Below are positions 1 through 42,337 of a stretch of 42,337 bases of DNA, piece after piece. Positions within the stretch are counted from its first letter, which is position 1, and every line of letters begins with the position of its first letter. Under the pieces are notes generated by a model. That model saw only the letters and a program-made list of their open reading frames with translations, had not been told where the DNA came from and ran no database searches. Made by a program: the position numbers and the translations under genes. This stretch comes from Desulfuromonadales bacterium (GTDB lineage Bacteria > Desulfobacterota > Desulfuromonadia > Desulfuromonadales > Syntrophotaleaceae): positions 1-42,337 of the forward strand of contig PWVL01000009.1 of NCBI GenBank assembly GCA_003561875.1, given 5' to 3'.

Positions 1-135
1 GAATAAGTCATCAATTTCAAGGGGTTCGCCGCATCGGGCACAGGGGCTGGTCACACGCTGCCCACATGCAGGACATACCACACCTCGGACTACAGGGGTG
101 TCGCACGAGGTGCAAATCTGTGCGCGATGATCCAT
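1..135 (-). CDS. Small zinc-ribbon protein, N-terminal part, running off the left edge (MDHRAQICTSCDTPVVRGVVCPACGQRVTSPCARCGEPLEIDDLF...)
   Basis: Reverse-strand frame from ATG at 135 is open to the window edge and encodes three CxxC motifs; AAGGGGG lies just upstream of the ATG. Not in the ORF track because it is truncated by the window. Confidence 0.6.
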   Translation of the reverse strand, partial: MDHRAQICTSCDTPVVRGVVCPACGQRVTSPCARCGEPLEIDDLF

Positions 136-258
136 TTACCCCCTTGTGACCTCTATCCTGGCATGCAAGTCGCCAAGCTGGAAGGTTTTTCCCAAGTAAA
201 AAGAGCACCAATCAACGGGTTTACCTTTGCACACCCCGTTGTCATTCGGCTTCGTCCA

Positions 259-562
259 TTTTCCGAAACTGTGCGATTCCCCCAAGCGTACATTTCTCGG
301 GATAATTGTGTTAAAAACCAGTTCCTTGAAATGGGCCTCCGCATCGGCGGCCACTTGATGGGACAAATTGGTCCGTTTGTCGAACATGGTCAGCAAAATA
401 CCCGCTATCTGCAGCTCTGGATTCAAGCCGCGACGAATCCGCTGATAGGTCTGGATCAGTTGGCTGAGCCCTTCCAAGGCATAAAACTCGCACTGGAGCG
501 GAATCAGCCGCTATCATAGCATTGACGGTCAACAAGCTCAAGGATGGCGGGCAATCAATGAT
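259..562 (-). pseudogene. ParA/Soj family ATPase remnant, frameshifted and truncated at both ends
   Basis: Reverse strand gives IIDCPPSLSLLTVNAMIAAD in one frame, then LIPLQCEFYALEGLSQLIQTYQRIRRGLNPELQIAGILLTMFDKRTNLSHQVAADAEAHFKELVFNTIIPRNVRLGESHSFGK in another. These are the typical ParA C-terminal motifs. The Walker A half is missing and the 3' end diverges. Confidence 0.8.
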
Positions 563-620
563 AATACAGTTATAATGCTTACATGAGGGGTGGTGGAATA
601 CTCTCGAGTTCTCGAAGTTC

Positions 621-667
621 GGGGGACAGCATACTCAATTATTCAAAATTAAATAAACTGTCACTGG
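621..667. repeat. Imperfect palindromic element, RAYT/REP-like (GGGGGACAGCATACTCAATT...AATTAAATAAACTGTCACTGG)
   Basis: Two arms of about 19-20 bp are imperfect inverted copies with GGGACAG/CTGTC ends. One arm recurs at 42191-42209 beside a Y1-transposase start. Confidence 0.6.
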
Positions 668-931
668 AATTCCACGTCACCGAAATTCCAGATACTGCTA
701 CACCTCGGCAACCTGATCAAAGATCGTATTGGCGCCCAGCATTCCCTGCACATTCAGTCGCGTTTCGACGATTATCGGGACAAGAGAGTGCTGTTGGTGG
801 AGTGTAAGTCGGGGAAGGCGCCGGTTTTTGTCAAGGATGGGGCGGTGGAGCGGTTTTTCGTTCGGGCGGGGGCTTCTACCCAGGAGCTGAGCGCCAGCCA
901 AATGAACGAATTTGTGCGGCAGCGGTTCTGA
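653..931 (+). pseudogene. C-terminal remnant of an AlbA_2 (Schlafen-type) putative DNA-binding domain protein
   Basis: Frame ending TGA 929-931 reads ...FQILLHLGNLIKDRIGAQHSLHIQSRFDDYRDKRVLLVECKSGKAPVFVKDGAVERFFVRAGASTQELSASQMNEFVRQRF*, typical of AlbA_2 (VLLVECK..KPVFVKDG..ERFFVRxGxSTxEL). No N-terminal part or start is present. Confidence 0.7.
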
Positions 932-957
932 AAACCTCTTTGACATTTAGGGTAGCC

Positions 958-1302
958 ATGGCCTTATCAGAATTTGAAAAAAAGCGGGTCGAGAAGTTGC
1001 TGACCGCCTATTGCGAGAACAAAATCCCGCCGGACCTCCGAGACCGGATCAGGATCGAATTCACGATTCGCGGCAACGAGGTGAGCATGTTCGAGAGTCG
1101 ACCGCAATGGCAGGGTGGGGGCGAGTGGATTTCAATGAAGGTAGCCCGCTTCAAGAAGGATCCCAAGACCGAAACCTGGCAACTCTACTGGGCCGACCGC
1201 AACAGCAAATGGCGGCCGTTCCCGCCGCTGCCGTATCACCGCGACATCGAAAAACTGCTGCAAGAGGTGGAGAAGAACGAAACCGGGGCGTTCTGGGGGT
1301 GA
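958..1302 (+). CDS. DUF3024-family protein
   Basis: 114 aa ORF from ATG 958; FEKKRVEKLL...WxLYWADRNSKWRPFPPLPYHRDIEKLLQEVEKNETGAFWG pattern. Confidence 0.7.
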   Translation: MALSEFEKKRVEKLLTAYCENKIPPDLRDRIRIEFTIRGNEVSMFESRPQWQGGGEWISMKVARFKKDPKTETWQLYWADRNSKWRPFPPLPYHRDIEKLLQEVEKNETGAFWG

Positions 1303-1475
1303 GGAGGTCGACGGCGATTGACAGGAGAGGCGGCAATGTCGTGTATTAACCCCGGCGATCTTTTCGGCTGGGCAGGGAACGAAACCTCGATTTCATATCC
1401 ACAAGCTCCGAACATTTGTGTCCGAACTCCGAACATTACGAGGACTTTAAAATCAATTTTGCGAGAGTGTGAACC

Positions 1476-1838
1476 ATGGCATTAAAAAAGAACGCCGGCG
1501 GTTTGGTTTATTCCAGCGGGGAGGGGCGGATGTGTCCCGACTGCAGCCGGCCGATCAAGGAGTGCGCCTGCGCCAAAAAACAGCCGCCGCTGCCCACGGA
1601 CGGAGTGGTGCGGGTGTCCCGGCAAACCAAGGGGCGCAAAGGCAAGGGCGTGACCCTGATTACCGGCGTTCCCCTCGACGCGGCGGGCATCAAGGTCCTG
1701 GCCACGCGCCTCAAGCAGCGGTGCGGCTCCGGCGGCACGGTCAAGGACGGGATCATCGAGATTCAGGGGGATCACTGCGCTCTGCTGGTGGAGGAACTCA
1801 AGCAACTGGGGTGGACGGTCAAACGGGCCGGTGGGTGA
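1476..1838 (+). CDS. yciH: SUI1/eIF1-family translation factor (YciH-like)
   Basis: N-terminal CPDC...CAC zinc-like motif, then RVSRQTKGRKGKGVTLITG...CGSGGTVKDGIIEIQGDH, the SUI1 core. Confidence 0.9.
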   Translation: MALKKNAGGLVYSSGEGRMCPDCSRPIKECACAKKQPPLPTDGVVRVSRQTKGRKGKGVTLITGVPLDAAGIKVLATRLKQRCGSGGTVKDGIIEIQGDHCALLVEELKQLGWTVKRAGG

Positions 1839-1970
1839 ATCCGCCCCTGGATACCGCTTTGTAATTTCCCCCTCACCTTGACACGGGTGCCATCTTTTCC
1901 GTCTGGCAAGGGACAGGTTCTTTTGCTGTATACTCGAACAGAAGGCAAGGTCTGCACCGGGGAGGTACGC

Positions 1971-2186
1971 ATGGCTGTTGGCTGGTCGCGGGATGGCGCT
2001 GTTCAGGATCAGATCGATACGACCTTGCAAGAGGCGCTAGAGCGGGCGCGAAGCTGGCTGCCCGCCGGCGAGAGTGCGACCCATTGCGATGAATGCGAGG
2101 TGCAGATTCCCGAGGCGCGCCGCAAGGCAGTGCCCGGCGTTCGCCTCTGTGTCCGTTGCCAGTCTGAGCGCGAAAGGCGTCAGTGA
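1971..2186 (+). CDS. DksA/TraR-family C4 zinc-finger protein (short)
   Basis: GGAGG upstream of ATG 1971; CDECEVQIPEARRKAVPGVRLCVRCQSERERR is the TraR/DksA zinc finger. Confidence 0.8.
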   Translation: MAVGWSRDGAVQDQIDTTLQEALERARSWLPAGESATHCDECEVQIPEARRKAVPGVRLCVRCQSERERRQ

Positions 2187-2281
2187 CCCGTTTCGGGGGT
2201 TAATCGGCGGCACCCTGGCAAAGAAGATAATCGCTTTCTCCTGCCCGAACCTGTTGAATAAGGGGTTAAACCGGACCCGGT

Positions 2282-2980
2282 ATGCAAAACCATCCTTTCC
2301 TGGTGCTATGCGTTCTCATGATCATCCCGGTCTTTTTATCCGGGATTTTCCGGAGGGATCTGCGCATTCATATGGCAAGGATGGCGCTCATTTCCCTGCC
2401 TTTCGCCTTTACCGAATTCATGTTTTACCCCGATTACTGGGACCCGCCCTTTCTTTTTGATGCCGCGGCCAGATTCGGATTCGGCCTGGAAGACTTCCTT
2501 TTCGTGGCGGCCCTTGGCGCCATGTCCATCGGGCTGTTTCCGACGCTTGCAGGAAAACAGCTGCACAAGGTCAATCCCCGGACGGTACCTCGGGTCTTCT
2601 GGAGAATTGTTCTGCTGACAGGCCTCGCCCTGCTGACGGCGGGAGTAGGCTGGGCAGCAGGATTTCCGGCGATATACACGGCAATAATGATTATGATTTC
2701 CCTGCCCGCCGTTGTTCTGTTGACCTCCCGGCCGGACCTGTGGCGCCCCGCATGCCTGAGCGGAGGTACGACGCTCCTGGCCTATGCCGGAGCCTGCATG
2801 GCATTGGAGTTTCTGCTGCCGGGCACCTTCGAGCGTTACTGGCATACCGACAGCCTTTTGAACGCATTTGTCGGACCATTGCCGGTGGAGGAGCTGCTTT
2901 ACGGCTTTTCGGCAGGTTTTGCCGCCGCAGTTGTCTATCCTTTTGCATTTGCTCTTGAATTCAGGGACTATTCGAAATAA
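2282..2980 (+). CDS. Integral membrane protein with lycopene-cyclase-type domain repeats
   Basis: Multiple hydrophobic segments. Two related motifs, YPDYWDPPFLFDAAARFGFGLEDFLF and FERYWHTDSLLNAFVGPLPVEELLYGF, resemble the PLEEFLFF repeats of heterodimeric/CarR-type lycopene cyclases. Confidence 0.6.
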   Translation: MQNHPFLVLCVLMIIPVFLSGIFRRDLRIHMARMALISLPFAFTEFMFYPDYWDPPFLFDAAARFGFGLEDFLFVAALGAMSIGLFPTLAGKQLHKVNPRTVPRVFWRIVLLTGLALLTAGVGWAAGFPAIYTAIMIMISLPAVVLLTSRPDLWRPACLSGGTTLLAYAGACMALEFLLPGTFERYWHTDSLLNAFVGPLPVEELLYGFSAGFAAAVVYPFAFALEFRDYSK

Positions 2981-2987
2981 TCCCTCA

Positions 2988-3017
2988 ATAGCCGCCGGTG
3001 AAAACGCCGGCGGCTAT
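2988..3017 (+). terminator. Intrinsic-terminator-like hairpin
   Basis: ATAGCCGCCGG-TGAAAACG-CCGGCGGCTAT: 11 bp perfect stem, 8 nt loop, then a T-rich tail. Confidence 0.75.
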
Positions 3018-3084
3018 AATTGTTTTCAGGGGCTTTCCGGAAGTGTGCCGTTCGGATTGAACGAACTGCACAAGACTCCGGTAT

Positions 3085-4509
3085 TCAGCACAAGGGCGCT
3101 TCGGGACGGCTCTCACACAGGGACAGTTCCGCGGCCGGATGGGGATCGGGCAGTTGTTCTGCAGCGTCGCGCAGGGCGATGCGCAGTCCTTCTTCTAGGG
3201 TGGGATGATAGTAGGGCATGGCCAGCAACTGGTGGACAGTGAGCTGCTGCTGTACGGCCAGAACGAGCAGGTGCGCCAGGTGTTCGCCATCGGGGACGGC
3301 CATTTCGGCGCCGATCAGCCGCGCCGTGGTGCGATCTGCGTAGACATGCAGGGCGCCGGCGTTGCGATCTTCGGCGATGGCCCGGGACTGTTGGCGGAAA
3401 TCGCAGCGGCCCGTGACCACGGCGTCCTGGCGGTGGTGGTTGACGGTGCAGCCCACGGAGGCGATCTGCGGATCGCTGAAGCAGATGCGCAGGGGGGTGC
3501 GCCGTTGAAAGCAGCGAGAGCTCGAGACCAGGGCGTTGCTGCCGGCGATGAAGCCTTCATCCTGGGCCTCGTGAAGCAGGGGCAGACTGCCATTGGCGTC
3601 GCCGGTAATAAATACCGGCAGATCGGCGATCTGCAGGGTGTTGGGGTTAAAGGGCGGCAGACCCCGGTCGTCCAGGGGAACGCCGAGGGTCTCAAGGCCC
3701 AGTTCTTCCACATTGGGGGTCACGCCCAGCCCGGCAATGACTCCATCGACAGGGATGGAACGATCGCCGTTGCGAATGGTGAATCCGTTTCCACGGACAG
3801 CGACTTCAGCTTCGCTGCCCACGTGTACGGGGAATTCCCGGCGAATGGCCTCCAGCGCTGCTTCGTTGACACGAGGATCGTGCAGACCGGCGATATGGGG
3901 ATTGCGGCCGAAGCCGGTCACTTCGACGCCCAGCCGGGCCAGGGCCAGACCCAGTTCGATGCCGATGACGCCGAGACCGACCAGCGCCATTCGCCGGGGC
4001 AGGTCCGGCTGTTCAAAAAGGTTGTCCGAAGTGAAAATCCGGTCGGCAAAGGGTTTCCATGCCCGAGGCAGGATCGGCCGGGAGCCGGTGGCGATGATGA
4101 TTTTCCGGCAGCGGATTTCCTCTCTATTGTTGAGCAGAACACGATCCGGGCCAACCAGGCGGGCGCGTCCCTCAACCAGGTTTCGACCGGCCAGCCGGTG
4201 GGTGGCCTCCACCATCCCGGTGGCAAAATAATCCCGCTTGCGGCGGACGTGCTTCAGAATGGCGGGCAGATCGACGGACAGCTCAGGCCAGGGCAACCAG
4301 CCTTTTGCCGCCAGTTCGTTGGCTTTGTGCAGATCGTTGGCGATGGAGATCAGGGCTTTGGACGGCATGCAGCCGACTCTGGCGCAGGTAGTCCCCAGGG
4401 GACCCCGGTCGATGAGCAGATAGTTGTCGGTCTCTTTGACGAGTCGGCGCACGGCGGCCAGGCCGGCACTTCCCGCTCCGATCACGACGATATCGACGGT
4501 TTTAATCAC
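3085..4509 (-). CDS. lpd: Dihydrolipoyl dehydrogenase-like pyridine nucleotide-disulfide oxidoreductase
   Basis: FAD motif VIGAGSAGLAAVRRL, redox motif GTTCARVGCMPSKAL, C-terminal YYHPTLEEGLRIALRDA. GTG start at 4509 after GGAGAA is preferred over the longer ATG start at 4650. Confidence 0.85.
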   Translation of the reverse strand: MIKTVDIVVIGAGSAGLAAVRRLVKETDNYLLIDRGPLGTTCARVGCMPSKALISIANDLHKANELAAKGWLPWPELSVDLPAILKHVRRKRDYFATGMVEATHRLAGRNLVEGRARLVGPDRVLLNNREEIRCRKIIIATGSRPILPRAWKPFADRIFTSDNLFEQPDLPRRMALVGLGVIGIELGLALARLGVEVTGFGRNPHIAGLHDPRVNEAALEAIRREFPVHVGSEAEVAVRGNGFTIRNGDRSIPVDGVIAGLGVTPNVEELGLETLGVPLDDRGLPPFNPNTLQIADLPVFITGDANGSLPLLHEAQDEGFIAGSNALVSSSRCFQRRTPLRICFSDPQIASVGCTVNHHRQDAVVTGRCDFRQQSRAIAEDRNAGALHVYADRTTARLIGAEMAVPDGEHLAHLLVLAVQQQLTVHQLLAMPYYHPTLEEGLRIALRDAAEQLPDPHPAAELSLCESRPEAPLC

Positions 4510-4657
4510 GAACTTTCTCCTTCCATGGTTGATGTGTGGCGACTGTTCGGCACACTGCAGCAGAATCTCCCGACTGCCACGCCGCGGGCCGCATGAATCC
4601 CGTTGTTTCCGGTTGCTCGGAAGTCTCGCAGCGTTGGTAATGGAAGTCATTAACAGG

Positions 4658-5917
4658 TTACTTGAGCCATGCCAGGGCTAGCAGGGCCGGCAGAGCCAGG
4701 CAACTGAAACCACAGAGAGTCCAGCGAAACATCTGCCGATTGCCGATAAAAGCGACCAGACCGAGCTTGAAACCGAGATTGGAGATCAGGGCAATAAGAA
4801 TGCTGATGGTGGCCTGGGGCGCTTGCAGAACGCCCTGCTGCGCCAGACGGGCACTGGAGAGGGTGATGGCATCCAGGTCGGTCAGCCCCGAAAGGAAGGC
4901 GACGACGTAGACGCCATGGTCGCCGAAGAACTCCTTGGCGGCAGATACGGCCAGGATCACTGCCCCGTAGATAAGGCCGAACATAAGGGCCTTGGGCAAC
5001 TCCACCGGATTTTTGGTCGTCGGGCCCGGTCCCTTGCCGGAGGGTGTGCTACGCCACAGCAGAAAAACCGGTATCAGGCCGGCGATAAACATGGCGATCA
5101 GGGGGTAGCGCAGATTACTGAGCAGAGGCGGATGAATCACTCCGGCCAGCAGGGCGACCCGGATCAGCACAATAGTGGAAGCGAGGGACACCACCACCGC
5201 CGCGCTACGGGAAAAGTCGGGATTTCCTCGGCAGTAGCGGCTGAAGGAAAGGGTCGTGGCGGTACTCGACACCAGACCCCCGAGGACGCCGAGAATAGGG
5301 CCGCTCCAGCGCTGCCCGACCAGTTTCAGAAAGACATAGGCGGTCAGGTTGATGGTGCTGATCAGCACCACCATCAGCCAGATATGGGAAGGATTTAGCG
5401 CCTGGAAAGGGCCGTAGCCGCGGTTGGGCAGCACCGGCCAGATAATAAAGGTGACCAGAATAAATTGAAATATGGCGACGAGGTCGTGTTTCTGAAGGCG
5501 CCGGGAGAACTCGTGCATCTCCAGCTTAAAGTAAAGGATAACCGTTGTCGCCAGGCTGACGGTGATGGCCGGAACCGGATTATCCCGGGCCACCAGCAAG
5601 CCGACCCCGTAGGCGACCAGCAGCGCGATGGAGGTGGTCATGCCGGCGGACAGGTTTTTCCGAAGGCGCAGGAAATGGATCATGGTCGCCTGGGCGCCGA
5701 CCGCCAGCAGGCCGGCGGCCATCAGCCAGGAGGAGGTATTTTCGAACTCCGGGTCGCCGCAGATGGCACCGAACAGGGTCGCCAGGATAAAAGTACGCAG
5801 TCCGGCCGTTTCCGGTTCACTGCGTTCCCGCTCCAGTCCCATCAAGGCCCCCAGGGCCATGGCCAGGAGATAGGATTGAAAGGGGTGCCAGACGGCAGGT
5901 TCGGTCATGGGTGGCAC
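4658..5917 (-). CDS. MgtC/SapB-type plus DUF4010 membrane protein
   Basis: N-terminal MALGALMGLERERSEPETAGLRTFILATLFGAICG (MgtC-like), C-terminal multi-TM segment with LSGLTDLDAITLSSARLA typical of DUF4010. Confidence 0.85.
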   Translation of the reverse strand: MPPMTEPAVWHPFQSYLLAMALGALMGLERERSEPETAGLRTFILATLFGAICGDPEFENTSSWLMAAGLLAVGAQATMIHFLRLRKNLSAGMTTSIALLVAYGVGLLVARDNPVPAITVSLATTVILYFKLEMHEFSRRLQKHDLVAIFQFILVTFIIWPVLPNRGYGPFQALNPSHIWLMVVLISTINLTAYVFLKLVGQRWSGPILGVLGGLVSSTATTLSFSRYCRGNPDFSRSAAVVVSLASTIVLIRVALLAGVIHPPLLSNLRYPLIAMFIAGLIPVFLLWRSTPSGKGPGPTTKNPVELPKALMFGLIYGAVILAVSAAKEFFGDHGVYVVAFLSGLTDLDAITLSSARLAQQGVLQAPQATISILIALISNLGFKLGLVAFIGNRQMFRWTLCGFSCLALPALLALAWLK

Positions 5918-6152
5918 CTTCCTCGTGAGGCGGGAAGAGTTGAAACCGGGTGAACAGGATGTTCCGGCAAAACACGCTGCGGCGCCAGACGGAAAAGTTT
6001 CACAAAAAAGGACGGATACTCGACCATGCAGCCAAGTATAGCAAACGGCGGGAGGTTTCGAAAAGAAACGGGCGGAGCAGGGGCGCAGATCAGGAGGATC
6101 GGGAACTCAAAACCTGTTGGTAAGGAGCATAATGCTTTTTGAGAATGGCTGC

Positions 6153-7433
6153 TCACAGCCGCACCGAACGGAAATCCGATGTGTCTCGGGCCAGGGCCAT
6201 GGCGGCGCTGCGGCCGGCCAGCCAACCCATGGAAAAAGCCGCCTGCAGGTTGTAGCCCCCGGTTTCGGCCTGCAGATCCAGCAGTTCTCCGGCCAGGTAG
6301 AGCCCCTGCATACACCGGGATTGCAGGGTTCTGGGATCGACCTGGTCAAGGTCCACGCCGCCGGCGGTGATGATCGCTTCACTGAAGGGGCGATAGCCGC
6401 TGACCTCAAGTGAAAAATTCTTGATCCAACGTCCGAGCCGGCGGCGGTCTTTGGCTCTGAGGGTCGCGGCGCTGCCGTCGCCGGGAAGTTGCAGCAGATC
6501 GAGACAGACCGGCACCATGGGTGCCGGCAGCAGCCCCCGCAGCACGCTGGCCAGGGGTTCCCGGCCGCGCGAATCAAAGTCCCGCTGTAGCCGCCGATCA
6601 AGCTTCGCCTCATCGAGGGCCGGTTTGAGATCAATGGAAAGACCCACCTGACGGCCTGCTGCCAGGGCGTCTACGGCTTGTCCGCTCAGGGTCAGGATGA
6701 TGGGGCCGCTGACGCCGAAGGCGGTAAACACCAGTTCTCCGAAATCTTCTGCGACCTTTTTTTCGTCGACCAGCAGTGTGACCTGAATGTTGCGCAGGTT
6801 CAATTCCGCCATCCGCCCGGTCGCGGGGCCGCGCGTCACCAGGGGCACCAGAGCTGGGCGTACCGGGATGATGCGGTGGCCTGCGGCGGCGGCCATTCGG
6901 TAACCGTCCCCGGTGGATCCGGTCGCCGGATAGGACGCACCGCCGGTGGCCAGCACCACGCATTTGCAGGGAATTTGACGATTCTCGCAGCGGACCCCGG
7001 CAATACGGCCGTCATGGAACAGTAAAGCCTCGACCGGGGTCGATGTCTGCAGAACCACCCCTGCATCAAGCGCCCACTTCAGCAGGACTCTAGCTACCTC
7101 CGTTGCCTTCCCGCCGGCCGGAAAGACCCGTCCGCCCCGCTCCGTCACCAGCGGCATGCCGAGATCTTCAAAAAAAGTCATCAGCTCGGTGTTGAAGAAA
7201 CGGGCAAAAGCCTGTCGCAGAAAACGCCCGGAGGGTCCGAAGCGACAGACAAAATCCCGCACGTCGCAGAAGTTGGTGAGATTGCAGCGACCCTTGCCGG
7301 TAATCCCGAGTTTGAGTGCCGGTTGCGGCATTTTTTCCAGCAGCAGAACCCGGCAGCCTGCCAGTGCTGCCTGGCCCGCCGCCATGAGGCCCGCAGGGCC
7401 ACCGCCGACAACGATGATATCCGGTGTGTTCAA
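6153..7433 (-). CDS. HI0933/BaiN-family flavoprotein (NAD(P)/FAD-dependent oxidoreductase)
   Basis: VVGGGPAGLMAAGQAALAG...KLGITGKGRCNLTN and C-terminal GGVDLDQVDPRTLQSRCMQGLYLAGELLDLQAETGGYNLQAAFSMGWLAG. Confidence 0.9.
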   Translation of the reverse strand: MNTPDIIVVGGGPAGLMAAGQAALAGCRVLLLEKMPQPALKLGITGKGRCNLTNFCDVRDFVCRFGPSGRFLRQAFARFFNTELMTFFEDLGMPLVTERGGRVFPAGGKATEVARVLLKWALDAGVVLQTSTPVEALLFHDGRIAGVRCENRQIPCKCVVLATGGASYPATGSTGDGYRMAAAAGHRIIPVRPALVPLVTRGPATGRMAELNLRNIQVTLLVDEKKVAEDFGELVFTAFGVSGPIILTLSGQAVDALAAGRQVGLSIDLKPALDEAKLDRRLQRDFDSRGREPLASVLRGLLPAPMVPVCLDLLQLPGDGSAATLRAKDRRRLGRWIKNFSLEVSGYRPFSEAIITAGGVDLDQVDPRTLQSRCMQGLYLAGELLDLQAETGGYNLQAAFSMGWLAGRSAAMALARDTSDFRSVRL

Positions 7434-7484
7434 GAGAGGTCCTGTGCGTGGGGTCAGTGGCTGTCCGTGAACGTTCAGCAGATT

Positions 7485-8108
7485 TTAGCCATCCGTAGGG
7501 GAAAGCAGCATAGAGTTGGGATCGGAGCTATGCCAGGCTTCAAAGTTTTCCCGAGTATTGAGGTTCAGGAACATACTCCAGTCGGGGCTGAAACGACGCG
7601 CCTCCTGTTCTTCGATGTAGAGAGTGTCCAGTTCCTTGAGAAAATGAAACAGCGAGTGGTGTCCTCGGCCCAGATAGTGTTTGATTTCCGGAACCAGACT
7701 GCGGGAGTAGAAAGCGTTGAAGGGTTCGATCCAGTCGCCAAAGCGGGTGATGCAGGCCTGGGCGGGAGCCTCACGCAGACGCTGCTGCATGAAGCGGATG
7801 TAGCCGAGATGAATGTTGGGCATGTCACAGGCCAGCAGGTAGACCTGTTGTGACCGTGCGGTCTTGAGGCCGATATGAATACCACCCAGCGGCCCCTTGC
7901 CGGGGATTTCATCCCTGACCAGTTCAAAGGACGTATTGGCGTACAGTTCGGGAACGTTGGAGACTACGATGATCTGGTTGAACACTTCCGCCAGTTGATG
8001 TTGGTGATGACAGAGCAGATAACTGTTCTTAGCCTGCAGAAACTGCTTGTCAAAACCCATGCGGCTGCTCTTGCCACCCGCCAGAATGACCGCGCTGCCG
8101 AATTCCAT
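7485..8108 (-). CDS. mobA: Molybdenum cofactor guanylyltransferase
   Basis: AVILAGGKSSRMGFDKQ N-terminal motif, GPLGGIHIGL, LLACDMPN. Confidence 0.88.
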   Translation of the reverse strand: MEFGSAVILAGGKSSRMGFDKQFLQAKNSYLLCHHQHQLAEVFNQIIVVSNVPELYANTSFELVRDEIPGKGPLGGIHIGLKTARSQQVYLLACDMPNIHLGYIRFMQQRLREAPAQACITRFGDWIEPFNAFYSRSLVPEIKHYLGRGHHSLFHFLKELDTLYIEEQEARRFSPDWSMFLNLNTRENFEAWHSSDPNSMLLSPTDG

Positions 8109-8112
8109 GTCG

Positions 8113-8239
8113 GATCCTTGTCTGCGAAATAAAACAATCTCAGATTGTATTCGGCGGCAACCACGTCCTGTGCTTCACCCATATCGCCGCGACGATACTG
8201 CAATACCGGGTAATGACGGAACTCAAGGTTGTCCTGCAT
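8113..8239 (-). pseudogene. FdhD-like N-terminal remnant
   Basis: ATG at 8239 gives MQDNLEFRHYPVLQYRRGDMGEAQDVVAAEYNLRLF, resembling the FdhD N-terminus (YPV..YR.G....D.VA.E..L.L.VN). Homology stops abruptly and the frame runs into mobA. Confidence 0.45.
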
Positions 8240-8308
8240 AACGCAACTTTTTTCAGCGGGCGGTGACAAAGATTTGTTCTGTGCAGAGCCGCGAAGCGAT
8301 CCTGGCGG

Positions 8309-9463
8309 CTAATCAACAAAGACCGGTGCGGCGGCAATGCCCGCAGCCAGTATCTCAGCCACTTCCGTTGCAGAAATATCACGTCCGAGACCAAGCCGAA
8401 TGGTTTGATAACATTCTTCATCGCTCAGGCCGATGGCGCGAAGCACATGGGAAGGATCCGTCTTGGCGGTGGCGCAGGCCGAGCCCGCCGAAAAAGAAAT
8501 ACGGTCCTTCAGTAACTGAATCAGGGCCATGGAATCGACCCCGGGAATGGTCAGGCTCATATTACGTGAAAGTTTGTAGCGGGCCGATCCGTTGAGGCGC
8601 AGGTCCGGGCGGTTCTGTTTCAAGCGGTCCAGTATCTCTGCCGCCATTGTCGACAAGCGCCGGTTTTCTTCGGCCATCTCCTCTGTGGCGATGCGCAGCG
8701 CGGTCGCCATGCCAACGATGCCGGCGACGTTCAGTGTGCCGGAGCGCAAACCGCCCTCCTGGCCGCCTCCGTGAAGGATGGGCTGCAGAGGGACCCTTTC
8801 CGGTCTGGTGCGACGATATAGGGCGCCGACCCCTTTGGGACCATAAAATTTATGCGCAGAAAAGGTCAGAAGGTCCACCTGGACTGCATCGACAGCCAAC
8901 GGTTCGTGACCGACGAACTGGGCAGCGTCGCAGTGGAACAGTACCTTGGTGCTGCGGCAGATGGCGCCGATCTCTTCCAAGGGCTGCAGAGTACCGATTT
9001 CGTTGTTGGCCGCCATGATGGAAACCATCAGAGTGTCGGGGCGAAGCGCGCTCCGAATGTCGTCAGGATTGACCCGGCCTTCGCCATCCACGGGAACCCA
9101 TGTCACCTCGGCGCCAAGGCCCTGCAGATAATTCAGGGGCGCCAGCACCGAAGCGTGCTCGATGACCGATGAGATGAAGTGCGCTCTGGGGTTGCCGTTC
9201 TGCAGGTATCCGCCGATCAGGGCCAGGTTGTTGGCTTCGGTGGTGCCGCAGGTAAAGAGAATGTCCTCGGGTTCGGAGCAGCCGAGACACGCGGCGATGG
9301 ATTGGCGGGATCGCTCCACAGCGTCCCTGGCCATGCCGCCGTGATAATGCTCGGGATTGGAAGGGTTGCCGCACTGCTCCCGCAAAAAGGGAAGCATGTC
9401 TTGGAGCACGCGCGGATCGACAAAGGTTGTGGCGTGACTATCGAGATAGATGGGAGCTGACAT
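8309..9463 (-). CDS. Cysteine desulfurase (NifS/IscS family)
   Basis: IYLDSHATTFVDPRV, PLP-lysine motif TFSAHKFYGPKGVGAL, active-site Cys SAGSACATAKTDPSHVL. Confidence 0.92.
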   Translation of the reverse strand: MSAPIYLDSHATTFVDPRVLQDMLPFLREQCGNPSNPEHYHGGMARDAVERSRQSIAACLGCSEPEDILFTCGTTEANNLALIGGYLQNGNPRAHFISSVIEHASVLAPLNYLQGLGAEVTWVPVDGEGRVNPDDIRSALRPDTLMVSIMAANNEIGTLQPLEEIGAICRSTKVLFHCDAAQFVGHEPLAVDAVQVDLLTFSAHKFYGPKGVGALYRRTRPERVPLQPILHGGGQEGGLRSGTLNVAGIVGMATALRIATEEMAEENRRLSTMAAEILDRLKQNRPDLRLNGSARYKLSRNMSLTIPGVDSMALIQLLKDRISFSAGSACATAKTDPSHVLRAIGLSDEECYQTIRLGLGRDISATEVAEILAAGIAAAPVFVD

Positions 9464-9484
9464 GAAGACCCCCTTGGTACGACA

Positions 9485-10102
9485 TTAACCCTTCTGGGCT
9501 GCCAGGTAGCCTTTGGCCAGGGTGGTATTGACGTGCACCACGCCCTTGTTCAGGGTTCTGAACGGATAGTCGTCTGTAATTACAGGCAGATCGTCGGCCT
9601 GTTGCTGGGTGCGGATGACGGATCCCGCCGGCACGTAGCGGCCGTCGGTTACGGTGACGCCCATGACAATGGCTCCCGGTTCAATGACACATTCTTTGCC
9701 GACGCGGGATTTGAAAACCAGAACCTTCATGGCGACAAAGGTATCGTCCATGATTACGGATGGGCCGTGAATCTGCACCTGGTGGGCCAGGGAGACACGC
9801 TTGCCCACATAGACGGCGTATTTTTTGCCATTGACCTCCATGAGGTTTTTATCAATGGGTTCGCCATTCATCTCCGTTTCCAGGGCATGGATCACCACGC
9901 CGTCCTGGACATTGGCATCGTCGTCGATGAACAGGGGCTGACCTTCGTCGCCACGCACTGCGGCGCAGGGGGAAACCATGACGTTCTTGCCCAGAACGAC
10001 GTTGCCGATGACGGCCGCCAGGGGATGTACATAAGCCGTTGCGTCGATGACAGGCTCCGAAACCTTGCCACAGAAATCGGTCAACACATTTTTTTCGATC
10101 AT
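9485..10102 (-). CDS. Cam-type gamma-carbonic anhydrase
   Basis: Left-handed beta-helix hexapeptides; SPCAAVRGDEGQPLF acidic loop; QDGVVIHALETEMNGEPIDKN; SLAHQVQIHGP (metal-binding His); tracks the Methanosarcina thermophila Cam sequence closely as recalled. Confidence 0.88.
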   Translation of the reverse strand: MIEKNVLTDFCGKVSEPVIDATAYVHPLAAVIGNVVLGKNVMVSPCAAVRGDEGQPLFIDDDANVQDGVVIHALETEMNGEPIDKNLMEVNGKKYAVYVGKRVSLAHQVQIHGPSVIMDDTFVAMKVLVFKSRVGKECVIEPGAIVMGVTVTDGRYVPAGSVIRTQQQADDLPVITDDYPFRTLNKGVVHVNTTLAKGYLAAQKG

Positions 10103-10706
10103 GTATGCCTCTTCGGTTGCTTATTTTGACATTGGACTTTCAAACAGAGAGTCCCGAGTGGTTGCTGTCATTAAAAAAGAAAAGTTATCCGCCTTGAAAT
10201 CAACCTTAAAGATTGTTGCCCGTGATTTCCAGACTGGATTTGCCAATGGCGCGAGAATGCTAACAGTGCCCCTGTAATAAGTCAATTGGAAGCCAGCAGC
10301 TGTTGAGAGTTAGGCTTGACCGACGCTGTTCAGGTTGCTGTGGTGACGACCGGATGACTTGGTGGGGCAAATTTCTTATGTACTGCCGGGAGCACTCATA
10401 GCGCCGCCGATTCCGGAACTGCAGCGGGTGATTCCATGGAGTACTAAACGCCGGCGTTATCGCGCTGGCGTGGATTCGTGCGGCATTTTCGGCCTTCCTA
10501 AATTTCCAATCCTGCGTCTGCCCCCGGACTTGACAATTAATGGGCAGGTTATAGGGTTACGGAGTGAGCTTGCCTGCTGACGGCTCCTCACCCTGTTCGA
10601 TCCCGATGTCCCGTGCAGCGTTGCCGGACTTCGGGCGGTTTTGCTGAGCAGAACCTATCGGATCAGACGTAAACCCAACTCGGCCCGCCCTTGAAAGGAC
10701 AGCAGC

Positions 10707-11183
10707 ATGGACAATCTGGAAGGGAAAATTGCCCCGCATTTCGCTCTGCAAGGCAGTGACAACAGGGTTCATAAATTATCCGACTATGCCGGAAAGACCC
10801 TGGTGCTATATTTCTACCCTCGAGACAATACTCCCGGATGCAGCAAAGAGGCCTGTGCTTTTCGTGACCTGCATTCCCGGGTGACAGATCTGGATGCGGT
10901 GGTCCTGGGGGTCAGCAGGGACAGTCTCGCTTCTCACGACAAATTCATTACCAAATTTGGCCTGCCTTTTGTGCTGCTTTCCGACCCCGAGACAGAGGTC
11001 ATGCGGGCCTACGGTGCTTTTGGAGAAAAATCCCTGTACGGAAAAAAAGTTCTGGGCACCATACGTTCGACGGTGGTGATCGGGCCGGATGGTCGCGTCC
11101 TCAAGCATTGGCCCAAGGTTTCCAAGGCTGAAACTCACCCCCATGAAGTTGTCGATTTCCTACAGCACCTTCGGAACTGCTGA
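10707..11183 (+). CDS. bcp: Peroxiredoxin, BCP/PrxQ type
   Basis: FYPRDNTPGCSKEACAFRD with CxxxxC; VVIGPDGRVLKHWPKV. Confidence 0.92.
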   Translation: MDNLEGKIAPHFALQGSDNRVHKLSDYAGKTLVLYFYPRDNTPGCSKEACAFRDLHSRVTDLDAVVLGVSRDSLASHDKFITKFGLPFVLLSDPETEVMRAYGAFGEKSLYGKKVLGTIRSTVVIGPDGRVLKHWPKVSKAETHPHEVVDFLQHLRNC

Positions 11184-11253
11184 GGAGATCTGTGCGCGAG
11201 AGGCGGGCTTTGGCAGCAAAGCTGCCGCAGGCCATTGGGTGTGAGGCAATCGT

Positions 11254-11296
11254 AAAAAATCCCCGGAGACAGATGACTTTCTACCGGGGATTTTTT
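11254..11296. terminator. Bidirectional intrinsic terminator between convergent bcp and fadL-type gene
   Basis: AAAAAATCCCCGG...CCGGGGATTTTTT: 13 bp perfect stem, 17 nt loop, A/T tracts both sides. Confidence 0.85.
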
Positions 11297-11321
11297 GCGC
11301 GACGTCTGTTGCTGCCGAGGA

Positions 11322-12587
11322 TCAGAAGGCGTATCCCAGGCTGACAGCCACCAGGTGAATCTGGTTTTTGTAGAGCCCGTTGGCGATGTCACCGTATTCG
11401 TTGGTTGTTTTGCGACGGTTTTCCTGCAACTGAAAGCCGTAAGCCAGATCGAGGCTGAACCGATCGAAAGTTATTGCGCTGCCCACCGTGAACAGGTGGG
11501 TATCCGAATCCGGAATGGCCGGTTCAAAAGTGCTGTCGGGCACCGGGTTTTCACCGTAGAGATAGCCGGCCATCAGGGCCATACGCTCGTTCAGGTAATA
11601 CTTGGTGCCCACGTTGAAAGCCCAGGTGTTTTTCCAGTTTCGCGGAGCGATGATGGAATCGCTGCCCGCAACCGGCTGCGCCAGATCGATTTTGAGTTGC
11701 TTAAAGGATGACCATTCTTCCCAGCGGGCTCCCGCCTCGACGACCCAGGCCGGTGAAATTCGGTACGCCAGGGCTGCGGTCAATTGCGCGGGTAGGGTAA
11801 GGGAGGTTTTGCCTTTTGTGTCGGGGAATAAGGGGCTCAGGACTTCTAGTTCCGTGGGTATATCAAATCGGGCTTTGCCATCGACGTTAATTTTCACTTC
11901 ACTGCGGTAGGCTGCACCGAAAGACAGGGCTTCTGTAATCTGCAGTTGCAGGCCGAGGTTGAAGCCGAGGCCTTCACCGTCTCCGCTGAAGGATTGACCT
12001 ATGGTAGGCAGATTTAGTATAGGGGTGATCTCGTTCTTCAACTTGGCGTCGAGCAGAATGATGTTGAGACCAGCTCCCAGGGCCAGCCGGGGAGTCGCCT
12101 GAAAAGCCACCACCGGGTTGATGTTGAAAGTGGTAATGCGCGATTTGGTGGCCAAAACATTGCCCTCCCAGCCGCTGTCCCAGATCGTGCCGAGGCCAAA
12201 GGGATTGAACACGGCCAGGCCGGCACTCCACTGATCGTTGAACTGGTGGGTCAGGTAAAAGGTGCTGGGGAAGTAGGCCGTATCTTCATTTCTTTCGGTG
12301 GTACCATCCAGGTCACTCTTGAACTTGCGGACAGGGACCACGGCGGTGGTGCCGATCTCAAGCCGGGTCCCGCTCAGAGAAGGCAGCAGGGCCGGGTTGA
12401 AATAAGCCGCCGAAGGTCCGTCACTCTGGGCTACGGTGGCATTGGCGCGCCCCAGGGCGTCGGCTCCCTGAGTAAAAATCCCGAACCCGGCGGAATGACC
12501 CTGGGAGGCAGTCAAAACAAGCACAAAACTCAACAGCAAGCCGCAACACCGCCTCAAAAGGGCAATCCTTCCGGTTTTTTTCATCAT
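11322..12587 (-). CDS. OmpP1/FadL-family outer membrane transporter
   Basis: MMKKTGRIALL... signal peptide; AGFGIFTQGADALGRANATVAQSDGPSAAYFNPALLPSLSGTRLEIGTT; C-terminal Phe (LGYAF). GGAGG before ATG 12587. Confidence 0.88.
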   Translation of the reverse strand: MMKKTGRIALLRRCCGLLLSFVLVLTASQGHSAGFGIFTQGADALGRANATVAQSDGPSAAYFNPALLPSLSGTRLEIGTTAVVPVRKFKSDLDGTTERNEDTAYFPSTFYLTHQFNDQWSAGLAVFNPFGLGTIWDSGWEGNVLATKSRITTFNINPVVAFQATPRLALGAGLNIILLDAKLKNEITPILNLPTIGQSFSGDGEGLGFNLGLQLQITEALSFGAAYRSEVKINVDGKARFDIPTELEVLSPLFPDTKGKTSLTLPAQLTAALAYRISPAWVVEAGARWEEWSSFKQLKIDLAQPVAGSDSIIAPRNWKNTWAFNVGTKYYLNERMALMAGYLYGENPVPDSTFEPAIPDSDTHLFTVGSAITFDRFSLDLAYGFQLQENRRKTTNEYGDIANGLYKNQIHLVAVSLGYAF

Positions 12588-12835
12588 GCCTCCTGCCACG
12601 CCTTTTTTCCCGCTGGCGGTTGAAAGTTTGCCGATGGAATAAAATATCCTCGTATCATTAAGCCGGCCCGGAAGACAAGTCAACCAAAACACTGTTAGAC
12701 AGAATCAAAAAGTTACTATTAATCTCAGGATAAAGTGTTGAACTGAAATTGGAACTGGATTATTTTGTGGCATCGGTCCGGCAACCTTGGATCTCAATTG
12801 GCGGAACATAAAGAGCAGGTATTGGCGAGAAAATT

Positions 12836-13648
12836 ATGACGGTACGCAGTAACTACATCATGGAACATGCGGATGAGGCTTTGCGCCTTGATCTGAAAAC
12901 CGATCCTGAAGCGCTTGAGCGGCAGGCTCGGTGGGCGGGATTGATACCGGGAATGCGGGTTGCGGATGTAGGCTGCGGCAGCGGCAAGACTACCTTTTTG
13001 TTAAACGCGCTGTGCCAGCCAGGTGGGGAGGCCCTGGGGATTGATGGTTCGCCGGGGCGCATCGCCCACGCCCGGTCAAGCTACCGCATGCAAGGGCTTT
13101 CCTACCAATGCCGTGACTTTTACCAGCCCCTGGAAGATTTGGGCAAGTTTGATTTTATCTGGGTGCGCTTTGTCCTCGAGTACCATCGAGAAAAGGCTTT
13201 TCAGATCGTACAGAATCTCCAACGGCTTCTGAACCCGGGAGGGGTGCTGTGCCTGATCGATCTTGACTATAACTGCCTGAGTCATGCCGGAATCCCTCAG
13301 CGGCTGGAAAATGCCATTGTCGGTATTACCCGCAAACTCGAATTGGAGGCCGACTTTGATCCCTACATGGGCAGGAAACTCTATACCTATCTGTATGATT
13401 TGGGTTTTGTCGATATTCAGGTGGATCTTTCGGCCCACCACCTGATCAGTGGTGAGCTTAACGAAGTGGATTCCTACAATTGGAACCAGAAAGTACAGGT
13501 GGCAGCCAGAAACTCCAACTACGCCTTTTCCGAGTATCCCGACGGATTCCGTGGTTTCGTCAAAGAGTTCGAGACTTTTTTTTCCAATCCAAGACGCTTC
13601 ACCTACACGCCCCTGATTTGTGCAAGGGGCATCAAACCGGTTGTTTGA
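12836..13648 (+). CDS. Class I SAM-dependent methyltransferase
   Basis: VADVGCGSGKTTFLLNAL (motif I), FDFIWVRFVLEYH, LNPGGVLCLIDLDYN. Confidence 0.85.
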   Translation: MTVRSNYIMEHADEALRLDLKTDPEALERQARWAGLIPGMRVADVGCGSGKTTFLLNALCQPGGEALGIDGSPGRIAHARSSYRMQGLSYQCRDFYQPLEDLGKFDFIWVRFVLEYHREKAFQIVQNLQRLLNPGGVLCLIDLDYNCLSHAGIPQRLENAIVGITRKLELEADFDPYMGRKLYTYLYDLGFVDIQVDLSAHHLISGELNEVDSYNWNQKVQVAARNSNYAFSEYPDGFRGFVKEFETFFSNPRRFTYTPLICARGIKPVV

Positions 13649-13737
13649 AAACCGCCGGCGATTCCGAAGCGAAGGCGTAGAGTCAGGTAGCTGGTACGTC
13701 CCTGGTTCCGGATTTCTGCCGGGCAGGGCGGTTTCTC

Positions 13738-16074
13738 TCAGCCAGGCTGATCTTCCATCGGCGCCAGGTGGCTTTCGGAAACGTAACCGAAAACCGCGTC
13801 AAGCCCCCTCTTGTTCAGATTAAGGAATTCAACGCCGAACCCTGCTGGCATTTCCCCTTTTAGCGGCTTGTTTTTACCGTTGACCCAGGCGACCCGGCCA
13901 CTGGCTTCATAGATTTCCGGTACGGACGACGGAATGGCGAAGGAAAGCTCGATGGTTTCTCCCTCGTTGACGGTTCTGTCCGTGGCGATGAAAATGCCCC
14001 GGACGCTGATGTCGGCGCTGGTGCCTGTCATGGGGTGCCCGTCAACCGTGTAGAAGACGGAAGTTTGGTAGGGGACCCTTTGGCTCTTTCGTTCCGGAAC
14101 TTTGTGGACCGAACCCAGGGAATACTTTTTTTCATAGTAGCGGATCAGCGCCTCAATGATGTCGTTGTCGAAGTGGATCCCGCTTTCCTCCCGCAAAATC
14201 TGGAAGGCTACGGAAAGGGGCATCGGCTCCCGATAATGCCTTTTGGCCGTAATGGCTTCAAAGAAATCGGCGACGGCAATGATCTTCGAACCCAGGTGAA
14301 TTTCATCCCCTTTGAGTCCGAGGGGATAGCCGGAGCCGTCCAACTTTTCGTGATGGCCGCCGGCCACTTCCGGAACACACTGATAGATGCCCTCAAAGTT
14401 GATCTGATCCAGAATTTCGCGTGTCTTTTCCGAGTGGGTTTTAACGATCTGATACTCCTCATGGGAGAGGCGCCCGGGTTTTTTCAGAATCGCGTCTGGA
14501 ACCGCAATTTTCCCATAGTCGTGAAGCAGGGCTGCGACGCGAATCATTTCACTGAAATCTTCCGACTGGCCCAGTTCGCGGCAGATGCCGACGGAATACT
14601 CGGTGACCTTTTCCGAATGACCGGCGGTCATGGGATCGCGGGCGTCGATGGATGTTGCCAGAACCATCAGCAGGGAGTGAAACTGTTTGCGGCGGCCATT
14701 CATCAGATCCGCGTTGTGGATACTGATGCCGATGACCGGCGCAATGCCCATTAAAAGAGTCAGGTCGCTGTGGATCAGGGGGCGTTTACTGCGCGTGTTG
14801 TCCACGGCCAGAATGCCGATCGCCTCCCCGTCGCAGATGATCGGACAGCAGATGAAAGAATGAACACCAAGAGCTTCGGCCAGCGCCCGACTGCGAGGGC
14901 TGAGAGAATCTTCAAGTTCGCTGAGGTCGTTGATAAGAAAGGGCTCGTGCTGGTGAAATGAGACGACAAACGCACCCTTGGAATCCGGATTGTCCAGATG
15001 GAAAGATGTTCCTCTGAGCAGGTCCTGGTGTTGTTCCGAATAACCGTAACCGGCCCTGAAAACCAGTCTGGTTCTTTCGCGATTGGCCAAAAGAATCATT
15101 CCTCGATCGTAGTCCAGTCGTTTGTTCAGAATAAAAATGACTTCTTTCAGGATTTCATCAATGCTACCGGTTCCGCTGATGGACTGTTCCAGTTGTTTTA
15201 TATTGGCCTGGGTGCTGATAGCTTGGCCAATTTCGTTGGCCATCAGCGCATTGTTATAATTTCGGTTGGTCTGCTCGATAAGCAGGTCAGTTGAATCCCT
15301 GATATTTGAGACGTTTTTTAAAATTTCCTTTTTTTCAAACATCTCAATCAGCAGAGAAACAATCAGAATGGAGGAAAAAAAAGAAGCAAAACCAATCAGG
15401 AGGGCATTTGTAGAGAGTTTCATCCACGGGAAAAAAAACACCGGCAGGCAAAGTACGGACAAAAAGACCCTTAGTTTTCTCAAAGTTACGCTGGCGCTTT
15501 TTTCCCAACTGACAATATAGGTGCAATGAGCGTCCCCCCTGAACAAACACTGGGGGTGCTCAATTTGGGGAGACTTGTAACCCATCATGGTCACAACGGC
15601 TTCCCAGAAACCCAGCCTGTTTTGGCACTGGAATATCTTTTCATTGACTCCTTCGTGCGGTGTCACCGTTATTTGAACTTTATTTTCACCCAGAGATTCC
15701 GATCTATAACTTGCCGAGCGGGTGAAATTTGAAGAACCCTGGCCGATCAGTTTAAAGGTGTTGGCCGGGCCGACCAGTCCCAGTACATACTGACGCATAA
15801 TGCCCAGAGCATCCGGTGAAGCGGAATAGCGGCCGGCTTCTCGTGCCATACCGTCGTCGCCGGTAACTTCAACAACTCTTTCATAAAAACGATCGATCTG
15901 GTCTTGGGTGAACCAGTGCGCCTGGTCTGCAACCTGATACAACCTCATGCCAGCGTAGTCCAGTACTTCGCTGATGCCAACCTCTGGATATTTTTTCTTG
16001 ATAATTTTTATATAATTATCAATAAGTCTGCTGTTATACAGAGGCTTAGAATTTATGTCTTTGTCGTCATTCAT
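13738..16074 (-). CDS. Multidomain c-di-GMP protein: V4R-like N-terminus, 2 TM, GAF, HD-GYP, PilZ
   Basis: N-terminal ...HPQCLFRGDAHCTYIVSWE (V4R-like); two hydrophobic segments; GAF (HSFICCPIICDGEAIGILAVDN); HD-GYP (AALLHDYGKIAVPDAIL...GGHHEKLDGSGYPLGLKG); PilZ (RKSQR...ADISVRGIF). Confidence 0.85.
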   Translation of the reverse strand: MNDDKDINSKPLYNSRLIDNYIKIIKKKYPEVGISEVLDYAGMRLYQVADQAHWFTQDQIDRFYERVVEVTGDDGMAREAGRYSASPDALGIMRQYVLGLVGPANTFKLIGQGSSNFTRSASYRSESLGENKVQITVTPHEGVNEKIFQCQNRLGFWEAVVTMMGYKSPQIEHPQCLFRGDAHCTYIVSWEKSASVTLRKLRVFLSVLCLPVFFFPWMKLSTNALLIGFASFFSSILIVSLLIEMFEKKEILKNVSNIRDSTDLLIEQTNRNYNNALMANEIGQAISTQANIKQLEQSISGTGSIDEILKEVIFILNKRLDYDRGMILLANRERTRLVFRAGYGYSEQHQDLLRGTSFHLDNPDSKGAFVVSFHQHEPFLINDLSELEDSLSPRSRALAEALGVHSFICCPIICDGEAIGILAVDNTRSKRPLIHSDLTLLMGIAPVIGISIHNADLMNGRRKQFHSLLMVLATSIDARDPMTAGHSEKVTEYSVGICRELGQSEDFSEMIRVAALLHDYGKIAVPDAILKKPGRLSHEEYQIVKTHSEKTREILDQINFEGIYQCVPEVAGGHHEKLDGSGYPLGLKGDEIHLGSKIIAVADFFEAITAKRHYREPMPLSVAFQILREESGIHFDNDIIEALIRYYEKKYSLGSVHKVPERKSQRVPYQTSVFYTVDGHPMTGTSADISVRGIFIATDRTVNEGETIELSFAIPSSVPEIYEASGRVAWVNGKNKPLKGEMPAGFGVEFLNLNKRGLDAVFGYVSESHLAPMEDQPG

Positions 16075-18158
16075 TCTTTACCCGAATGAGTATAAATTGA
16101 TTTATTTATATTTGGTACGAATTTATCACAAAATTCAAAATATTTATCAAGATATTGCATGTTAAGTATCCATAAATTATAAATTTTTTCAAATTCCAAT
16201 TGATTTTCTTCGCAAAATTTCTGTGGATAAAGAAGTACAGGGATTCCTTTGAGATTATATTTTATGCAAAGAATCGAAATTGCAGTTAATAAAATTTCTT
16301 TACTTACTTTTTTGTTGTCAACAACCATAACTTTAAAACTGTTTGTTAAATCAGACATGTTGAGATACTTGTCTGATATATTAACAATAACAATAACCTT
16401 TAGTTCATTATCTATTTTAATAGAATAAATATTCAGGTTTCTTTTCATCCCCAGTGAACGATATTCCAAAAAAAGTTCTGAATCGTTGTGATTTTTTGAA
16501 AGCAGATCCAGGGCGGAGACCATCAGGCCGCCTGATTCATAATCAAGAAATCTTTTAAGCTCATAAAGGTCATTCTGGCTTGCGAGGTTCATGCTCCAGG
16601 TTTGACTCACATGTAGTCCCGTTTTAAGGGGCCTGGAGAAATGGAAATATGCAAAACGGTCTATTGAGCATCCTTTCAGATCGTTGATGTATTTCTGGGT
16701 TCCGCCAAACACGCGGCTGGGAAACCGGTTTTCAGGGCGGAAGTAGCAAAACAGGTAGTCCAGGTGGGCGGAGTAAAGCTGGTGAACTTCGTTGGCGTAG
16801 CGGCTGATCTGGCTGAGTACCGAAAGTCCGCCTTTGCGGGTCTCGGTTTTTTGAGCGGCATGGTGCTGAACAAGCCAGGAGTTGTTGTAGAAGCGAATCA
16901 TCGACATATGGGCCAGAATGGCGCCGCTTTTCTGGTACACGAAATGCCGGGCGATGTTGGGCTTGCCTTCATAAAGCAGGCGATAGGTCTTTTTGAATTC
17001 CTGCTTGTTGGCTTTGAGGTGGAGGTATTTTTCAGGATAAATAAAGCCCGTGTCGAAAAAGAACTTCCAAAGCGCGTCAAGATCGACCTTGTTGCTTAAA
17101 TAGGAATGCTTATTGTTGGCCTGGTAGAGTAGGGCCAGGAGTCGGCCCTGTTCTTCCATTTTCATGTCCAGGAATGCAATGCCGCAACGGAAGGCGTGGA
17201 GTTCCGGGTCGTTCTCATCGGCCGAACGATAGACGACCTGAGCCTTGCAAAACAGGGTGTCGCTGTTGGCCAGGGTCAGAGAGAGTTCGGGCAGGATCAG
17301 CCCTGGCAGCAGCACCGCGTTGTGCGCCTCTTCATTGACCGATACCCCAGAACCGGAGATGTCCTCCACGTCCAGTTCCACCCACCGGTCGGTAAAGGGG
17401 TGGCGAAAACGGATGTTGGGTGACGGGCTCAGGCGTTGCCGTGCGCTTCGGTATTTGCGTTGTTTGTATTTAAAGAGGTGGTTGCTGGTCGGTATCAGAA
17501 CCACGGTTTTCTCATGCTGGTTGCCGGACTGCCGCAGGATGGTGCATTCCGCCGAGTAAACAATATCGCCCTTGCTGGACAGGATCAGGGTGGCCGGGGA
17601 ATCGGTGTTAAGCCACTGGAAGGTCTGTGGGGGCGGGGCGTTCAACGTAATGCGCATAGATACGCCGCTGAATTCAACCAGGCTGCCACTGAAACTGCCG
17701 CTGTTCTGTATCAGTTGGACCGCGACGTTCTTTGCCGAATGGCGTCGTGATTGGCGTGAATGCAGTTCCCTGGATTCCTGTGGCAGGACGAAGTGAAGGA
17801 ATTTTTCGTCAATTTGGACTGTCTCGGGTTCGATGACCAGGGTTTTTTCGCCATCGTGAATCAGCAAACGCTCAAAGCGGTGGGAGTTTCGTTCATTTTT
17901 TGAAAGCGGTTTGTTTGCCCAGGTACAGATCATTTCATGGGATGTGCAGGGTTGCGGCAGGATGGAGCGGGAAATTACGCTGCCATAGCGCAGGTGACGG
18001 AAGATGGCGGTAATGTGTCCGTCCAGAAAGTGAACATAATTGATTTTATTGATGAGGGTTTTCAGGTCGATGGTTTTGGCAGCCGGATTTGCGGGTGCAT
18101 GGCGGTCTTCCGGGGATGACTGCAGTCTTTCGCTAACCGTCCCGTGGCAGGTTTCCAT
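16071..18158 (-). CDS. PilZ-domain protein with large uncharacterised, possibly GNAT-like C-terminal region
   Basis: Central KQRKYRSARQRLS...VEDISGSGVSVNEE is PilZ-like. The C-terminal region (YRLLYEGKPNIARHFVYQKSGAILAHMSMIRFYNNSWLVQHHAA) has acetyltransferase-like texture. Stop overlaps the next start as ATGA. Confidence 0.65.
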   Translation of the reverse strand: METCHGTVSERLQSSPEDRHAPANPAAKTIDLKTLINKINYVHFLDGHITAIFRHLRYGSVISRSILPQPCTSHEMICTWANKPLSKNERNSHRFERLLIHDGEKTLVIEPETVQIDEKFLHFVLPQESRELHSRQSRRHSAKNVAVQLIQNSGSFSGSLVEFSGVSMRITLNAPPPQTFQWLNTDSPATLILSSKGDIVYSAECTILRQSGNQHEKTVVLIPTSNHLFKYKQRKYRSARQRLSPSPNIRFRHPFTDRWVELDVEDISGSGVSVNEEAHNAVLLPGLILPELSLTLANSDTLFCKAQVVYRSADENDPELHAFRCGIAFLDMKMEEQGRLLALLYQANNKHSYLSNKVDLDALWKFFFDTGFIYPEKYLHLKANKQEFKKTYRLLYEGKPNIARHFVYQKSGAILAHMSMIRFYNNSWLVQHHAAQKTETRKGGLSVLSQISRYANEVHQLYSAHLDYLFCYFRPENRFPSRVFGGTQKYINDLKGCSIDRFAYFHFSRPLKTGLHVSQTWSMNLASQNDLYELKRFLDYESGGLMVSALDLLSKNHNDSELFLEYRSLGMKRNLNIYSIKIDNELKVIVIVNISDKYLNMSDLTNSFKVMVVDNKKVSKEILLTAISILCIKYNLKGIPVLLYPQKFCEENQLEFEKIYNLWILNMQYLDKYFEFCDKFVPNINKSIYTHSGKE

Positions 18159-18159
18159 G

Positions 18160-18270
18160 AGGAGAAGGCCCTTCCCGCAAGGTGGCAGCTTTCCCGATAC
18201 CTGCGGTAGCAGGTGCGCCGTGGAGGCTTTCGGAAAGCGCAGAGCAAAGCAAAAACGAACAGCAAGTCAG
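18160..18270 (-). promoter_or_regulatory. Structured 5' leader of the PilZ gene (candidate cis-regulatory RNA)
   Basis: Reverse strand shows consecutive hairpins CTTTC-C-GAAAG, ACCTGC-TACC-GCAGGT and CCTT-GCGGG-AAGG directly upstream of the ATG. Confidence 0.3.
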
Positions 18271-18384
18271 TCGAGTTTTCCTATTCTTTTGCTCTCTCAT
18301 CTAGCACAGAGAGTTAAAATATTCAAGCTCCGATTTCTGGTTTTCAATTTAAAATGGGAGGGTTCGATCCCTTTCGTTGGAAGC

Positions 18385-19809
18385 TCAATCTGCTTTTTCG
18401 GGTTTCGGCAGAACGTTGCCGGACTTCGCGGAAGGTCTGTCGGTTTGACGACTGTTGGCGTCTTCGTCCCGGTTCTGGTGGTTTGGGAAGACTTTTTCGC
18501 CGGGCACGGTCTGTTCCCGGTTTCGCAGCAGGCTCATGCGCTCCTGAAGGGTTTTTTCAAAGCCGCGATTGCTAGGCCGGTAGTAGTTGCAATCCCGAAG
18601 CGATTCAGGCAGATAGCTCTGTAGCGTGTGTCCGCCCTCGTAATCGTGAGGGTAGCGATAGTCTTTGCCGTAGTCGAGTTTTTTCATCAGCTCGGTCGGG
18701 GCATTACGCAGATGCAGCGGTACGGGCAGGGAACCGCTACGGCGGACTTCGGCCAGGGCTTTGTCGATACCCAAGTAGGAGGCATTGCTTTTTGGTGCGC
18801 AGGCCAGGTAGGTGGTCGCTTGGGCCAGGGGGATGCGTCCTTCCGGCATGCCGACAAAATGGCTCGCCTGCTGGGCGGCCAACGCGATCTGCAGGCCCCG
18901 GGGGTCGGCATTGCCGATGTCCTCCGCGGCGAAGATGACCATGCGACGGGCGATAAATTGAGGGTCTTCGCCGGATTCAATCATGCGGGCCAGCCAGTAC
19001 AGGGCGGCGTCGGGATCGGAGCCCCGCAGGCTTTTGATAAAGGCCGAGATGACGTTATAGTGTTCTTCGCCGCCCTTGTCGTAGAGGAGTCCCTTTTTTT
19101 GCAGGGCTTCCCGGGCGGTTTGCAGCGAGATTGGTCCCTTGCCGGTGAGGGCGGCGGCCACTTCCAGAGCGTTGAGCCCGGCCCGGGCGTCGCCGTGAGC
19201 CTGCCCGGCAAGCAACGCAAGGGTGGTCTCCGGGGTGTCCCGGTGGCGCTGGTCAAGGCCCCGCGGGTCCTCCAGCGCTCGCTGAAGCAGTTCTTGTATA
19301 TGGAAGCTTTCCAGCGGCTTGAGTACAAAAACCCTTGAGCGAGAGAGCAGGGCGGAGTTGATCTCGAAGGAAGGATTCTCCGTTGTGGCTCCGATCAGAA
19401 TGATGTCGCCGCGCTCTACGTAGGGAAGAAAGGCGTCCTGTTGGGCTTTGTTGAAGCGGTGGATTTCGTCGACAAACAACAGTGTCTTGCGGCCGTGATA
19501 GGCGCGCTCCTCGCGGGCCTGACGGATCAGTTCCCGTACCTCTTTCACGCCCTGCAGCACGGCGGAAAAGAACTCAAAACGACTTCGGGTACTGTTGGCG
19601 ATGACCTGGGCCAGGGTGGTTTTGCCCGTGCCGGGGGGACCCCAGAAAATCACCGAGGACAACTGGTCGGTTTCGATCAGACAACGCAGAACCTTGCCCG
19701 GCCCCAGCAGATGTTCCTGGCCGACCATTTCATTGAGGCGGCGAGGACGCATTCGCTCGGCTAGGGGGCCGCAAGAGCCGGGTTCGGGGTTCGCTTCAAA
19801 AAGGTCCAT
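18385..19809 (-). CDS. rarA: Replication-associated recombination protein A (AAA+ ATPase, RarA/MgsA)
   Basis: PLAERMRPRRLNEMVGQEHLLGPGKVL, WGPPGTGKTTLAQ, LFVDEIHRFNKAQQDAFLP. Confidence 0.93.
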   Translation of the reverse strand: MDLFEANPEPGSCGPLAERMRPRRLNEMVGQEHLLGPGKVLRCLIETDQLSSVIFWGPPGTGKTTLAQVIANSTRSRFEFFSAVLQGVKEVRELIRQAREERAYHGRKTLLFVDEIHRFNKAQQDAFLPYVERGDIILIGATTENPSFEINSALLSRSRVFVLKPLESFHIQELLQRALEDPRGLDQRHRDTPETTLALLAGQAHGDARAGLNALEVAAALTGKGPISLQTAREALQKKGLLYDKGGEEHYNVISAFIKSLRGSDPDAALYWLARMIESGEDPQFIARRMVIFAAEDIGNADPRGLQIALAAQQASHFVGMPEGRIPLAQATTYLACAPKSNASYLGIDKALAEVRRSGSLPVPLHLRNAPTELMKKLDYGKDYRYPHDYEGGHTLQSYLPESLRDCNYYRPSNRGFEKTLQERMSLLRNREQTVPGEKVFPNHQNRDEDANSRQTDRPSAKSGNVLPKPEKAD

Positions 19810-19971
19810 AAAGTTTCCGTGCTGGGGTTCGGGAGGACGGGTTCAAAATGCTAGCATGGAAGAGCTTTCAGGGCAACCCGGATATGTTATAAGTTGTTGA
19901 AAGTGATAGACTTTGGCAGGAGGCTGTGCTAGCTTCGCCAGGCGTACGCATTTCGTTTTCCAAGGGTTGTC

Positions 19972-20841
19972 ATGAAACGTATCGGGATTTATGCCAAGTG
20001 CAGTCACCCGGATGCCGTGCAGGTCGCCGGCGAGGTCCTCGAATGGCTGGAAGGGCGGCGGCTGGAGGTGTTTGCAGAGCAGCAGCTGGCACAAAAGCTG
20101 GACGGGCGTGGTCCGGGCTATGAGAGAATACAGATTCCGGCTCTGGTCGACCTGATTGTCGTTCTTGGTGGAGACGGCACCTTGATTTCCGTTGCCCGGC
20201 AGGTAGCCCGGCAGGAAAACTATCGGGAGATTCCGATTCTGGGAATTAATCTCGGCAGCCTGGGATTTTTGACCGAAATTACCCGGGAAGAGCTGTTTCC
20301 GTGTCTGGAGAGGGTGTTGCTGGGTAATTTTAAAGTTTCCCGGCGCATGATGCTAGAGGCTGTCATTATTCGCGATGATCGGGAGATCAAGCGGTTCATA
20401 GTCCTCAATGACGTGGTTCTCAACAAGGGAGCAATCGCTCGTATTGTTGATATGGAGGTGTGGGTGGATGAGGTCTATCTGACGACCTTCAAGGCTGATG
20501 GCCTGGTAATTGCAACTCCCACGGGATCGACGGGTTACAATCTGTCTGCCGGCGGGCCGATTATCGCTCCGGGTCTGCACTGTTTTGTTATATCGCCCAT
20601 CTGTCCTCACATGCTCGCCAATCGTCCGTTGATTGTTTCGGATGATTCTCAGATTCATGTCGAGGTCAGGTGCAAGGATGAGCATGTTGTGTTCACCGCC
20701 GACGGGCAGGTCGCGGTGGATTTGCAGGCCGGTGACCTGATACGGGTCTGCAAGGCGCAGCGATCTACGCTACTGGTGGACAGCCCATCTAGGGATTACT
20801 TTGAGGTGTTGCGAACCAAGCTGGGTTGGGGCGAACGCTGA
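19972..20841 (+). CDS. nadK: NAD(+) kinase
   Basis: VLGGDGTLISVAR, GINLGSLGFLTE, DGLVIATPTGSTGYNLSAGGPI. Confidence 0.94.
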   Translation: MKRIGIYAKCSHPDAVQVAGEVLEWLEGRRLEVFAEQQLAQKLDGRGPGYERIQIPALVDLIVVLGGDGTLISVARQVARQENYREIPILGINLGSLGFLTEITREELFPCLERVLLGNFKVSRRMMLEAVIIRDDREIKRFIVLNDVVLNKGAIARIVDMEVWVDEVYLTTFKADGLVIATPTGSTGYNLSAGGPIIAPGLHCFVISPICPHMLANRPLIVSDDSQIHVEVRCKDEHVVFTADGQVAVDLQAGDLIRVCKAQRSTLLVDSPSRDYFEVLRTKLGWGER

Positions 20842-20880
20842 AGTCCGGCGCGATGATGTTGCCGGCAAAAGGACGGGGTC

Positions 20881-22560
20881 ATGCTGACAGACCTTCAGAT
20901 TAGAAATTTCGCCATTATCGATGTTCTTGAAGTCGAATTTTCCTCCGGGTTCAACGTGCTGACCGGTGAAACCGGAGCCGGCAAATCGATTATCATCGAT
21001 GCCGTTGCTCTTTTGCTGGGTGACCGGGCGCGAGGAGATTTGATTCGAACCGGGCACGAAGAGGCTGTGGTGGAGGCGGTTTTTGACCTTCGGGAGCAAG
21101 CGCAGGTCCGCCGGAACCTGGCGGAAGGCGGTTTTGGCGACGAGGAAGAGTTGTTGATTCGAAGAGTGGTCAATCGCAACGGGCGCAACAAGATCTTCAT
21201 CAATGGCCATCTGGCCAAGCTGGTCCAGTTGCACCCCCTGACCAGTCAACTCATGAGCATTTATGGCCAGCATGAGCATCAGGGACTGCAGCGCCCTGAC
21301 AGCCACCTGGAATTTCTGGATTATTTTGCCGGTTTGCAGGACTCCTTGCAGGACTATCGAACCTGTTACGATGAGCTGCAGCGACTGGAGAATGTATTCC
21401 AGGGAATGCAGGAGGCGGAAGCAGAGCGGCTGCAGCGTCTGGATCTGCTGACCTTTCAGCTGCGTGAGCTTGAAAACGCGGAGTTGCGTGCCGGTGAAGA
21501 GGAGGAGCTGGCCGACGAACGGTCTCTGCTGCAGCATGGAGAACGTCTTTCTCGAGCCGCTCTGGGGGGGTACGAGACTCTTTACGGCGCTGAGCAGGCC
21601 GTCTGCGCCCAGCTTGACACGGTTGCCTCCTCCCTCGAGGATTCTGCGGCCATCGACGGTAAGTTGGCGCCATTGGCCGAAACGGTGCGCTCTTCCCTGT
21701 ATGCTTTGGAGGATGTCGCTGAGCAGTTGCGGGATTACGCAGGAAAGGTGTCATTTGACGGCGCTCGCCTGGATCAGATCGAAACGCGGCTTGCTTTTCT
21801 GGGCAACCTGAAGCGTAAATATGCCGATTCCGTCGACGGATTGCTGGTTTGCCGGGATAAAATGGCCGAGGAATATGAAGCCTTGGTGAACGCGGACGCC
21901 GCCAGGGAGGAATTAGCCAAGAGGCTGGATGATTTGCGCAATCACCTACGACACAAAGGTGAGGCCTTGTCGTCGCGCCGACAGGAGGCCGCCGAAGAGC
22001 TTCGTCGGGCCGTAGAGAAGGAGTTGACCGAGTTGGCCATGGCCAAGGCACATTTCGAGATGCGCCTTTTCCCTCTGGCGGCGCCCGGCCCGTCAGGGTT
22101 GGAACGAGGCGAGTTTTATCTGGCTGCCAACGCCGGGGAAGATTCCAAACCGCTGGCCTGGATCGCTTCGGGCGGCGAACTGTCCCGCATCATGCTGGCC
22201 CTGCGACGGGCTGCTCCCGGTGCCGAGTGCATAGCTACCCTCATTTTTGACGAAGTCGACGCCGGTATCGGCGGTGTGGCAGCCAGTGCCGTAGGGCGCA
22301 AACTTCAGTCCATCGCTGAAACGGCGCAGGTTTTGTGCATCACCCACCTGCCCCAGGTGGCGGCCTTTGCCGACCAACATTACCGGGTTGAAAAGCAGGA
22401 GCGGGAGGGGCGAACCTGTACTGCCCTGGTCCGCCTCGAGGGTGAGCAACGGGTGGAAGAGATGGCGCGAATGCTCGGCGGAGCCCAGGTGACGGAGCGT
22501 ACTCTGGAACATGCCCGCGAGATCGTTGCCAGTTCCGCATCCGGCGCTTTGCCTCATTGA
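20881..22560 (+). CDS. recN: DNA repair protein RecN
   Basis: MLTDLQIRNFAIIDVLEVEFSSGFNVLTGETGAGKSIIIDA; C-terminal FDEVDAGIGGVAASAVGRKL...CITHLPQVAAFADQHY. Confidence 0.95.
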   Translation: MLTDLQIRNFAIIDVLEVEFSSGFNVLTGETGAGKSIIIDAVALLLGDRARGDLIRTGHEEAVVEAVFDLREQAQVRRNLAEGGFGDEEELLIRRVVNRNGRNKIFINGHLAKLVQLHPLTSQLMSIYGQHEHQGLQRPDSHLEFLDYFAGLQDSLQDYRTCYDELQRLENVFQGMQEAEAERLQRLDLLTFQLRELENAELRAGEEEELADERSLLQHGERLSRAALGGYETLYGAEQAVCAQLDTVASSLEDSAAIDGKLAPLAETVRSSLYALEDVAEQLRDYAGKVSFDGARLDQIETRLAFLGNLKRKYADSVDGLLVCRDKMAEEYEALVNADAAREELAKRLDDLRNHLRHKGEALSSRRQEAAEELRRAVEKELTELAMAKAHFEMRLFPLAAPGPSGLERGEFYLAANAGEDSKPLAWIASGGELSRIMLALRRAAPGAECIATLIFDEVDAGIGGVAASAVGRKLQSIAETAQVLCITHLPQVAAFADQHYRVEKQEREGRTCTALVRLEGEQRVEEMARMLGGAQVTERTLEHAREIVASSASGALPH

Positions 22561-22659
22561 ATACTGCCGGCGCACGATGCAGGCGGCCGCTTTGCCGCTG
22601 TTTCGTGATCCGGTCCTTGTTCCAATCAACCTGCACCTGCAATGGTGAGAGCCAAGCCC

Positions 22660-23112
22660 ATGATCCTTCGTAAAGCGCGTATTCCCGATGCCAAAGCGAT
22701 TCACGCCCTGCTGGTGGGCTATGCTCAGCAGGAGTTGATGCTGCCTCGCTCCCTGCCGGATATTTATGAGCGCATCCGCTCCTTTTATGTTTATGAGGAG
22801 CAGGGTCAGGTCCTTGGCACGGTCAGTTTACAGATATGCTGGTCGGATCTGGCGGAAATTCGCTCTTTGGCCGTTGCCGACGATTTGAAAATGAAAGGTA
22901 TCGGCCGCCTGCTGGTACAGGCCTGCCTGGAGGAGGCCAGAGAACTGGGACTGAAGAGGGTTTTTGCCCTGACCTATCAGCCGGGTTTTTTTGAAAAGAT
23001 GGGTTTTGGCTACATCGAAAAGTCGGAGCTCCCGCAGAAAATCTGGAGTGATTGCGTCAAATGTCCGAAGTTTCCCGACTGTGACGAGATTGCCATGAGC
23101 ATCGTCCTGTAA
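22660..23112 (+). CDS. GNAT N-acetyltransferase, short ArgA-like (N-acetylglutamate synthase type)
   Basis: MILRKARIPDAKAIHALL...IRSLAVADDLKMKGIGRLLV...GFFEKMGFGYIEKSELPQKIWSDCVKCPKFPDCDEIAM. Confidence 0.8.
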   Translation: MILRKARIPDAKAIHALLVGYAQQELMLPRSLPDIYERIRSFYVYEEQGQVLGTVSLQICWSDLAEIRSLAVADDLKMKGIGRLLVQACLEEARELGLKRVFALTYQPGFFEKMGFGYIEKSELPQKIWSDCVKCPKFPDCDEIAMSIVL

Positions 23113-23138
23113 GAGTGTCCGCTCAGGGAACGAGAAAC

Positions 23139-23168
23139 TTGACAGGCTGGCTGTTTTTTTTCCATTAT
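23139..23168 (+). promoter_or_regulatory. Sigma70-like promoter upstream of the M23 peptidase gene
   Basis: TTGACA (23139-23144), 18 bp spacer, CATTAT (23163-23168). Confidence 0.45.
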
Positions 23169-23248
23169 CGGGGCACGTACTCATAAAGCCCTACATCCCG
23201 CCGGTCGGTTTGCTGCCATGATTCTGGAGACTTTCTTCAGGCCGGTGG

Positions 23249-24154
23249 GTGTTTTCCCTCTTTGATCTTTTGAAAGGATTTTTTTTGGACCGACAGAGAC
23301 TGTCCATTCTCATAATCCCCGACGATGCTCGCCGTGTCCGGCACTTGCGACTCGGAATGCGCTGCCTGCAACTTCTGGCCGGCAGCCTGATCGTAGTTCT
23401 GCTGGCTTTGGGATGGTTGACTGCCAACTATTTTCGCACGGTTTTCGACCGCAGCGAACTGGCCCGGCTTCGAATCGAGAATGGCAGTCAGCAAGAAGTG
23501 ATACGGGCGCTTTCGACGGACATGGAGCACCTGCGTCGGGAAATGGTGGTGCTTGCGCAAAATGACGCCAAGGTCCGTCTGATGGCAGAGCTGACCAAGC
23601 CGGCTGTGGAAGCTCCGGCCGGTCTCGGAGGTCCCGGCGGGCACTCCGCCGTCGAAGAACTGGTCGAACTGCAGCGACAGATCGACCAGATTCGTCAGGA
23701 TATGGATCTGCGCCGCCAGAGTCTGGAAGAAATTCAGAGCTATTTCAACGATCAGAATTCCCTCCTCGCCGCGCGTCCCAAGGGATGGCCGACCAAGGGC
23801 TGGATTACCTCCGGTTTCGGTCGCCGCCAGTCGCCTTTCACTGGCCGAACGACCATGCATCAGGGAGTCGACATTGCCGCCCGCACGGGCACTCCGGTGG
23901 TGGCTTCCGCCAACGGAGTGGTCAGCCGGGTGGCTAATCTGCCCGATTATGGCAAGATCGTGGTGCTCGACCACGGCTATGGTTATCAGACCTATTACGC
24001 GCACAACTCCAAGATTTTCGTCAAAACGGGCCAGCGCGTTCAGCGGGGGGAGAAGATCGCCGCTGTCGGCAACACCGGGCGCTCCACCGGTTCCCACCTG
24101 CATTACGAAGTTCGTCTCAACGGCGTCCCCGTGAATCCGCGACGCTATTTTTGA
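23249..24154 (+). CDS. M23-family metallopeptidase with N-terminal TM and coiled coil
   Basis: TM segment LLAGSLIVVLLALGWL; coiled coil; LytM motif MHQGVDIAARTGTPVVASANGVV...TGSHLHYEVRLNG. Confidence 0.9.
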   Translation: MFSLFDLLKGFFLDRQRLSILIIPDDARRVRHLRLGMRCLQLLAGSLIVVLLALGWLTANYFRTVFDRSELARLRIENGSQQEVIRALSTDMEHLRREMVVLAQNDAKVRLMAELTKPAVEAPAGLGGPGGHSAVEELVELQRQIDQIRQDMDLRRQSLEEIQSYFNDQNSLLAARPKGWPTKGWITSGFGRRQSPFTGRTTMHQGVDIAARTGTPVVASANGVVSRVANLPDYGKIVVLDHGYGYQTYYAHNSKIFVKTGQRVQRGEKIAAVGNTGRSTGSHLHYEVRLNGVPVNPRRYF

Positions 24155-24347
24155 TGTCACCACACTATCCGCTCCGACCGGTCGCCCCTGCTTGTTCGTG
24201 CACATCAGGGCGAGAATGGGTCTGGCCTTTTCGTGAGCCGGCTCCTTCAAACCCTTGACCAATTCCTTGTGCAGATTTGCGCATCGCCGCCCCCGGCGGG
24301 CAGTTTCCCACCGGTTCTCTGACCGGTAACGCGGCGGGTCTTTAACC

Positions 24348-24376
24348 TTGTTAGGCACTTTTCCCTGTGATAAAAT
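24348..24376 (+). promoter_or_regulatory. Sigma70-like promoter upstream of secA
   Basis: TTGTTA (24348-24353), 17 bp spacer, TAAAAT (24371-24376). Confidence 0.5.
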
Positions 24377-24464
24377 TCAGCTTTTTTGGAAACGTTTATC
24401 GTTTTTTGGGTAATTTTCAGGACGCTCTCAGTTGGCGAGCGTCAGTTTTTGGAGAAGATATAGA

Positions 24465-27155
24465 ATGATCGATGGTCTTTTGAAAAAGTTTTTCGGCAGT
24501 AAAAACGAACGCGAACTGAAACGGATCGGCCTTCTGGTCGAACAGATCAACGCTCTTGAGGAGACCTTTGAAGGGCTGGACGATGCCCGGCTGGCAGGCC
24601 AAAAGGAAATCTTCCGTCAGCGCCTGGCCGCAGGCGAGACTTTGGACGAACTGCTGGTAGAGTCTTTCGCGGTGGTCAGGGAGGCGGCCAAGCGGGTGTT
24701 GGGCATGCGTCACTTTGACGTGCAGTTGATCGGTGGCATCGTGCTCCACGAGGGTCGCATCGCCGAAATGAAAACCGGTGAAGGCAAGACCCTGATGTCC
24801 ACCCTGGCCTGCTACCTCAACGCATTGCCGGGCAAAGGCGTGCACGTGGTCACGGTCAACGACTATCTGGCCCGCCGTGATGCCGAATGGATGGGGCAGG
24901 TGCACCGTTTTCTGGGGCTCTCGGTAGGTTGCATCGTGCATGGCCTGACTGATGCGCAGCGAAAGGAGGCTTATTGCTGCGATATCACCTACGGCACCAA
25001 CAACGAATTCGGTTTTGACTATCTTCGGGACAATATGAAGTTTTCCCTGGACGATTATGTCCAGCGTTCCCTGTCCTACGCGATTGTCGACGAGGTGGAC
25101 TCGATTCTCATCGACGAGGCGAGAACGCCCCTGATCATCTCCGGCCCGAGCGAAATTTCGAGCGAGCTCTACTACGCCGCCGACAAGGTCATTCCGCTGT
25201 TGGAAAAAGGTAAGGTCATTGAGCACCGGGACGGCAAAATCGGCCCGGCGGTGAAGGAGTACAGCGGCGACTATACCGTCGACGAAAAGGCCAAGAGCGC
25301 CATGCTTACCGAGCAGGGGGTGGCCAAGGTGGAGAAGCTGCTGCGCGTCGACAATCTTTACGAACCGGGCAATATCGAGTTGCTGCACCATATCAACCAG
25401 GCGCTCAAGGCCCACGTGTTGTTCCGCCGCGATGTGGACTATGTGGTGAAGGACGGCGAGGTGATGATTGTTGACGAATTCACCGGTCGCCTGATGCCTG
25501 GCCGCCGCTGGAGCGACGGTCTGCATCAGGCGGTGGAGGCCAAAGAAGGGGTCAAGATCGAGAGTGAAAACCAGACCCTGGCCACCATCACTTTCCAGAA
25601 TTATTTCCGCATGTACGACAAGCTGGCGGGCATGACCGGCACCGCCGACACCGAAGCGGCGGAATTTCATCAGATCTACAAACTCGACGTGGTGGTGATA
25701 CCCACCAATCGGGAGATGGTGCGCAAGGATCTCTCGGATGTTATTTACAAAACCCGGACCGAGAAGTTCAAGGCGGTGGTGGAGGATATCGTCGAGCGCC
25801 ACGCCCAGGGGCAGCCGGTGCTGGTGGGTACCATCTCCATCGAAAATTCCGAAATGCTGTCGGCACTGCTGAAAAAACGGGGCGTTTCCCACCACGTACT
25901 GAATGCCAAACATCATGAAAAAGAAGCGGAAATCGTCGCCCAGGCCGGTCGCAGGGGCGCAGTGACCATCGCCACTAACATGGCCGGCCGCGGAACCGAC
26001 ATCGTGCTCGGTGGCAATTCGGAGATGCTGGCTCAGCGGGAAGCGGCGACCGGTGAGGATCCCGAGGCCGCCCTGCCGGAGCTGATGGTCAAATACCAGG
26101 CTCTGTGCAGTCGGGAAAAGACCGAAGTCATTGAGGCGGGTGGCCTCTATATCCTTGGAACCGAACGGCACGAGTCGCGACGGATCGACAATCAGCTGCG
26201 GGGACGGGCTGGCCGTCAGGGGGATCCCGGGGCGAGCCACTTTTATCTGAGTCTTGAGGACGATCTGCTGCGCATTTTCGGTTCCCATCGTGTGGCCTTT
26301 GTCATGGACCGTTTGAAAATCCCCGAAGGGGAGCCTATCGAACACGGAATGATTTCCCGCGCCATCGAGAACGCGCAGAAAAAAGTCGAGGGACACAACT
26401 TCGAGATTCGCAAGCACCTCATCGAGTACGATGATGTCATGAACACCCAGCGCAAGGTGATTTACGCCCAGCGGCGGGAAGTTCTGGCCGGGGAAAACCT
26501 GCGGGAGATCGTCGGCGGCATTGTTGAAGAGCTGATCGAGGACACGGTAGCCACCTTTTGTCCGGAGAAAACACCTCCCGGTGAATGGAACTGGACTGCG
26601 CTGGGCGAAGACTTTCTCGGCCTGTTCAACATGCCCTGCCCGGTTCCGGAAACAATCGATGCCGGCCTGACCCAGGCCCAGCTTGTCGACGACCTCAAAC
26701 AGCGGGTTGCACAGCGCCTGCGGGAGCGGGAAGAGGAATTTTCCACTCCGGTATTCGAACACCTGCTCAAGGTGCTGCTGTTGCAGGTCATTGACACGCA
26801 GTGGAAAGACCATCTGCTCTCCATCGACCACCTCAAGGAAGGAATCGGCCTGCGGGGCTACGCCCAGCAGAATCCCAAGGAGGCCTACAAGCGCGAGGCC
26901 TACGGGCTGTTTATGGAGATGATGGGACGGATTCGGCAGGAGGTTGTCGAGAAGCTGTTCCGGATTCAACTGGCCCGTCAGGAGGATATCGAGCGCATGG
27001 AAGAAAAGCAGCGTCGCCGTCGCATGGAACTCAATCGGGTCGGCGGTGAGGGCCAGGCACGCCAGCCGGCTACCCGTGCCGACGCCAAAGTCGGCCGGAA
27101 CGATCCGTGTTCCTGCGGCAGCGGCCAGAAATACAAAAAGTGCTGCGGAGCCTGA
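24465..27155 (+). CDS. secA: Preprotein translocase ATPase SecA
   Basis: [41 protein letters not shown]-terminal zinc motif [15 protein letters not shown]. Confidence 0.97.
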
Positions 27156-27236
27156 CGGGCTGCTCGGGAGGGTCCGCCCCGCGGTTTGGCCGGGGATGAA
27201 TGTATTGCTTTCGATTCCGCCAAGGAGTTAACGATT

Positions 27237-28439
27237 ATGACAAGGACGACACGGCCCGGTCCGGTGGCGGGTTTCACCTTTGCGGCGACGGCGGCGGGGA
27301 TTCGTCGTTCCGGACGCCCCGATCTGGCTCTGATCTGTTCGAAGATTCCGGCCCGTTGCGCCGGCGTCTTTACCACCAATCGCATCAAGGCCGCTCCCCT
27401 GCAACTGACCGAACCTCGAATCGCCGCCGGCCTCTGCCAGGCGATTCTGGTCAACAGCGGCAATGCCAACGCCTGTACCGGTGAGCAGGGTCTGCACGAT
27501 GCCCGGAGCTGCTCCCGGCTGGCGGCCGCGTCCTTGGGCATCGCTGAAGATTTGATTGCCGTATCCTCCACCGGAGTGATCGGCGCGCCGCTGCCCATAG
27601 CCTGTTTTGAGACGCACATTCCGGAGTTGGCCCGCAGTCTGAAGTCCGACGCCGAGCAGGCGGTGGCCCAGGCCATCATGACCACCGACTCGTTTCCCAA
27701 GCAGGCGGCGGTACGGGGCGAAGTAGACGGCACCGCTTACAACCTGTTCGCCGTGGCCAAAGGGGCCGGAATGATCCATCCCAATATGGCCACCATGCTG
27801 GGATTTGTCCTGACCGACGCCCTGGTGCACCCCGACCTGCTTCGGGAGGGTTTGCGCCGGGCGGTAGACCGCTCATTCAACATCATCACCGTAGACGGCG
27901 ACACCTCGACCAACGACATGGTGCTGCTGCTGGCCAATGGTGTGGCGGGCAACCGGGAGATCGCGCCGGGCACACCGGAAGGAGAGCGCTTTTGTGCGGA
28001 GTTGACCGGGATTCTGCTGGAGCTGGCCAAAATGATCGTCCGGGACGGGGAAGGCGCCACCAAGCTGGTACGGATTCATGTCACCGGCGCGTCCAGCGCC
28101 GCCGATGCGGTCAAAGCCGCGCAAAGCGTGGCCACTTCATCCCTGGTCAAGACCGCTTTTTTCGGGGAAGACGCCAACTGGGGGCGGATTATCGCCGCAG
28201 TGGGCTATTCGGGAGCCGCAATCGAAGCCGACCGGGTGGAGATTCGCTTTGACGGTGTGCCGGTGGTGCAGCGCGGAATCAGCACCGGCAGGGAACAGGA
28301 GGCCCGGGCCACCGAAGTGCTCAAACAGGCCGAATTCACGGTTGCCATCGATCTGGGTCTGGGCAGCGCCGAAGCCGACTATTACACCTCCGATTTGACT
28401 TTTGACTACGTGAAGATCAATGCCGATTATCGTACCTGA
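27237..28439 (+). CDS. argJ: Bifunctional ornithine acetyltransferase/N-acetylglutamate synthase
   Basis: VAKGAGMIHPNMATMLGFVLTD self-cleavage motif; C-terminal EADYYTSDLTFDYVKINADYRT. Confidence 0.95.
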   Translation: MTRTTRPGPVAGFTFAATAAGIRRSGRPDLALICSKIPARCAGVFTTNRIKAAPLQLTEPRIAAGLCQAILVNSGNANACTGEQGLHDARSCSRLAAASLGIAEDLIAVSSTGVIGAPLPIACFETHIPELARSLKSDAEQAVAQAIMTTDSFPKQAAVRGEVDGTAYNLFAVAKGAGMIHPNMATMLGFVLTDALVHPDLLREGLRRAVDRSFNIITVDGDTSTNDMVLLLANGVAGNREIAPGTPEGERFCAELTGILLELAKMIVRDGEGATKLVRIHVTGASSAADAVKAAQSVATSSLVKTAFFGEDANWGRIIAAVGYSGAAIEADRVEIRFDGVPVVQRGISTGREQEARATEVLKQAEFTVAIDLGLGSAEADYYTSDLTFDYVKINADYRT

Positions 28440-29124
28440 GAAGACAGCGGTCAGCGCACTGGCCCAACGCCTGGATCACACCCTGCTGCGGGCGGACGCG
28501 ACGGCTTCGAATATTCGCCGCTTGTGCGAGGAGGCCCGCCAGTGGGGGTTCGCCTCCGTCTGTGTGCCGCCCCGTTTTGTTTCTCTGGCGGCGGACCTTC
28601 TGGTGGGTTCGCCGGTGGCCACCGGCACGGTGGTCGGATTTCCTCTCGGTCATCAGACAGGGGAGTGCAAGGTCTTTGAAGCTCGGCAGGCGGTTGCTGC
28701 CGGAGCCATCGAACTTGACGTGGTCATCGCCATCGGCGTGGCCCTGGAAGACCGCCTCGCAGAAGTCGAGGCCGAAATGGCGGCGGTGGTTGCCGCCGCC
28801 GGAGCTGACCGCACCGTCAAGGTGATCATTGAGTGCTGCTTCCTGAGCGACGCACTGAAGGGCGCTCTGGCGGAGCTTGTGGTTCGCAGCGGCGCTGCCT
28901 ACGTGAAGACCTCCAGCGGTTTTGGCAGCGGCGGTGCGACGCTGGAAGATGTGCGCCTGCTGGTGGCCAAGGCGGGGGGCCGAATCGGCGTCAAGGCCGC
29001 CGGCGGCATTCGCGACCTGGCTTCCTGCAAAGCTTTTGTGGATGCCGGGGCAAGCCGTATCGGCACCAGCAGCGGAGTGGCCATCCTGAGAGAACTGGCG
29101 GAGGAAGCTTCCGGTGCGCACTGA
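28420..29124 (+). CDS. deoC: Deoxyribose-phosphate aldolase
   Basis: LDHTLLRADATASNIRRLCEEA, VKVIIECCFLSD, YVKTSSGFGSGGATLEDV, VKAAGGIRDL. Confidence 0.93.
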   Translation: MPIIVPEKTAVSALAQRLDHTLLRADATASNIRRLCEEARQWGFASVCVPPRFVSLAADLLVGSPVATGTVVGFPLGHQTGECKVFEARQAVAAGAIELDVVIAIGVALEDRLAEVEAEMAAVVAAAGADRTVKVIIECCFLSDALKGALAELVVRSGAAYVKTSSGFGSGGATLEDVRLLVAKAGGRIGVKAAGGIRDLASCKAFVDAGASRIGTSSGVAILRELAEEASGAH

Positions 29125-30295
29125 GCCGTTGCGCCGCACGGTGCTGTTGACCCTGGATGGTTGCGGCATAGGCGCGTTGCCCGATGCCGCCGCCTATGGC
29201 GACGCCGGCGCCAATACCCTGGGACACGTGGCGGCGTGCTGCGGAGGTCTGAACCTTCCCCATCTTGCCGCCCTCGGGCTGGGCAATATCGCCCCCCTGG
29301 CCGGGGTGGCTTCAACGCAGCGGCCGACGGGAGCGTATGGTCGCATGCTGGAAGCCTCGGCCGGAAAAGATTCCACCACCGGGCATTGGGAGATCGCCGG
29401 ACTCATACAGGAACAGCCCTTTCCTACCTATCCCCGGGGATTTCCGGATCACATCATGGCCGCGATACACCAGGCCATCGGCATCGAACCCCTCGGCAAT
29501 ATGGCCGCAAGCGGGACGGATATCCTTCGATACCTGGGAGAAGAGCACGTACGCAGTGGCCGGCCAATCGTCTATACCAGTGCCGACTCGGTGTTTCAGA
29601 TTGCCGCCCATGAGAAGGTGATCGAGGTCGAAAAGCTCTATGAAATCTGCTGCACGGTGCGCTCCCTGCTGAATCCCTGGCGAATTTGCCGGGTCATCGC
29701 CCGCCCCTTTGTCGGGCACAACGCCGCAACCTTCAAACGGACTTCGCGGCGTCGGGATTACTCCCTACCCCCCAATGGAATAACGCTCCTCGACCGTCTG
29801 GTGGAAGCCGGTCTGGAGGTTTTCGGGGTCGGCAAGACCAGCGATCTGTTTGCCGGCCGCGGAATCAGTCGATCCTATAAAAGCCGCAACGACGCCGAAG
29901 GGATGGAGCAGACGCTGACGGCCTTGAGGGACCTGAAGAGGGGACTGGTTTTTACCAACCTGGTGGATTTCGACATGATCTACGGGCACCGTCTCGACGG
30001 GACCGGTTTCGGTCGGGCTCTGGAGCGTTTCGATGCTTGGTTGCCCCACTTGCAGGCTGCACTGGAACCGACAGATCTCATGATTGTTACTGCCGACCAT
30101 GGCTGCGATCCCACCACGCCGGGAACCGATCATACGCGGGAAACCGTGCCGCTGCTCTGCTGGCACCCGGTTCTGGCAGAGGGGGTACCCCTTGGTGTTC
30201 GAGAAAGCTTTGCCGATGTGGCCGCGACCCTGGCGGAACTCTACGGTGTGAATTCAGAAAACGGGCGCAGTTTTGCCCGCAGTCTTTATGCGTGA
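29114..30295 (+). CDS. deoB: Phosphopentomutase
   Basis: LLTLDGCGIGALPDAAAYGDAGANTLGH, DSTTGHWEIAGL, TADHGCDPTTPGTDHTRETVPLL. Confidence 0.94.
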   Translation: MRTEPLRRTVLLTLDGCGIGALPDAAAYGDAGANTLGHVAACCGGLNLPHLAALGLGNIAPLAGVASTQRPTGAYGRMLEASAGKDSTTGHWEIAGLIQEQPFPTYPRGFPDHIMAAIHQAIGIEPLGNMAASGTDILRYLGEEHVRSGRPIVYTSADSVFQIAAHEKVIEVEKLYEICCTVRSLLNPWRICRVIARPFVGHNAATFKRTSRRRDYSLPPNGITLLDRLVEAGLEVFGVGKTSDLFAGRGISRSYKSRNDAEGMEQTLTALRDLKRGLVFTNLVDFDMIYGHRLDGTGFGRALERFDAWLPHLQAALEPTDLMIVTADHGCDPTTPGTDHTRETVPLLCWHPVLAEGVPLGVRESFADVAATLAELYGVNSENGRSFARSLYA

Positions 30296-30352
30296 CAACG
30301 GGCTGTTAGAAAAGATTTTCTGCGCAGCGTGAACATTACGGCGCCGGACGTC

Positions 30353-31123
30353 TCAGGCCGCAGGATAGTTCAGGTGCAGGGTCGGTTTCCTGGAGCCGTC
30401 CCTCAAGCAGTTCTCGGCGATCAGTTTTTTGCCTGATCGGCCGGGTAGTTCGTTCAGAAGACAGCTTTCCAGAAAGCTCTCCAGCAAACCCAGTGTTTTT
30501 GTGTCCGGGTCAATAAATTCGACACCCACGCCCTGTAGAAAGTTATTGTCCGGGTCGGGACGAACACAATAAAGCACACGGCCTGCCATCTCCACTTCCT
30601 GCTTTAGTCCCAGCAGCGGAAAAGTGATGCTGAAGCTGTCCCCCTTTTTCAAGCGAAAACCGGTCTTGATAAAGACCCCGCGTGTGCTGAGGCTTAAGAC
30701 TTCGGCCAGGTGACAGCGATCCCCCATACAGAGCATGCCCGGCAACTCCAGAGCCAGGCGAATGTTCCTGCGGGGGTGTTTTTCCAGGTATTTCTGGATT
30801 TTTTCGAACAGATTGAAAATGTCCACCGGAACAGCAAGAATCTCGTGGGCGGAGAGGAAAGGAGCCGCTGCATCCGGTTCCGGCATAAGCAGCAGCGGAG
30901 TGCCCTGCGAAACCCTTTTCTGTACCTGTACAGCCAGAGGGGCGGTGCTGTCCCGAAGCAGGCTTTCCCCGAAGATCAGCAGGTCCGGGGTGGTTTCCGT
31001 AACCAGCGAGGTCAAGCGGGGGACGTTCGAAGATACCAGGGTTCTGTAACCCCAATGCCGAAGAATGATCTCCAGTGTGACCAGAAGCATTTCGCGGCTG
31101 TCGCCAATGAGGAGGCGCTTCAT
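30353..31123 (-). CDS. Receiver-like plus PilZ domain protein
   Basis: N-terminal receiver-like fold (MKRLLIGDSREMLLVTLEIILRHWGYRTLV) then PilZ-like RRNIRLALELPGMLC...VLSLSTRGVFIKT. Confidence 0.7.
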   Translation of the reverse strand: MKRLLIGDSREMLLVTLEIILRHWGYRTLVSSNVPRLTSLVTETTPDLLIFGESLLRDSTAPLAVQVQKRVSQGTPLLLMPEPDAAAPFLSAHEILAVPVDIFNLFEKIQKYLEKHPRRNIRLALELPGMLCMGDRCHLAEVLSLSTRGVFIKTGFRLKKGDSFSITFPLLGLKQEVEMAGRVLYCVRPDPDNNFLQGVGVEFIDPDTKTLGLLESFLESCLLNELPGRSGKKLIAENCLRDGSRKPTLHLNYPAA

Positions 31124-31297
31124 GAAAAAACCTCTGGTGGAAATTCGAAGAAATTGCTGTTGATGCGCTGCCGGTTTTCTGACGTCCTCGTCGACAGGGA
31201 GGCTGAGTTCGTTGCTTATTCGCGGCCGTCCACGCGCTCTTCCGGGTAACCGTTTTAATTCTACAGCAAAAACGTCGCTTGTGGCAGGCGTATTAAC

Positions 31298-31343
31298 CTT
31301 CCAACAAAAAGAGCGCCCGGCCGGGCGCTCTTTTTGTTGGAAG
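31298..31343. terminator. Perfect 46-bp palindrome, bidirectional terminator
   Basis: CTTCCAACAAAAAGAGCGCCCGGCCGGGCGCTCTTTTTGTTGGAAG is fully self-complementary, with A/T tracts flanking a GC core. Confidence 0.85.
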
Positions 31344-31354
31344 TGAGAAGGTGC

Positions 31355-31795
31355 TTATTGCTTTTTGGCTTTCAGACGTGCCGCACGGGCCTTGGCCAGG
31401 TTTTCACCCAGACCTCGATCCACCGCCATCTGGCGGCGGCTCTCCGAGTAGGCGCTGGCGGCAAGGGGCTGGGTGCGGGGAATATCGAATTTCTTGCGGT
31501 ATTCGGTCGCCGTCAGGCCGTGGGCGGCCTTGAGATGGCGGGCCAGAGTTTTCATCGCCTTGCCGCAGATCATACAAACGACCTTGTCCTTGCCAAAAGC
31601 TTTTTTGCGGGAAACCACTGGAGCCGAAGATTCCTCCTCAACCACCTCACCCATGGCAATGGACTCTCCCTTTTCCAGGCTACTCAGGGCTTTGTGCACC
31701 TCAGCAACCTCCTGAATCAGTTCTTCCTTTGACATCTGATTGTTTGCTACATGTGCAGCTACAATCTGTGCCGCCATTTCAAGCAAAGTAGCCAT
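31355..31795 (-). CDS. MucR/Ros-family zinc-finger transcriptional regulator
   Basis: VCMICGKAMKTLARHLKAAHGLTATEYRKKFDIP, the prokaryotic C2H2 finger of Ros/MucR. Confidence 0.9.
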   Translation of the reverse strand: MATLLEMAAQIVAAHVANNQMSKEELIQEVAEVHKALSSLEKGESIAMGEVVEEESSAPVVSRKKAFGKDKVVCMICGKAMKTLARHLKAAHGLTATEYRKKFDIPRTQPLAASAYSESRRQMAVDRGLGENLAKARAARLKAKKQ

Positions 31796-32240
31796 ACAAA
31801 TTTCTCCTGTCTCAATGAGTTAGTAAGTAAGCAATAGTTTGTCTGATATTTAATACAGTAACGCAAAATAAAATCAAGTCAAAATTTTTGTACTGCTGTT
31901 TTAAGATAAAATAAACGGACAGGCGGATTTGGAGATAAACCTATTCGTGTCCATGGTTCACTGTTTTTTCCAGAGACAGAAAAAACGATTGTGTTCAGCC
32001 AAGCTGAATTGAAAATTTTTTACAAAGTGCTGAAAAAAACTTTAAAATTTTTAGCATTCACTTTTTTGGAACATTAAAGAAGATTTGATTTAAGAACAAA
32101 CCGGCGTATCTTTTTAGACTTTACATTGTCGAATGCAGGGTAATAAAAAATTGTGTCCGCACCCTTTTCGGTTTTGTTCAGGTCGGGTTCTTTTAGTTTC
32201 AAAACAAGCCATAACTGCTTGAATTCTCCGGTTGAAAAAC

Positions 32241-32269
32241 TTGACAGTGTCAAGACGCTGTGCTAGCGT
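32241..32269 (+). promoter_or_regulatory. Sigma70-like promoter upstream of the receiver-domain gene
   Basis: TTGACA (32241-32246), 17 bp spacer, TAGCGT (32264-32269). Confidence 0.5.
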
Positions 32270-32463
32270 TTAGGCGCTTTTTCAGCCTTCGGGGGAAATC
32301 AGCTTCGGTCCGTTGATCGGGCATGAAATAGCAGGCGTAAAACCTACGCCGGCCATGTGCGTCCGCACCTGCTTCCTGCTCGGAGACTATCGCTTTTATC
32401 AGTGTTGAATCGATCTTTGCGGAGCCATTCCGGCGTTGCTCACCGGAAAATCAGGAGGCATGA

Positions 32464-33774
32464 ATGAGTAAAAAAGTGCTGCTCGCCGACGACAGCGTGA
32501 CCATACAAAGGGTGGTCCAGATCATCCTCGCCGAAGGTGACTACGATCTCCAGGTTGCTGACAACGGCGATGCGGCCCTGACTCAGGCTCTGACCGAACG
32601 ACCGGACATCGTGCTGGCCGATGTTCACATGCCAGGAAAGAACGGTTATGAACTGTGTGCTGCGGTCAGGCAGGAACCGGCCCTGGCCGGGGTTCGGGTA
32701 CTGTTGCTGAGCGGCAGTTTCGAAGCTTTTGACGAAGCCAGAGCGCAACAGGTCGGTGCCGACGGTTCCATAGCCAAGCCCTTTGAGTCGCAGGCTTTGC
32801 TCGATCGGATGGAAGATCTCCTGACCCGTCCTGCAGTGGCGGAAGAAGCCGGATCCGTGGACTCGACCATTGAAACTGTCGTGGCAACGGGCTCCACCGG
32901 GCCGGATATGTGGGCTGACCTGGACGGCCCCGATGATCCCGTGAAGGCACCGGATTCCGCCGACCCTTATGAGGATGAAGCAACCCAGGCTGGCGAAGAA
33001 GTTGAGTTGGAAGCCGATGATCTGTGGGACGAGGACCCTCTGGCCGATACCGCGGAGGAGCAGGGTGCGGAGCTTACCGAACTGCCGGTTAGCGGCGAAG
33101 GGCCGGCTTTTGACGACCAGGATGAGTCCTTGTCCGCCGACCGGGCCGGCGAAGAACCGGGCTTGGCCGAGTCGCAGGAGAATGCAGCCGAAGAAGAAAT
33201 TCTGTTTCTGGATGAAAGCGATCTTTTGCCGGAGGACGATGAGGTTGAAGCCCCGCTGGCGGAAGAAAAATCTTTCGAGTTTATCACCGACGATTCCGCA
33301 GTAACGGAACCGCAGGAGTCTTCTGAGGCCCCTGCCGAAAACGTCGGTAGCTTTATTTTTGAAGAAGTGCCGGCGCCGGGACCTCTTGACGATGAAGATT
33401 CCGGTGTCGAGGAGCGGGCTGTTGACATGGAGTCCGAAGGAGACGACGGGGGCGCGGAACCCTCCGTTGACGACGTCTTGTTGCCGGAAGGGCAGGATAT
33501 TGATAAAGAAGAGCCGGGTTTCGAACCTGTCGAGAACGTGCCGCAGGAAGCGGTGATGACCGAATCGGTACCGCTCAGCACGGAAGCGGTGACCGAGGCG
33601 GCCCGGGGGCTCAGTGAAGATCAGTTGGCCGCCATCGTCGAGCAGGTGGCCGGCAAGGTGGTCGAGCGGCTGGCGACGACGGTTCTGGAGCGCATTGCCT
33701 GGGAGGTGGTACCGGATCTTGCCGAGAGTCTGATTCGCGAAGAAATCAGCCGCATTACCACCGCTGCTGAGTGA
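32464..33774 (+). CDS. Response regulator receiver protein with long acidic linker and conserved-looking C-terminal helix region
   Basis: N-terminal KKVLLADDSVTIQRVVQIIL...DIVLADVHMPGKNGYE receiver; residues about 125-365 highly acidic; C-terminus LAAIVEQVAGKVVERLATTVLERIAWEVVPDLAESLIREEISRI. Confidence 0.85.
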   Translation: MSKKVLLADDSVTIQRVVQIILAEGDYDLQVADNGDAALTQALTERPDIVLADVHMPGKNGYELCAAVRQEPALAGVRVLLLSGSFEAFDEARAQQVGADGSIAKPFESQALLDRMEDLLTRPAVAEEAGSVDSTIETVVATGSTGPDMWADLDGPDDPVKAPDSADPYEDEATQAGEEVELEADDLWDEDPLADTAEEQGAELTELPVSGEGPAFDDQDESLSADRAGEEPGLAESQENAAEEEILFLDESDLLPEDDEVEAPLAEEKSFEFITDDSAVTEPQESSEAPAENVGSFIFEEVPAPGPLDDEDSGVEERAVDMESEGDDGGAEPSVDDVLLPEGQDIDKEEPGFEPVENVPQEAVMTESVPLSTEAVTEAARGLSEDQLAAIVEQVAGKVVERLATTVLERIAWEVVPDLAESLIREEISRITTAAE

Positions 33775-33816
33775 CGGACTGCGTCTCGGTGGGGGACGCC
33801 ACAAACTATTGACGAT

Positions 33817-33847
33817 GAAAATGGGGATTGCTAAAATCCCCATTTTC
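33817..33847 (+). terminator. Intrinsic terminator
   Basis: GAAAATGGGGATT-GCTAA-AATCCCCATTTTC, 13 bp perfect stem followed by TTTTT. Confidence 0.85.
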
Positions 33848-33920
33848 TTTTTGTTTGGCAAAGTAACAATATCGCCCTGACGAAGAGATTACCGCGGTTT
33901 TCTGGAAGGAATCCCCGTTG

Positions 33921-36569
33921 ATGAAAGCACAACTCGCCAAAGGCTATGAGCCGGCGGAAGTCGAAAAGAAGTGGTACGTTTGCTGGGAGAGCAACGGTCT
34001 TTTCCACGCCGACGAGCACTCGGCCCGGCCGGCCTATTCCATTGTGATTCCCCCTCCTAACGTGACCGGCGTGCTACACATGGGGCACGCTCTCAACAAC
34101 ACGCTGCAGGACATCCTGGCCCGCTGGATGCGCATGCGTGGTGCTGAGGTGTTGTGGCAGCCGGGCACCGACCATGCCGGCATCGCGACCCAGAACGTGG
34201 TGGAAAAGCAGCTGGCGGTCGAAAGCCGGGATCGTCACGAGATGGGCCGGGAGGGATTTGTCGAGCGGGTCTGGCAGTGGCGCGCCGAGTCCGGCGGCCA
34301 GATCATTCATCAGCTCAAGCGTCTCGGCGCCTCCTGCGACTGGCAACGGGAGCGTTTTACCATGGACGAAGGGCTGTCCCGGGCGGTGCGGGAGGTCTTC
34401 GTCAGCCTTTACGAGGAAGACCTGATTTATCGGGACAACCGCCTGATCAACTGGTGTCCCCGTTGTCACACGGCGCTGTCGGATCTGGAAGTGGAGCACG
34501 AGGAGCAGAAAGGGCAGCTCTGGCACCTGCGCTACCCGGTCAGCGGCAGCGATCGCCTGCTGGTGGTAGCCACCACCCGCCCCGAAACCATGCTTGGCGA
34601 TGCCGCGGTGGCGGGCCACCCCGATGATCTCCGCTACGCCGATTTGATCGGCCGGACGGTGCGGCTGCCCCTGGTGGACCGGGAGATTCCCATCATTGCC
34701 GATGAGTACGTGGACAAGGAGTTCGGTAGCGGCGCGGTCAAGATCACCCCGGCCCACGACTTCAACGACTTTGAGATCGGCCGTCGGCACGATCTGGAAT
34801 TCATGAATATTTTCGACGAGTCCGGTACGGTCAACGACAACGGTGGGCCCTACCGGGGTCTCGACCGCGGCGTCGCCCGGCAGCGGGTACTGGCCGATCT
34901 GGAGGCCCGGGGCCTGCTGGAGCGTACCGAAGAGCATCTTAACGCGGTGGGGGAGTGTTACCGCTGCAAGGCGGTCATCGAGCCCTACATGAGCCTGCAG
35001 TGGTACGTCAAGGTCGCCCCCCTGGCCAGAGAGGCGATTGCCGCGGTGGAGAGCGGCCGAACCCGCATCGTCCCCCGGCAGTGGGAAAAAACCTACTTCG
35101 AGTGGATGCACAACATACGCGACTGGTGCATCAGCCGGCAGATCTGGTGGGGCCATCGGATTCCCGCCTGGTTCTGTGACGATTGCGACCACATCACCGT
35201 CTCCCGCCAGGACCCCACGGCCTGCGACCGTTGCGGCAGTTCCAGGCTGCGCCAGGAGACGGACGTCCTCGATACCTGGTTTTCCTCGTCCCTGTGGCCC
35301 TTTTCCACCATGGGCTGGCCCGACAATACCCCCACCTTGCAGAAGTTCTATCCGACCTCCTGCCTGGTGACCGGTTTCGATATTCTGTTTTTCTGGGTCG
35401 CCCGCATGCTGATGATGGGCCTCAAGTTCATGGAGGATGTTCCGTTCCGGGAGGTCTACATCCACGCCCTGGTGAGGGATGCCGACGGCCAGAAGATGAG
35501 CAAGAGCAAGGGCAACGTCATCGACCCGCTGACGGTGATCGACGAATACGGCACCGACGCCTTTCGTTTCACCCTGGCGGCTTTTGCCGCTCAAGGGCGT
35601 GACATCAAGCTGTCGGTGGAGCGGATTGCCGGCTACCGCAACTTCGTCAACAAGCTGTGGAACGCCAGCCGCTTCGCCCTGATGAACCTGGAAGATTTCG
35701 ACCCCGCCGCGGTGGATCTGGCCTGTCTTGACCTGGCGCCCGCCGACCGCTGGATTCTGACCCGTCTCGGCCGGGTGGCCGACGAGGTGCAGCAGGCTCT
35801 CGTCGACTACAAATTCAACGAGGCGGCGGGGGCGCTGTATGCCTTTACCTGGCATGAATTCTGTGACTGGTACATTGAGTTGAGCAAGGAGGCGCTTTAC
35901 GGTGAGCCCGGCCCGGCCCGGACTGCGGCCCAGGCGGTGCTGTACACGGTGCTGGAGGCGCTGCTGCGTCTACTCCATCCCTTCATGCCCTTTGTCACCG
36001 AAGAGATCTGGCAGGTATTGCCGGGGCAGCGGCCGACATCCTCCATCATGCAGGCTGCCTATCCCGAAACCGGCAGCTGGCCGGCGGATACTCACGGGGC
36101 GGCACGCATGGAGCGGGTCATGGATGTGATCAAGGGGATTCGCAATATTCGCGGCGAAATGAATGTGCCGCCGGGCAAGCAGATCCCCGCCGTGCTGGAT
36201 TGTAAAACGGAGGAGGCCCGGGACATCATGGCCGAAGGCGAGGGCTATATCCGCTCCCTGGCCCGCCTCGGCGACCTGCAGTTCGGCCTGGCCATGGAAG
36301 CGCCGGGCCAGGTGGCGACCCAGGTGGCCGGCGAGGTGGAAATTCTGCTGCCGCTGGCCGATCTGATCAATGTGGAAGAGGAGAAGAAGCGTCTGCTCAA
36401 GGAGATCGCCAAGGTCGATAAAGACCTGGCCTTATTCAGCCGAAAACTGGAAAACGAAGCGTTTCTGGCCAACGCACCGCCGGAAGTGCTGGAAAAGGAC
36501 CGCGGCAAATTGCAGGACGCCCGGGAAAAACGGGCCATTCTGGAGGAGAGTCTGAAGCGGATCAGCTGA
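33921..36569 (+). CDS. valS: Valyl-tRNA synthetase
   Basis: PPPNVTGVLHMGHALNNTLQD (HIGH-type), DGQKMSKSKGNVIDP (KMSKS), C-terminal coiled coil. Confidence 0.97.
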   Translation: MKAQLAKGYEPAEVEKKWYVCWESNGLFHADEHSARPAYSIVIPPPNVTGVLHMGHALNNTLQDILARWMRMRGAEVLWQPGTDHAGIATQNVVEKQLAVESRDRHEMGREGFVERVWQWRAESGGQIIHQLKRLGASCDWQRERFTMDEGLSRAVREVFVSLYEEDLIYRDNRLINWCPRCHTALSDLEVEHEEQKGQLWHLRYPVSGSDRLLVVATTRPETMLGDAAVAGHPDDLRYADLIGRTVRLPLVDREIPIIADEYVDKEFGSGAVKITPAHDFNDFEIGRRHDLEFMNIFDESGTVNDNGGPYRGLDRGVARQRVLADLEARGLLERTEEHLNAVGECYRCKAVIEPYMSLQWYVKVAPLAREAIAAVESGRTRIVPRQWEKTYFEWMHNIRDWCISRQIWWGHRIPAWFCDDCDHITVSRQDPTACDRCGSSRLRQETDVLDTWFSSSLWPFSTMGWPDNTPTLQKFYPTSCLVTGFDILFFWVARMLMMGLKFMEDVPFREVYIHALVRDADGQKMSKSKGNVIDPLTVIDEYGTDAFRFTLAAFAAQGRDIKLSVERIAGYRNFVNKLWNASRFALMNLEDFDPAAVDLACLDLAPADRWILTRLGRVADEVQQALVDYKFNEAAGALYAFTWHEFCDWYIELSKEALYGEPGPARTAAQAVLYTVLEALLRLLHPFMPFVTEEIWQVLPGQRPTSSIMQAAYPETGSWPADTHGAARMERVMDVIKGIRNIRGEMNVPPGKQIPAVLDCKTEEARDIMAEGEGYIRSLARLGDLQFGLAMEAPGQVATQVAGEVEILLPLADLINVEEEKKRLLKEIAKVDKDLALFSRKLENEAFLANAPPEVLEKDRGKLQDAREKRAILEESLKRIS

Positions 36570-36619
36570 AGATGACAAAACCGCGGCACTTCCAACAAAA
36601 GCGCCGTCCTTGGACTGTG

Positions 36620-36656
36620 AGCCGATGCTCGGGTTTTACCGGGCATCGGCTTTTTT
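36620..36656 (+). terminator. Intrinsic terminator after valS
   Basis: AGCCGATGCTCGG-GTTTTA-CCGGGCATCGGCT, 13 bp stem with one G-T pair, then T-run. Confidence 0.85.
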
Positions 36657-36677
36657 ACGCTCTGTGCAAGGGCCGCT

Positions 36678-39041
36678 TCAGCGGAGTAGCAGCACGTCGT
36701 CACTGTGCTGCAACGCCTCCTGCAGATGGTGCGTCAAGCTGCTGCGAATCCGGGTACTGTCCGGTAGCCCGAGGGCGGTTGCCGCGGCCTGTTCGGCAGT
36801 TTCCAGGGAGAGATGGTGCAAGAGCCCCTTGATGCGGGGAATGAAGGGGGCCGCCATGGAGAATTCACGAATGCCGAGGCCCAGCAGCAGCATGAACTGG
36901 GCCGGGTCCGAGGCCATCTCGCCGCACAGGCAGAGCCCCTTGCCGTGCCGCCCGGCCACCGCCACCATCTTCTGCAGGGCGAGCAGGACCGCCGGGTGCA
37001 GCGGGTCGTAGTACCTGCTGACCAGGGGGTTGTTGCGGTCGGCGGCCAGCAGGTATTGAATCAGGTCGTTGGTTCCCAGGGAGAAGAAGTCGGCATGTTC
37101 GGCCAGTTGATCGGCAATGGCGACGGCCGCCGGCACTTCGATCATCACCCCGACGGGGATGCCGCCGTCAAAGGCCCGGCCTTCGGCGCTCAGGGTCCGG
37201 CAGGCGTCGGCAAGCACCTCCCGGCAGGCGCGAATCTCCTCAAGACTGCTGATCATGGGCAGAAGCAGCCGCACCGAGCCGTGGCAGGCCGCCATCAGAA
37301 TGGCCTCGATCTGGGTCTGAAAGATGTCCCGGTTGTCCAGGGAAACCCGTACCGAACGCCAGCCCATAAAGGGATTGGGCTCTTGGGGGACGGGGAAATA
37401 GGGCAGTCCCTTGTCGCCGCCGATATCCAGGGTGCGGATGGTCACCGACTGTCCGCCAAAGCCCTCGATCATTCGCGCGTAGAGCTGGTATTGCTCCTCC
37501 CGGGTCGGAAAATCGCCGCGAATCATGTAGGGAAACTCGGTGCGGTACAGACCGACCCCGTCGGCCCCGTTGCGCAAAGCCACCAGCGTATCGCTCACCA
37601 GGCCGATATTGGCCCGCAACACCACGGGGATGCCGTCCCGGGTGATGGCCGGAAGGCGGGCGAACTCTTCCAGCCGGCCGGACACCAGCCGTGCCTCTTC
37701 CTGCAGGCGCCCGTATTCCTCGACAATGGCCGGTGACGGCGAAACGTACAGGCAGCCGGAATTGGCGTCGAGAATCACCTGCTTTTCCGGGGTGATGACC
37801 TTGACTGCCCCCTTCACCCCGACCAGGGCCGGAATACCGAGGGAGCGGGCCATGATCACCGCATGGGAATTGTTTTCCCCCGACTCGGTGACTATGCCCA
37901 GAATCTTTTCGTGATCCAGGGCGGCCATGTCCGAAGGGAGGATTTCCCTGGCGACAAGAATGCCGGGAAATTTCAGTACCAGAGCCTGGTCCTCCCGCCC
38001 GTCGAGATTGGCGGCCAGGCGCCGGCCGATATCCTTCATGTCGGCGGCTCGTTCGCGCAGGTAGACGTCTTCCATCCGTTCAAAGGCGCCGATGTATTCT
38101 TCCACCACCTGTTTGACCGCGTAGGCGGCACAGCGCCCGCCTTGAATCTGCTGTTGCAGCCGCTGCAGAAATGCCCGGTCCTCGAGAATCATCAGATGAG
38201 TATGAAAAATCGCGGCATCGTCCGGGGTCAGCCGTTCGGCCACCCGTTTTTCCAGAAAGATGGTCTGGATGCGGGTCTTTTCCAGGGCCTCGTCGATGCG
38301 CCGCAATTCCAGTTCGACGTCGACGCGAGACTCGTCGAGAAATTCCACGATGCCGCCGGTTTCCACCAGAATGTGGGCCGGGCCGCAGGCCAGGCCGGGG
38401 CAGGCGGCACTGCCCCTCAGGAGCCCTTCAGGTTCCGCAACCGTCTCTCCGGTCGGTCGGGGCACGGTGCCCTGATCCGTCTCCGTGGCGACCCCGAGGT
38501 CTTCCCTGCGGTCTTTCTGCTGAATGCGGTCGAGAAGCCGGGCGTTGATGACGATGAAGGCGACCTGAAAGGCGATGGCCGACAGGGCATCGATCTCCAC
38601 AGAGGTAAACCGCCGGGCTTCGCGGGTCTGAATGACCAGCACCCCGATGACCAGCTTGCGGTCAAAGAGGGGAATGCCCAGAAAGGATTGGAACCGTTCC
38701 TCGCCCGTTTCTTTGAAATAGCGGTAGCGAGGGTGCTGCCGGGCTCTCTCGGTGGCCACGACGCGTTTCTTTTCCACCACCAGCCCGGTCAGGCCTTCGT
38801 CCAGCTGCATGGTGACGCAGCCTACCGAATCGGCTGCCAGTCCGTGGGTGGCACAGAGACTCAGAGTGGTCGGGCTTCGGTCGTCAAGCAGGTAGATGGA
38901 GCAGACATCCGCCGCCGTGCGTCGGGCCACCAGGTTCACAATGTTGTTCAGGGTTTCGGTAAGATCGTGGGACTGCAGGATCAGGGCGCTGATGTCGGCC
39001 AGGGTGGTGACACCCAGTTGCTTTGTGCTGGCTTTGGGCAT
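36678..39041 (-). CDS. ptsP: GAF-domain phosphoenolpyruvate-protein phosphotransferase (nitrogen PTS EI)
   Basis: N-terminal GAF; GENNSHAVIMARSLGIPALVG phospho-His region; FRTEFPYM-like GLYRTEFPYMIRGDFPTREEQ; SLGTNDLIQYLLAADRNN. Confidence 0.93.
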   Translation of the reverse strand: MPKASTKQLGVTTLADISALILQSHDLTETLNNIVNLVARRTAADVCSIYLLDDRSPTTLSLCATHGLAADSVGCVTMQLDEGLTGLVVEKKRVVATERARQHPRYRYFKETGEERFQSFLGIPLFDRKLVIGVLVIQTREARRFTSVEIDALSAIAFQVAFIVINARLLDRIQQKDRREDLGVATETDQGTVPRPTGETVAEPEGLLRGSAACPGLACGPAHILVETGGIVEFLDESRVDVELELRRIDEALEKTRIQTIFLEKRVAERLTPDDAAIFHTHLMILEDRAFLQRLQQQIQGGRCAAYAVKQVVEEYIGAFERMEDVYLRERAADMKDIGRRLAANLDGREDQALVLKFPGILVAREILPSDMAALDHEKILGIVTESGENNSHAVIMARSLGIPALVGVKGAVKVITPEKQVILDANSGCLYVSPSPAIVEEYGRLQEEARLVSGRLEEFARLPAITRDGIPVVLRANIGLVSDTLVALRNGADGVGLYRTEFPYMIRGDFPTREEQYQLYARMIEGFGGQSVTIRTLDIGGDKGLPYFPVPQEPNPFMGWRSVRVSLDNRDIFQTQIEAILMAACHGSVRLLLPMISSLEEIRACREVLADACRTLSAEGRAFDGGIPVGVMIEVPAAVAIADQLAEHADFFSLGTNDLIQYLLAADRNNPLVSRYYDPLHPAVLLALQKMVAVAGRHGKGLCLCGEMASDPAQFMLLLGLGIREFSMAAPFIPRIKGLLHHLSLETAEQAAATALGLPDSTRIRSSLTHHLQEALQHSDDVLLLR

Positions 39042-39118
39042 GGCGGGCGAACACTTTCAGATTGAGAGGCGCAAAGGAGGCGCCGGAGCGGCGCCGGATC
39101 TCACGGCAGCCTAAAATG

Positions 39119-40129
39119 TCACGTGTCGCGGTTAGAATCGGATGAGTAGCGAAACCGGCCGACGGAGGCGCTGTTGTAGCAGGCCGCCAGATGGCCGCCG
39201 CCCTGGTTCTCCAAAGGCGGTGCCACTTCCCGACAAAGGTCCCGGGCATAGGGACAGCGGGGATGAAAGTGGCACCCTGGCGGCGGCGAAAGAGGCGAGG
39301 GCAGCTCGCCCCGCAGCAGCTTACGACAGCGGCGACGTTCCGGGTCCGGCACCGGCACCGCGTTGAGCAGGGCCTCCGTATAGGGGTGGCGGGGTGCGCG
39401 GTAGAGCGCTTCGGCGTCGGCCAGTTCAACGATGCGGCCAAGGTACATCACCGCCACCCGGTCGCTGATATGTTCCACCACCGACAGGTCGTGGGCGATG
39501 AACAGGTAGGTCAGAGAGAACTCCTGCTGAATATCCTGCAGCAGGTTGATGATCTGCGCCTGAATGGACAGGTCCAGGGCGGACACCGGTTCGTCGGCGA
39601 CGATCAGGCTGGGACGTACCGCCAGGGCCCGGGCGATGCCGATGCGCTGGCGCTGGCCGCCGGAAAATTCGTGGGGATAACGGTCGATATGCGCCGCATC
39701 GAGGCCGACCACCTGCAGCAGCCGCAACACCTCCCGGCGCAGTTCCCGACCCTTGGCCAGCCGGTGAATCACCAGGGGCTCCGAGATGCTGTCGCCAATC
39801 CGCCGCCGCGGGTTGAGGGACGCGTAGGGATCCTGAAAAATCATCTGCAGGTCCCGGCGCAGAGGCCGCATGGCCCGGGCCGGCCGCCGCAGGATGTCTT
39901 CACCGCGAAACATGACGCTGCCTGCATCCGGTTCCACCAGCCGCAGCAGGGCCTTGCCGGTCGTGGACTTGCCGCAGCCCGATTCGCCCACCAGACCGAG
40001 GGTTTCGCCCCGGCGCAAGACAAAGGAAACGCCGTCCACCGCCCTCAGCAGCGGGCGCTTCGCGCCGGGCAGGACCGTTGTACAGGCAAAGGTTTTGGTC
40101 AGATTGCGGACCTCGAGCAAGGGTTCCAT
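39119..40129 (-). CDS. Oligopeptide/dipeptide ABC transporter ATP-binding protein (OppF/DppF type)
   Basis: Walker [38 protein letters not shown]-terminal oligo_HPY CHFHPRCPYARDLC. Confidence 0.92.
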   Translation of the reverse strand: MEPLLEVRNLTKTFACTTVLPGAKRPLLRAVDGVSFVLRRGETLGLVGESGCGKSTTGKALLRLVEPDAGSVMFRGEDILRRPARAMRPLRRDLQMIFQDPYASLNPRRRIGDSISEPLVIHRLAKGRELRREVLRLLQVVGLDAAHIDRYPHEFSGGQRQRIGIARALAVRPSLIVADEPVSALDLSIQAQIINLLQDIQQEFSLTYLFIAHDLSVVEHISDRVAVMYLGRIVELADAEALYRAPRHPYTEALLNAVPVPDPERRRCRKLLRGELPSPLSPPPGCHFHPRCPYARDLCREVAPPLENQGGGHLAACYNSASVGRFRYSSDSNRDT

Positions 40130-41086
40130 CTACCGACTCCAACATCGAACCAGATGGCCGGGCTCGACTTCCGTGAGCGGCGGCAGTTTGTTGCGGAGGG
40201 GGGCGAAGGGTGGGTCGAGGCGGTCGAGAAAGGACGGACCGCCGCCGGCCGCTGCCGTTTCGGCGGCACCGGCAATCACCTGCAGCCGGGGCTGCTTGTG
40301 TCCGAGGCGCGGAATGCAGTGCAGCAGACCCTGGGTGTAGGGGTGCCGGGGATCACGGAACAGGGTCGCCGTGGGCGCCTGTTCCATGATCAGTCCGCCG
40401 TTCATGATGGCGACCTTGTCGGCGGTTTCGGCGACGATGCCCAGATCATGAGTAATCAGCAGAGTCGCCATGCGCCGCTCCTCCTTGAGTCGCTCCAGCA
40501 GATCCAGAATCTGCGCCTGAATGGTGACATCCAGAGCCGTGGTCGGTTCGTCGGCGATGAGCAGCTCGGGGTCGCAGGCCAGGGCCATGGCGATCACCAC
40601 GCGCTGACGCATGCCGCCGGAAAGCTGATGGGGGTACTCGCCCAGCCGCCGCCGGGCATCGCCAATGCCGACCTGGCCCAGCAGGCGGGCCGCTCCGTCC
40701 AGAGCCTGCCGGGTAGGCAGGTCGCGGTGCAGGCGCAGCACCTCGGCGATCTGTTCGCCTACCGTCAACACCGGGTTCAGCGCGGTCATGGGCTCCTGAA
40801 AGACCATGGAGATGCGGTTGCCGCGAATCCGGCGCATCTCGTTGGGGGGCAAACGCCGCAGGTCTTCCCCCTGAAACAGCAGCTCCCCTTCCACCACCCG
40901 CCCCGGCGGCTGCACCAACCGCAGCAGGGACAGGGCGGTAACCGATTTGCCGCAGCCCGATTCGCCCACCAGGGCCAGGGTTTCACCGCGCTCGATGGTG
41001 AATTCGATGCCCCGCACCGCCTTGACCAGCCCGGCGGAAGTAAAAAAATAGGTCGTCAGGTTGCGCACATCGAGCAGCGGAGTCAT
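40130..41086 (-). CDS. Oligopeptide/dipeptide ABC transporter ATP-binding protein (OppD/DppD type)
   Basis: Walker [61 protein letters not shown]. Confidence 0.92.
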
Positions 41087-41251
41087 GGCCGTTTCCGAAA
41101 GAAGTTGGAGGCAACAAAGCTACATGGATTCGCGCAGGCGGTCAAGTTGATCCAGGCGCTATCTCACTGCGCAAAAGTGACCGCCGTGCTAGGATGAGGC
41201 TGTCGGTAATTCACAACCGTTCCTTTCTTGCTCAGTCTGAAGGAGAAGGCC

Positions 41252-42133
41252 GTGACCCGGTGGATCGACCTGCATCTGCACAGCACCTGCTCTGACGGCG
41301 CCCTGTCGCCCGCAGAGCTGATTCGTCGCGCCGCGGCGGCCGGCCTGACCGCCGTCGCCCTTGCCGATCACGACAATGTGGACGGCATCGACGAAGCCCT
41401 GGCGGCCGGTGCCGAAGCCGCCGTCGAGGTGCTGCCCGGCGTCGAGCTTTCGGTGGTCTGGGAAGACTTTCAGGACATTCATCTGCTCGGCTACGGTTTC
41501 GATCACCATCACCGGGAGTTGCAAGCCGCCCTGCGGGAGTTCCGCGCCTTTCGCGAAGGGCGCAACGGACAGATCGTTGAGGCCGTCAACCGGCAACTTG
41601 CCGAAGAAGGTGCGCCGCCCCTGGATTTCGGCGCCATTCGGCAACGGGCCAAAGGCACCTTCGGACGTCCCCACATTGCCCTGGAGCTCATGGCCCGTCA
41701 CCTGGTTCGGAGCAAGGAAGAAGCCTTTGAACGCTATCTGGTGCCCTGCAACGTGCCCAAGCGCTACTTCCCCCTGCCCGAAGCCATTGCCCTGATCCAC
41801 CGGGCCGGCGGCGTTACCTCCCTGGCCCATCCCCTGTTGATCAGTCGCGACCGAAGCGAGCTGCGGCGACTCCTCGACGCCTTTGCCGAATACGGACTGG
41901 ACGGCATTGAAGCCTTCAGCAATCAGGCGGACAATGACGATACGGACTGGCTGCAAAGCGAAGCCCGCCGCCGCGGGCTGCTGATCACCGGCGGCTCCGA
42001 CTACCACGGTGGCCCCGACAGCGAAATCGTCATTGGCGGCGGCCGCGGCAACCTGCGCGTCCCCTATGCCTGCCTGGAAGCACTCAGTACCGCCCTTGCA
42101 CAGCGCAACCACTCCGGCCTGCAGCGGGGCTGA
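41252..42133 (+). CDS. PHP-domain phosphoesterase
   Basis: WIDLHLHSTCSDGALSPAELI, ALADHDNVDGI, GVTSLAHPLL, GGSDYHGG. GTG at 42 kb side start 41252 preceded by AAGGAGAA. Confidence 0.9.
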   Translation: MTRWIDLHLHSTCSDGALSPAELIRRAAAAGLTAVALADHDNVDGIDEALAAGAEAAVEVLPGVELSVVWEDFQDIHLLGYGFDHHHRELQAALREFRAFREGRNGQIVEAVNRQLAEEGAPPLDFGAIRQRAKGTFGRPHIALELMARHLVRSKEEAFERYLVPCNVPKRYFPLPEAIALIHRAGGVTSLAHPLLISRDRSELRRLLDAFAEYGLDGIEAFSNQADNDDTDWLQSEARRRGLLITGGSDYHGGPDSEIVIGGGRGNLRVPYACLEALSTALAQRNHSGLQRG

Positions 42134-42190
42134 TCCTCATCCTCAGTGTGTAAACTTTAGAAATATCACATAAAAAGACATTGTAATTTC

Positions 42191-42209
42191 GGGGACAGTA
42201 TATTTAATT
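42191..42209. repeat. RAYT-associated repeat arm (GGGGACAGTATATTTAATT)
   Basis: Matches an arm of the 621-667 element and immediately precedes Y1-transposase-like coding sequence. Confidence 0.5.
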
Positions 42210-42239
42210 GACAGCAAATTTCATCTGCTATTCTTAGCC

Positions 42240-42337
42240 CATGTTACGCAACGCGGCAACCGCCGCCAACAGACCTTTTTCCATGACGGTGACTATGAGG
42301 CCTCTATCGACCTGATGGCCGAGTGGTGCGGCAAACA
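42240..42337 (+). mobile_element. REP-associated tyrosine (Y1) transposase, N-terminal part, running off the right edge
   Basis: Frame CAT GTT ACG CAA... reads HVTQRGNRRQQTFFHDGDYEASIDLMAEWCGK, the Y1_Tnp N-terminal signature. No good start codon is in frame upstream within the window. Confidence 0.75.

Follow-up and report, generated by a model that had tools for sequence, protein, structure and literature searches.

Few of the c-di-GMP effectors described so far have, to our knowledge, enzyme activity. The closest precedents for the protein P2 described below are PixB and HfsK. PixB of Myxococcus xanthus (MXAN_2604), whose substrate is unknown, binds c-di-GMP, acts on motility and development, and joins two PilZ domains to a GNAT in one chain; each PilZ domain has an RxxxR (R121 and R331, a spacing of about 210 residues), and the second motif is degenerate (PMC8316039). 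HfsK of Caulobacter crescentus is a tandem-GNAT c-di-GMP effector that is thought to modify holdfast polysaccharide, and in which a short extension at the C-terminus takes part in binding c-di-GMP (PMC5362036). Among sensors, the H-NOX/HnoK/HD-GYP pathways of Shewanella and Vibrio have outputs that include histidine kinases and c-di-GMP enzymes, and DmpR, MopR and PoxR are V4R phenol sensors. In the PhcB/PhcS quorum-sensing system of Ralstonia, a hydrophobic signal made by a methyltransferase, a fatty-acid methyl ester, is read by a histidine kinase (PMC8578825).

We analyzed a stretch of 42,337 nucleotides from a Desulfuromonadales bacterium (contig PWVL01000009.1; hereafter the window), in which a first-pass annotation had described a two-gene c-di-GMP module. 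The two genes, which encode P2 and P1, overlap as ATGA as that annotation reported, and an ATGA overlap or a short gap lies between them in many lineages. Chance pairing is excluded because the pair is kept across dozens of genera. No relatives were found in the viral contigs or plasmids searched, and a search of open-licence papers found no description of either the architecture of the pair or the cassette to which we assign it below, PixB being a close single-protein precedent.

Table 1. Features of the P2-P1 locus; positions are those of the window.
Feature	Position	Strand	Residues	Description or basis
P2	16071..18158	-	695 aa	YcgR/MrkH-like PilZ barrels and tandem GNAT transferase (predicted)
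P2 barrel A	17784..18026	-	~45-125	YcgR-N-like position; model secondary structure, MrkH/YcgR matches
P2 barrel B	17484..17756	-	~135-225	Degenerate PilZ; R135xxxR139, without DxSxxG
P2 barrel C	17121..17450	-	~237-346	Pfam PilZ; D266xSxxG271, R237xxR240 in place of RxxxR
P2 GNAT1 (predicted)	16638..17081	-	~360-507	Mean 47% identity
P2 GNAT2 (predicted)	16161..16598	-	~521-666	Signature N600xSxLxN606
P2 stop/P1 start overlap	16071..16074	-		ATGA
P1	13738..16074	-	778 aa	H-NOX/V4R-fold sensor (predicted), 2 TM, GAF, HD-GYP, PilZ
P1 sensor domain	15490..16074	-	1-195	Predicted H-NOX/V4R fold without heme histidine
P1 putative zinc/thiol site	15523..15627	-	C150, H173, C176, C184	Spacing as in PMC7108781 and PMC7264223
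P1 two-TM hairpin	15337..15462	-	~205-246	Hydrophobic stretches in sequence
P1 GAF	14719..15162	-	305-452	Pfam, 5e-14
P1 HD-GYP	14161..14661	-	472-638	HD_5, 5.7e-42
P1 PilZ	13792..14091	-	662-761	PilZ, 7.4e-13
MT	12836..13648	+		Class I SAM methyltransferase; third gene, conserved with the pair
FadL/OMPP1/TodX outer-membrane protein	11322..12692	-		Associated in about 15 loci

P2 had been read as a PilZ protein with a DISGSG motif and an uncharacterized C-terminus that might be an acyl- or acetyltransferase. Pfam indeed places one PilZ domain at residues 242-346 (2.6e-10, with D266ISGSG), and residues 350-690 gave no sequence match in Pfam, NCBIfam or the PDB; photosystem entries returned for P2 by sequence and profile searches against the PDB (E about 2) were rejected as chance. 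A structure model built from a five-sequence alignment of the window and related loci (pLDDT 65, low to moderate confidence) matches YcgR, MrkH, MotI and PlzA over the N-terminal half (E 1e-10 to 1e-8). The PilZ domain is the last in those proteins, but P2 runs on for about 350 residues that are predicted to form two tandem GNAT folds. The modeled region has two alpha/beta GNAT patterns, with Foldseek matches to VipF (TMt 0.52) and the glucosamine acetyltransferase 5kf1 (3e-8), and Pfam Acetyltransf_1 matches one of 43 P2 homologues (3e-4). The predicted fold is thus enzymatic, rather than a known non-enzymatic domain, and agrees with the transferase suggestion. The acyl-CoA loop [RQ]xxGx[GA] is only partly conserved ([KR]441xxG444 is largely kept, and the last position varies) and is absent from loci L094 and L106, which leaves room for a donor other than acyl-CoA. 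Identity is highest in MT (53%) and in GNAT1 (47%), the best conserved part of P2; barrels A and B have the lowest (25-28%). This ranking would be expected of proteins that are conserved for catalysis.

The motif of barrel B is R135QSRR, with R135 present in 43 of 43 homologues and R139 in 42 of 43. This additional PilZ-like barrel was absent from the first-pass annotation, as were MT and the FadL gene. No P2 barrel carries both RxxxR and D/NxSxxG: B has only the former and C has DxSxxG only. Binding of c-di-GMP by P2, which does have the PilZ fold, is therefore only putative. Like PixB, it runs from PilZ to GNAT in one chain with RxxxR and a degenerate second motif, but RxxxR is confined to barrel B, the spacing is about 100 (PixB being compared by its description), and the GNAT is tandem, so that the layout of two PilZ domains each with RxxxR followed by a GNAT is not that of P2; L094 and L106 are closer to it. 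HfsK shares the tandem GNAT under c-di-GMP control but lacks a P2-type PilZ. No sensor/methyltransferase cassette has been described for PixB, nor a linked sensor for HfsK.

The N-terminus of P1 had been called V4R-like. The V4R profile (PF02830) matches 17 of 39 sensor homologues (best 5e-7); P1 of the window falls below the Pfam cut-off, and the sole V4R match in its own genome is a different gene. In a model of the sensor (pLDDT 76), the best 42 Foldseek matches are all H-NOX or sGC, mostly at TM 0.5-0.67, and further matches include TRAPPC3 and PoxR/MopR, the latter scoring below H-NOX; an H-NOX/V4R fold is accordingly predicted. Ligands across this fold class are heme (H-NOX), phenols (PoxR/MopR) and palmitate (TRAPPC3). 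A weak Arabinose_bd (PF12625) match in 26 of the 39 sensors was taken as the helical half of the H-NOX/V4R fold and not as sugar binding. The proximal heme histidine is absolutely conserved in H-NOX (PMC7108781), and no conserved histidine occurs at residues 65-139 of the sensor alignment. Heme sensing, which the fold had suggested, was rejected on this ground.

The sensor does carry a putative Cys3His zinc site, with the cysteines in 39 of 39 homologues and the histidine in 37. Its spacing (26, -3, 8) resembles that of the H-NOX zinc subgroup (Cys3 plus His/Gln; 25, -3, 8), as in Shewanella oneidensis H-NOX (C139/H161/C164/C172), and cysteine oxidation activates the H-NOX of Vibrio cholerae and another H-NOX (PMC7108781, PMC12329717). 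Together with H-NOX as the best structural match, this near-invariance is consistent with P1 being a heme-independent redox or metal sensor, with P2 and MT as co-regulated output enzymes rather than the source of its ligand. We consider this unlikely: the cysteine spacing (26/8) is identical to that of C151/C177/C185 in DmpR, and in phenol sensors it is structural (PMC7264223, PMC10715001), and the tight linkage of the sensor to a transferase and a methyltransferase, detailed below, would be left unexplained, as would FadL. P1 also differs from both sensor families. Compared with H-NOX pathways, it lacks the proximal histidine, is a single chain that joins the sensor to a membrane hairpin, a GAF domain and the output, and has transferase and methyltransferase partners. 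Compared with DmpR, MopR and PoxR, it has other outputs, and the phenol-anchoring His/Trp were not seen at equivalent ungapped spacing.

The remaining parts of P1 were found as first described, that is, two TM segments, GAF, HD-GYP and PilZ with intact motifs. The HD-GYP domain retains H486, HD518, HHEKLDGSGYP (574-584) and ADFFEA (602), and the HD and HHExxDGxGYP motifs make it a candidate c-di-GMP phosphodiesterase. The PilZ domain has both c-di-GMP motifs complete (R662KSQR and D688ISVRG), and the proposed feedback through it on the HD-GYP domain is plausible. Matches of P1 to 'GPMC system regulator' and NosR were set aside, since they cover the GAF and HD-GYP parts only. Among relatives, the sensor is constant and the output varies: HD-GYP, HD-GYP-PilZ, histidine kinase or nucleotide cyclase. 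Because a histidine kinase or cyclase replaces HD-GYP in many relatives while P2 and the sensor stay, the conserved partner of P2 is the P1 sensor and not a c-di-GMP enzyme, and the label 'c-di-GMP module' is too narrow.

This swapping bears on whether P2 is an effector in the manner of PixB or HfsK, a c-di-GMP-controlled GNAT whose target for modification, shared with MT, would be a protein, a polysaccharide or part of the envelope, with P1 providing no more than local c-di-GMP turnover. The predicted PilZ-GNAT fold and the activities of the two precedents favor such a role, whereas a partner defined by its sensor domain does not, nor does the neighborhood, in which no polysaccharide or pilus genes recurred beside P2 in the loci compared. 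We regard it as possible but rather improbable; the suggestion that P2 is the effector partner of P1 stands as one option, but an enzyme with a sensor fits the comparative data better.

Comparison of loci showed that P2 and P1 are usually adjacent in relatives. Among 42 loci for which P2 was the only selection criterion, 35 have a P1-type sensor next to P2; of all 48 loci, the sensor lies directly downstream on the same strand in 38 and within about 6 kb in 41. The two genes are thus a true conserved pair, but the cassette does not end with them. MT occurs in 30 of the 42 loci (36 of 48 overall), either convergent beside P1 or just upstream of P2, and because it occupies either position its association outlasts rearrangement. 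Among 395 genomes of the phylum, P2 was found in 45, the sensor in 48 and MT in 37 (cut-off 1e-45, with all matches stronger than 1e-85 and one per genome); their overlaps number 39, 35 and 36, against 4-6 expected, and 35 of the 37 MT-bearing genomes also have P2. Some loci have P1 and P2 without MT (L064, L072, L074). FadL, often a further member, is confined to some lineages and in L116 adjoins a P1 sensor without P2. The enzyme pair of GNAT homologue and MT is kept in distant relatives: in L107, only a few bases separate MT from a homologue that consists of the tandem GNAT alone, and 11 kb of L094 hold a PilZ-GNAT and MT together with two radical-SAM genes of the B12 type, an epimerase and a V4R-histidine kinase.

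Close spacing in many lineages, and the fact that P2 and the sensor diverge in step (r 0.81), could also mean that P2 binds physically to P1, acylating it for instance or serving as a PilZ switch, and that the GNAT folds are in part non-catalytic. Shared ancestry predicts the same correlation, however, GNAT1 is the most conserved part of P2, and the two genes are unlinked in some genomes that have both (G032, G333, G083, G047) and convergent in L064; a complex of this kind is improbable.

P2 and P1 are thus the core of a conserved, unnamed cassette. The explanation we favor, at somewhat less than an even chance, is that P2 and MT make or modify a hydrophobic molecule under c-di-GMP control and that P1 senses the product. 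The molecule that P2 and MT produce or complete would be small and probably hydrophobic, and would carry acyl groups, methyl groups or both; the PilZ barrels may tune P2 to c-di-GMP, in either direction; and FadL could be the route over the outer membrane. Binding of the molecule in the cytoplasmic sensor pocket of the membrane-anchored P1 would alter the output. In the Desulfuromonadales bacterium, this would be c-di-GMP hydrolysis by HD-GYP under PilZ control, closing a feedback loop, and in relatives a phosphorelay or another cyclic nucleotide. PhcB/PhcS offers a functional analogy but has neither a PilZ-GNAT nor an H-NOX/V4R sensor. Points against this model are the partly conserved acyl-CoA loop, the low confidence of the P2 structure, the lack of a P2 barrel with both PilZ motifs, the loci that have the pair without MT, and the confinement of FadL to some lineages; P2 and MT could also act on a different molecule from P1.

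For PixB-type PilZ-GNAT proteins, the open substrate question gains two handles: MT, which is probably in the same pathway, and the sensor, which probably reads its product. Only tentatively do we suggest a new class of signaling, in which a c-di-GMP-gated tandem GNAT and a methyltransferase would make a hydrophobic messenger for a heme-less H-NOX/V4R-fold receptor whose interchangeable outputs lead to c-di-GMP, phosphorelay or another cyclic nucleotide. If true, the cassette would be a new chemical signaling circuit, an unrecognized one that links a small-molecule signal to c-di-GMP in about thirty of the genera sampled within one phylum.

Both reverse-strand genes of the first-pass annotation were confirmed, together with their ATGA junction. 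The downstream product, P1, carries every element described for it, namely a sensor N-terminus, a two-transmembrane hairpin, and GAF, HD-GYP and PilZ domains; its HD-GYP sequence retains the complete motif set and its PilZ sequence both c-di-GMP motifs. In the upstream product, P2, Pfam places PilZ at residues 242-346, and sequence search assigned the C-terminus to no family. A Desulfuromonadaceae MAG (L002) has a P2 of 90% identity, a pointer to the group of the host. GC content is 25% at the end of P2 compared with 47-56% in neighbouring genes, and remains low (32%) into the start of P1, a possible sign of recombination or relaxed sequence.

Coordinates of the genes and regions discussed, in the window or in related loci (L-numbers)
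Locus	Positions	Strand	Feature
Window	16071-18158	-	P2
Window	13738-16074	-	P1
Window	12836-13648	+	SAM methyltransferase (MT)
Window	11322-12692		FadL/TodX protein
Window	16074-16460		low-GC end of P2
L119	2997-8909		1970-aa sensor
L094	4876-17128		gene row with distant P2 homologue
L003	645-5505		P2-P1-MT cassette
L062	3172-6111		N-terminally extended P2 homologue
L116	6660-10076		P2-free P1-type sensor and FadL homologue

P2 homologues were found in 45 of the 395 genomes of the phylum, spread over 32 of 246 genera. A P1-type sensor lies directly downstream of P2 on the same strand in 38 of 48 loci and close by in other order or orientation in three, while seven, some of them ending at contig ends, have none within the fetched stretch. 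When the six loci obtained via P1 are left out, this neighbourhood survey, proposed in the first-pass annotation, places the sensor beside P2 in 35 of 42. In G032, G333, G083 and G047, both are present but separated. P2 and P1 might alternatively form a physical complex. Sensor outputs comprise HD-GYP, HD-GYP-PilZ, PAS-HD-GYP, PAS-histidine kinase-receiver(-Hpt) and guanylate/adenylate cyclase. Because the output varies among relatives, the constant link is that of transferase to sensor, not of transferase to c-di-GMP hydrolysis. The L119 sensor joins the P1 N-terminus to many PAS domains, a kinase, a receiver and Hpt. In relatives from the same family (L099 and L100-L103), two P1-type sensors flank P2 (P1b-P2-P1a); G398 (L105) retains P1b, and P2 was not found within the fetched 18 kb. 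The L062 homologue has about 270 additional N-terminal residues without a Pfam match, explicable by a fusion or by a start codon called too early.

Clustering of all genes around the loci yielded one further neighbour family almost as frequent as the sensor, the class I SAM methyltransferase MT (Methyltransf_11, 6e-15). A profile search places MT in 36 of the 48 loci, and in 30 of the 42 that were selected on P2, either convergent next to P1 or immediately upstream of P2, depending on lineage. It is single-copy in each of 37 of the 395 genomes, 35 of which have P2 and 36 the sensor; P2 was not matched in G250 and G251, where the sensor or MT lies at contig ends. Fisher values for co-occurrence (about 1e-38) are descriptive only, since they ignore relatedness and the profiles derive from these same loci. 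Even very distant P2 homologues keep MT: the 331-aa, PilZ-free homologue of L107 lies a few bases from it, and L094 and L106 combine both with a V4R histidine kinase. The L094 row consists of a sigma-54 regulator, a GNAT-like protein with multiple PilZ domains, two genes for B12 radical-SAM proteins, an epimerase, the methyltransferase and the V4R-type kinase. In one genus (L072, G347; L110, G130), P1 adjoins FabF-like, FabG-like, AMP-ligase, FAD-oxidoreductase and B12 radical-SAM genes, a neighbourhood similar to gene clusters for aryl-polyene or lipid biosynthesis; P2 accompanies P1 in L072 and is absent in L110. The P2-P1-MT cassette of L003 lies on a contig labelled as a Campylobacterota MAG, reflecting either whole-cassette transfer between phyla or a binning error. 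A FadL/TodX protein joins the cassette in about 15 loci, including the rearranged L080 and L082, and in L116 a homologue of the same family directly adjoins a P1-type sensor that has no P2 beside it.

An AlphaFold model of P2 (alignment of five rows; mean pLDDT 65) predicts three beta-barrels (A to C), then two successive GNAT patterns. In Foldseek searches against the PDB, one part matched MrkH, YcgR, MotI and PlzA and the other tandem GNAT enzymes, N-myristoyltransferase and glucosamine N-acetyltransferase; matches were allotted to the first or second half by alignment lengths and fold types. Given these GNAT patterns and matches, the earlier guess of a C-terminal acyl/acetyltransferase gains support at the level of predicted fold. 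Parts of P2 have precedents in PixB and HfsK, and in a rival reading modelled on these P2 might act as an effector modifying a macromolecule. Among P2 homologues, barrel B conserves R135xxxR139 and barrel C conserves D266xSxxG271, but neither holds both PilZ motifs together, so c-di-GMP binding by P2 is rated as no more than likely. H432, plus S602 and L604 in the second GNAT fold, are present even in 20%-identical homologues, and R474 and N600 recur in most; all are candidate active-site or structural residues.

Modelled alone (pLDDT 76), the P1 sensor domain best matched H-NOX domains (TM 0.64-0.67), followed by PoxR, MopR and palmitoylated TRAPPC3 subunit. All 39 sensors share three cysteines, and 37 of them also a histidine; the spacing of C150, H173, C176 and C184 in P1 agrees within one residue with the S. 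oneidensis H-NOX zinc site (PMC7108781), and the cysteine spacing is that of DmpR (PMC7264223). In a rival reading, P1 would be a redox sensor. The proximal heme histidine is missing from the aligned P1-type sensors. Because of this and the H-NOX-type fold match, we read the domain as a probable heme-less member of that ligand-binding fold, for which H-NOX and V4R proteins are precedents. Charges around the hairpin suggest that the sensor domain is cytoplasmic.

In the open-licence papers searched, we found no description of the P2, sensor and methyltransferase combination, and there is a real chance that the cassette goes beyond a variation on known systems. We infer that a transferase, a methyltransferase, a channel for hydrophobic compounds and a sensor of hydrophobic-ligand fold constitute the anatomy expected of a small molecule that is both made and sensed. 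P2 and MT would produce the molecule; for the methyltransferase there is a precedent in Ralstonia PhcB/PhcS, which shows that such an enzyme can serve as synthase of a signal of this kind (PMC8578825). The FadL-type protein would be its outer-membrane channel, and the P1 sensor would detect it, with outputs swappable among relatives. Here, the expected effect of P1 is a lower c-di-GMP level, and a feedback loop would be closed by its PilZ domain, as it would by the PilZ barrels in P2.
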